Source of the DNA: Desulfonatronovibrio sp.
GTDB lineage: Bacteria; Desulfobacterota; Desulfovibrionia; Desulfovibrionales; Desulfonatronovibrionaceae
Assembly (NCBI GenBank): GCA_003566455.1
Contig: PXDF01000077.1
Coordinates: forward strand, 1-44,249
Length of the DNA stretch: 44,249 bases
Direction of reading: 5' to 3'
Part shown: piece by piece, positions 1-44,249 of the stretch
Position numbering within the stretch: position 1 is the first letter of the stretch
Layout of the letters: each line of letters begins with the position of its first letter
Notes under the pieces: model-generated
What the model saw: only the letters and a program-made list of their open reading frames with translations
Databases searched by the model: none
Told to the model about the DNA's origin: nothing
Program-made: the position numbers and the translations under genes

Positions 1-20
1 AAACGCAACCAAACGCAACC
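1..20. repeat. Two tandem copies of AAACGCAACC at the left edge
   Basis: The decamer AAACGCAACC occurs at 1-10 and 11-20, and again at 87-96 inside the first ORF. The first two copies are adjacent. The array may continue beyond the left edge. No function can be assigned. Confidence 0.6.
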
Positions 21-30
21 AAATTCAGAG

Positions 31-570
31 ATGCCGAAACAAAAAATTGATGATCGCCTTTTAATTCAGGGGCATAGGAATGGTTTAAACGCAACCCAGA
101 TAGCCCAGAATCTGGGGGTAAGCCCCCAAGCAGTCCGCAAACGGCTTAAGGTTTTGAACCTGTCCATTGCCAAGGATGTGGCCACATACTCAGCCGCCGA
201 AATCGTAACCAAGGATCTTAACCTGGCCGAGCAGTGCAGAAGGCTCATGGAGGGCACGTTCGAGAACCTGGAGCTGCTGGAGGCAGTGGCCAAGGGTGAT
301 CGGCCTGAAAAGGATGCTGAAAAGCTCCTGAGCAACCGGACTTCAGTTCTGGAGGGTCTGCATAAATGCAGGCAGGAAGGCAGGCACCAGATAAATCTAA
401 TGTACTCAATTTTGAAGGATCTGCACGATATGCGTGAAGTGAAAATGGTACAGGATGCCATTCTGACCGAGATCAAGAAAACTGATCCGGAAACGGGCAG
501 AAGGATTGCTGACCGCCTGGCCAAGCTGGGAGCGACCATTTCACTGCTTAAACTGGACGGAGGAAAATAA
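31..570 (+). CDS. Helix-turn-helix protein, probably phage or mobile-element derived
   Basis: This 179-residue protein has a helix-turn-helix near residues 12-42 (pattern LNATQIAQNLGVSPQAVRKR), followed by a long, charged, mostly helical region. The layout resembles small terminase subunits or element-borne regulators, but I cannot choose between them. The reading frame is open to the left edge of the window, and the ATG at 31 has only a weak ribosome site (CAGAG). The true start could therefore lie upstream. It is followed after one base by another small DNA-binding-type gene, so the two are probably cotranscribed. The size and the neighbourhood of unknown small ORFs fit a prophage or integrated-element remnant. 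Confidence 0.55.
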   Translation: MPKQKIDDRLLIQGHRNGLNATQIAQNLGVSPQAVRKRLKVLNLSIAKDVATYSAAEIVTKDLNLAEQCRRLMEGTFENLELLEAVAKGDRPEKDAEKLLSNRTSVLEGLHKCRQEGRHQINLMYSILKDLHDMREVKMVQDAILTEIKKTDPETGRRIADRLAKLGATISLLKLDGGK

Positions 571-571
571 C

Positions 572-817
572 ATGCTGAACGATCTTGCAAACTCATTACC
601 GCCGGTCATTACCCGGAAAAAGATAAAAAAATATTTTGGCGAAGTCGTTACCCCTGGTGCGCTGGCCAATGCCGACAGCCGGGGCACTGGCCCCCGGGTG
701 CGTTACAGGGTGGGCCGGGACATAATGTACCCGACTGCCTATCTGCTGGAATGGCTGGAGAGCCGCAGTTTTATACAATTTAATAATGTCGAGCATCCGA
801 AAGATGCGCCTCCTTGA
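572..817 (+). CDS. Small excisionase-like DNA-binding protein
   Basis: The product is 81 residues. The ATG at 572 was chosen because GGAGG at 559-563 sits at good spacing; an upstream in-frame start at 506 would overlap the preceding gene heavily. The pattern is a winged-helix/excisionase-type fold: a helix with ITRKKIKKYFG, a turn region with a GALANADSRGTGPR-type segment, then a basic strand RYRVGRDIMYP and a terminal helix ending EWLESR. Such proteins are common in prophages and integrative elements of sulfate reducers, where they bind DNA near the control or packaging region. The role here is inferred from shape only. Confidence 0.55.
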   Translation: MLNDLANSLPPVITRKKIKKYFGEVVTPGALANADSRGTGPRVRYRVGRDIMYPTAYLLEWLESRSFIQFNNVEHPKDAPP

Positions 818-883
818 ATCCGGAGCGGACCAGGCGCCGCCCGCTCAAAACCTATAAACCGTAGGGCCGTACAGGAGAAAATT

Positions 884-1606
884 ATGGACCATGTGATTAT
901 GCAAATGGTGGAACGTGGCTATGAAAGGGATAACGCACTGAGAAACTATCTGCAATCTCAGTTCAACGTTGCGCCAGACAAGAGCCCGGATGAAGCTCTG
1001 CAGGATCTCTACGCAACCACGGGCCGGAATGTTCCGTATAAAGATTTTGTGCATGGGGTGCAGGATTCCGCTCTAAGCTGGCAGGCCAGACATAGAGATC
1101 CACAGCAGCGAAGCCAGGCACAAGATGCCTTAGCCGCTCAATCTCCGGTTGCCGGTTTTGACCTTGAGCCGGTAGAGGGGCGAGGTTGGCAGGAGCCCCC
1201 GGAAGGTAAGGACATCGGGGGAATGGGGCTTCATGCCGCAGTCCACAATTATGATACCGCGAGGCCCCTGGTCCCCTTCCAGGATCAACCGGCACACCTG
1301 CCCCGCCCTCACCAGCCGCCCACGTATGAAGGTCAGGCTGCACCTCCTATTCGCTTTATCGATGCAGAGGAAGAGGCTCAGGCAAAGAAAAGCTTCTTTG
1401 ACGAGCTCCGGAAGTCTCCGCAATTTGAGGGCAAGGATGACCAGGAAATCTTCCAATTCTTGCTGGACGTGTTCAGCTGGGACCACCCAGGCGCGGGACT
1501 GGACGAGTTCCACGCATTTTTAAACGAGCGGGTTTTAAATTATTATTATTCCGAGAAGGAACGTGAGCGCATCCGCAAACGTGTTGCGAATGAGCAGGAA
1601 GCTTGA
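884..1606 (+). CDS. Hypothetical protein, accessory region
   Basis: I do not recognise this 240-residue protein. The N-terminal 70 residues are acidic and helical. The middle (about 75-160) is rich in Pro, Gln and Gly and is probably disordered. The C-terminal part (160-240) is strongly charged and helical, ending in a run of Glu/Arg/Lys. There is no signal peptide or membrane segment. The start has GGAG upstream (871-874). It is the third gene in the direction of the two upstream DNA-binding-type genes, and a strong intrinsic terminator lies 27 bases beyond its stop, so it probably ends their transcription unit. It may be an element-encoded structural or accessory protein. Confidence 0.5.
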   Translation: MDHVIMQMVERGYERDNALRNYLQSQFNVAPDKSPDEALQDLYATTGRNVPYKDFVHGVQDSALSWQARHRDPQQRSQAQDALAAQSPVAGFDLEPVEGRGWQEPPEGKDIGGMGLHAAVHNYDTARPLVPFQDQPAHLPRPHQPPTYEGQAAPPIRFIDAEEEAQAKKSFFDELRKSPQFEGKDDQEIFQFLLDVFSWDHPGAGLDEFHAFLNERVLNYYYSEKERERIRKRVANEQEA

Positions 1607-1633
1607 TAAGTTAGCATCAGGTTCAAGGGTCAA

Positions 1634-1672
1634 GGCCGGGATCATCATTGTGGTGGTTCCGGCCTTTTTTTC
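1634..1672 (+). terminator. Strong Rho-independent terminator
   Basis: A 14-pair stem (1634-1647 with 1651-1664, counting G-T pairs) closes a three-base TTG loop and is followed by seven T residues at 1665-1671. It lies directly after the gene ending at 1606 and closes the left-edge transcription unit. Confidence 0.85.
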
Positions 1673-1710
1673 GATTTAATCCACTTTTTTAATGAATACC
1701 TCAAAAAAAC

Positions 1711-1740
1711 AAAGCCTCAGAATCCATTCTCCGGGCTTTT
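1711..1740. terminator. Possible second hairpin terminator
   Basis: AAAGCC (1711-1716) pairs with GGCTTT (1734-1739), enclosing a second short stem AGAAT/ATTCT. An A-run precedes and a T-run follows, as in a bidirectional terminator. The inner loop is very tight, so this is tentative. Confidence 0.35.
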
Positions 1741-1807
1741 CGCAACAAAACCCATGCCTTACCTCATACCATACAGCACAGGGCTTTCTATGGCTTCACG
1801 TATATTG

Positions 1808-1829
1808 CCGGAATAAATGGACATTCCGG
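1808..1829. repeat. Short hairpin upstream of the 111-bp repeats
   Basis: CCGGAAT (1808-1814) and ATTCCGG (1823-1829) are perfect reverse complements around an eight-base loop. It lies about 50 bases before the tandem repeat pair. It does not share the repeats' flanking sequence. Confidence 0.5.
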
Positions 1830-1878
1830 AACCGCTACTGTGACCAGGGAACTGGCCGGCAGGATCAATGAAACTGCT

Positions 1879-2099
1879 GCGCCTGGGGATAGGGTCAGCG
1901 ATGGGGCTTTGCATTACAGAGTTTTGAGGAATGATGGATCTATTATTGCGAATCGCAATAATGACCCCGTCCCGGAGTGTGAATCCAATGCGCCTGGGGA
2001 CAAAGTGAGTGGCAGACAGTTGGAAAGCAGAGTTTACAGGCAAGAAAATCATATTCCCACGAATCGTGGGAATAACCCCGCCTCAGAGTGTGAGCCAAT
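1879..2099. repeat. Two tandem copies of a 111-bp repeat, each with a nine-pair hairpin
   Basis: Copy A starts at 1879 and copy B at 1990, both with GCGCCTGGGGA. By eye they match at 66 of the first 104 positions, best at the two ends. Each contains a perfect hairpin with loop AAT: ATTATTGCG/CGCAATAAT at 1942-1962, and ATTCCCACG/CGTGGGAAT at 2053-2073. The stems differ at four positions, and all four changes are compensated on the other arm. Frame 1 is open from 1696 to the stop at 2106 and translates the copies as a 37-residue repeat (pattern APGD-[RK]-VS ... RV-x-R ... NR-x-N-x-P ... ECE). It has only a GTG start (1840) and no clear ribosome site. Whether the DNA, an RNA or a protein is the functional form is open. 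Confidence 0.7.
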
Positions 2100-2145
2100 A
2101 TCTTAATGCTTGACAAAACAGGCATGACCGAGCAGGAGTTTATCA

Positions 2146-2322
2146 ATGAGCTCAGATACAGACCAGCCCCACTTACCGGATGAGAAATCCAGTCCTAAAT
2201 CCTCTGAGACACAAAAGGCCGCTAGAACCTCTTACGCTGATTCCCTCCGACAAGAGGCAGATCAAGCCTTGCGCGAGATGGACGAGTATATCAGATCCAA
2301 AAAGAAACGAATGACAAGTTGA
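2146..2322 (+). CDS. Small hypothetical protein
   Basis: This short gene encodes 58 residues. AGGAG at 2134-2138 lies seven bases before the ATG, which supports translation. The protein is hydrophilic, Ser- and Glu-rich at the N-terminus, helical in the middle (pattern SYADSLRQEADQALREM), and ends in a basic tail with KKKR. No family is recognised. A second short frame (2106-2183) overlaps its start in another phase and may be a leader or chance. Next downstream, in the same direction, is another unknown small gene at 2363. Confidence 0.45.
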   Translation: MSSDTDQPHLPDEKSSPKSSETQKAARTSYADSLRQEADQALREMDEYIRSKKKRMTS

Positions 2323-2362
2323 TCCCTTCTGCTTTATGCTCCCTTAAACAGGAAGGGGGCAT

Positions 2363-2731
2363 ATGCTGGACCATGTATGGGAATATATGTGTGACTGGGA
2401 GGAAAGGCAGGAGGCCGAACACAATTTTCATATTAATACAGGTCGGATAGACTTGAAGACTGCTTGTGATTACACACTCGAAGTCCTGGCCGATCTCGGG
2501 AAAAAAGCAGAACTTGATATCCTGTCCAGATACCATACCCGCCAGAACGAAAGGCTGCTGCAGAGGTATTGCGAAGACCCTGAAATGATGCTCACGGTTA
2601 TGAAGCACTATGCTCACAGCAAAAAAATCACGGAACTCAATATGGCATTTATCTTAAGAATGATGCGGGAAGAAGCCAGGGCCGCCGCCATTCTTGAGAG
2701 AATCGATAAATTAAAGCACCCTCATCCTTGA
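2363..2731 (+). CDS. Hypothetical protein, accessory region
   Basis: I do not recognise this 122-residue protein. It is helical and hydrophilic, with a Trp/Glu-rich start (pattern VWEYMCDWEERQEAEHNF) and no signal peptide or membrane segment. A purine-rich ribosome site (GGAAGGGGG) lies just before the ATG. It is the last plausible gene of the accessory stretch before a 1.3-kb gene-free zone. Its small size and unknown neighbours fit a prophage or integrative-element cargo gene, but no function can be inferred. Confidence 0.5.
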   Translation: MLDHVWEYMCDWEERQEAEHNFHINTGRIDLKTACDYTLEVLADLGKKAELDILSRYHTRQNERLLQRYCEDPEMMLTVMKHYAHSKKITELNMAFILRMMREEARAAAILERIDKLKHPHP

Positions 2732-2745
2732 GACGCCCTGACCTT

Positions 2746-2911
2746 CACAAAATGCCCGGATAATTTTTAATAGCGTATCGATAGGGTATCGATAGGGTAT
2801 GGTTCCACAACATGCCCGGATCAAACAGGAAAAAAATAATGCCGTCCAAGGTACCCTGAACTTTTTCCCTGAGCTGGCCCGGGAAAAATTGTGGAATCCC
2901 AGGTACCCTGA
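2746..2911. repeat. Cluster of nested direct repeats (iteron-like)
   Basis: Three repeat pairs are packed in 166 bases. CACAAAATGCCCGGAT (2746-2761) recurs with one change at 2806-2821, exactly 60 bases on. GTATCGATAGG repeats in tandem at 2775-2785 and 2786-2796 with a partial third copy. AGGTACCCTGA occurs at 2849-2859 and 2901-2911. It may be a protein-binding or replication-control site of the integrated element; this is inference from layout only. Confidence 0.55.
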
Positions 2912-2988
2912 GAAAGTTTTGGAAAAATTACCCGCACATTAAACAGTGAAGTCCCTTATAGAAGGCCGGCCGCTCCGGATTCGGAAAA

Positions 2989-3019
2989 GGGGGGTGGGGG
3001 GTCATCGGGAAGGGGGGGG
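2989..3019 (+). other. G-quadruplex-forming motif
   Basis: Four G-runs of 6, 6, 3 and 8 bases (2989-2994, 2996-3001, 3007-3009, 3012-3019) are separated by loops of 1, 5 and 2 bases. This satisfies the usual G3+N1-7 rule on the plus strand. Such runs are rare in the rest of the window. Confidence 0.6.
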
Positions 3020-4032
3020 CCTTTTATGGATCTCCTATCTCCTGGCCACTGCCGGTGATCAATAGCCTTGGCCAACTCAACGAAGGTGCAGGCCGTCCGC
3101 TTCTCCCTTCAGCCTAACGGCTTACAGTCGGCTACGCTCCCGGCCTGGCTAATGATACACCCACCCGCCGCCCTCAGTGGATGGCGGCAAAGGCACGGGC
3201 CTTGATGCTCTGACTGTTCGGCTCACCCCGGCCATGTCGTACCAGCTGGCCGCAGATAATCCCGCAAGCTCCTGTAACAGCGTCCAGCGCACTCCCTGGC
3301 CGGACCTTCGCCTTGTATCTGTCCTTGATCCTGCCTGCCCTTCTGCTCATTACTCCCAGCGCAAGGAGGCCCGTTTTTACATAATGCGCGGTTATGGGCC
3401 AGACGGAACAGCGGAAGGAATCTGAATATCCGCTGGCAACCATAACAGGCACTATGTAAACTTTACCGCTTTCTATATGATCTTTTCCCGCCCACCCCCT
3501 CAAGAAAAGAGATCCCATGCCCACCACTATGGAAGCTGTGCCTTTGTTTCGCCCTTCAGCCGCTTCGCTTCTTCCGGTTGCTCCACTCCGGCCCATACAG
3601 GAATATTCCCGCCCACCTCCCCGGATATGCTATCTTCAGCGGATAAATAACCGAAGGTTCCCGCTCTCTCTCTCTCTGGCAGTGACAAGCGGAGTTGAAT
3701 CTTGACTGAACATATCGTTGACGGCATCCGGTATGCCCTGGCTTTGGTCCCTGCGCAAATTTCAGCATCAGTGCTCTGTGCAGGATCATACACGTTATGC
3801 CTTGCGTCTCTGATCGAATACTGCTTTGAATCCTGTTGCCGGTGATTTGCTCAGAGTTCTGTAATGTCGTTTTGCCCTGCATATCTGTCATCTCCCGTAT
3901 GCGCTATGGCCTTACGCCAGGGCAAGCCTCCTGCCTCAAGCTGCAGGAGCATGGAGAAGAAACAAATGGGGGATTTCTGAGGGATTGTTATTCGCAGATT
4001 GAGAGTAAAATTAAGATCCAAGCGTCCATCTT

Positions 4033-4054
4033 TTTTGTACCAAATTTTGTACCA
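4033..4054. repeat. TTTTGTACCA direct repeat near the tRNA gene
   Basis: TTTTGTACCA occurs at 4033-4042 and 4045-4054, a 12-base period. It lies about 60 bases past the 3' end of tRNA-Pro, where integrase core or arm sites of tRNA-targeting elements are often found. It may mark an attachment-site region, but no matching distal copy is visible. Confidence 0.35.
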
Positions 4055-4070
4055 CAAGCTTTTTTGACAT

Positions 4071-4101
4071 AAAAAAAGGGTTAAGCATTACGCCTAACCC
4101 C
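4071..4101 (-). terminator. Terminator of tRNA-Pro
   Basis: Read on the minus strand, GGGTTA and TAACCC form a stem around GC/GC pairs and a short loop. A run of seven T residues follows (A-run at 4071-4077 on the plus strand). It lies 11 bases beyond the tRNA 3' end. Confidence 0.75.
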
Positions 4102-4111
4102 TTGATTTAAA

Positions 4112-4188
<77 letters not shown>

Positions 4189-4194
4189 TGAGAT

Positions 4195-4226
4195 ATTATC
4201 TAGTGTTCCCCCGTGTCTAATGTCAA
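4195..4226 (-). promoter_or_regulatory. Sigma-70 type promoter of tRNA-Pro
   Basis: On the minus strand TTGACA (4221-4226) is a perfect -35 box. TAGATAAT (4195-4202) provides the -10 box with an 18-base spacer to TAGATA. The tRNA begins seven bases further on. Confidence 0.7.
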
Positions 4227-4521
4227 TAACTTTTTAAAAGCTTAAGCCTATCCGTTTTGATTTAAAAACAGCTCAAACCCCTTGCCAAAAATTGGCCTTG
4301 GAAGTAATGTGAAATTAACCAGAGCCGCCCGGCTATTTGCCCATGACTCAGGAAGCACCGAGGGGGCCATTCGCAGAACCAGCCAGGGTTTGTTCCCATT
4401 AATAACCGTGACTTTTTTACCCCGGAAATAAAACAGGTCAGGGTTGTGACCAGCGTGGATTATTTTCTGGATTGATATTCTTATCTTTTCCAGTTAACAT
4501 CTGGATTTTTAATAAGCAGTC
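4227..4521. other. Intergenic region before the ZIP transporter
   Basis: No gene or recognised riboswitch is visible. A small hairpin (AGCCG-CCC-CGGCT type, around 4323-4335) and AT-rich patches are present. The stretch must contain the promoter of the transporter at 4522, but no convincing boxes stand out. Confidence 0.4.
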
Positions 4522-5325
4522 ATGTTTGAAGAAAATCTACTTTTAGCCTTTTCCCTGACCGCTCTTGCCGGACTTTCAACCGGCATAGGCAGCTTTATTG
4601 CTTTTTTCACCAGACATACCAACAAGGTGTTTCTGTCCATTGCCCTTGGCTTTTCAGCCGGGGTCATGATCTACATTTCCTTTGTTGAACTTCTGCCTGA
4701 AGCCCTGGAAATGCTGGAGCCGGTCCACGGCCATAATATGGCCGCCTGGATCATGACAATGGGATTTTTCGCCGGGGTTTTTTTCATCGGAATTATCGAC
4801 CGTCTTGTTCCTGAACATGAAAACCCACATGAAGCCAGAAAGGTGGAGCAGGTCCACGAAAGGGTTGATCGCGGCAAAATGCGCCGCATGGGTATCTTGG
4901 CCGCGATGGCCATTGCCATTCACAACTTTCCCGAGGGAATGGCCACGTTTTTCGCCACCCTGGCTGATCCAACCCTGGGGGTGGCCATCGCCATAGCCAT
5001 CGCCCTGCATAATATTCCTGAAGGCATAGCCGTGGCAGTGCCTATCTATTATGCCACTAAAAGCAGGGCCAAAGCCTTCTGGCTGTCCATGTCCACCGGC
5101 CTGGCTGAGCCCCTGGGCGCTCTGATCGGTTTTCTGGTTCTGAGACCTTTTATTTCTCCCACTTCAATGGGATTTATATTCGCCTTTATCGCTGGAATAA
5201 TGGTCTTTATTTCCCTTGATGAACTGTTTCCGGCCGCCAGGGAATACGGGAAAGGCCATCTGGCCATTTACGCCCTTGTGGTTGGCATGCTCGTCATGGC
5301 CATAACCCTGCTTCTGCTAATGTAG
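4522..5325 (+). CDS. zupT: ZIP-family divalent metal transporter
   Basis: This inner-membrane protein imports zinc and probably other divalent cations. Its 267 residues contain about eight hydrophobic segments. The two family signature helices carry HNFPEG (134-139) and HNIPEG (163-168), whose His, Asn and Glu residues line the metal pathway. A His/Glu-rich cytoplasmic loop lies around residues 97-120, as in bacterial ZupT. The length is close to the usual 257-270. It stands alone on the plus strand, facing a convergent minus-strand cluster; the intergenic gap to the next stop is only six bases. The ribosome site is weak. The metal preference cannot be told from sequence alone. Confidence 0.9.
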   Translation: MFEENLLLAFSLTALAGLSTGIGSFIAFFTRHTNKVFLSIALGFSAGVMIYISFVELLPEALEMLEPVHGHNMAAWIMTMGFFAGVFFIGIIDRLVPEHENPHEARKVEQVHERVDRGKMRRMGILAAMAIAIHNFPEGMATFFATLADPTLGVAIAIAIALHNIPEGIAVAVPIYYATKSRAKAFWLSMSTGLAEPLGALIGFLVLRPFISPTSMGFIFAFIAGIMVFISLDELFPAAREYGKGHLAIYALVVGMLVMAITLLLLM

Positions 5326-5331
5326 ATTTTT

Positions 5332-5586
5332 TCAGATGTCCCCGTTTTCCCGGATTTTCTCATCCTCGTAAGGTCCCAGAACCTTTCTGTACCACTCCAG
5401 CTTGGCGTGTTCCATTGCACTGGAACACATGCTGAGATTGGAGTAACTTTCACCTATTCTAAGGATGATCAGCCTGGAGAGCTTGTAGATACAATAATTC
5501 AGTTCTCCCTCGTTTTGAACTTTCCCGGCCAGCTGGGCCAGGGCACTGTCAAAGACATCTCTTCTGTCCTGAGTGATATAAGGCAT
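5332..5586 (-). CDS. Small conserved protein of unknown function (DUF6899-like)
   Basis: This 84-residue protein begins MPYI and ends in a PYEDEKIRENGDI-type tail. To my memory that tail matches a small conserved family (DUF6899) found with a nearly invariant C-terminus in diverse bacteria and phages. The middle is helical with an NEGELNYCIYKL segment. No catalytic motif is visible. GGGAG precedes the ATG. It starts two bases after the beta-grasp gene upstream, so the two are probably translated from one message. Function unknown. Confidence 0.6.
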   Translation of the reverse strand: MPYITQDRRDVFDSALAQLAGKVQNEGELNYCIYKLSRLIILRIGESYSNLSMCSSAMEHAKLEWYRKVLGPYEDEKIRENGDI

Positions 5587-5588
5587 GG

Positions 5589-5885
5589 TTATTCTCCCTG
5601 GTTTTGTTTTCCGTCTCTTATGCCCAGAAGAACGCGGTAAGGCCCGGGAGTGCCGGGCGGAACAAGGGCCAGCCTGTCACCGTCCTTGAGCTTGGTTGAA
5701 AAAGAAGCGACCCGGCCATTGACAAAAGCAGCCTCCACCTGGCTTTCATCCAGGCCAAGGCCGAGGATTATATCTTCAACCGTCTGGCCGGGATCAATTT
5801 CCATGCATTCGTTAAAGCTTTCAAGTCCGGCGGCTTCCAGTCTGGCCTGCAAAAATGAAAAGGCCTTGAAACAGATTGTGGCCAT
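5589..5885 (-). CDS. MoaD/ThiS-like beta-grasp protein
   Basis: The 98 residues have the ubiquitin-like beta-grasp pattern: an N-terminal hydrophobic strand, a central segment reading VEDIILGLGLDESQVEAAFVNGR, and a late strand with DGDRLALVPPGTPG. MoaD, ThiS and relatives carry sulfur on a C-terminal Gly-Gly. Here the protein runs about 18 residues past the PGTPGPYR motif and has no terminal Gly-Gly, so it may be processed or may not be a sulfur carrier. GGAGG lies at good spacing before the ATG. It follows the radical SAM gene on the same strand, 61 bases downstream of that gene's stop. Confidence 0.6.
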   Translation of the reverse strand: MATICFKAFSFLQARLEAAGLESFNECMEIDPGQTVEDIILGLGLDESQVEAAFVNGRVASFSTKLKDGDRLALVPPGTPGPYRVLLGIRDGKQNQGE

Positions 5886-5946
5886 GTAAGGTTCCTCCAG
5901 CGGTTATATAAATAGATAATACTAAAACCTAGTCATCCTGATTTTT

Positions 5947-7608
5947 TTACAATGAAGTATTGTCGTCAGCGGCCAGAAAATCATCCATGCCGCATCTTTT
6001 GCATCTGTCGCAGGGCAGGGCAGGGCAGGGTCTGGTAAGCAGTGCTTTCCTGTATCTTTTCCACTCAGCTATGAGATAGTTTTTATCAACTCCAATATCT
6101 ATCGCGTCCCACACAAAGTCGGTATCAGTTGTAAACTCTTTGTCTATGTAGTCTGATATTTGCCCCGGCCAGTCCTTCAGGGCCTTTTTCCAGCTGCTGC
6201 CATGCTCAGACGCCAGCACCAGCAGGTCATGCACTTTCTCGTCTCCCCTGGACAGAAGACCTTGAATCCTGGCCGCGAATGGTTTTTCAGCCCTGAATCT
6301 CAGGCCCTTGAATCTGGAACACATTTTTTTGAAGATCCTGGTTTTTTCCAGAAATTTTTCTTCGCTGTCCATAGGCGCCCATTGAAGGGGAGTCCAGGGT
6401 TTGGGAACAAACATGGAAGCGCTGATGCTTACCAGGTCCACTCCTTTGCTTTTTCCGCCCCTTCCGGCTTTCCTTGCCTCATCCAGTCTTTTTAGAAAAG
6501 TGGAGAGTTCCCCAAAGTCATTGAGGCTTTCCCCTGGAAGGCCCAGGATAAAATACAGTTTCAGGGTGTTGAACCGCAGCCCGCTGATATGCTCAACCGC
6601 GGCGAAAAATTTTTCTTCCTTAAAATGCTTGTTCGCGGCTGTTCTCAGGGTCTGGCTGATTCCTTCAACCGCCAGAGTTATTGTTCTGATGCCGCACCGG
6701 CGCAGAAATTCCAGAAACTTTCTTTCAAGGCTGTCCGCCCGCATTGATGAAAGGGAGAATTTGATCTTTTGATCATGAAGCCAGGCCAGAAATGTTTCCA
6801 GGTCCTTCCAGTCGGTGAGGGCGGTGCCCACAAGTCCGACTTTTCCAGGTCCGGCTGCCTGGACGATTTTTTTTAAGGCGCCCAGATCCGCCTGACGGGG
6901 AGGCCTGTAGATGAACCCGGCAGCGCAGAACCTGCAGCCATAGGAGCATCCCCTGTTTACCTCTACCAGAAAACTGCCCCGGAAAACAGACTTGTCTGAA
7001 ATAAAAGAAGAATACCCGGGTTGGGGAAGGCAGCGATTACCGCTTATGGAGATCTGTTTTTTGACCTTATGCTTTTGTCCGGGGATAAAGATCCCCGGGA
7101 ATCCGGATATTTTCTCAATAACCCGGCCACAGGCTTCCCCTGAAAGCCACAACTCCCGGATCCTGTGCGCCACTTGCTTAAATCTGCCTTCAGATTCTCC
7201 GACAAACAAAAAGTCCAGGCTGGGAACCACGGGGAAGGGGTTGAGAAAAGCGAGTGGTCCACCGGCCATGATCAGCGGCCAATCGCTTTTCTCAATGGAA
7301 CGAACAGGGATTTTTTCCGCCTGAAGAATGTTAATGAGGCTCAGGTAATCGCCTTCAAAATTCAGGCTGAAACATATAAGAGGAAAAACGCCAAGCTTTT
7401 TGTCCGAGTCAGGAGAGCCTGCTCTTTGACCCTCCTTATCCCAGAAAAAGCGCTCAACATAAAAACCATCATCATAAACAAGATCTTTGTAGACGCTCTG
7501 CCAGCCCAGGGTTGATAAGGCCTGGGGCTCTCCTTCGGGAAACACAAGGGCCACGGGAAGACGCCCTCCCCATTCCCTGGCGGGCATCGAGCCTTGCTTA
7601 AACATCAA
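5947..7608 (-). CDS. Radical SAM protein of unknown substrate
   Basis: This 553-residue protein has the radical SAM cluster motif CxxxCxxC at Cys221, Cys225 and Cys228 (RGCSYGCRFCAAGF). The 200 residues before it look like a degenerate cobalamin-binding-type domain (segments LIMAGGPLAF and LDFLFVGESE) without the classical DxHxxG. The TIM-barrel region follows to about residue 460. A Cys-rich tail (CPALPCDRCKRCG, about 530-543) may bind a second metal or cluster. Such proteins often sit downstream of ftsZ in Desulfovibrio-type genomes. It begins 24 bases after the ftsZ stop and probably shares its message. The reaction is unknown; methylthiolation or a tRNA or peptide modification are possible. 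Confidence 0.75.
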   Translation of the reverse strand: MMFKQGSMPAREWGGRLPVALVFPEGEPQALSTLGWQSVYKDLVYDDGFYVERFFWDKEGQRAGSPDSDKKLGVFPLICFSLNFEGDYLSLINILQAEKIPVRSIEKSDWPLIMAGGPLAFLNPFPVVPSLDFLFVGESEGRFKQVAHRIRELWLSGEACGRVIEKISGFPGIFIPGQKHKVKKQISISGNRCLPQPGYSSFISDKSVFRGSFLVEVNRGCSYGCRFCAAGFIYRPPRQADLGALKKIVQAAGPGKVGLVGTALTDWKDLETFLAWLHDQKIKFSLSSMRADSLERKFLEFLRRCGIRTITLAVEGISQTLRTAANKHFKEEKFFAAVEHISGLRFNTLKLYFILGLPGESLNDFGELSTFLKRLDEARKAGRGGKSKGVDLVSISASMFVPKPWTPLQWAPMDSEEKFLEKTRIFKKMCSRFKGLRFRAEKPFAARIQGLLSRGDEKVHDLLVLASEHGSSWKKALKDWPGQISDYIDKEFTTDTDFVWDAIDIGVDKNYLIAEWKRYRKALLTRPCPALPCDRCKRCGMDDFLAADDNTSL

Positions 7609-7632
7609 ATTACTGCCTGAGCCAGCAATAAA

Positions 7633-8859
7633 CTAGTCAGCCTGTTTTCTGATAAAAGAGGGAATTTCAAATTCGTCTTCATCAAAAATAAATTCTTCCG
7701 CCTTTTGTTTAGAGCTGTTTCTGCTGTTAGTCTCTTCCTGGGAGTCGAAATTTTTCTTTGCCCTCAGGTAGGTTGGTATATTCAGGTTTTCCTTTCTCTC
7801 GGGATCAACCTGAAGAGACCTGGGCCGCTGAACAAATTTTGATCCGGTTCTTTGCGAATCAAGCCTGGTCACATTGGCATTCTTTTCCTCAACCTTGGCA
7901 AAGGCATCTTCTATGCCGGTGGCAATAACTGTTATCCTGATCTCGTCTTCAATATCCTGGTCAAAGACTGTGCCGAAATAAATCTGAGCGTCTTCATGGG
8001 CGGCCTCGTGGATGATTTCCGCGGCTTCGCTGACTTCATCAATGGCCAGATCAGTTCCGCAGGTCACATTCATAAGTACCCCTCTGGCCCCGTCTATGGA
8101 GATATCCTCCAGCAGGGGGCTGGTAATGGCCTTCATGGCCGCTTCCCTGGCCCGTCCCTCGCCTTTGGCAATGCCGGTTCCCATCATGGCCAGGCCCATC
8201 TCAGACATGACCGCCTTGACATCAGCGAAGTCCAGGTTAATGAGCCCTGGAACCATGATCAGGTCTGAAATGCCTTTGACTCCATAATAGAGCACTTCAT
8301 CGGCCTTTTTGAGCATTTCCAGAAAGCCCGCTTTTTTGGATGCCAGGGACAGGAGGCGGTCGTTGGGAATTGTGATAATACTGTCCACAACTTCCTTTAG
8401 GGCTTCAATCCCCTTTTCTCCCTGGCCGCGCCGTCTTTTGCCTTCAAAATAAAAAGGTTTGGTCACCACGGCCACAGTCAGGGCTTCCATTTCCTTGGCC
8501 ACTCTGGCTATGACCGGAGCTGCGCCGGTGCCTGTTCCGCCGCCCATGCCCGCGGTGATAAAAACCATGTCGCATCCCTGCAGGACTTCACGGACTTTGT
8601 CCATGCTTTCCTGAGCCGCTTCCCTGCCCACTTCCGGGTCAGCCCCGGCACCAAGGCCCTTGGTCAGCTTTTCACCCAGCTGGATTTTGTGTTCAGCCTT
8701 TGAATGCCTCAAGGCCTGAACATCTGTATTGGCCACAATAAAAGTCACCCCTTTCATGGCGGAGCAGATCATGTTGTTTACAGCGTTTCCGCCGCCGCCG
8801 CCTACTCCCACAACTTTAATCCTGGCGCTGCCTTCCGTTTCGATTTCCTGAAATTCCAT
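7633..8859 (-). CDS. ftsZ: Cell division GTPase FtsZ
   Basis: FtsZ polymerises with GTP into the cytoplasmic Z-ring that recruits the divisome. The 408 residues show the tubulin signature GGGTGTG (106-112), the N-terminal glycine-rich nucleotide loop, and the T7-loop region with NLDFADVK. There is a variable linker and a conserved C-terminal peptide (EIPSFIRKQ) that binds FtsA. A strong AAGGAGG site precedes the ATG. It is the last classical dcw gene, 84 bases after ftsA, with the radical SAM gene following. The gap upstream and the strong ribosome site fit the high expression FtsZ needs. Confidence 0.98.
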
Positions 8860-8943
8860 GGCTTCCTCCTTACCCTGTGTTTTTTATCTTACTTTAAAAA
8901 ATAATTATCCCTGATATGGGGTTTTTTAACAGATTGCCTTATC

Positions 8944-10170
8944 CTACTTAATATCCACAAACCACTTGCGCATTTTGGCCAGGATCCGGTTAAACATGTT
9001 TTTATCCCTTATCCTGAAGCTTTTTTCCGCGCTTTCTTTTTCAGCTCCATAGATTAATACTCCCACTGCCGTGGCAAACATGGGATTATTGACCACATCC
9101 TTGAGCCCGCCAACTTTTCTGGGGTATCCTATCCTGGTGGGGAGATTGAAAACCTGCTCAGCCAGATCCTGAGACCCTTCCAGAAGAGACGCTCCCCCAG
9201 TGAGCACTACTCCTGCGCCTATAGAGTTCTTGTACCCGGAACGGACAAGCTCCTGGTCCACCAGGGCGAATAATTCTTCCATACGCGGCTCGCAGATTTC
9301 AGCCAGCACATGCCTGGACAGTCTGCGGGGCGGGCGCCCTCCGACACTGGGAACCTCAATAATCTCATCATCCTGAATGATATCAGCCAGGGCGCATCCA
9401 TATTTTATTTTTATCTTTTCCGCGGCCACCATGGGCGTGCGCAGACCAAAGGCGATATCATTGGTCAGATTGGCTCCGCCGATGGCAATGACCCCGGTAT
9501 ACTTGATGGAATCATTGCTGAATATGGCCACATCGGTTGTGCCGCCGCCGATATCCACCAGGGCCACGCCGATCTCCCGCTCCTCCTCAGTGAGGACAGC
9601 CTTGGAAGAGGCCAGGGACTCCAGAGCTATGTCTGACACATCCAGACCTGAACGATGACAGGACCTGACAATATTCTGGGCGCTGCTCACCGCGCCGGTA
9701 ACAATATGCACCTTCACCTCAAGCCTGACTCCGGCCATGCCCAGGGGATCGGCAATCCCTCTCTGGTCATCCACAATATATTCCTGAGGGAGAATATGGA
9801 TGACCTCCCGGTCCAGGGGGATGGCCACGGCCTTGGCCGCGTCAATAACCCTTTCAACATCCCTGCTGCCGACTTCGCCGCCTTTGACCGCGATAACCCC
9901 ATGGCTGTTGAAACCCTTGATATGGCTGCCGGCTATGCCGGCGTAAACCGAACGAATTTCACATCCAGCCATGAGTTCAGCCTCTTCCAGGGCCTTTTTA
10001 ATCGACTGAACAGTCTGCTCAATATTTACCACCACTCCCTTTCGAAGACCTGTTGACGGGCTCGTCCCAATACCAACGATATCTACCCCGTCCGGGGTCA
10101 TTTCCCCAACCACGGCTGATATCTTGGTCGTTCCCAGGTCTAGACCCACAATTAATTCAGGTTTGGCCAT
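8944..10170 (-). CDS. ftsA: Cell division protein FtsA
   Basis: FtsA is an actin-like ATPase that tethers FtsZ to the inner membrane and activates septal synthesis. The 408 residues contain the phosphate-1 motif LDLGTTK near residue 10, the phosphate-2 region DIGGGTTD (about 208-215), and the adenosine motif LTGGASLL. The C-terminal amphipathic helix (pattern NRILAKMRKWF) is the membrane anchor. It lies between ftsQ and ftsZ. The 124-base gap from ftsQ is the longest break in the dcw cluster and could hold an internal promoter. Confidence 0.97.
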   Translation of the reverse strand: MAKPELIVGLDLGTTKISAVVGEMTPDGVDIVGIGTSPSTGLRKGVVVNIEQTVQSIKKALEEAELMAGCEIRSVYAGIAGSHIKGFNSHGVIAVKGGEVGSRDVERVIDAAKAVAIPLDREVIHILPQEYIVDDQRGIADPLGMAGVRLEVKVHIVTGAVSSAQNIVRSCHRSGLDVSDIALESLASSKAVLTEEEREIGVALVDIGGGTTDVAIFSNDSIKYTGVIAIGGANLTNDIAFGLRTPMVAAEKIKIKYGCALADIIQDDEIIEVPSVGGRPPRRLSRHVLAEICEPRMEELFALVDQELVRSGYKNSIGAGVVLTGGASLLEGSQDLAEQVFNLPTRIGYPRKVGGLKDVVNNPMFATAVGVLIYGAEKESAEKSFRIRDKNMFNRILAKMRKWFVDIK

Positions 10171-10294
10171 AAAAGTATCCTTATTTCCGGTTGTGTTTTA
10201 CACTCCAAGGGTAAAGTTGTTCGCCTAAACGTCTTTCTTGTTCAGTTTGAGGTTATCTTTACGCGGCCCGGCCGCGAACCTTACAGCCGCAATA

Positions 10295-11131
10295 TTATTG
10301 CTGGTCCTGTAGCCTGAAGCCAACCCAGGCGTTACTGCCCGCGATTACTATTTTTTCCACAGAGTCTGTTTCGCCCCTGGCAACAAGATCAGCCCATACC
10401 TTGTTCAGTCTTCGGGGTCCGGAGCTGAGCAGGTCTTTGTCCAGGGTGATATTGATCCTGCTGGGTTCTATCCGCATTTCTACGCTTCCTGACTCTTTTG
10501 CCCTGATCCAGGAAATGTCCTGAAGGGAAAAGGGAAAGCTTCTGTTTTCCAGGAAACTGACAACTGTTTTCAGATCATGGTTCCGTTGTTCCCCTTCCAA
10601 GTACAGGATGGGCAGGGACACATACCTTCCAGGGCTGATGGCGGTGATTACGCGGCCATTTTCATCGGCGTAACAGAGCCTGTCCTGATCCTGAAGCCAG
10701 AAATAAGCCTGAGACTCCTTCAGGTTGACCACAAGTCTGTCCGGGAACACCCTCTTGATGGAAACTTCCTGAATCCATGGATTGCCTTGGATCCTGGCGT
10801 GGAGATCAGACATATTAAGCTGAAGTATGCTGTCTCCTGGATTGACTTCCATTATTTCCGTAAGCTGAACATAGGTCAGCTGTCTGTTTCCGCTGATCTC
10901 GATTTCTTTCAGGGCAAAAAAGCTGCTGTTCATTGCAGTGTTGTATCCATATAACAGGACTATGCTGATGAGCACGATAAAAGCCAGACTCATGACCAGG
11001 ATAAATGAAACACCAACAAGTTTGAAAAAGGCCATGGATGTGCCCAGGATCAAACCAGTCCGACTGGTGCTTCTGTAATTATTGGACTTGGCTGTTCGCT
11101 GTCCGAATCGAATGCTGGCGCTGTAGGCCAT
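10295..11131 (-). CDS. ftsQ: Cell division protein FtsQ (DivIB)
   Basis: FtsQ is a bitopic inner-membrane protein that links the cytoplasmic ring to the septal synthase through FtsB and FtsL. The 278 residues have a basic cytoplasmic N-terminus and one membrane helix (about 35-63). A periplasmic POTRA domain follows (begins about 72 with FALKEIEISGN), then the beta domain. The ATG shares one base with the murB stop, so translation is probably coupled. The identity rests on topology, the POTRA pattern and position between murB and ftsA. Confidence 0.93.
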   Translation of the reverse strand: MAYSASIRFGQRTAKSNNYRSTSRTGLILGTSMAFFKLVGVSFILVMSLAFIVLISIVLLYGYNTAMNSSFFALKEIEISGNRQLTYVQLTEIMEVNPGDSILQLNMSDLHARIQGNPWIQEVSIKRVFPDRLVVNLKESQAYFWLQDQDRLCYADENGRVITAISPGRYVSLPILYLEGEQRNHDLKTVVSFLENRSFPFSLQDISWIRAKESGSVEMRIEPSRINITLDKDLLSSGPRRLNKVWADLVARGETDSVEKIVIAGSNAWVGFRLQDQQ

Positions 11132-12009
11132 CAGACAACCCTTACTTCCAGTTCAAGACTGGCCCCGAAAATTCTCAGCACTGCCTCCCTGGCCTCGGTT
11201 ATCAGCTCCAGGGCCGCTTGACTGCTTCCATTGCCCTTGTTGACCAGAAAATTGGCATGCTTGTCTGAAAAACAGACCCCGCCTTTGGTTTTCCCCCGGA
11301 ATCCGGCCTGTTCCAGAAGAAAGCCCGCCGGATCAAACCCGTCCGGATTCTTGAAAACGCAGCCGGCTGTATTTTCAAGAATCGGTTGAGCGCTTTTTTT
11401 CCTGTTGTAAAACTCTTTTATCCTGGACCTGACAGCCCATGGATCGTCCTTTTCAAAAATGAAGCAGGCCTTGAGGACTATAAAGGGACCCGGGGCACTG
11501 GTGATCTTGAATGTCCTGTATCCAAAATTTAAACCGTCTGTTTCCAGCTCCATAATTCCTGACTCAGGAGTCCACACAGTGACACTGCTCAAAATGTCCC
11601 CGGCTTCAACGCCGTAAGAACCGGCATTCATGGCAATGGCTCCCCCCACACTGCCGGGGATTCCAGCCATTCTCTCAGTGCCGGAAAAACCATGTCCAGC
11701 ACACCATCTCAAAAGGCCGGGCAGGCTCATGCCGGCGTCAACCAGGGCCACAACCTTATCTTCAACCTCTTTAATGACAATGGGATGGTCATTTTTTTCC
11801 CAGACAACAATGGATAATTCCCTGATTCCGTCTTGAAAAAGAATATTGCTGCCTCTGCCCAGGATCAGGACATCAGGACCAAGCTCAGGCCATATTTCAG
11901 CCAGAGTTTCAAGATCCAGATAATCCTGAGCGTAATAGGCCGTCATGGCTGATCCTCCCAATTTAAGGGTGGATAATTTTGTCAGATCAGGTTTTTCAAT
12001 TATTTTCAT
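11131..12009 (-). CDS. murB: UDP-N-acetylenolpyruvoylglucosamine reductase MurB
   Basis: MurB reduces UDP-GlcNAc-enolpyruvate to UDP-MurNAc with FAD and NADPH in the cytoplasm. The 292 residues show the FAD-binding segments LGRGSNILF and [19 protein letters not shown]. The C-terminal catalytic part has GCVFKNP and a region ending HANFLVNKG. The GCVFKNP position usually has Ser as proton donor (GSxFKNP); here a Cys occupies it, a known natural variation. The length and lack of the extra loop point to a type II enzyme. It overlaps the murC end by four bases (ATGA) and touches ftsQ. Confidence 0.95.
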
Positions 12010-13370
12010 CGGTCTTCCAGAAAACCCTCTCCCACTTTCCAGACGTTCCCCGCCCCAAGAGTCAGAAACAGATCTCCTGGCTCCAGGACATCGCCAATTT
12101 CCGCGGAAGCGATTTCCAGGCTTTCAAAAAAGTGAACCTGGGTCCTGCTTATCTGCCTGATTCCCTGGGCCAGGCTCAGCCCGTTGACCCCGGGAATGGG
12201 AGATTCAGAAGCCGGGTATATTTCAGTTAAAAGCAAAACATCTGTTTTTGCCAGTTCCCTGCAGAAATCCCCAAATAACGCTCTGGTTCTGGTAAACCTG
12301 TGGGGCTGAAACAGGACCACCAGTCTCCGGTCAGGGTAGCAAATCCTCGCTGTATCGATGGTTGCCTTGATTTCAGTAGGATGATGTCCATAATCATCAA
12401 CCACCAGAACCTGGTTTCTGATCCCCTTGATATCAAACCTGCGCCCAACTCCGCCGAAAGTTGAAAGCCCCCTGATTATATCGTCCTTGTTCAGTCCACA
12501 GTGAATGGAAATCCCTATGGCGGCCAGGCTGTTGAGAATATTGTGAATGCCCGGGTGGGCCAGTTTGACCCAGGCCCAGTGTTTATCACTTACAAACACG
12601 TTGAACTCAGGTCCGATTGAAGCCCTTAGTATCTCAGCCCTGATATCGTTGTCAGTGCCAAGACCATAAGTCATTACAGGCCGGTTTATTCTGGGCAGAA
12701 GAGACTGAACGCCCGGGTCATCGCCGCAGACGACGTTAATTCCGTAAAAGGGGACGCTGTTCATAAAGGTTATGAAACTTTCCCTGATCTCATCCAGATC
12801 ATCATAAAAATCCAGATGATCAGCATCCACATTGGTCACAATATTCATTATGGGTTTAAGACACAGAAATGATCCATCAGACTCGTCCGCCTCAGCAATG
12901 AGATATTCCCCTGTCCCGGGCAGGGCGTTGCTCCCGTAGGAGTTAAGCCTGCCGCCGATTATTACAGTGGGGTCCAGTCCGGCTTCTTTGAAAATCGTGC
13001 CCAGAAAAGATGTTGTGGTTGTTTTGCCATGGGTTCCCGCCACTGCGATGCCTGTTTTCAGACGCATCATCTCGGCCAGCATTTCAGCTCTGGGTATTAC
13101 CGGAATATTGGCTTCCCTGGCAGCCATTATCTCTGGATTGTCTTCCCGGACCGCGGTGGATTTCACCACTACCTGGGCCTGGCCTAGATTTTTGGCCTGA
13201 TGCACGGTGAAAACTTCAGCCCCGAGATTCTTCAGTCTCATCAGGACCGGCCCTGATGAGAGATCAGACCCGCTTACCTCATAGCCCAGGTTCAGGAGCA
13301 CTTCAGCAATGCCGCTCATGCCCGCGCCGCCTATGCCCACCATATGAATTTTTGTAATATTTCCTTTCAT
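12006..13370 (-). CDS. murC: UDP-N-acetylmuramate-L-alanine ligase MurC
   Basis: MurC adds L-alanine to UDP-MurNAc, using ATP, as the first amino acid of the stem peptide. The 454 residues open with a Rossmann glycine-rich loop ([16 protein letters not shown]). The ATP P-loop [10 protein letters not shown] is near residue 115. The C-terminal domain carries the Mur ligase [11 protein letters not shown] motif. It follows murG after a 20-base gap and overlaps murB by four bases. Length is normal for the family. Confidence 0.97.
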
Positions 13371-13390
13371 GAACTATATTGTGAACCTTT

Positions 13391-14479
13391 TTAATCCCCT
13401 GGCTTTCTAATTTTTTCCAGTTCTTCAACTATGTTTCGGGCAGCGTGGGGCTTGCCGGCATTACGTGCCGCCAGACCCATTTTCCTGAGCCTGTCAGGCA
13501 TTGACAGCAAATCCAGGATAACCCTGGCCAGGTTTACCTCGCTGAGATAACTCTGGGCCAGAACCAGCGAAGCCCCCTGTTTTTCCAGGTATCTGGCGTT
13601 GGTCATCTGGTGATCATGGGTGGCGTAGGGAAACGGAATCAGAATAGAGGGCTTTCCCATTACGCACAGCTCCGCCAATGTTGAGGCTCCTGCCCTGCAC
13701 AGGACCAGAGTGGCGAACCCGTAAGCCTCGGCCATATCCTCTATAAACGGCTCCACCCTTGCCTCAGGGTATTCTTTTTCATAGAACCTGCTTACCCGCT
13801 CAAAGTCTGCCCTGCCTGTCTGGTGCCATATCTCCACTTCCATGGTCCTGAGCTCGCCAATACCTTGCAGTACATGATCATTAATGGCTCTGGCCCCCTG
13901 GCTGCCGCCGATGACCAGCAGGCGTTTGGCCTGTCCGGTCATGGCTGCGTTGTGCTTAACCCTGTCGATCAGTTCTTTTCGAACAGGGTTGCCTGTTTCA
14001 ATAACCTTGTCCCCGGGAAAATAATTTCCCTGGTCCGGAAAGCTCAGAAATACTCTGTCTACCCTTTTGCCCAGAATTCTGTTGGTCACTCCGGGGAAGC
14101 TGTTCTGTTCATGAACGGCGGTGGGAATTTTCAGCCACCTCGCGGCCAGAACCGGTATAAAACCGGCGTATCCCCCGAACCCAATAACCACTTCAGGTTT
14201 GAAAGAGCGCAAAAAATACAGCGACAACCCCAGACTTTTTGTCATCCAGAAAATGGAGCCCAGAGATTTCAACCCTCTGCCCAGTACACCCCTGGCCGGG
14301 AAAGATTTAAAAGTTATGCCGGCCCTGGTTACAATTTCTCTCTCAGGTCCGTATTCACCCCCGGCAAAAACCATATCGCAGTCCGGATATGTATCCCTGA
14401 TAGTCTGGGCAACGGCCAGAGCCGGAAATATATGTCCACCTGTTCCTCCAGTGGCCAGCAAAACTTTTTTCAGCATCAC
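13391..14479 (-). CDS. murG: MurG glycosyltransferase
   Basis: MurG transfers GlcNAc from UDP-GlcNAc to lipid I, making lipid II on the cytoplasmic face of the membrane. The 362 residues have the GT28 fold: the N-terminal donor/acceptor loop GGTGGHIFPALA near residues 11-22, a second glycine loop GGSQGARAIND (about 191-201), and a UDP-GlcNAc-binding segment with RAGASTLAEL. The C-terminal PYATHDHQMTNA motif is typical. It overlaps the ftsW end by four bases, which pairs the flippase or polymerase with the last cytoplasmic step. Confidence 0.97.
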   Translation of the reverse strand: MMLKKVLLATGGTGGHIFPALAVAQTIRDTYPDCDMVFAGGEYGPEREIVTRAGITFKSFPARGVLGRGLKSLGSIFWMTKSLGLSLYFLRSFKPEVVIGFGGYAGFIPVLAARWLKIPTAVHEQNSFPGVTNRILGKRVDRVFLSFPDQGNYFPGDKVIETGNPVRKELIDRVKHNAAMTGQAKRLLVIGGSQGARAINDHVLQGIGELRTMEVEIWHQTGRADFERVSRFYEKEYPEARVEPFIEDMAEAYGFATLVLCRAGASTLAELCVMGKPSILIPFPYATHDHQMTNARYLEKQGASLVLAQSYLSEVNLARVILDLLSMPDRLRKMGLAARNAGKPHAARNIVEELEKIRKPGD

Positions 14480-15585
14480 CTTTCTCTTGAGAGGTTGAGT
14501 AAAAAGCCGGCACAGAACAGGGACACCAGAAGACTGCTGCCGCCATAACTGATGAACGGCATGGGCAGTCCCTTTGGCGGCACCATGCCCAGGACAACCG
14601 CCAGATTAAGCAGGCTCCCGATAATTATGATTATGCCCATCCCGAATCCCGCGAACCTGTCAGCCAGTTCAGTCTGTCTTGTGGAAATAACCATGACCCG
14701 CCAGATGATTATCCCAAGAAGAATAAAAACCAGGGAAATACCGATAAAACCCAGCTCTTCTCCAATAACCGCCATTATAAAATCATTGTGGGCTTCAGGG
14801 AGAAAAAACAGTTTTTGTCTGCCCTGACCAAGGCCCATGCCCCATATTCCTCCGGACCCGAAGGCGTAAAGGGACTGAACCAGTTGGTATCCAGAATCCT
14901 GGGCGTCTTTAAAGGGGTCCAGAAAGGAAAACCATCTTCTGAACCTGTAAGGCGACTGCAAAATCAGTATGGCCGCTGTAATTCCGGCCAGAACTGAGGA
15001 AGAAAAAAGGTAAATTAGCCTTGTGCCGCCAACCAGGCTCATGAGAAAGAACAGAGCGGCTATATAAACGGCTCCTCCAAAATCAGGCTGCAATAAGAGA
15101 AGACCGCAAAATATCCCGGTAATAATAGTCGGGGGCAAAAATCCAACGCTGAACCTTTTGACCATTTCCTGCTTTCCGGCAAAAAAGCAGGCCAGATAAA
15201 TAACCAGGGACACTTTGGCCATCTCAAGGGGCTGAATATTAACGAAACCAAGGTCTATCCACCTTGAGGCCCCGCCGGCGCTCAGGCCCAGGGGTGAAAA
15301 AACAGTCAGCCCAAGGGCGACAATGGTAGCCAGTATCCACAAATACTTGAGCCTGTAGAAAAGGTTTCTGGGGGTCATGTAAACAATCAGCATCCCCGCT
15401 ATGCCTGCCAGAACAAAAACAAGCTGCTTTCTGAAGAAGAAATACTTATCAGAATAAAATCGTTCAGCCATAATGGCGCTGGTGCTCAGTATCATGGTCA
15501 GACCCAGGCCGCACAGGATCATGATGGGAAATAAAAGCCATATATCCAGGCTCAGGTTCTGATTGGACTGATTCAGCTTGTTCAT
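14476..15585 (-). CDS. ftsW: SEDS peptidoglycan glycosyltransferase FtsW
   Basis: FtsW polymerises lipid II glycan strands at the septum together with the transpeptidase FtsI. The 369 residues contain about ten membrane helices. SEDS signatures are present: the catalytic-loop region (QPDFGGAVYI), the segment WGMGLGQGRQKLFFLPEAHNDF split around the conserved Glu/Asp of the periplasmic loop, and the C-terminal PFISYGGSS. The start at 15585 fits the short cytoplasmic N-terminus. It lies between murD (51 bases upstream) and murG (overlap). RodA is a paralogue, but the dcw position favours FtsW. Confidence 0.96.
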   Translation of the reverse strand: MNKLNQSNQNLSLDIWLLFPIMILCGLGLTMILSTSAIMAERFYSDKYFFFRKQLVFVLAGIAGMLIVYMTPRNLFYRLKYLWILATIVALGLTVFSPLGLSAGGASRWIDLGFVNIQPLEMAKVSLVIYLACFFAGKQEMVKRFSVGFLPPTIITGIFCGLLLLQPDFGGAVYIAALFFLMSLVGGTRLIYLFSSSVLAGITAAILILQSPYRFRRWFSFLDPFKDAQDSGYQLVQSLYAFGSGGIWGMGLGQGRQKLFFLPEAHNDFIMAVIGEELGFIGISLVFILLGIIIWRVMVISTRQTELADRFAGFGMGIIIIIGSLLNLAVVLGMVPPKGLPMPFISYGGSSLLVSLFCAGFLLNLSRER

Positions 15586-15636
15586 GGTCTTAAAACAGTT
15601 TTTTAATTGACTGCTCCTGTAATGAAGTACTGTTGC

Positions 15637-16932
15637 CTATGAAAGCCCCAGATTCTTATTCACCAGGGTCTTGAAGACAAAACCTCGCTCCTGGTAATTT
15701 TCAAAAAGGTCAAAGCTTGATGTCCCTGGAGAAAGAAGCAGTGTATCGCCTGGAGCTGATTCTGAAACAGCCTTTTTTACTGCCTGTTCCAGATTCTTAA
15801 AATATTCCATGGGAGTTTCATCTTCCCAGGCTTTTTCAAACATGTTCCGGCCGTCTCCAAAGAGATAGACCTTTACCACCTTGTCCCTGATCAGAGGGGA
15901 AAGCTCAGTAAAGTCTCCTCCCTTGTATACTCCGCCGGCAAAAAGTCTTATGGGGGCCTCAAAGGCTCTCAGGGCCGCTGACATTGCCGATACAGTAGTA
16001 GCCTTGGAATCATTGACAAAGGTTTTCCCCTCATATTTCAGAAAAATTTCCTGTCTGTGAGCAGGGGGGATGAAATCATTCAGAGACGATGAAAATATGT
16101 CCTCGGTCATTCCGAAGTATTTGCAGGCCAGGAAGGCTGCTTCAATATTGGCCTGATTGTGTTCCCCGGCCAGAGCTGGACAAAAGAATTTTCTGGATGG
16201 AGTAAAATAAACCCTTCTGCACTTGAGAATATTCAAGCTTTCCATTTCTGCCTTGAGTTCCAGGGCAATAACTGCCAGGTCATTTTCTGTCTGCCTCGCG
16301 AAAAGCATGGTCTTGGCCCTGAAATATTCCCTGCTGTTCTCATGGTGGTCCAGGTGGTTGGCTGAGAAATTCAGAAAGACCCCCACCCTGGGATGAAACC
16401 CGCTACAACACTCAAGCTGAAAACTGCTCACTTCCAGCACAAGGATATCCCTGCTGTCCCGGCCCAGCAAATAATCACTCAGGGGAATCCCAAGATTGCC
16501 CCCGGAGAACACTTTTTTGCCCATTTTTTCAAGAGCGTGGGCAATAAGCATGGTGGTCGTGGTTTTGCCGTTGGTCCCGGTTACAGCTATAATGGGCTCA
16601 TGGGTAAACCAGGATGCCAGTTCAAGTTCGGAAATGATCTTCGCCTTCCCAGAAACCAGATTTTCCAGCCTGCGCGCAGGAATTCCCGGACTGATGACCA
16701 CCATGTCCGCGTCCTGGAAATGTTCTTTTTTATGTTCTCCAGTAATCAGTTCCACATCTGAAAGTTCAAGTCCGGACAGAGACTCCCGGTTAAAACCTTC
16801 ATCTTTTTCCAGAACCCTGACCCTGGCACCAAGGGCGGACGCGAGGGCCGCAGCTGACAGGCCTGACCTGCCTGCACCCACCACAGCCACAATGTGATTT
16901 TTCAGTTGTTCCGGATGAATAAGTTCTTTCAT
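15637..16932 (-). CDS. murD: UDP-N-acetylmuramoylalanine-D-glutamate ligase MurD
   Basis: MurD adds D-glutamate to UDP-MurNAc-L-Ala with ATP. The 431 residues have the N-terminal Rossmann-like loop VGAGRSGLSAAALA, the P-loop GTNGKTTTTM (about 117-126), the NFSANHLDHH stretch, and the C-terminal LLSPGTSSFDLFENYQERG signature that marks MurD among Mur ligases. It begins 18 bases after the mraY stop and is followed by ftsW. Confidence 0.97.
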   Translation of the reverse strand: MKELIHPEQLKNHIVAVVGAGRSGLSAAALASALGARVRVLEKDEGFNRESLSGLELSDVELITGEHKKEHFQDADMVVISPGIPARRLENLVSGKAKIISELELASWFTHEPIIAVTGTNGKTTTTMLIAHALEKMGKKVFSGGNLGIPLSDYLLGRDSRDILVLEVSSFQLECCSGFHPRVGVFLNFSANHLDHHENSREYFRAKTMLFARQTENDLAVIALELKAEMESLNILKCRRVYFTPSRKFFCPALAGEHNQANIEAAFLACKYFGMTEDIFSSSLNDFIPPAHRQEIFLKYEGKTFVNDSKATTVSAMSAALRAFEAPIRLFAGGVYKGGDFTELSPLIRDKVVKVYLFGDGRNMFEKAWEDETPMEYFKNLEQAVKKAVSESAPGDTLLLSPGTSSFDLFENYQERGFVFKTLVNKNLGLS

Positions 16933-16950
16933 TACAAAATCCCGTCCGGC

Positions 16951-18027
16951 TTATCTGAGCTTAAGCGTACTCAGAGCGACAAGGGCGAATAATATGGACA
17001 AAATCCAGAATCTGATGATGATTTTGGATTCAGGCACCCCTTTAAGTTCGAAATGATGGTGAAGGGGGGCCATGCGAAATATTCTTTTGCCCCCGCTCAT
17101 CTTGAAATATCCAACCTGCAGGATCACTGAGAGGGTTTCTATCACGAACAGACCGCCCACAATTATCAGCAGAAGTTCCTGCTTGCACAAAACAGCTATG
17201 AAACCCAGAGTTCCTCCCAGGCTGACGCTTCCTGTATCGCCCATAAAAATCTGGGCCGGGTAGGCGTTGTACCATAAGAACCCGAGACCCGCCCCAACCA
17301 TGGCCCCGCAGAACACCGTTACTTCGCCTATGTTGGGAATATAGGGGACCTGCAGGTAGTTGGCGATGTGATAATGGCCTGACACATAAACAAACACCGA
17401 CAGACAAGACGCGCTCACAATAAAAGGGCCAATGGCCAGCCCATCCAGCCCATCTGTCAGATTCACCCCGTTGGAGGCTCCCACCATGACCAGAACCGCG
17501 AAAGGCACGTAAAACAGAAACAAATCAGGTCTGATGCCTTTGAAAAAGGGAACCAGAAGCTCTGTGCTGTACCCCGGCAGGTTAAGCAGAATAGATACGG
17601 CTCCCAAAGCTATGATACACTGACCCAGAAATTTCCCCATTGGGGTCAGGCCTCTGTTGTGTTTTTTTACCACCTTGAGGTAGTCGTCACAAAAACCCAC
17701 CAGAAAAAAACCGAGAAAAACAAATATGGTCAGCCAGACAAAGAGATTGGTCAGGTCCCCCCATAATAAAACACTGACCAGCATGCTGAAGGCGATGAGT
17801 ATTCCACCCATTGTGGGAGTCCCCTGCTTGGCCTGGTGTTCAGGTCCGTCGTCCTGAATATATTGTCCGCACTTGAAATTCTGCAGCCATCCGATAAGCC
17901 GGGGACCCAGCCACAGGCTGATGACCAGAGCCGTGAGAAGGGCGTAGATGCTTCTGAATGTAATATATCTGAAGACATTGAACGCGCTGATGTCTTCGCT
18001 TAGTGGATACAGCAGATGATAAAGCAT
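16951..18027 (-). CDS. mraY: Phospho-MurNAc-pentapeptide translocase MraY
   Basis: MraY transfers phospho-MurNAc-pentapeptide to undecaprenyl phosphate, forming lipid I. The 358 residues have about ten membrane helices and the catalytic aspartate motif GFCDDYLKV. The [10 protein letters not shown] loop and the [10 protein letters not shown] motif are near the C-terminus. The N-terminus ([21 protein letters not shown]) is typical of proteobacterial MraY. It lies between murF and murD with 66 and 18 bases of spacing. Confidence 0.97.
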
Positions 18028-18093
18028 TCTGTCCCTTTAAAGTTTATGCAGGGCTGATTTACAAACCGCTCCCGGCATATTCATAATTCAGGA

Positions 18094-19482
18094 TTATTCA
18101 TTATTCAGCTGGGTTTTATGTGAAACCCATTCCTTAAAGTAAGTAATAAACTTTTCCATGCCCGTACTTCTGGAACCTTTGAAGAGCACAACACCACCCG
18201 AACAGTTAACCCGGTTCAAAAGGGATTTGAAATGGTCGCGGTTATTTGTTTCATAAAAATTTCTTCTTTCTCCATTATCCAGACCAGACCTGACATTCTC
18301 GGCGTTTTTACCGTGAAAAAAAACTCCCTGGCAGTCTGTCCCGGAAATTACCTTGCCCAGATCCTGGTGGGCTTTGGTTTCTGAGGGACCCAGCTCTGCC
18401 ATGTCTCCCACAACCAGAAACAGAGGTCTTTCTCCGGCTATGTCGCGGGCCGCGTTAATGGCTCTGGTCATGGACAGGGGATTGGCGTTGTATGTATCAT
18501 CAATAATGATCCATGGCCCAAGATTCTGCACGGAAAATCTTTGATCAGAAGACTTGAATTTCCCAAGTCCCCTGATGATCTGGCTCGGATCCAGTCCCGA
18601 GTGCCTGGCCACGGCCCAGACCGCGCCGATATTTTCGCAGTATTGTTCACCTCCAGGCATGAACTCAAAAGTGACGCTCCGGCTGCCGTCCGTTACCCGG
18701 TAATGGCCAGATTCCAAGTACTTTAGATTATAATCAGCATGGTTTTCCAGGCATGAAAACCAGACGGGATCTATATCCGGCCTTGAATCAACCTCAAGAG
18801 CAAGAAGAGGATAATCACTGCACACAAACGCCTTTCTGGGTTCCTGCAGATAATCCAGGATTTTTCCCTTGGATCTGGCAACGCCTTCAATGTTGCCCAG
18901 ACCTTCTAGATGACAAGGTCCGATATTAATTATCACTGCCAGATCAGGACGGGCTATCTCCCCCAGTTCTTCCATATCATGGAAAGTGTTTATGCCGAGC
19001 TCCAGGATCCAGAAGTCTTCATCTCCTGAAAATTTCAAAATGGATAATGGCAATCCTATCTGATTATTCCAGTTTTTGTAATTTTTGCCCACTTTATGGC
19101 TAATGCCCAGGACATCTGACATCATTTCCTTAGTGGTGGTTTTTCCGGCTGAACCGGTAACAGCTATGACCCTTTTCCCTTTTTTCCCTCTCCAGTACCC
19201 GCCCAGACTACCAAGGGCCTTAAGGGTGTCCTCAACCAGAAGTACCGGGATTTTGAGTTGGGGCAAGGGCCGGTGGGACACAATAGCCAAGGCGCCATTC
19301 CCGGCGGCCTGCCAGGCAAAATTATGGCCGTCCAGCTTCTGTCCGCAGAGGCAGATGAATAAATCTCCGGGCCTTACAAGCCGGCTGTCGGTCTGAACAT
19401 TATTGACCGTTGTCTTTTCAGATCCGTTGAGATCACCCACGCTTTTCAGGGCAAAAGATATTTCTTCAAGACTCATTTTCAT
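18094..19482 (-). CDS. murF: UDP-MurNAc-tripeptide D-Ala-D-Ala ligase MurF
   Basis: MurF adds the dipeptide D-Ala-D-Ala to complete the UDP-MurNAc-pentapeptide. The 462 residues have the N-terminal substrate domain with DSRLVRPGDLFICL, the P-loop VTGSAGKTTTKEMM (about 107-120), the KNWNNQIGLPLS segment and DDTYNANP. Its ATG overlaps the murE stop by four bases, so the two are coupled. The ddl gene that supplies D-Ala-D-Ala is absent from this cluster and must lie elsewhere. Confidence 0.96.
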   Translation of the reverse strand: MKMSLEEISFALKSVGDLNGSEKTTVNNVQTDSRLVRPGDLFICLCGQKLDGHNFAWQAAGNGALAIVSHRPLPQLKIPVLLVEDTLKALGSLGGYWRGKKGKRVIAVTGSAGKTTTKEMMSDVLGISHKVGKNYKNWNNQIGLPLSILKFSGDEDFWILELGINTFHDMEELGEIARPDLAVIINIGPCHLEGLGNIEGVARSKGKILDYLQEPRKAFVCSDYPLLALEVDSRPDIDPVWFSCLENHADYNLKYLESGHYRVTDGSRSVTFEFMPGGEQYCENIGAVWAVARHSGLDPSQIIRGLGKFKSSDQRFSVQNLGPWIIIDDTYNANPLSMTRAINAARDIAGERPLFLVVGDMAELGPSETKAHQDLGKVISGTDCQGVFFHGKNAENVRSGLDNGERRNFYETNNRDHFKSLLNRVNCSGGVVLFKGSRSTGMEKFITYFKEWVSHKTQLNNE

Positions 19483-20915
19483 TTTGCAATCACTTCTAGG
19501 GCTTTTCTGATTTCCTCAACATCGCTGAACGGACTCCTTATTCCCTTAACCTCCTGGTAAGTTTCATGACCCTTTCCAGCTACTAAAAGAGCATCTCCGG
19601 GTTTCATAAAGCCAATGGCCATATTGATGGCTTTTTTCCGGTCCGGTTCAATGTACAGTTCTTTGCAGCCGTTCAAACCTGGTTTTATGTCCTCGATTAT
19701 GTTCATGGGGTTTTCGTCCCTGGGATTATCCGAGGTCAGAAAAACCACGTCAGCCAGGCCGGCTGCCGCCTTGCCCATAAGGGGCCTTTTTGTTTTGTCC
19801 CTGTTTCCTCCGCACCCGAAGAGGACTATCAGTCTTCGGTAATCCAGGGACTTGAGGGAAAGGCATACATTCTCCAGGGCGTCAGGGGTATGTGCGTAAT
19901 CAACATAGACATCCAGAGCACATTGGTTAATAACCTTTTCCAGGCGGCCCGGGGCCTGGCCCGAGGTTTCCAGGCAGGCGAAATGTTCAGGGCCCAGGCC
20001 CATGGATAACGCGGCCCCCTGTGCGGCCAGCAGATTTGATCCGTTGTGTCTGCCTGAGAGGGGAGATGAGATAGTCCATTTTTGGTTCCTATACTCACAT
20101 TCAATAGTAACACCTGTCCGGTCATTTTTGATCAGTCTTCCCCTGAGCCTTACAGATCCTGACTCTTCCAGTCCAAAACTTATGGCCCTGTGCAAGGATT
20201 TGAGAAGTATCCTTCCATACTCATCATCAGCGTTGATGACTGCCCGGAAAGAACTTTTTCTGTGGCTGCTCAAGAAAAGCTTTGACTTGGCCAGGAAATA
20301 TTTTTCCATATCCTGATGATAATCCAGGTGATCCTGAGACAGATTCGTAAAAACACCTGTGTCGAAATCTATGCCGGCCACTCTGTCCTGGGCCAGGGCG
20401 TGTGAGGATACCTCAATTATCACCATTTCCACACCGTCTTTGTCCATACGGGCAAGCATCTCATGCAGTTTCAAGCAGTCAGGGGTGGTCATGGGTGCCT
20501 CAAACACATTGCCTGCCCAGCGATAATTCACCGTGCCCACGACTCCGGTCCTGAAGCCGTTGTTCTTCAGTATATGCTCAAGCAGATAACTGGTTGTGGT
20601 CTTGCCGTTGGTTCCGGTGATACCAATGATTCCAATCCGTAAACTGTCTGTATGATAGAAAGCCGTGGCCAGATCTCCCAGAGCTAGGGCAGGGCTGTAA
20701 TGCCTGAGAACCTTTTCCCCGGGATATTCAATACTGTTCTCATCACCGGTTATCACCCGGAAAGCCCCTCTTTCCAGAGCTTCAGGGATAAATTCCGCTG
20801 CATTGAACCTTGTTCCCGGCAAAGCCACAAATATATCTCCAGGCTCAACAAGGCCTGAATGAATCTTTACAGGTCTGCCCTGCCTGGCTTCATTTATGAG
20901 ACGCGAAAAATTCAT
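19479..20915 (-). CDS. murE: UDP-MurNAc-dipeptide meso-diaminopimelate ligase MurE
   Basis: MurE adds the third stem-peptide residue. The DNPRDENP motif (DNPR class) identifies meso-diaminopimelate as substrate, as in most Gram-negatives. The ATG at 20915 gives 478 residues and is preceded by AGGAG; it lies ten bases after the ftsI stop. A longer frame to 20981 would overlap ftsI by 56 bases and adds an unmatched N-terminus. The sequence shows SGLVEPGDIFVALPG, the P-loop GITGTNGKTTTSYL, and a C-terminal GKGHETYQ. It overlaps murF by four bases. Confidence 0.96.
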   Translation of the reverse strand: MNFSRLINEARQGRPVKIHSGLVEPGDIFVALPGTRFNAAEFIPEALERGAFRVITGDENSIEYPGEKVLRHYSPALALGDLATAFYHTDSLRIGIIGITGTNGKTTTSYLLEHILKNNGFRTGVVGTVNYRWAGNVFEAPMTTPDCLKLHEMLARMDKDGVEMVIIEVSSHALAQDRVAGIDFDTGVFTNLSQDHLDYHQDMEKYFLAKSKLFLSSHRKSSFRAVINADDEYGRILLKSLHRAISFGLEESGSVRLRGRLIKNDRTGVTIECEYRNQKWTISSPLSGRHNGSNLLAAQGAALSMGLGPEHFACLETSGQAPGRLEKVINQCALDVYVDYAHTPDALENVCLSLKSLDYRRLIVLFGCGGNRDKTKRPLMGKAAAGLADVVFLTSDNPRDENPMNIIEDIKPGLNGCKELYIEPDRKKAINMAIGFMKPGDALLVAGKGHETYQEVKGIRSPFSDVEEIRKALEVIAK

Positions 20916-20925
20916 CTTTCTCCTG

Positions 20926-22890
20926 TTAAGATTCACAGAGGCGCAGTATAACCTGCCCGCCGTTCTTGCTCCAGCTTTCACCAGGCGCGGGAACCTGATC
21001 CCTGACCATTACCCCCCTGCCTTCCAGGACAGGAACAATGCCCGCGCCCAGAAGGTTCTCCACGGCTTCCCTCAGAGATATGCCACGCATGTCAGGGATT
21101 TCATTTCCAGGCGGAGTCATTTCCCTTCTGTGACTTACGCTGAATCTGGCATTTTCAGGAGGCCTTTCTGCCTTGACAAGCTGGCTTTCCGCGGCAGGAA
21201 TCCTTCTCAATCTCAGGCCTGGGCCTGAAGATAGGATTTCAGCTCCTATTTCGGCGAAAACAGGGGCTGCCACAATGCCCCCGTAATGCTGGGGAGAAGG
21301 CTCATCAATGATGGCCATTATCATATACTCAGGATCAAGAGCTGGAATAAAGCCAACAAAGGAGGCCACATATTTGTCTCCATACCCCCCCCTTGGGGAG
21401 GCTTTTTGAGCGGTACCGGTTTTTCCTCCGACTTCCACGCCGGATATCCTGCCCCTGGTTCCTGTGCCGTCCATTTCAACGGAATCCCTGAGCATGGACA
21501 GAACCTGCCTGCTTACTTCGCGGGAAAAAACCCTGGGCCCTGTTTGGGGTTGTTCTCCATCTTTTTTGATCAGGCTAAGCTCAGTGAATTGTCCTTCATT
21601 GGCCAGGGTCAGATAGGCCCTGGCCAGCTGAAGCGGGGTTGAAGCCATGCCCTGGCCAAATGAAATGGTTGCCAGATCCATTCTGCTCCAGACATGGGGG
21701 GGTCTTAATATGCCCTTGCCCTGTCCTGGCAGGGGCAGATCGGTTTCAGCGGAGAATCCCAGCTTGTCAAGGTACTGAAAATATGGCCCTGGACCCAGGT
21801 CAAGCCCGATTTTAGCTGAGCAGATATTGCTGGAATAACGGAGAACTCTGTTAAGGGTCAGCCATCCATATTGTCTGACGTCCTTGATTTCATTTCTGCC
21901 CAGACGCCATCTGCCATTTTCACAAAAATACAGAGAATCGCTTTTGGCAATGCCTTCTTCCAGGGCAGCTGCCATGAGGAAAGGCTTCAGGGTTGATCCG
22001 GGCTCAATGAGGTCCACCGCGGCCCTGTTGCGCCAGATTGAGGAATTGGAACTTTGAAAGCTGTTGGGATTAAAAAAAGGATAAGACGCCCATGCCAGGA
22101 TGTCTCCGCTGGGAACATGAACCACCAGGGACAGGCCATAACTTCCTCCATGCTGCACCACGGCTGAAGCCAGATACCTTTCAGCAACGAATTGAAACCG
22201 GGAATCAATGGTCAGCTGAACATCCTGTCCGTCCACCTTTCTGGTCGGATCCTGGGGCAAAAGGGACATTTTGTGTCCAGAAGCATCCCTTTGCATGACA
22301 ATTACCACTTCAGCACCGGCCAGCTTTTCATCCAAAGATTTCTCAAGCCCTTCCAGGCCCTGGTTGTCAACGCCCACAAAACCCAATACCTGTCCCAACA
22401 TGTGACCCCGTGGATAAACTCTTGAATGCTCATCAATAATGAATACCCCGGGAATGTTTTGTTCAGCCACTCTATGGGCTGCCCGGTCGCTGATTTTTCT
22501 GGTTACCCAGACAAAACTGCTTTTTTGATTCAGCAGGGCCATGATCCGGTTTGGGTCAGCACCCAGTGCAGCGGCAAGCTCAATGGATGCTGAATGGACG
22601 TTGTCCACAAGAAAAGGGTTGACATATACAGACTTGCTTCGAACACTCTGGGCCAGCACCACCCCGTTGCGGTCAAAAATCTCCCCTCTCTTGCCGGTGA
22701 TCTTTTCCCTGCTGTAATACTGGCGGTCTGCCATCCCGGCCAGTTCTTCACCCTTGATGACCTGTACAAACAGGGCTCTGCTCCATAAGCCCATCCAGGC
22801 TATAATGAACAGGCCGAGAATCAGAATAATCTTGATCCTGGTCCTGTCTTTCCTGGTATTGTTTAGAGTTCTTCTGGACATAGGGGTCAT
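20926..22890 (-). CDS. ftsI: Septal transpeptidase FtsI (penicillin-binding protein) with PASTA domain
   Basis: FtsI crosslinks septal peptidoglycan with FtsW. The 654 residues have a short basic N-terminus, one membrane helix (about 19-40), the class B dimerisation domain beginning GKRGEIFDRNG, and the transpeptidase domain. The three catalytic motifs are present: STLK (299-302), SSN (353-355) and KTG (490-492). A C-terminal PASTA domain (about 593-652) begins IPDMRGISLREA; it is common in Gram-positive and deltaproteobacterial PBPs but absent in E. coli FtsI. The ATG shares one base with the ftsL stop. Confidence 0.96.
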   Translation of the reverse strand: MTPMSRRTLNNTRKDRTRIKIILILGLFIIAWMGLWSRALFVQVIKGEELAGMADRQYYSREKITGKRGEIFDRNGVVLAQSVRSKSVYVNPFLVDNVHSASIELAAALGADPNRIMALLNQKSSFVWVTRKISDRAAHRVAEQNIPGVFIIDEHSRVYPRGHMLGQVLGFVGVDNQGLEGLEKSLDEKLAGAEVVIVMQRDASGHKMSLLPQDPTRKVDGQDVQLTIDSRFQFVAERYLASAVVQHGGSYGLSLVVHVPSGDILAWASYPFFNPNSFQSSNSSIWRNRAAVDLIEPGSTLKPFLMAAALEEGIAKSDSLYFCENGRWRLGRNEIKDVRQYGWLTLNRVLRYSSNICSAKIGLDLGPGPYFQYLDKLGFSAETDLPLPGQGKGILRPPHVWSRMDLATISFGQGMASTPLQLARAYLTLANEGQFTELSLIKKDGEQPQTGPRVFSREVSRQVLSMLRDSVEMDGTGTRGRISGVEVGGKTGTAQKASPRGGYGDKYVASFVGFIPALDPEYMIMAIIDEPSPQHYGGIVAAPVFAEIGAEILSSGPGLRLRRIPAAESQLVKAERPPENARFSVSHRREMTPPGNEIPDMRGISLREAVENLLGAGIVPVLEGRGVMVRDQVPAPGESWSKNGGQVILRLCES

Positions 22891-23171
22891 TAATTCCGGA
22901 TTTTTCTGGTCTGGATTTCCGCCGGGCTGAACATGCCCATCTCCTCACCCATCTCCCTGAGTCTGTATGGGGAAAGAAGGTTGTTTTTTTCTATAGTCAG
23001 CTTTGTTCTCAGTTCCTGGTTTTCCCTGTATTCGTTTTGAAGGGTCTGAATGCGATAGGACAGGTCAACCCTCTCAATATTGACCCAGACCTTGGCCAGG
23101 CCGAGGAAAAAGGTCAGGCTCAGGATTACTGCCAGCCAGCCCCAGGTTCTGGATTTGGTTCTGTCGCTCAT
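22890..23171 (-). CDS. ftsL: Cell division protein FtsL
   Basis: This 93-residue bitopic protein has a membrane helix at about residues 11-27 and a periplasmic leucine-zipper-type coiled coil (about 33-75). That is the architecture of FtsL, which with FtsB and FtsQ activates FtsWI. Sequence conservation in the family is low, so the call rests on size, topology and position between rsmH and ftsI. The stop shares a base with the ftsI start. Confidence 0.85.
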   Translation of the reverse strand: MSDRTKSRTWGWLAVILSLTFFLGLAKVWVNIERVDLSYRIQTLQNEYRENQELRTKLTIEKNNLLSPYRLREMGEEMGMFSPAEIQTRKIRN

Positions 23172-23253
23172 AGGTTAAACATCCGCTTTTGACTTCCGGC
23201 TTTTTGAGCGGGCCTGACCACCTGGCATCTGAACCTTGATCTAAGAAATTTCA

Positions 23254-24192
23254 TTAAATTCTTTCCGCTGCTCTTAATCTGGCGCTTCTGCTTCTGGGAT
23301 TATCCCTGATCTCCTGTTCTGATGGAGTTAAGGGTTTTTTAGTTAATATTCTTAATTTTTTTTCATGGCCGCACTCACAAACAGGATAGCCCGGAGGACA
23401 TAAACACCCTGAGGCTTCGCGCCTGAAAAAATGTTTGACGATTCTATCCTCAAGGGAATGAAATGAAATGATAACAATCCGGGCTTCAGGTTTGAGCCGG
23501 CCAACTATATTTTTCAAAAAATCCTCAAGGCTTTCCAGCTCCTTGTTTACGGCAATGCGAAGGGCCTGGAAGGTTCTTGTGGCGGGGTGATTTCTGGCCA
23601 TGGCCCTCCTTCGGGCCGGATAGGCCCTCTCCACTATCCCTGCCAGCTCCAGGGTGGTCCGAATACCATGCTTCTGCTTTGCGTCAAGAATGGCCCTAGC
23701 AATCTTCCCGGCCATGGGCTCCTCTCCGTAATGGCTGATGATTTTTTTCAGCTCATAATAGGAAATCCTTTCCAGAAGCCGGCTGGCAGGAATTAAACCG
23801 GCGGCCCTGCCCATTCTCATATCCAGGGGACCGTCTTTAACAAAGCTGAATCCCTTTTCAGCCGTTTCAAGCTGGAGAGAAGAAACCCCAAGGTCAAGAA
23901 TAACCCCGTCAAGTTCATCCCAGCCAAGCTCGTTCATGTAATAAAAAAAGTTATTGTATGAGTCCTGGAAAAGGAAAGCCCTGTCTGCAAACCCGGCCAG
24001 TCTTTGCCTGGCCAGGTCAATGGCATCCTGATCAAGGTCAGTGCACAGAACAGAGCACTGACCCTGACAGGCTTCCAGGATTTTTAAGCTATGGCCTCCC
24101 AGACCCAGAGTCCCATCGAAATATCTTCCCCCTTTGAGCGGTCTTAAAAAATCAATTGCCTCCCGGGTCATTACAGACTGGTGGATAAACAT
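23254..24192 (-). CDS. rsmH: 16S rRNA C1402 N4-methyltransferase RsmH (MraW)
   Basis: RsmH methylates N4 of C1402 in the decoding centre of 16S rRNA using SAM. The 312 residues have the start HQSVMTREAIDFL, SAM-binding loop DGTLGLGGHS, the LDLGVSSLQLE segment, the RNHPATRTFQALRIAVN signature and a C-terminal SRSARLRAAER. It begins two bases after the mraZ stop, the usual order. A Cys-rich insertion (CLCPPGYPVCECG) near residue 265 is normal for the family. Confidence 0.97.
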   Translation of the reverse strand: MFIHQSVMTREAIDFLRPLKGGRYFDGTLGLGGHSLKILEACQGQCSVLCTDLDQDAIDLARQRLAGFADRAFLFQDSYNNFFYYMNELGWDELDGVILDLGVSSLQLETAEKGFSFVKDGPLDMRMGRAAGLIPASRLLERISYYELKKIISHYGEEPMAGKIARAILDAKQKHGIRTTLELAGIVERAYPARRRAMARNHPATRTFQALRIAVNKELESLEDFLKNIVGRLKPEARIVIISFHSLEDRIVKHFFRREASGCLCPPGYPVCECGHEKKLRILTKKPLTPSEQEIRDNPRSRSARLRAAERI

Positions 24193-24194
24193 CT

Positions 24195-24650
24195 TTAAAA
24201 CCTGAGTTCAAAACCGTTTTCAGCCAGGGAATCCATTATGCCGTCAAGATCCTGCTCCATTTTTCTGCGTTTGGCTTCAAATCTGGCCAGATCCCAGATC
24301 TCAAACTTTCTTCCAACTCCAGCCAGAACAACTTCCTTGTTTATTTCAGCGTAAGAACGCAGGTATGGCGGAACCAGAATTCTGCCCTGCTTATCAAGGG
24401 TTACCCGTGATGCCCCGGATATGAAAAATCTATGGATGTCCCTCATCTTTCTGTTGGTCATGCTCAATCGGTTGAAGCTCTGCTCAATTTCCTCCCATAC
24501 TGGAAAAGGGTAGGCTGCCACACAATCATCGAAATTGGTGATCATAATGTTGCCGTCTGGTGACTTTTCCATTAAGGTATCCCTGAATTCAGGCGGCAGC
24601 ATCAGCCTGCCCTTGGGATCTATGCTTCTTTGACTGTGTCCTCTGAACAT
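24195..24650 (-). CDS. mraZ: Transcriptional regulator MraZ
   Basis: MraZ is a ring-forming AbrB-like DNA-binding protein that represses its own dcw operon. The 151 residues contain the two SpoVT-AbrB-type repeats. The first has FRGHSQRSIDPKGRLMLPPEFR and the second SRVTLDKQGRILVPPYLR, each with the DxKGR/DKQGR core. It is the first gene of the cluster. Its start has no good Shine-Dalgarno sequence; the only candidate, GTGG, is part of the MraZ operator repeats. Confidence 0.96.
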   Translation of the reverse strand: MFRGHSQRSIDPKGRLMLPPEFRDTLMEKSPDGNIMITNFDDCVAAYPFPVWEEIEQSFNRLSMTNRKMRDIHRFFISGASRVTLDKQGRILVPPYLRSYAEINKEVVLAGVGRKFEIWDLARFEAKRRKMEQDLDGIMDSLAENGFELRF

Positions 24651-24660
24651 TATTTTTCAA

Positions 24661-24684
24661 CCACTTTTTACCACTTTTTACCAC
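24661..24684 (-). promoter_or_regulatory. MraZ operator (three GTGG repeats)
   Basis: Read on the minus strand, GTGGTAAAAA occurs twice and is followed by GTGGTTGAAA. This gives three GTGG boxes exactly 10 bases apart (CCAC at 24661, 24671 and 24681 on the plus strand). MraZ operators in other bacteria are similarly spaced TGGGN repeats near the mraZ promoter. The most proximal box lies about 10 bases before the ATG, so bound MraZ could also hinder translation initiation. Confidence 0.75.
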
Positions 24685-24973
24685 CTGATTTCACGTTAGG
24701 CAAGAAAAAGTCAAGGGGAAAAAATATCATCTGGTTAATTTATTTTAAGAAAAGTTGGGCATAATAGGGTAACATCTTTCATTTATTGACTTTTTTTATA
24801 ATAATTTTTTTTAAAAAATATTAAATTGTTTTTTAAAAAAATTGATTTTTTGTATAGTTACGGGCAGCGATATCAAAAATTATTAACTCCATACCGGGGC
24901 TGAGTATCCCCCAGGCCCAGTTTAACAGCCCGTATCAACAATAATTTTCAGCTTGATGTGATCAGGAGAAAAC
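24685..24973. other. AT-rich divergent intergenic region between mraZ and pyk
   Basis: This 289-base region drives mraZ leftward and pyk rightward. On the minus strand TTGACT (24709-24714) could be the mraZ -35 box, though its partner -10 is poor. On the plus strand TATAGT (24853-24858) is a possible -10 box for pyk. The core (about 24780-24850) is very AT-rich. Confidence 0.35.
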
Positions 24974-26380
24974 ATGCATACCAAAATAATTGCCACCATA
25001 GGCCCTGCCTGCCGTGAAAAACATATGATCACAAAACTGGTTCAAGCGGGGGTCAGAATTTTCCGTCTGAATTTTTCCCATGGATCAGCTGATGATTTCA
25101 AAGATATATTTGTAAGAATCAGGGATGTTGAACAGGAGACCGGAACCAACCTGACCATTCTCCAGGATCTGTCAGGACCCAAAATCAGAACCGGAGACCT
25201 CAGGCAATCACCCATGTCTGTCAACACAGGAGATGAGGTGAGTATGGGTCCATCAGAATACCTGGAAGATTATCCTCAATACATTCCTTTTGATCATGAA
25301 AGAATTCTCGCGGACTTAAGGGTAGGAGATATTGTAAGAGTCAGCGATGGAGGACTTAAATTTGAAGTCACGGAACGTCAGGACAGGATTGTCAAGCTTC
25401 TGGCGGCTGACACCGGAATCATTACTTCGCGGAAGGGTGTGTCCTTTCCCGGAATCAAAACCTCTATCTCCGCCCTGACTGAAAAGGATAAAAAAGATCT
25501 TACTGATGGCCTGAGAATGGGCATTGACGCTGTGGCCCTGTCTTTTGTCCAGGGTCCTGAAGACATTGCCGAAGCTAAGGACATTATTGAGGATCAGGGC
25601 ATGTGGATCCCTGTGGTGGCCAAACTGGAAAGGGAAATAGCTTTGAGAAGGCTGGAGGAAATAATTGATATCTGTGACGCGGTCATGGTAGCCAGGGGGG
25701 ATCTGGGGCTGGAATGCCCCCTTCCGTCCCTGCCCACGCTTCAGAAAAGAATTATTTCATCATGCAATGAGGCTGCCAAGCCGGTCATTGTGGCCACGCA
25801 AATGCTTTTATCCATGGTCCAGAACCCAATGCCGACCAGGGCTGAAACCACTGATGTTGCCAATGCTGTTCTTGATGGGGCCGATTGTCTGATGCTGTCT
25901 GAAGAAACCGCCATCGGGCAATATCCCCTGGAAAGTGTCTGCTACATGGGAGAAATAGCTGAGCAGGCTGAAAAGCTGTTTTTTGAAAAAGGGATCAGCC
26001 CTGTTAAGCCCAAAAAGGAGGGAGGGGAGACTTTTCTGGCCTTTGCCGCTTGTCTAATGGCCCAGAAGGTAGAGGCCAAGGCCCTGGTGGCTCACACGGA
26101 TTCAGGATTTACAGCGAGACTCATAAGTTCCTGCAGGCCTTTGCAGCCAATCTACGGTTTGAGTCCCAATGTCAATATGCAGAAGTACATGAATTTTTCA
26201 TGGGGGGTGTTATCAGTCAACATTTCAGAAGACCCCAAGGATCACCTGCAGAGGACAGAAAAATTCGTGGAAAATTACCCCAGCTTTTCCCCGGGCGACA
26301 AACTGGTCATCACCGCCGGTCATCCCACGGCAGGACAGGAAAGATCTCTGACCAACCTGTTGAAAATATACAGGAAATAG
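24974..26380 (+). CDS. pyk: Pyruvate kinase
   Basis: The enzyme converts phosphoenolpyruvate and ADP to pyruvate and ATP in the cytoplasm. The 468 residues show the N-terminal strand TKIIATIGPAC, the metal/ATP site with RLNFSHGS, the catalytic lysine in AKLER (K217, usual motif KIEN), MVARGDLG (238-245) and the PTRAETTDVANAVLDG activation-helix region. A C-terminal domain follows. AGGAG precedes the ATG. It is divergent from mraZ. The KLER variant keeps the catalytic Lys and the metal-binding Glu219, so activity is expected. Confidence 0.95.
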   Translation: MHTKIIATIGPACREKHMITKLVQAGVRIFRLNFSHGSADDFKDIFVRIRDVEQETGTNLTILQDLSGPKIRTGDLRQSPMSVNTGDEVSMGPSEYLEDYPQYIPFDHERILADLRVGDIVRVSDGGLKFEVTERQDRIVKLLAADTGIITSRKGVSFPGIKTSISALTEKDKKDLTDGLRMGIDAVALSFVQGPEDIAEAKDIIEDQGMWIPVVAKLEREIALRRLEEIIDICDAVMVARGDLGLECPLPSLPTLQKRIISSCNEAAKPVIVATQMLLSMVQNPMPTRAETTDVANAVLDGADCLMLSEETAIGQYPLESVCYMGEIAEQAEKLFFEKGISPVKPKKEGGETFLAFAACLMAQKVEAKALVAHTDSGFTARLISSCRPLQPIYGLSPNVNMQKYMNFSWGVLSVNISEDPKDHLQRTEKFVENYPSFSPGDKLVITAGHPTAGQERSLTNLLKIYRK

Positions 26381-26388
26381 TCTGTTCT

Positions 26389-26428
26389 TGAAAAATTTGC
26401 ATGGGGTGGAATGAAAATAAATTTTTCA
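26389..26428. terminator. AT-rich inverted repeat after pyk, possible terminator
   Basis: TGAAAAATTT (26389-26398) and AAATTTTTCA (26419-26428) can pair around a 20-base loop between the convergent pyk and queD-like genes. The stem is AT-rich and weak. Confidence 0.3.
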
Positions 26429-26445
26429 GGTCTTAGAAGTCATGG

Positions 26446-26832
26446 CTATATTTCCCGGTAAAAGGCCCTGGAAGAATCCTTTTCAGCAACCATTACCCAT
26501 TCAAGCCGCACCCTGTCCAGGGGAAGCAGAGGCTTCAAGCGGTCATGGACGAATCTGGCCAGGTTTTCAGAGGAAGGGTTGGCCTTTTGAAAGTATTTAT
26601 GTTCATTGAGATGTTTGTGGTCCAGCTCGTCAAGCACTCTTCCCAGTTTCTGCTTCAGCTCCTTAAAGTCCATAAGCATGCCAGTGTCAGGATCAAGCTC
26701 TTTTCCGCTCACTTCCACCTCAACCAGGAAGTTGTGCCCGTGGATGTTTTCACATTTTCCTCTGTAATTTCGCAATTGATGTGAGGAACTGAAGTCAGAA
26801 CCCACCCTCAGACTCCAAATTGATTCCTTCAT
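26446..26832 (-). CDS. queD: 6-pyruvoyltetrahydropterin synthase / QueD family protein
   Basis: QueD makes 6-carboxytetrahydropterin from dihydroneopterin triphosphate, the first committed step to queuosine. The related PTPS makes pyruvoyltetrahydropterin. The 128 residues show the zinc ligands: His in FSSSHQL and the pair in NIHGHNF. The catalytic Cys lies before it in GKCENIHGH, and the catalytic ELDHKHLN segment follows. The Cys and the length favour QueD over PTPS. It lies alone after a palindromic repeat element and no other que gene is in the window. Confidence 0.85.
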   Translation of the reverse strand: MKESIWSLRVGSDFSSSHQLRNYRGKCENIHGHNFLVEVEVSGKELDPDTGMLMDFKELKQKLGRVLDELDHKHLNEHKYFQKANPSSENLARFVHDRLKPLLPLDRVRLEWVMVAEKDSSRAFYREI

Positions 26833-26873
26833 AAGCCAAACCCCTGTTATTTACCTGATTTAAAAGATTCCTG

Positions 26874-26948
26874 ATTTGAGAGTTTTTTCCTGTAACTGTT
26901 TGGGATTGTTTCGCTTCGCTCGCAATGACAGATAAAAAACGCTCAAAT
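26874..26948. repeat. Palindromic repeat element, copy 1
   Basis: The ends ATTTGAGAGTTTTTT (26874-26888) and AAAAAACGCTCAAAT (26934-26948) are reverse complements with one mismatch. The core contains CCTGTAACTGTTTG and the well-known REP-like sequence GATTGTTTCGCTTCGCTCG followed by CAATGACA. The same core recurs at 36901-37004 with different outer arms. There is no transposase. It sits between queD and dnaE. Confidence 0.75.
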
Positions 26949-27001
26949 TGGAAGACTATTCACCCATGGTAGCGTAGATCCCCCCCATTCCAGACCCCGG
27001 A

Positions 27002-30000
27002 TTACTTATTTCCTGCTTCTGTCAACTGGTTCAAATCCTCCCAGAATTCATGTCCTGGAGTTACCTTGAACCTTGGACCCAGCTGGAGCCTGCACTGAAT
27101 CCCATTGTTCAGGATAAGATTCATCTGGACCGGGACCCTGCCTGGGTATTTCCCGACAATGGCCTTGAGCATATCAAGCATTAGATCAGCAGCTTTCTGA
27201 TCGCTTAAGAACATATTAATATTCACGGGTTCAGTGCCCTGGGAGATGGCATGTTCAAGCCTGCTCAAATCCATGGCTGTAAATTTGACCTTTCTGGAAG
27301 AATCCTCATCGTTTCTGTCAGGCTGTAATCCTCCCTGATACCCACTGATTCTTGCTTTGATCACCAGCGGTTCATCGCTGTCCACCAGGTTTTTGCACCT
27401 TGCGTAAACATCCCCGAATAGAGTGATTTCAGCTGAACCGGTCATGTCCTCAATCTGGCAAAAGGCCATCTTATCGCCTTTTTTATTCACGATCTCTTTT
27501 TTGCCCACAACCACCACAGGCAGTTCAACCTCGGCATGCACATCAAGTTCCCGGCATTCCGAGATATTTTTAAACTTCAGCCTCCTGATATCCTGCTGAA
27601 ATGGAAACAGGGGATGACCGCTCAGATAAAAACCCAGAGCCTCTTTTTCCATTCCAAGTTTTTCAACTTCCGGGAATTCAGGCAGTTCATTTTCCGGGCA
27701 ATTTATTCCAAGACCCTGGACAGCTGGTTTCTGGCTGGGGGCAACCAGGCTCAGAAGGCTGGGCTGTCCATGGCTTTTCTGCCTGGCGCTGCGTTGCGAC
27801 CTGGCTATAATCATATCCATCCCTTGAAGCAGTCCCTTTCTGGAGCATTTGAAACAATCGGCCGCACCGCTCTTGATCAGCATCTCAATCACTCTCTTGG
27901 TCACCTTGCGGGAATTGATCCTTTCACAAAAATCCAGAAGGCTCTTGAAAGGCCCGTTTATCTGACGTTCCCTGACAAGACACTCAATGGCACCCTTGCC
28001 CACATTTTTGATCCCGCTGAGGCCAAAGCGGATTTTGCCCTGTTCAACGCTGAACCGGGACAGGCTTGAATTGAGGCAGGGCGGCAGTATGGCGATGCAC
28101 AGGTCCCGGCAGCCGTTGACATGGGCTATGACCTTATCCGTGTTGTTCACTTCCGAGGTGATAAGGGCAGCCATAAATTCATGGGGGTAATGGGCCTTGA
28201 GGTAAGCGGTCTGGTAGGAGATGAGGGCGTAGGCGGCACTATGGGATTTGTTGAACCCGTATCCGGCAAACTTTTCCATGAGGTTGAAAATATGCTGGGC
28301 CGCCTCTTCCGGGATATTATTATTCCTGGCCCCCTGCAGGAACTTGCTTCTTTGCTGGGCCATTACCGCTGCTTCTTTTTTGCCCATTGCCCGGCGCAGC
28401 ATGTCTCCGTCGCCCAGTGAGTATCCGGCCAGGACCTGGGCAATTTTCATGACCTGTTCCTGGTAGAGGATAACCCCGTATGTTTCATTGAGGATGGGCT
28501 CCAGGGCGGGATGAATATATTCAACAGGAATCCGGCCATGCTTGCGATTGATAAAATCACTGACCATGCCGCTTTCCAGAGGGCCTGGCCGGTAGAGAGC
28601 CAGAAGGGCAATGATCTCCTCAAAGCAATTGGGTTTCAGTTCAGTAAGAACGCTGCGCATGCCGGAGCTTTCAAGCTGAAACACGCCATCTGTCAGTCCC
28701 TGCCCCAGAAGGTCAAAGGTCTTGAGGTCATCCAGGGGCAGCCGGCTAATATCAGGTTGTGGCTTATTGTCTGCTTTGATCAGTTTTAAGGTCTCGCTGA
28801 TTACGGTCAGGGTTTTCAGGCCCAGAAAATCAAACTTGATGAGTCCTACCTTTTCCACTCTTTTCATATCATACTGAGTGACGGTTTCACCCTTTTTCCC
28901 TTTATACAGGGGAAGGTATTCCTGCATGGCCCTGTCCGAAATTACAATGCCCGCCGCATGGGTGGACGCGTGTCTGACAAGCCCTTCCAGACGCCTGCCG
29001 GTATCAATGAGTTTGGCAATAATCTCATCCTCATCCATTGCCCTGCGCAGGTCCGGCTCCTTTTCAAGGGCTTTGTCGATTGTCATGTTCAAGGCATCGG
29101 GAATCATCTTGGCCACCCTGTCCACCCTGGCCAGGCTGATGCCCATGGCCCGTCCCACATCCCTGATTACGGCCCTGGCTTTCATGGTTCCAAAGGTGGT
29201 TATCTGGGCCACGCTGTCATGGCCATACTTCTCTGAAACGTAGCGAATGACCTCTTCCCTGCGGTCATAGCAGAAGTCCACATCAATATCAGGCATGCTG
29301 GCCCGTTCGACATTGAGGAATCTTTCAAAGAGAAGATTGTATTTGATGGGATCAAGGTCAGTTATGCCCAGGGCATAAGCTGCCAGGCTTCCGGCGGCAG
29401 ATCCCCGGCCCGGACCCACAGGAATATCCTGGGCCTTGGCCCAGTTGATAAAATCCTGAACAATGAGAAAGTACCCGTGATAACCCTTGTCACAGATAAT
29501 TTTTATTTCTTCCTCCAGCCTTTGAGCATATTCCTTCTGTTCAACCGGGTAGGGCAGACCTTTAATTCTTTTTTCGAGGCCTTCTCTGGCCAGGATGGTG
29601 AATTCCCTTTCCAGGCTGTCTTCCCTGGAGGGCTGGTATCTGGGAAAGTGATGCCTGTCCACTTCCAGCTCAAGATTGCATTTTTCAACTATGTCCTGGA
29701 CGTTTTCCAGGGCCATGGGGCAATGGCTGAACTTTTTTTCCATTTCTTCGGGGGATTTGAAGTAAAGTTCATTGGTATTAAAACGCATTCTTGACTCATC
29801 GCTAATTCTGGAGTTGGTCTGGATGCAGAGCAGGGTGTCATGGGCTTCCACGTCGTCAGCGCTCAGGTAATGACAGTCATTGGTGGCCACCAGGGGGAGG
29901 GTGGTTTTTCCCGACATTTCAATGAGCTTGTCATTGACTTCCTCCTGCTCCTCAATGCCGTTGGCTTCAATCTCCAGATAAAACCTGCCCGGAAAAATTT

Positions 30001-30478
30001 CAGAGTACTGTCTTGCGCATTCAATGGCTTTTTCAAACCCTTTTCTGCGCAGAACGTACTGGACCTCGCCCTGGAGACAGGCGGACAAGGCAATAAGGCC
30101 CTGGGAATATTTTTTCAGGATTTTTTTATCCACTCTTGGTTTGTAGTAAAACCCATGCAGCCAGCCTGTGGTAACAATCTTGATGAGGTTCTTGTAACCA
30201 GCGCTGTTCATGGCCAGCAGGACCAGATGATATCTGAGCTGTTCCCGGTCTGTATGGTCTTTATGAGCCACATAGACCTCGCAGCCGATTATGGGTTTCA
30301 GTCCGAATTTTCTGGCTGCAAGATAGAAGGTAAGAGCACCGAAAAGATTTCCATGATCAGTAATGGCTGCCGCGGGCATGCCCATATCTACAGCCCTGGA
30401 GCAGAGGTCGTCTATCCTTATGGCTCCGTCCAGAAGACTGTACTCGGTATGGCAGTGAAGATGAGTAAAGTATGACAT
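27002..30478 (-). CDS. dnaE: DNA polymerase III alpha subunit DnaE
   Basis: DnaE is the replicative polymerase. The 1158 residues begin with the PHP domain (LHCHTEYSLLDGA, about 7-19; DHGN, 41-44). The polymerase palm has GPGRGSAAGSL and the catalytic PDIDVDF (396-402). The fingers and helix-hairpin-helix regions contain the segments GYGFNKSHSAAYA and FLGLKTLTVI, and a C-terminal OB domain follows. The length matches the DnaE1 type. The ATG shares a base with the stop of the acyl-CoA ligase upstream (TAATG), so the two are cotranscribed. Confidence 0.97.
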   Translation of the reverse strand: MSYFTHLHCHTEYSLLDGAIRIDDLCSRAVDMGMPAAAITDHGNLFGALTFYLAARKFGLKPIIGCEVYVAHKDHTDREQLRYHLVLLAMNSAGYKNLIKIVTTGWLHGFYYKPRVDKKILKKYSQGLIALSACLQGEVQYVLRRKGFEKAIECARQYSEIFPGRFYLEIEANGIEEQEEVNDKLIEMSGKTTLPLVATNDCHYLSADDVEAHDTLLCIQTNSRISDESRMRFNTNELYFKSPEEMEKKFSHCPMALENVQDIVEKCNLELEVDRHHFPRYQPSREDSLEREFTILAREGLEKRIKGLPYPVEQKEYAQRLEEEIKIICDKGYHGYFLIVQDFINWAKAQDIPVGPGRGSAAGSLAAYALGITDLDPIKYNLLFERFLNVERASMPDIDVDFCYDRREEVIRYVSEKYGHDSVAQITTFGTMKARAVIRDVGRAMGISLARVDRVAKMIPDALNMTIDKALEKEPDLRRAMDEDEIIAKLIDTGRRLEGLVRHASTHAAGIVISDRAMQEYLPLYKGKKGETVTQYDMKRVEKVGLIKFDFLGLKTLTVISETLKLIKADNKPQPDISRLPLDDLKTFDLLGQGLTDGVFQLESSGMRSVLTELKPNCFEEIIALLALYRPGPLESGMVSDFINRKHGRIPVEYIHPALEPILNETYGVILYQEQVMKIAQVLAGYSLGDGDMLRRAMGKKEAAVMAQQRSKFLQGARNNNIPEEAAQHIFNLMEKFAGYGFNKSHSAAYALISYQTAYLKAHYPHEFMAALITSEVNNTDKVIAHVNGCRDLCIAILPPCLNSSLSRFSVEQGKIRFGLSGIKNVGKGAIECLVRERQINGPFKSLLDFCERINSRKVTKRVIEMLIKSGAADCFKCSRKGLLQGMDMIIARSQRSARQKSHGQPSLLSLVAPSQKPAVQGLGINCPENELPEFPEVEKLGMEKEALGFYLSGHPLFPFQQDIRRLKFKNISECRELDVHAEVELPVVVVGKKEIVNKKGDKMAFCQIEDMTGSAEITLFGDVYARCKNLVDSDEPLVIKARISGYQGGLQPDRNDEDSSRKVKFTAMDLSRLEHAISQGTEPVNINMFLSDQKAADLMLDMLKAIVGKYPGRVPVQMNLILNNGIQCRLQLGPRFKVTPGHEFWEDLNQLTEAGNK

Positions 30479-32175
30479 TAAATGTCCTCAATATACAGGT
30501 ATCTCTTGATTTTCTGGGTGGGTGTCTTTTCAAATGGCTCTGTCTGTTCAATTATCTTGTTCAGCCTGGAGAAGTCAGAAACCTTTGAATTAACGTCTGC
30601 CTTGAGCTCTTCCAGGAGCTTTTTTATCCTGGAAAGAAACTCTGATTCTGAAATATTCTTCAGGCCGAAATCCTGGTCAAGCTTTTCATAATTAAGATGA
30701 ACTCTGGCCACCAGTTTTCCCTGTACAGAATAGACAAGGGATTCCAGGACATAATCAAACTGATTGATTACTGCTTCCACTTCCTCTGGATAAATATTCT
30801 CGCCGCTTGGCCCCACAATGACATTTTTCAGCCGGCCCTTTACGTAGACATAATTCTCTTTATCCAGCTTGCCCAGGTCTCCGGTATGCAGCCAGCCGTC
30901 ATCCGTGAGCACCTGGCTGGTGATTTCAGGGGCTTTGTAGTAGCCCTGCATCACGTTGGGGCCTTTAACCATTATCTCGCCTATTCCTGTCTTTGGGTCC
31001 GGATTATTGATCTTCAGTTCAAGCCCTTCAAGGGGAGGCCCTGTGGAGGAGAAACGGGTTTCAGAAGGCCTGGCCCCTGCTACCAGGGGGGCGGTTTCTG
31101 TCAGGCCGTAGCCTACTGAATAAGGAACGCCGGCATCCCTCAGAAACCTTTCAGCTTCCGGACAAAGGGCGGCCCCTCCGATACAAAGTCCCTTCATTTC
31201 TCCGCCGAAAGAGGCCATGAGTTTTTTGCCTGCCAGCTGATGCATTTTTTTGCGTGCAGGTGTAAAGCCGTATAATCCGCGCATGAGGCGATTCTTATTG
31301 AGCTGGGGAAGGACCTTGTTCTTGAATATTTTTTCAATTACCAAAGGCACCATGAGCATTATCGTAGGCCTGACCTTTTCCATGGCAGGCAGGAGTATCC
31401 TTGGAGTTGGGGCTTCCTTGAGGTAGGAAACTGAAGCGCCAACAAGCACAGGGGCCATAAGTCCCAGGGAGCATTCATATGTGTGAGCCAGAGGCAGAAT
31501 GGACAGAAATCTGTCTTTCGGCCCCGCGTCCACAAGTCTGCCTGCCATTTCCGCGTCGTAAACCAGACTCTTGTGAGCCAGCATCACACCTTTGGAATGG
31601 CCTGTAGTGCCTGAAGTGTAGACAATGGCTGCCAGATCATCAGGGCTGACCAGATCCAAATGCTCCCTGCCGGCGAATTTGTATGCCGCCTGCTTGAGCC
31701 TGTCCAGACTTTTAAGCCCCGTGTTCAAAGCGCTTTTGATTCTTTTTCTGCCCATGGATTCTTTGTCAGCCTCGGAAAAATCATCTATAAGAATTATTTT
31801 AATGCCCTCCAGGTCAGATTCTGCCACTTTGGAGAAAAGGCCTTTGGAAACAAAGACGGCCCTGGCCTCGGAATGCCTGATGATATGAACCACCGCGTTA
31901 GGATGGAACTGGGTGAGAATGGGTACGGCCACAGCTCCCATTGTGGTCACGGCAAAAAAAGCTATTCCCCAGTGAGGGCAATTTTCACTGAGTATGGCCA
32001 CTTTATCGCCTTTTTTGATGCCTGCCTCCTCAAGGATAGCGCAAAGTCCCATGACCTTTTCGCTTAGCTGGGAGTAGGTCAGGGGCTGGTCATCAACGTA
32101 GCCAAGGACTGGCCTGGATGGAAATTTTTCAACGCTTTCATGAAAAATTTCAGGAATAGTCTTGAAAGTGTTCAC
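30478..32175 (-). CDS. Long-chain fatty acid-CoA ligase (AMP-binding)
   Basis: The enzyme activates a carboxylic acid, probably a long-chain fatty acid, through an acyl-AMP to acyl-CoA. The 565 residues show the ANL superfamily motifs: the P-loop YTSGTTGHSKGVML, the adenine site GYGLTETAPL, and the hinge GWLHTGDLG. GPSGENIYPEEVE and the C-terminal catalytic lysine in EKTPTQKIKRY are also present. The start is GTG with GAGAGG upstream. It precedes dnaE with a one-base overlap. The substrate chain length cannot be deduced; FadD- and FadK-like roles are both possible. Confidence 0.88.
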   Translation of the reverse strand: MNTFKTIPEIFHESVEKFPSRPVLGYVDDQPLTYSQLSEKVMGLCAILEEAGIKKGDKVAILSENCPHWGIAFFAVTTMGAVAVPILTQFHPNAVVHIIRHSEARAVFVSKGLFSKVAESDLEGIKIILIDDFSEADKESMGRKRIKSALNTGLKSLDRLKQAAYKFAGREHLDLVSPDDLAAIVYTSGTTGHSKGVMLAHKSLVYDAEMAGRLVDAGPKDRFLSILPLAHTYECSLGLMAPVLVGASVSYLKEAPTPRILLPAMEKVRPTIMLMVPLVIEKIFKNKVLPQLNKNRLMRGLYGFTPARKKMHQLAGKKLMASFGGEMKGLCIGGAALCPEAERFLRDAGVPYSVGYGLTETAPLVAGARPSETRFSSTGPPLEGLELKINNPDPKTGIGEIMVKGPNVMQGYYKAPEITSQVLTDDGWLHTGDLGKLDKENYVYVKGRLKNVIVGPSGENIYPEEVEAVINQFDYVLESLVYSVQGKLVARVHLNYEKLDQDFGLKNISESEFLSRIKKLLEELKADVNSKVSDFSRLNKIIEQTEPFEKTPTQKIKRYLYIEDI

Positions 32176-32326
32176 TATTAACCTCTCAGGATAAGTTGCC
32201 GAGCCTGGATAATGAATCAGAGATCTTTTGTCTCAGGATAAATTAACCGTTGAAAGATTTTTCCTCAAGCTGGAATCCAATGGAAAAAAACATTCCCGTC
32301 CAAAAAATACATAACTAAACCTTTGT

Positions 32327-32980
32327 CTACAAACCTAAGTCCTGGTTGATGAGACCCACGATAATTCTTCCCCTGGGGAATGATTTTTCGGTAATTGTCC
32401 AGACATTACAGATCCGGTCCGGACTCTGGCAATCATGACAATAAGCGGTCTTGACGCAGGGGGTTTTCTTTTTGAGACGCATGGCATTGGCCGGGGCTGA
32501 AAAATCCTTGATCCGGTCCATGGCATCGTCAATATCAGCCACGATTTTATTCCGCCCGCAAAGGACCAGCACATTTCTGGGTCCGAATACAATGGCCCCC
32601 ACCCTGTTTCCAATCATGTCCAGATTGACCAGGAAGCCCTGTTCAGTGATGGCGTTGGTTCCGGTGATAAACAGGTCGGTGAGCAGGGCCCTGCGTCTGA
32701 TTTCAAGAGTGGCTTCAGGTCCTTTGCTTTTGTCAAAGGTGTCAAGGACTTCAATATCCAGGTTGTCCTTAAGCGCGTCATAAAGGCCAGTGTCCCTGAA
32801 AGTGGCTGAGCCTCCCCAGGATATGGAAGACGGCTTCAGCCTGGGCATGATGTCTTTAAGCACCACATTTCTGGCCTCTAGGGTGTCTTTGGCCACAAAA
32901 CATTCAAAATTGTTCTCTTCAAGGTTTTCCTTGATCTGTCCGAGCCTGATCCACCAGAATTTATCGACTTCATTACTCAT
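32327..32980 (-). CDS. LUD-domain protein (LutC/DUF162 family)
   Basis: LUD-domain proteins include LutC, part of the LutABC lactate oxidation system; many are of unknown function. The 217 residues carry SISWGGSATFRDTGLYDAL and the conserved TGTNAITEQGFLVNLDMIGNRV region, split over about residues 118-135. The C-terminal Cys-rich tail has CVKT...CHDCQSPDRICN, a possible metal site. GGAGG precedes the ATG. LutA and LutB are absent here, so it is a stand-alone member. It is divergent from the NagZ-like gene. Confidence 0.82.
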   Translation of the reverse strand: MSNEVDKFWWIRLGQIKENLEENNFECFVAKDTLEARNVVLKDIMPRLKPSSISWGGSATFRDTGLYDALKDNLDIEVLDTFDKSKGPEATLEIRRRALLTDLFITGTNAITEQGFLVNLDMIGNRVGAIVFGPRNVLVLCGRNKIVADIDDAMDRIKDFSAPANAMRLKKKTPCVKTAYCHDCQSPDRICNVWTITEKSFPRGRIIVGLINQDLGL

Positions 32981-33075
32981 GCCTTCCTCCTTTCTGTTGA
33001 AAAACTTCCATACAATATCCCAGCCGGAAAATCACCCCTTGCCTGCCTGGATTTTTTATGGATGATCAAAAAAGC

Positions 33076-33103
33076 TTGCGGTTGATATAGTTATATGTAT
33101 ATT
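33076..33103 (+). promoter_or_regulatory. Possible sigma-70 promoter of the NagZ-like gene
   Basis: TTGCGG (33076-33081) and TATATT (33098-33103) are separated by 16 bases, 34 bases before the ATG. The -35 box is weak. Confidence 0.35.
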
Positions 33104-33136
33104 TTCTGGTAAATTTTCAGATAAAATCCATACGAT

Positions 33137-34282
33137 ATGTTAAAGGGCAAAAAATATTTTCTGGTAATCCTTTTTTTATTGGGATTGATTCTTCCGGCTC
33201 AGATTTGCGCCGCAAGTCTTGAGCAGATGATCGGACAGATGATCATGGTGGGGTTTCGGGGAGATTCTGTGGATGAGCAGAGCCCAGTTGCTGCCGATAT
33301 TCAGAGGCATGGCATAGGCGGGGTAATTCTTTTTGATTATGACTTCCAGAAGGGGTCTTTTGAGCGGAACATAAAAAGCCCGAAGCAGCTGGGAAAATTG
33401 ATTGCCGACCTGCAGGAGCTGTCAGGTGACAATACCCTGCTCATAGCTGTGGATCAGGAAGGAGGCAGGGTTTCACGGCTCAAGAAAAGTTACGGATTCA
33501 GAGATTCGGTTTCCCAGTCTTACCTGGGAAATATAGATGTTATTGAAACTACCCTTAATTACTCGTTAAGGACCGCGCAGGATTTGTCTGAACTTGGAAT
33601 CAATCTGAATCTGGCGCCAGTGGTGGATTTGAACATTAATCCGGATAACCCGGTAATTGGCAGTATGGACAGGAGCTTTTCCCATGACCCCCAGGTTGTG
33701 GTCCGCCACGCCTGGGAAGTCATCAATGCCCACCGCGTTTTTCATGTTCTGACAGCGATTAAACATTTTCCCGGCCATGGCAGTTCAATTGATGATTCTC
33801 ATCTGGGTCTGGTGGATGTAACTGACACCTGGGCTGAAACAGAGCTTCTGCCTTTTATGGAACTCATGGCTGATCCTGGCTGTGACATGATCATGACCGC
33901 GCATATTTATAATCGCAACCTGGATCCTCATTGGCCGGCTACAATGTCGGAAAGGATTATAAACGGAATTTTGCGCCAGCGCCTTGGCTTTGACGGGGTT
34001 GTGATTTCCGACGATATGCAGATGAAGGCCATAAGGGAGCATTTTTCACTGGATCTGGCTCTGGAAATGACAATTAACGCGGGAGTGGATATGATTATTT
34101 TCGGCAACAACCTGATCTATGAACAGGATATTGCCGCCAGAAGCATCGCCATAATTTCAAATCTGGTTGAGGAGGGCAGAGTTTCCCGGGAAAGGATCAG
34201 GGAGTCTTATGAAAGAATAATGAATCTCAAATCGGGTTTGAAGCCTATGGAACAAAGGGACTGTTCTTTCTGCCTGAAATAG
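33137..34282 (+). CDS. nagZ: Exported NagZ-like beta-N-acetylhexosaminidase (GH3)
   Basis: GH3 NagZ enzymes cleave GlcNAc from muropeptides during peptidoglycan recycling. The 381 residues begin with a clear signal peptide (hydrophobic core 7-20, cleavage likely after ICA near residue 25), then the GH3 barrel. NagZ features are the AVDQEGGRVSRL segment (about 104-115), KHFPGHG (209-215) followed by SSIDDSH with the catalytic His222, and the nucleophile Asp in VISDDMQM (Asp292). In enterobacteria NagZ is cytoplasmic; here the leader suggests a periplasmic enzyme. The ribosome site is weak. It is divergent from the LUD gene and ends at a bidirectional terminator. Confidence 0.88.
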   Translation: MLKGKKYFLVILFLLGLILPAQICAASLEQMIGQMIMVGFRGDSVDEQSPVAADIQRHGIGGVILFDYDFQKGSFERNIKSPKQLGKLIADLQELSGDNTLLIAVDQEGGRVSRLKKSYGFRDSVSQSYLGNIDVIETTLNYSLRTAQDLSELGINLNLAPVVDLNINPDNPVIGSMDRSFSHDPQVVVRHAWEVINAHRVFHVLTAIKHFPGHGSSIDDSHLGLVDVTDTWAETELLPFMELMADPGCDMIMTAHIYNRNLDPHWPATMSERIINGILRQRLGFDGVVISDDMQMKAIREHFSLDLALEMTINAGVDMIIFGNNLIYEQDIAARSIAIISNLVEEGRVSRERIRESYERIMNLKSGLKPMEQRDCSFCLK

Positions 34283-34321
34283 TTTTGAATAATTTTAAGG
34301 GGATTGAGCTGAAGGCAAAAA

Positions 34322-34350
34322 AGCCCGGATCATTGTGATCCGGGCTTTTT
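34322..34350. terminator. Bidirectional Rho-independent terminator
   Basis: AGCCCGGATCA (34322-34332) pairs perfectly with TGATCCGGGCT (34336-34346) around a TTG loop. An A-run precedes and a T-run follows. It serves both the NagZ-like gene (+) and the convergent membrane protein gene (-). Confidence 0.85.
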
Positions 34351-34365
34351 CTGTGAAAATGGGTT

Positions 34366-34812
34366 TTATTCAGCAGTCAGCTCTTTCTGAACCTGTATCA
34401 TAAGTTCCTGGGCCCGTTCAAGTTTGATCCGCTGTTCTTTTGTAACCTGTTCACCTATGAAGCCGGCTTTCTGGGTCATTTCCTCGAGCATGCCCCCCAG
34501 GACCATACTTCTTACCGCTGCAGGAAGGTATTCCAGGTCAGCTATGCGCTGATCCATCTCACCCATCTTGGCGTCCAGATCCTGGACCATCTGTCTTGTT
34601 TCAGTGATCTGTCCGACTTCCCTGGATAAATGATCCACATTTTTATTCATGGCATAATAAAATATGATCAGCAGGAATACGGCCAGAACAGAGATTATTA
34701 TCCCCACCATGCCCATATCCTTTTTTACTCCGCCAACCTCATCATTTGAAAAAGCCGGGTTGGAAACACTCAAATTATCTTCGCCAACCGGCTTTATTTT
34801 TTCCTGTGCCAT
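34366..34812 (-). CDS. Single-pass membrane protein with coiled coil, unknown function
   Basis: I do not recognise this 148-residue protein. It has a hydrophilic N-terminal 30 residues, one membrane helix (about 35-54, GIIISVLAVFLLIIFYYA) and a C-terminal coiled-coil region (about 57-92, pattern LSREVGQITETRQMVQDLDA) followed by a helical tail. Topology suggests an inner-membrane anchor with a long helical extension. AAGGAGGT is a strong ribosome site. It is convergent with the NagZ-like gene. The function is unknown. Confidence 0.7.
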   Translation of the reverse strand: MAQEKIKPVGEDNLSVSNPAFSNDEVGGVKKDMGMVGIIISVLAVFLLIIFYYAMNKNVDHLSREVGQITETRQMVQDLDAKMGEMDQRIADLEYLPAAVRSMVLGGMLEEMTQKAGFIGEQVTKEQRIKLERAQELMIQVQKELTAE

Positions 34813-35001
34813 TTACCATACCTCCTTGAAGATTTTGCTCAATTTATAAGCTTGAAAAAATAATCCCTGATTTCAAAATAACTTGCCTTGAAACAGCGAT
34901 CCATCGGGTTTAACAGCCAATCCGTTCTTCAGGTTAGACATGTACATGATTACCATTGTCATTGCAAGCTTAAACTTGGGAGAATAACAGAGCAAATTTT
35001 T

Positions 35002-35472
35002 TCAATAACCCATATCTTTGAGAATATTAATGATTTCTTTTTCAGCCAGTTCAACAAAATCCGGGAAAGTTTTTTTCAGGGTTTGAGTCAGTCCTTTTTC
35101 CCAGATGACCATCTCCGGCTCCACACCCAGAACTGTTATGCCTGGTTTGCTGCCCAGAAGTTCGGCCATTTTCAGAGAGTCGGCAAGACCAACCTGATGC
35201 AGGGAAATGCCGCCCCTGCTCTTTTCCGGCAGATCCTCCTTCTTCAGCCGGTACAGGGCGCCCGGCTCTTTGCCTCCTCGAACCGCGTCCAGAACCAGAA
35301 CATGCTGGAACTCTGCCAAGAGACAGAAAATATCCTGAGTAAAGACTCCACCGTCTATAAAAGACACGTTCCCGGGCCATGGTTTTTTTTTCAGGGCCTG
35401 CAAGCAATAAACACCGACGCCTTCATCTTTTAACAGGATATTGCCTATTCCCATGACCAGCAGTTTTTTCAT
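35002..35472 (-). CDS. Hydrogenase maturation protease (HyaD/HybD family)
   Basis: These endopeptidases cut the C-terminal tail of the [NiFe]-hydrogenase large subunit after nickel is inserted. The 156 residues contain GIGNILLKDEGVGV and the three nickel-sensing residues of the family: Glu17, Asp62 (LDAVRGG) and His92 (ISLHQVG). No hydrogenase structural or hyp gene is in the window, so its substrate must be encoded elsewhere. Gene and partner are often separated in sulfate reducers, but the precise target is unknown. Confidence 0.88.
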   Translation of the reverse strand: MKKLLVMGIGNILLKDEGVGVYCLQALKKKPWPGNVSFIDGGVFTQDIFCLLAEFQHVLVLDAVRGGKEPGALYRLKKEDLPEKSRGGISLHQVGLADSLKMAELLGSKPGITVLGVEPEMVIWEKGLTQTLKKTFPDFVELAEKEIINILKDMGY

Positions 35473-35534
35473 AATTTCCCGTTGTTTTTTTATTTATGGC
35501 ATGCAGGACCTGGTTCAATGGTTATGGAGCGCTG

Positions 35535-36743
35535 CTAACCCGGCTTTCTGGTCGCGCTGACCACATAGACAGGATCGCTGATCAAGGTCTGATCTATATG
35601 TGGGTCATCCTCAGGTCTCCACCAGTTGCGGATACTTGTTGTTTCCAGGTCTGAGAACATGTCTGTCTTGAGCATCAGGTCCAGGACAAAGCCCACCCGT
35701 TCAAATTCATGCATCTCCTGCCACAGCCTGGTGACCTTGGCAGGAAACCAGCGACTTGAAAATCCAACGGCCAGGATGCCACCGGGGCGAAGGATTCTGG
35801 CCACTTCCCTGACGATCTGGTAAGGATTGGTCAAATATTCCACAGACAGGCTGCAAAGCACAGCATCAAAAGAACAGTCCCCATAGGGCAGCTCAGGAGT
35901 TTTATTGAGGTCATGAACAAGGCGCGTGTCAAGCCTGGGGTTGGCGGCCATTTCCTCATCATTGAGACCAAGGCCCTCTACACGGATATCCAGATCAATG
36001 GGCAGATGTGAGCTGGCACTGCTCATAAGATCCAGGATATCCATGCCGGGCTGCACAAGCCTGGAGTACTCGGAACGCAAAAATTCCTGAGCCTGCTGGT
36101 CGATATGATTTGTGAACCTGGGAGACTGGTAGAATCTATGGTCAGGACTCTGGTCAATCCTGTCAAAGCTGCCACTGGAAAAATCGGTGGATACATGATT
36201 TATCCTGGCCTGCATTCCAGGCCCTGATCCCAGGATTTCCTCGGGCCAATGGGTGAGCCTGCCTCCGACTTCGCAATCCTTGGGGGCAAAGTCATCCAGC
36301 CTGGCACTGATGCTGAGCTTTTTACCGGCCAGGGGATGAGAGCAGTCCGCGGTGATGGTTTTTTCGTTTATAAAGGTTATTCTGCATGGCCGAATATCGT
36401 TGGCAAAAAAATGAACTCCCCCCAGCATTCCCCTGGGGTAGAAACGTCCCAGGCGCGGCGTTAATGACCGTCCCAGGAATTGACGCCTGGTGAAATTGCT
36501 TGATTTGGTGGTGATTATATCCCGGTCCGAGCTGGCCGGCACGACCTGTCCGGGCTCAAATGATAGTTTGACCTGACTTCCCCTGGACAGGCCCATAAGA
36601 GATTCTTTCATCCCCTGAGGCAGAATATCCCTCCATAGATTAACCTTACGTCCAAGGAAGCGTTCGGTGTGATCAGCTTCATTGCTGTTCCAGGAAACTT
36701 GAAATTCAATAGTTGCCAGACAATCAACATCCAGTTTTTTCAT
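35535..36743 (-). CDS. FKBP/SlyD-like domain fused to a class I methyltransferase
   Basis: The 402-residue protein has two parts. Residues 1-150 resemble FKBP-type peptidyl-prolyl isomerases of the SlyD kind, including the flap-insert signature ADCSHPLAGKKL (136-143) and an N-terminal FKBP-like strand set (LWRDILPQGMKESLMGL). Residues about 205-400 are a SAM-dependent methyltransferase with DILDLMSSASSHLP, LPYGDCSFDAVLCSLSVEYL and LRPGGILAVGFSSRWFP. The glycine loop is not the classical GxGxG. Such a fusion is unusual and its substrate is unknown; a folding-linked methylation is conceivable. A good promoter with an internal palindrome lies upstream, and GGAGGAA precedes the ATG. Confidence 0.78.
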   Translation of the reverse strand: MKKLDVDCLATIEFQVSWNSNEADHTERFLGRKVNLWRDILPQGMKESLMGLSRGSQVKLSFEPGQVVPASSDRDIITTKSSNFTRRQFLGRSLTPRLGRFYPRGMLGGVHFFANDIRPCRITFINEKTITADCSHPLAGKKLSISARLDDFAPKDCEVGGRLTHWPEEILGSGPGMQARINHVSTDFSSGSFDRIDQSPDHRFYQSPRFTNHIDQQAQEFLRSEYSRLVQPGMDILDLMSSASSHLPIDLDIRVEGLGLNDEEMAANPRLDTRLVHDLNKTPELPYGDCSFDAVLCSLSVEYLTNPYQIVREVARILRPGGILAVGFSSRWFPAKVTRLWQEMHEFERVGFVLDLMLKTDMFSDLETTSIRNWWRPEDDPHIDQTLISDPVYVVSATRKPG

Positions 36744-36790
36744 TTCCTCCTTCTTTGCTCACCCTGAATTGGGTTCAGTGGTTCATAAAG

Positions 36791-36808
36791 CCGGGCACAG
36801 CAGCCCGG
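36791..36808 (-). promoter_or_regulatory. Leader hairpin upstream of the FKBP-methyltransferase gene
   Basis: CCGGGC and GCCCGG pair around TGCTGT in the 5' leader, between the promoter and the ATG at 36743. There is no T-run, so a terminator is unlikely; it could affect mRNA stability or translation. Confidence 0.4.
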
Positions 36809-36837
36809 TAATTTTTACACAATATTGACCGTTTCGA

Positions 36838-36866
36838 AAAATAAGACCAGTATACTGGCCAGTCAA
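36838..36866 (-). promoter_or_regulatory. Sigma-70 promoter with a palindromic operator
   Basis: On the minus strand TTGACT (36861-36866), a 17-base spacer and TATTTT (36838-36843) make a good promoter for the FKBP-methyltransferase gene. The spacer contains the perfect palindrome CCAGTATACTGG (36847-36858). A TATTGAC/GTCAATA inverted repeat (36823-36829 and 36862-36868) flanks it. The layout suggests control by a dimeric repressor, but no regulator is nearby. Confidence 0.6.
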
Positions 36867-36887
36867 TACGGCGATTATCCAAAGCCT

Positions 36888-37023
36888 AAATTGTGCGATT
36901 TTTCCTGTAACTGTTTGATAGGCCTGTCATTGCGAGAACCCGAAGGGTGCGTGGCAATCTTAATGATAACTGACTGAGATTGCTTTGCTTCCCTCGCAAT
37001 GACATAGAAAAATCGCACAATTT
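36888..37023. repeat. Palindromic repeat element, copy 2
   Basis: The ends AAATTGTGCGATTTTTC (36888-36904) and GAAAAATCGCACAATTT (37007-37023) are perfect 17-base reverse complements. The core carries CCTGTAACTGTTTG, then an inverted pair of REP-like TGCGAG.../...TCGCAATGACA sequences. It shares this core with copy 1 but its outer arms differ. The right end provides the TAA stop of the gene ending at 37022. Confidence 0.8.
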
Positions 37024-37477
37024 ATCCAAAAATCTGATTAAGGACATTTCTTCTGAAGAAAAAGATTTTTTCCAGCCTGGGTTTGACCAGGAAATAGTGG
37101 ACTGGCTGGGACAAAAAACCCAGGTACAGGGAGTAGTGAACCAGGTCGGTCATCTCAGTGCCCTGTCCTGTTTCCTTGAACATGTGCTGGTGATGCCAGA
37201 AGCGGTAAGGTCCCATGCGCTGTTCATCAACAAAATAAACAGGTTTGTTTACGTGGGTTATTTCAGTTACCCAGCGCATGGGTATTCCGGCCACTGCTTT
37301 GATGACGTATTGAATTATCATTCCGGGGTACATTTCATTCGAGTCCTGGTGTTTAATGTCAAAACAGAGCCATTCGGGGGTAATCCGGCAGAGGTTGCCA
37401 GGGTTGGAGAAAAAGTCCCAGGCCTTATCAAGGGATATGGGCAGAGTCTGGGTGTATTTGAGACGATAAGCAGACAT
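37022..37477 (-). CDS. SRPBCC/START-like ligand-binding protein
   Basis: SRPBCC proteins bind hydrophobic ligands in a deep cavity; the family includes polyketide cyclases and CoxG-like factors. The ATG at 37477 gives 151 residues (MSAYRLKYTQTLPISLDKAW); GAGGAG lies about eight bases before it, whereas longer frames to 37576 lack a site. The fold pattern is visible: a first strand, the LDKAWDFFSNPGNLCRITPEW helix-turn, then strands with FVDEQRMGPYRFWHHQH and a C-terminal helix. The stop codon lies inside the palindromic repeat element. Ligand unknown. Confidence 0.75.
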   Translation of the reverse strand: MSAYRLKYTQTLPISLDKAWDFFSNPGNLCRITPEWLCFDIKHQDSNEMYPGMIIQYVIKAVAGIPMRWVTEITHVNKPVYFVDEQRMGPYRFWHHQHMFKETGQGTEMTDLVHYSLYLGFLSQPVHYFLVKPRLEKIFFFRRNVLNQIFG

Positions 37478-37700
37478 TGTCTGACTCCTCATGTGAACAG
37501 GTACTTTGCCTGATGAAAAAACAATTATTATGATGTTTGAGCCCGGAATGAGGGCTATAAAACCATTGACAGACACTCAATTCAAATACATTTAAAAGGA
37601 CTGCGGAAAATTGCAATCAAGGATAATTAACCCTGAACAATATTTAACCGTTTCCAGCCCGGAGATTTTTCTTTTCCGTGGGAACGAGCTTTAAGCGAAC

Positions 37701-38894
37701 ATGAACAAAGATAATCAGAAAAAAGAAAATCAACTCAGCAATGAAAACCTGACTCACATAAAACTGAAGGACAGGGATGTTTATCTCCTTGGGACTGCCC
37801 ATGTTTCAAAGCAAAGCGTGGAAGATGTCAAGTCCGCGGTGCGTGAAATTGAGCCGGACACCATATTCGTGGAACTCTGCCCTTCGCGATATGAGGTTCT
37901 GGTAAAGCAGGACGCCTGGCAGAAGATGGATATTTACCGGGTGGTCAAGGAAAACAAAGCCCTCTTTCTCCTGGCTCAACTTGGTCTTAGCACGTTTTAC
38001 CGTAAAATAGGGGAAAAGCTCGGGGTCAGGCCAGGGGCTGAAATGCTTGAAGGAGTTAACCAGGCTGAAAAGACTGGAGCCCGGCTGATCCTGGCCGACA
38101 GAGACGTGAACATTACTCTTAAGCGGGTCTGGTCTTCTCTTTCCATCTGGTCCAAGCTCAAATTCCTTTCGCACCTGGCCTTGAGTGTGATGTTTCAGGG
38201 CAATATTGAAAAAGAGGACATTGAAAAACTCAAAAACAAGGATCAGCTTCAACTGGTCATGGATGAGTTTTCCAAATCATTTCCTCAGGTTCAGAAGACG
38301 CTGGTTGATGAAAGGGATCAGTTTCTCGCTCACAAAATATCAACCGGTGTGGGGCAGAAGGTTCTTGCCATTGTGGGCGCGGCCCATGTGCCGGGCGTAA
38401 CAGACTATCTGGATAAAGAAATTGACACAGCTCCATTAACCAGTACCCCTCCAAAGCCTGTCTGGCCCACTGTGGTCAAGTGGGGCGTTCCCATTCTTAT
38501 CCTGGGCCTTCTGGCCTATGGATTTCTGGTTCATGGCGCTGAACATTCTGTTCAGTCAATCTATATCTGGGTGTTCATCAATGGAGTTTTTTCCGCTCTG
38601 GGAGTGAGTCTGGCTCTGGCCCATCCCCTGACCATTATGAGCGCTTTTGTGGCAGCGCCCATAACCAGCCTCAACCCTACCATGGCAGCGGGCTGGATTG
38701 CCGGTCTTGTCCAGGCCTGGGTCAAAAAACCCATTGTGGCGGATCTTGAAAATCTGCCACAGGCTCTGACCTCTTTCAAAGGATTCTGGCTCAATCCCAT
38801 CTGCAGAATTTTATTGGTCGTTGTTCTGGCCAATCTTGGCAGTTCCCTTGGCACATTTGTGGCCGGAACCTGGATAGCGACAAGGGTGCTCTGA
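37701..38894 (+). CDS. TraB/PrgY family membrane protein
   Basis: The 397 residues begin with a TraB/PrgY domain. Signatures are LLGTAHVSKQSVEDV (about 29-43), IFVELCPSRYEVL, the KVLAIVGAAHVPGV segment near residue 225, and the conserved Glu and His residues that make up the family's proposed metal-dependent peptidase-like site. The last 150 residues hold about four membrane helices. Homologues are enterococcal pheromone-shutdown PrgY, archaeal and eukaryotic TraB proteins; the substrate is unknown. It is the first gene of a plus-strand group (37701-41150). Confidence 0.82.
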   Translation: MNKDNQKKENQLSNENLTHIKLKDRDVYLLGTAHVSKQSVEDVKSAVREIEPDTIFVELCPSRYEVLVKQDAWQKMDIYRVVKENKALFLLAQLGLSTFYRKIGEKLGVRPGAEMLEGVNQAEKTGARLILADRDVNITLKRVWSSLSIWSKLKFLSHLALSVMFQGNIEKEDIEKLKNKDQLQLVMDEFSKSFPQVQKTLVDERDQFLAHKISTGVGQKVLAIVGAAHVPGVTDYLDKEIDTAPLTSTPPKPVWPTVVKWGVPILILGLLAYGFLVHGAEHSVQSIYIWVFINGVFSALGVSLALAHPLTIMSAFVAAPITSLNPTMAAGWIAGLVQAWVKKPIVADLENLPQALTSFKGFWLNPICRILLVVVLANLGSSLGTFVAGTWIATRVL

Positions 38895-38984
38895 TATAAT
38901 GCCCTGGTACTTCAGGTATTGGTCAACCTTTGCATATAATTTTTTCCTTGCCTGAGATGAAAAAAACAACTAACTTGAGAAACA

Positions 38985-39650
38985 ATGAACCCTTCAGATA
39001 CACTAGATAAACCCCGCCGCTTCAGCCTGAGGGCTGTCGCGGGCATTGTACTGCTGGCAATGGTTTTAAGCGTGGTGGTTACTATATTGGTGGCCAGAAT
39101 CTGGTTTTTTCCATCCCAGATCAAGCCTGTCAGCCTGAATCAACAGGAACAATCCGTCCTGGAAGCCAAGCTCAACATGCTCAAGGAGCCAGAAATTGAT
39201 GCAACCGGTCCTGAATCAGATGGACCAGTACCTGAACCGTATGTGGAACTTCCAGAAAGCAGAATCATATACTTCACCCAGAGAGAACTTAATGCCATGA
39301 TCGCTCGCAATCCAGATCTGGCAGGCAGGGTGGCCCTTGATCTATCAGATAAATTGATATCAGCAAATATGCTGGTCACACTGCCTGAGGATTTTCCGGT
39401 GCTGGGGGGGAAAACAGTCAGGATTTCAACTGGTCTGCATGTTGATTATCAAGACAGAAGACCGGTGATTTCCATGGAAGGCATCAGTATTATGGGAGTG
39501 CCATTGCCAGGGGCATGGATGGGAGGAATAAAGGGCAGGGACCTGATTTTACTTTACGGAACAGATGGAGGGTTCTGGCAGGCTTTTTCTCATGGAGTAA
39601 GAGACCTCAGGGTTGAGCAGGGCAGGCTCAGGGTGGAACTGGCTGATTAA
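38985..39650 (+). CDS. Membrane-anchored protein of unknown function
   Basis: This 221-residue protein has one membrane helix (about 17-40, VAGIVLLAMVLSVVVTILVA) near the N-terminus and an extracytoplasmic domain. A conserved-looking segment FTQRELNAMIARNPDLAGR is followed by strands with LPEDFPVLGGKTVRI and ISMEGISIMGVPLPG. This resembles single-pass bacterial proteins with an all-beta domain, and a YpmS-like (DUF2140) relation is possible but unproven. It precedes the small gene at 39661 by 10 bases. Confidence 0.6.
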   Translation: MNPSDTLDKPRRFSLRAVAGIVLLAMVLSVVVTILVARIWFFPSQIKPVSLNQQEQSVLEAKLNMLKEPEIDATGPESDGPVPEPYVELPESRIIYFTQRELNAMIARNPDLAGRVALDLSDKLISANMLVTLPEDFPVLGGKTVRISTGLHVDYQDRRPVISMEGISIMGVPLPGAWMGGIKGRDLILLYGTDGGFWQAFSHGVRDLRVEQGRLRVELAD

Positions 39651-39660
39651 GGATTTGCCT

Positions 39661-39975
39661 ATGAAATTTCCAATGAGGATATTTGGAGAAATTAAAGGGC
39701 TGGATCAGGAACGGATAGATTCCTTAAGCAAAAAAGATCTGTTGCCCTTTGAGCTGAAAGATAAGCATCTGGAAATAGAATACGAGGGTCCATGTATTGA
39801 TATTGAACCTCTTCTGGACAAGATTGTGAAAGCCCTGGATGAAAATGGTCATGGACATGTGGATTGTATTGATCATGAAAACTGGGAAGTGTCGAGATAC
39901 GGGATCAGCCAGGGTTCATGGTCCTGCAAAAAAATAAACCCGGACAATGTGCTTGAGGCTTATAAGTGGCAGTAG
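39661..39975 (+). CDS. Small hypothetical protein
   Basis: The product is 104 residues from the ATG at 39661, which has AAGGA about eight bases upstream; a longer frame to 39613 would overlap the previous gene. It is acidic and hydrophilic, with DENGHGHVDCIDHENWEVSRYGI near the middle (His/Cys/Asp-rich). No family is recognised. It lies ten bases after the preceding membrane-anchored protein, so the two are probably cotranscribed. Confidence 0.55.
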   Translation: MKFPMRIFGEIKGLDQERIDSLSKKDLLPFELKDKHLEIEYEGPCIDIEPLLDKIVKALDENGHGHVDCIDHENWEVSRYGISQGSWSCKKINPDNVLEAYKWQ

Positions 39976-40029
39976 CTGCCGGTGCTGCTGGATAATATCA
40001 AAATGTTTCGCCAGTAATGAGCACAGGCC

Positions 40030-40605
40030 ATGACTGAACAGAACAGTATTTTGACCAAGGCCCTGGATACTTTGAAAGCATCCAGGAATTTTATTTTTCT
40101 GGCAGTGCTGATATATTCCACAGCCGCTGTTGTTGGGTGGATATATTCCGGGGAGCTGAGTTTTTTGAGGCTCCAGTTTCAAGAGCTGGTTCAGAAGTTT
40201 GAGGGCCTGAGCCCCATTGCTTTTGTGGCCAGAATCTTTATCCACAATCTTATAGCCAGTTATCTGGCCATGTGCTTTGTGGTGCTCCTGGGGGCCGTCC
40301 CTGTTGTTCTGGCTGCTTTTAATGGTCTTCTTTTGGGGTGGTTTGCCGGCTGGGCGGAAAATGTCACCTGGGTTCAGCTGGCTGTTTTTCTGATGCCTCA
40401 TGGCATCTTTGAATGGCCGGCCATGTTCATAGCGTTTGGAGTAGGGATGTGGAGGGGATTTGGACATTACTTTTCTCCCGATGATCTGAGTTGGGTTCAG
40501 CGGTGGAAGATGGCAAATTCAGCCTACTTTATCTTTGTTGTGCCCCTTCTTTTTGTTGCGGCCATAATTGAGGGCCGCTATCATTTTCTGAAGATGCTTT
40601 CTTGA
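40030..40605 (+). CDS. SpoIIM-like membrane protein
   Basis: The 191 residues have about five hydrophobic segments. The core motif MPHGIFEWPAMFIAFGVGMWR matches the SpoIIM/DUF95 family (usual pattern LPHGIFELPAI). In sporulating Firmicutes SpoIIM helps septal peptidoglycan degradation; in non-sporulating bacteria the role is unknown. The neighbours are membrane and cell-wall-related genes, which fits an envelope role. No other sporulation genes are in the window. Confidence 0.75.
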   Translation: MTEQNSILTKALDTLKASRNFIFLAVLIYSTAAVVGWIYSGELSFLRLQFQELVQKFEGLSPIAFVARIFIHNLIASYLAMCFVVLLGAVPVVLAAFNGLLLGWFAGWAENVTWVQLAVFLMPHGIFEWPAMFIAFGVGMWRGFGHYFSPDDLSWVQRWKMANSAYFIFVVPLLFVAAIIEGRYHFLKMLS

Positions 40606-40640
40606 ATTTTTGACTCTTAAGGGTGTCAAAGGCTTAAGTT

Positions 40641-41150
40641 ATGGATGAAAAAGAACAATTAACGATTATAGTTGAGGATCTTTGCGAATACGCACTGAAC
40701 CGTGATGATATAAAATGGATTACTGACAGCGTGCCTGATTCTGCCGAGCTCAGCTCCAATAAACTTGAATACGAACTTCAACTTCTGAAAATTATCACTG
40801 TGGGATGGAGCCTTTCATATTTTCTGCAGGATGAATCAGCCAAAGCAAAAGTTGTGGAGCCATTCTGGAAGAACATTCACCAGATATCAGGCGGTCTTTC
40901 CCAGGCCACCAGCATGTTTATCGGAAAAGATATTGATTATTTTGAAATATTAAAATCAAGACTGGATGGCTATGTGCTTGCCATGTCCAGGGCAAAGGAT
41001 GATAATCCCGTATCAGCCATAGGACCTGAGTTCGCGGAACTTTGCGGATATCCTGATGATCTGTTCGCCTTCACGGCCGGGTCAAAAATGTTCATGGCTG
41101 CCCTGGGTGGAGTCAAGGAATACCTGCAGGCGGCAGGGTTCAATATTTAA
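40641..41150 (+). CDS. Hypothetical protein
   Basis: I do not recognise this 169-residue protein. It is soluble and mostly helical, with an acidic N-terminus (DEKEQLTIIVEDLCEYALN) and a central segment GGLSQATSMFIGKDIDYFEIL. No signal peptide or membrane segment is seen. The start lies 35 bases after the SpoIIM-like gene. It may be a small cytoplasmic partner of the membrane proteins upstream, but there is no direct evidence. Confidence 0.55.
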   Translation: MDEKEQLTIIVEDLCEYALNRDDIKWITDSVPDSAELSSNKLEYELQLLKIITVGWSLSYFLQDESAKAKVVEPFWKNIHQISGGLSQATSMFIGKDIDYFEILKSRLDGYVLAMSRAKDDNPVSAIGPEFAELCGYPDDLFAFTAGSKMFMAALGGVKEYLQAAGFNI

Positions 41151-41284
41151 CAGAGTTCAAAAGCCTTGCGTGCTGCCGGGTCACTTTGCCGCCCATCTGG
41201 ATTTCTGATGTGCAGAACTCGCCAGTTTGGCCCGCCGCGTTCAATCCGGGCCAGCTCTTTTCAATTTGAAACCGGAATCAGGCT

Positions 41285-41313
41285 TTGTCAGTCAGTTGTA
41301 ATTCTGGTATGTA
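41285..41313 (+). promoter_or_regulatory. Possible promoter of the M23 endopeptidase gene
   Basis: TTGTCA (41285-41290), a 17-base spacer and TATGTA (41308-41313) lie 31 bases before the ATG. The -10 box is weak. Confidence 0.3.
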
Positions 41314-41344
41314 TTTTTCGTAACTTAATAATAATGAGGAGATT

Positions 41345-42649
41345 ATGAGCGTAAAACTCAAGAGGAACTTTTATATTCTCGTAGCCCTGATCATTATTGG
41401 AATGGGCGGGGTGCTGTATGTTAAATACGTGGACAGGGAAAAGCCAGTAGTTTCCCTTTCTCCCGAGGTTGTCTATACCAATGACAGGCAGTCTTTCAAG
41501 GTCCAGGTCCATGATCCTGGCCTTGGTCTGAAAAAATTTGAGGTCAGGGTAATCCAGGGGGATAAGGTCCACACTCTTGTCAGGGAAGAGTTTCCTGAAG
41601 CGGTTCCAAGCTTTGAAGCGGACATGGAGCTTCCAAGTCTTGACCAGGGAGAGTTTCAGTTTGTTGTTGAAGCCCTGGACAGATCTATTGTTAACTGGGG
41701 CAAAGGCAACCTGTCCACATTATCCAGGACCATGACTTTTGATAATATCCCGCCTTCTATTTCACAATATTCCATGGTCCACAATCTCAACCAGGGCGGG
41801 TCCGGCCTGACTATTTACGAGCTGTCCAAGGATGTGGTCAAAACCGGGGTGGTTCTGGGAGACTATTTTTTCCCGGCTTTCAGACAACCTGATGGAAAAT
41901 ATCATTGTTTATTTGCTTTTCCATATGACGCTGAACCAGACAGTGACACGCCAAGGATAATTGCCAGGGACAAGGCCGGCAATGAACAGGTTTCAGGTTT
42001 GAGCTATCATGTAAATCCCAGGAGCTTCAAACATGATCGCCTGAATATCAGTGACAACTTCCTCCGTTCCCAGATGCCCCAGTTCGAAAGAGACGTCCCT
42101 GATGAAAGAGATCCCTTTGAGATATTTTTAAGGGTGAACCGGGAAATGCGCGCTGACAACCGGGAAAGAGTCCGGGAGATAGCCCAGAAAACATCACCGG
42201 TCCTGGACTTTGAAGGGGTATTTCTTCGAAAGCCCAACTCAGCCCAGATGGCCGGGTTTGCGGATCACAGGACCTATTATTATCAGGACCGGGAAGTTGA
42301 TCGCCAGGTCCATCTGGGGATTGATCTGGCCTCAACAGCCCAGGCTCCGGTTCCCGCGTCCAACCGCGGGCAGGTTGTCTTCACTGGAAATATTGGGATT
42401 TACGGCCAGACAGTGGTCATTGACCATGGCCTAGGCCTGCAGACTTTGTACGCTCATTTAAGCAGCATAGATGCCCAGGAGGGCCAGATGGTGGCCAAGG
42501 GAGAGACCATTGGACGCACAGGCACCACCGGTCTGGCTGTGGGCGATCACTTGCATTTTGAAGTCCTGGTCTCGGGCGTTTCAGTAAATCCCATTGAGTG
42601 GTGGGATATTAACTGGATAAACAATAATATTATCAGCAAAATGGAATAG
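41345..42649 (+). CDS. Membrane-anchored M23 (LytM-like) peptidoglycan endopeptidase
   Basis: M23 enzymes cut peptide crosslinks in peptidoglycan; related ones act in division or envelope growth. The 434 residues have an N-terminal membrane anchor (about 9-25), then a long beta-rich segment (40-225), and the catalytic domain at about 315-425. Zinc ligands are His323 and Asp327 (HLGIDLA) and His404 in the HLHFE motif, with His371 (YAHLS) as the catalytic residue. All four are intact, so it should be an active enzyme rather than an EnvC-type activator. GAGGAG precedes the ATG. Confidence 0.88.
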   Translation: MSVKLKRNFYILVALIIIGMGGVLYVKYVDREKPVVSLSPEVVYTNDRQSFKVQVHDPGLGLKKFEVRVIQGDKVHTLVREEFPEAVPSFEADMELPSLDQGEFQFVVEALDRSIVNWGKGNLSTLSRTMTFDNIPPSISQYSMVHNLNQGGSGLTIYELSKDVVKTGVVLGDYFFPAFRQPDGKYHCLFAFPYDAEPDSDTPRIIARDKAGNEQVSGLSYHVNPRSFKHDRLNISDNFLRSQMPQFERDVPDERDPFEIFLRVNREMRADNRERVREIAQKTSPVLDFEGVFLRKPNSAQMAGFADHRTYYYQDREVDRQVHLGIDLASTAQAPVPASNRGQVVFTGNIGIYGQTVVIDHGLGLQTLYAHLSSIDAQEGQMVAKGETIGRTGTTGLAVGDHLHFEVLVSGVSVNPIEWWDINWINNNIISKME

Positions 42650-42672
42650 TCCGGCCAAGAAGTGTAACGGAA

Positions 42673-42743
42673 AAAGGTAATGGGCTGGCAATTAGCAGGC
42701 TCAAAGGATCGTTCATGATTTCCCGGCCCAGCCCTTTACCTTT
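42673..42743. repeat. Long inverted repeat between convergent genes
   Basis: AAAGGTAATGGGCTGG (42673-42688) and CCAGCCCTTTACCTTT (42728-42743) are reverse complements with one mismatch, around a 39-base loop. It sits between the M23 gene (+) and the M16 gene (-) and may act as a shared terminator, though its T-run is weak. Confidence 0.5.
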
Positions 42744-42758
42744 ATTATGAAGCCTCTA

Positions 42759-44249
42759 CTACAAAATCCTGAATTTGTTTTCCAGGCCCAGTTCCAGGGC
42801 AGCCTTTTCCATCTGTTCTTCCCCGCCCATAATGCAAACCATGCCTGGATCATTTTTCAAACCATAGTCAAGGGCTCTGCCGAATTCCCGGAAATGATCC
42901 AGGGTGGTTCCAAGAATTTCTTCCCTGATTTTTTGTCTGTGTTCGTGGGTGATTCCAGCCAGGTATCTGGCCATGGAAGCAAATCCCCTGGCATCTGGCA
43001 GCTGATAGGAATCCATTTCTCCAATGGCCCCGATTACCGCTTTTTCAACTTCATCTCTGTCAAGTTCGTCCCTGATGAGATAAGCCCCTGAGCCCTGGAA
43101 AGCTTTGATGGTCTCCAGAATATTGGGGTCACGGTAAGAGGCAAAGGCCATGATCCCTGACAGATAATCATAATTGCCAAAGGCCCCGTAAGCCCCCCCC
43201 TGAACCCTGATCTGATCCCAGAGCCAGCTGGCCCGAAGAAATCTTGCGGCCACCAGGCTTGAACCGTGAAATTCATAACCTGATGGCTTGAGGTCAACTG
43301 ATTTGCCCACATAGTTGACCTGGGCCGGGATGAATATTGCCTCATGCCCGGGCAGGCAACAGGATATCCAGTTTGAAACAGGTATATCATATTTGGGGAT
43401 CAGGCTTAAAAAGTTGTCAGTGGAACTCAGACTATGGTCAAAAAGGCTTTGTTCGGCCGTAATATTGACCAAAAGAGCGTCTTTCTGAAAAAGCAGGAAT
43501 TTGATGTCCTCCAGGTCTTGTCTGACCCGGTTCCAGTTTTTGTCTATAAGCCCGGTCAAATGTCTGAGAAAAAGAAGATAGCTGATTCCGGACATATGTT
43601 CCTGAGCCCAGTCAGCTTCATTGTATCTGGCCTTTAAGCGCATGCCCACGAATCTATGTCCGGCCGGGATCAGACTTTGTTCCATGGATGACTTTTCCTC
43701 GAGCACCATCTGTCTGAACCTGTCTTTGTTGTCCAGATTGACGTCCTGGATGATATCTTTGAGAATATTGTAGAGTTCATCTATATTCTGGGGCAGAGCC
43801 TTGCCTCGCAGAAAAAGGCGGCAAGCGCTGTCTTTTCGTCCTGCTATGGAGTGGGTAAAGGTTGCCGGTGCAATGCCCCCGGTTTTCTGCCGGATCCTGG
43901 TGGTCAATTTGACAAAATCCTGTTTTCTGGTGCCTATTTCCACCAGGGCCCTTCCAAACAAAGGCACATATGAAAGGTATTTCTGAGGCAGGAAATGCAG
44001 GTCAAAGCCGAGATCAAGATAGAAAATGCCGGCTGTAGGCTGTTGGTGAAAAAGTATTTTAACCTGGCTGATTTCATTTTCTTCTCTGGGGGTGATCTTG
44101 AGTTTCTTTTCCAGATCCTGGCGTCTTAGCCTTGGTATTTTGGACAGTTCCCGGGGATCATCAGGCATGGACTGGACTTGTTTCAGCTCCACGGTGTTTT
44201 CAATGATTTTTTCCAGTTGATCTCTGGACAGGGTCATTTTCACTTTCTG
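42759..44249 (-). CDS. M16C peptidase (presequence-protease-like), C-terminal part, runs off the window
   Basis: This is the C-terminal half of a large zinc protease of the pitrilysin family, like mitochondrial presequence protease. The visible 496 residues include the PreP-type linker segment ELSKIPRLRRQDLEKK, a domain with LLFLRHLTGL, and VQGGAYGAFGNYDYLSG, the M16 R/Y-type conserved region of the C-terminal half. The frame is open to the right edge, so the N-terminal catalytic HXXEH part lies outside the window. The GTG near the edge is not the real start. Bacterial PreP-like enzymes degrade peptides; the exact role is unknown. Confidence 0.8.
   Translation of the reverse strand, partial: QKVKMTLSRDQLEKIIENTVELKQVQSMPDDPRELSKIPRLRRQDLEKKLKITPREENEISQVKILFHQQPTAGIFYLDLGFDLHFLPQKYLSYVPLFGRALVEIGTRKQDFVKLTTRIRQKTGGIAPATFTHSIAGRKDSACRLFLRGKALPQNIDELYNILKDIIQDVNLDNKDRFRQMVLEEKSSMEQSLIPAGHRFVGMRLKARYNEADWAQEHMSGISYLLFLRHLTGLIDKNWNRVRQDLEDIKFLLFQKDALLVNITAEQSLFDHSLSSTDNFLSLIPKYDIPVSNWISCCLPGHEAIFIPAQVNYVGKSVDLKPSGYEFHGSSLVAARFLRASWLWDQIRVQGGAYGAFGNYDYLSGIMAFASYRDPNILETIKAFQGSGAYLIRDELDRDEVEKAVIGAIGEMDSYQLPDARGFASMARYLAGITHEHRQKIREEILGTTLDHFREFGRALDYGLKNDPGMVCIMGGEEQMEKAALELGLENKFRIL

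Follow-up and report, generated by a model that had tools for sequence, protein, structure and literature searches.

The O gene of phage lambda carries the binding sites of its own product between the DNA-binding and C-terminal parts and is an established case of an origin located within an initiator gene. A similar origin has been discussed for phage RepA (PMC7157519). Another layout of this kind is the ParT-parS system of Streptomyces plasmid SCP2: Sukhoverkov et al. (PMC12260392) report that ParT, an HTH protein without CTPase domain, recognizes an inverted repeat of 18 bp that lies in the coding sequence of ParT itself. NTP-independent clamp sliding from parS is a further trait of the ParT system. 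We took SCP2.04c, which adjoins parA, as the presumed parT; the only perfect 18-bp inverted repeat found in it is TGTCTCCAATTGGAGACA, directly after the HTH, which makes it a candidate parS.

We compared with these systems two hairpins, or dyads, found in the window, meaning here the whole stretch of 44,249 nucleotides that was analyzed. The features concerned are the following.

575 to 817, forward strand: possible AlpA/excisionase-like ORF, upstream (Pfam HTH_17, E 0.028, weak and below the cut-off)
1696 to 2108, forward strand: open frame with the HTH remnant, 136 codons open
1825 to 1941, forward strand: HTH domain, first copy (SGTATVTRELAGRINETAAPGDRVSDGALHYRVLRNDGS), from tblastn and family alignment
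1879 to 1989, forward strand: repeat unit 1, half of the HTH containing the recognition helix, and linker carrying dyad 1
1900 to 1929, forward strand: recognition helix of copy 1, DGALHYRVLR, from the family alignment and predicted L026 helix 72-87
1942 to 1962, forward strand: dyad 1, ATTATTGCG-AAT-CGCAATAAT, perfect over 9 bp
1990 to 2100, forward strand: repeat unit 2, half of the HTH with the recognition helix but no first HTH helix, and linker carrying dyad 2
2011 to 2040, forward strand: recognition helix of copy 2, GRQLESRVYR, from the alignment with copy 1
2053 to 2073, forward strand: dyad 2, ATTCCCACG-AAT-CGTGGGAAT, perfect over 9 bp
2052 to 2074, forward strand: dyad 2 extended to 10 bp, TATTCCCACG-AAT-CGTGGGAATA
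4112 to 4188, reverse strand: tRNA-Pro(ggg), 3' end turned toward the remnant, possible site of integration

The original prediction had described two adjacent copies of 111 bp, each with a perfect nine-pair hairpin and an AAT loop, whose stems differ at four positions that are all compensated. All of this was borne out: the copies (111 bp each) are identical at 68 of 111 positions without gaps, and the stems differ at pairs 4 to 7, with four of the four differences compensated. Across the 44-kb window, a census revealed only two perfect 9-bp short-loop stems elsewhere; since these two others exist, one such stem is not rare, while two in register with compensation are. In simulations that used the divergence found outside the hairpin, chance retained the perfect 9-bp stem in 4.9e-4 of the runs, and a perfect stem together with at least four compensated pairs appeared in 1.8e-5. 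When the homologous L025 site was aligned with both copies, 26 of 27 cells paired and four pairs covaried, a score reached in 1 of 500 shuffles, with three sequences only in the alignment. Perfect palindromes may also arise from quasi-palindrome correction (template switching) or chance, with no selection at all, considering that template switching is able to alter both arms together and that the window copy is degraded. We consider this very unlikely, as it leaves unexplained the fixed place of the dyads behind the recognition helix across unrelated genes and phyla.

The frame is open as proposed, but its 37-residue repeat turned out to be a piece of an HTH protein and not a free repeat. Among conventional starts, GTG 1840 alone (88 aa) lies ahead of most of the homologous part. 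In tblastn searches with the homologues only 1825-1977 and part of the second copy align, the first HTH copy matching L026 (E 5e-11) and L025 (E 1e-9), the second weakly matching L025 (E 0.005). Both copies have 18 of 37 residues in common and their differences are distributed as 13, 11 and 19 over the three codon positions, suggesting that protein-level constraint is mild at best. From the alignment, each repeat unit reads as one recognition helix plus one dyad. The zinc-finger-like start and the C-terminal domain of the family are absent, and we therefore read the gene as a remnant; with these N- and C-terminal parts missing, the window copy may do nothing now. Its position between small phage-like ORFs and tRNA-Pro points to the remnant of an integrated element, the tRNA gene being a possible integration site. 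The possible AlpA/excisionase-like ORF ahead of it has counterparts in the elements G028 and L017. Elsewhere in the source genome, neither the element nor the hairpin pattern was found. We also noticed direct repeats of ATAGGGTATCG (2.8 copies, window 2770-2800) in the non-coding stretch after the HTH remnant, and an AT-rich, near-palindromic tandem repeat at 24802-24851, ahead of the ORF at 24974.

The window frame is homologous to a small unnamed family of HTH proteins present in viral contigs (phages and satellites) and a few bacterial genomes. In its members a conserved KCxLCN motif marks the N-terminal part, the HTH ends in VSxxALxxRV, the linker varies, and most have QLxRIxxDDPxRxEALxxVxxWI as a C-terminal stretch. 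Pfam, PHROGs and NCBIfam gave no reliable family name. The model of L026, built on seven sequences (mean pLDDT 70), shows helices and a disordered linker (87-108), so that the dyad-bearing linker is predicted to be disordered and to lie between the HTH and a C-terminal helical pair. Foldseek found no significant match of the model in PDB or BFVD, and VIA-align gave rows, many of them for homeodomains, that all stayed under Z 8. Few relatives turned up when 348 genomes of the order and 395 of the phylum were searched with profiles; a first scan of genome contigs found nothing, as did phage tblastn with the L011, L026, L014 and L072 proteins. Two zinc-finger profile matches (L048, L049) were discarded as non-homologues from their translations. 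Upstream of the family gene several elements carry a cro-like or excisionase-like gene, and the next gene downstream is ParB-like in four phages, by weak Pfam matches, or primase-like (L017 and, judged by translated sequence, the G028 element). A 9-bp palindrome, TATAGACGA-ATT-TCGTCTATA, is located at L068:6702-6722 upstream of the G028 excisionase-like gene and is perhaps an operator.

The search for homologues with the hairpin, named in the original prediction as a check, was successful: most have a dyad at the corresponding place, directly behind the recognition helix, with arms that differ between them.

L025: TATTGTCTcG-AAT-CaAGACAATA
L011 and L017: TGGGCG-AAC-CGCCCA
L018: ATGTCA-AAG-TGACAT
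L031: TCTATgTGTTCG-TAA-CGAACAaATAGA
L009 and L021: TGGCA-N3-TGCCA

With the window excluded and one member kept per close pair, the combined Fisher p at the dyad place was 3.4e-7 against shuffling and 4.7e-4 against the background of the same phages. These independent homologues support the claim of selection for symmetry beyond common descent. All three codon phases are represented among the dyads, and inspection by eye shows no conservation of the peptide at these places, indicating that the constraint acts on nucleic acid. L009 and L021 have a low N-terminal identity (0.46), similar recognition regions (0.79) and identical arms, the pattern that joint movement of helix and site would produce, something that eight sequences cannot prove. 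The palindrome is present as a single copy per phage. A dispersed operator was rejected, as no second good palindrome copy was seen in the phage sequences examined, and so were iterons, extra half-sites being found in L031 only. In that locus (L031:3102-3200) the half-site CGAACA occurs twice more within 80 bases after the dyad, in an iteron-like way. Counting against a cognate site, some dyads are short (5-6 bp), and those of L019 and L026 (main family), L072 (sister family) and L204 are weak or absent by themselves.

As the dyad place was chosen after seeing the window, a sister family retrieved by searches with the L014 protein offered a cleaner test. Dyads were found in L070, L073, L074 and L014, and an imperfect one in L072. 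When loops were restricted to three bases, a first test gave a negative result (p 0.66); it turned positive when loops of 3-5 were allowed, with an out-of-sample p of 3e-4. In two further distinct sequences, L075 and L078, 8-bp arms flank AAAT. At L075:1980-2960 the sister-family HTH, dyad included, is fused to a segment that contains a DPPW motif and resembles a methyltransferase of the MT-A70 type. In a seven-sequence alignment the covariation score was reached in 0 of 500 shuffles; covariation had also been named as a check in the original prediction. A score of at least 6 was obtained for 73% of 22 loci compared with 3.7% of 4993 coding windows, and the comparison without the window and L121 gave p 7e-9.

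We also scanned IMG/VR viral contigs for GGTNNNACAAATGTNNNACC and found complementary arms in 8 of the 80 matches listed, with 1.25 expected. One of these eight, L121, represents another kind of HTH gene, in which an 11-bp dyad follows directly on the recognition helix. Actinobacterial relatives of L121 carry dyads after the HTH in an Arthrobacter plasmid gene (14 bp; the identical protein is found in a Pseudarthrobacter plasmid), in another Arthrobacter plasmid (11 bp), in Propionibacterium phage PFR2 (12 bp) and, imperfectly, in Mycobacterium phage prophiGD43A-5, while prophiGD43A-1 has none directly behind the HTH. A second long inverted repeat, CGAGGCCGTGAAATTTCGTCACGGCCTCG, is located at L205:3405-3433, in the C-terminal part of PFR2 orf30.

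We asked whether the symmetry belongs to DNA or to RNA. Only one GU pair was present among 73 counted paired cells, from two small alignments with sites picked for symmetry, a lean, not a proof, toward a site in double-stranded DNA rather than a hairpin in RNA. The RNA folds of the window copies are stable (z -2.4 and -2.6) and the loops of the AAAT group are A-rich on the coding strand without exception, as would suit an mRNA cis element for processing, translation or antitermination. Such a role is rather unlikely, considering the single GU pair and the predicted minimum-energy folds, which ignore or do not favor the hairpin in L025, L019, L009 and L021; moreover, Rfam gave no match at gathering score in the window region or in six homologous loci. 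A boxB/nut-like element was rejected because, by eye, no upstream boxA was seen. The hairpin could alternatively be an antisense RNA terminator, like lambda OOP within cII, and the 5' flanks of L021, L009, L011, L018 and L031 are indeed A-rich (T-rich on the other strand). This is the most doubtful of the readings, because the T-run is absent in L019, L025 and window copy 1 and the flank follows lysine-rich coding. Of the three readings left open by the original prediction, DNA fits best, protein is real but partial and RNA is weaker. On the coding strand many spacers are rich in A (AAT, AAAT); this asymmetry is superfluous for a symmetric dimer and counts against a cognate site.

Window dyads and homologues have an inverted repeat inside their own gene after the HTH, SCP2.04c being the positive control. 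As in ParT-parS, the HTH protein has no CTPase domain (no Pfam match to ParB/Srx in the window ORF, L009 or L011) and a C-terminal domain lies beyond the linker. Unlike in ParT-parS, the N-terminal half differs, the arms vary among relatives, a ParB-like gene or primase adjoins, the module is in tandem in the window, and no ParA match was seen among six window ORFs scanned by Pfam. L033 and L034, found through the family C-terminal domain, match ParT (E 2e-9 and 5e-9, from a tiny database), and L033 has an inverted repeat after its HTH with 13 of 14 pairs; both thus have a ParT-like front with the family C-terminal domain. L026 itself gave no match to ParT, and direct homology of the family to ParT is putative. 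Considering that no ParA is seen in the scanned window ORFs and that the sites are putative, we claim a likeness of working with ParT and not membership. The lack of a named element, as first proposed, holds for the tandem arrangement, while a parS within its own HTH gene has already been published for ParT (PMC12260392); in the open-licence literature the layout was not reported in phages beyond ParT. Canonical ParB-parS also combines an HTH protein with a palindromic site, and ParB-like genes adjoin in several phages, but the present protein has no CTPase domain and its site sequence is not conserved.

Together with the ParT precedent, these data make it reasonably probable that the dyads act as cognate, parS-like sites for the HTH protein whose gene surrounds them. 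Each dyad would be a double-stranded DNA inverted repeat serving as the loading site of that protein, acting as a dimer presumably joined by the C-terminal helical pair, with one recognition helix per half-site. A new protein specificity would then require a matching change in both arms, producing compensated changes, and tight linkage would let helix and site travel as one cassette. The window would hold two such helix-plus-site modules in tandem, left behind in a degraded mobile element. Such binding may serve the element's partition, its maintenance or its autoregulation. The dyads could instead mark a replication origin, with the HTH protein as an initiator binding within the gene that encodes it, in the manner of lambda O, and with sites in both cases between the DNA-binding and C-terminal parts. 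This is unlikely: a primase-like gene adjoins the family gene in L017 and the G028 element, but there is one dyad per element where lambda has an iteron array, and partner genes in several phages are ParB-like, not helicase or primase.

Beyond the cognate-site reading for this family, the chances seem evenly balanced that a palindrome behind the recognition-helix codons is a general design shared by mobile-element HTH proteins in two or more phyla, ParT among them, and that helix and site form a cassette that is exchanged, covaries and can be duplicated as a unit, as in the window. If true, target sites of many uncharacterized phage and plasmid DNA-binding proteins would be readable from their own genes, providing naturally matched recognition helices and DNA sites for studying the evolution of binding specificity, and hinting at a role in maintenance or partition that has been overlooked.
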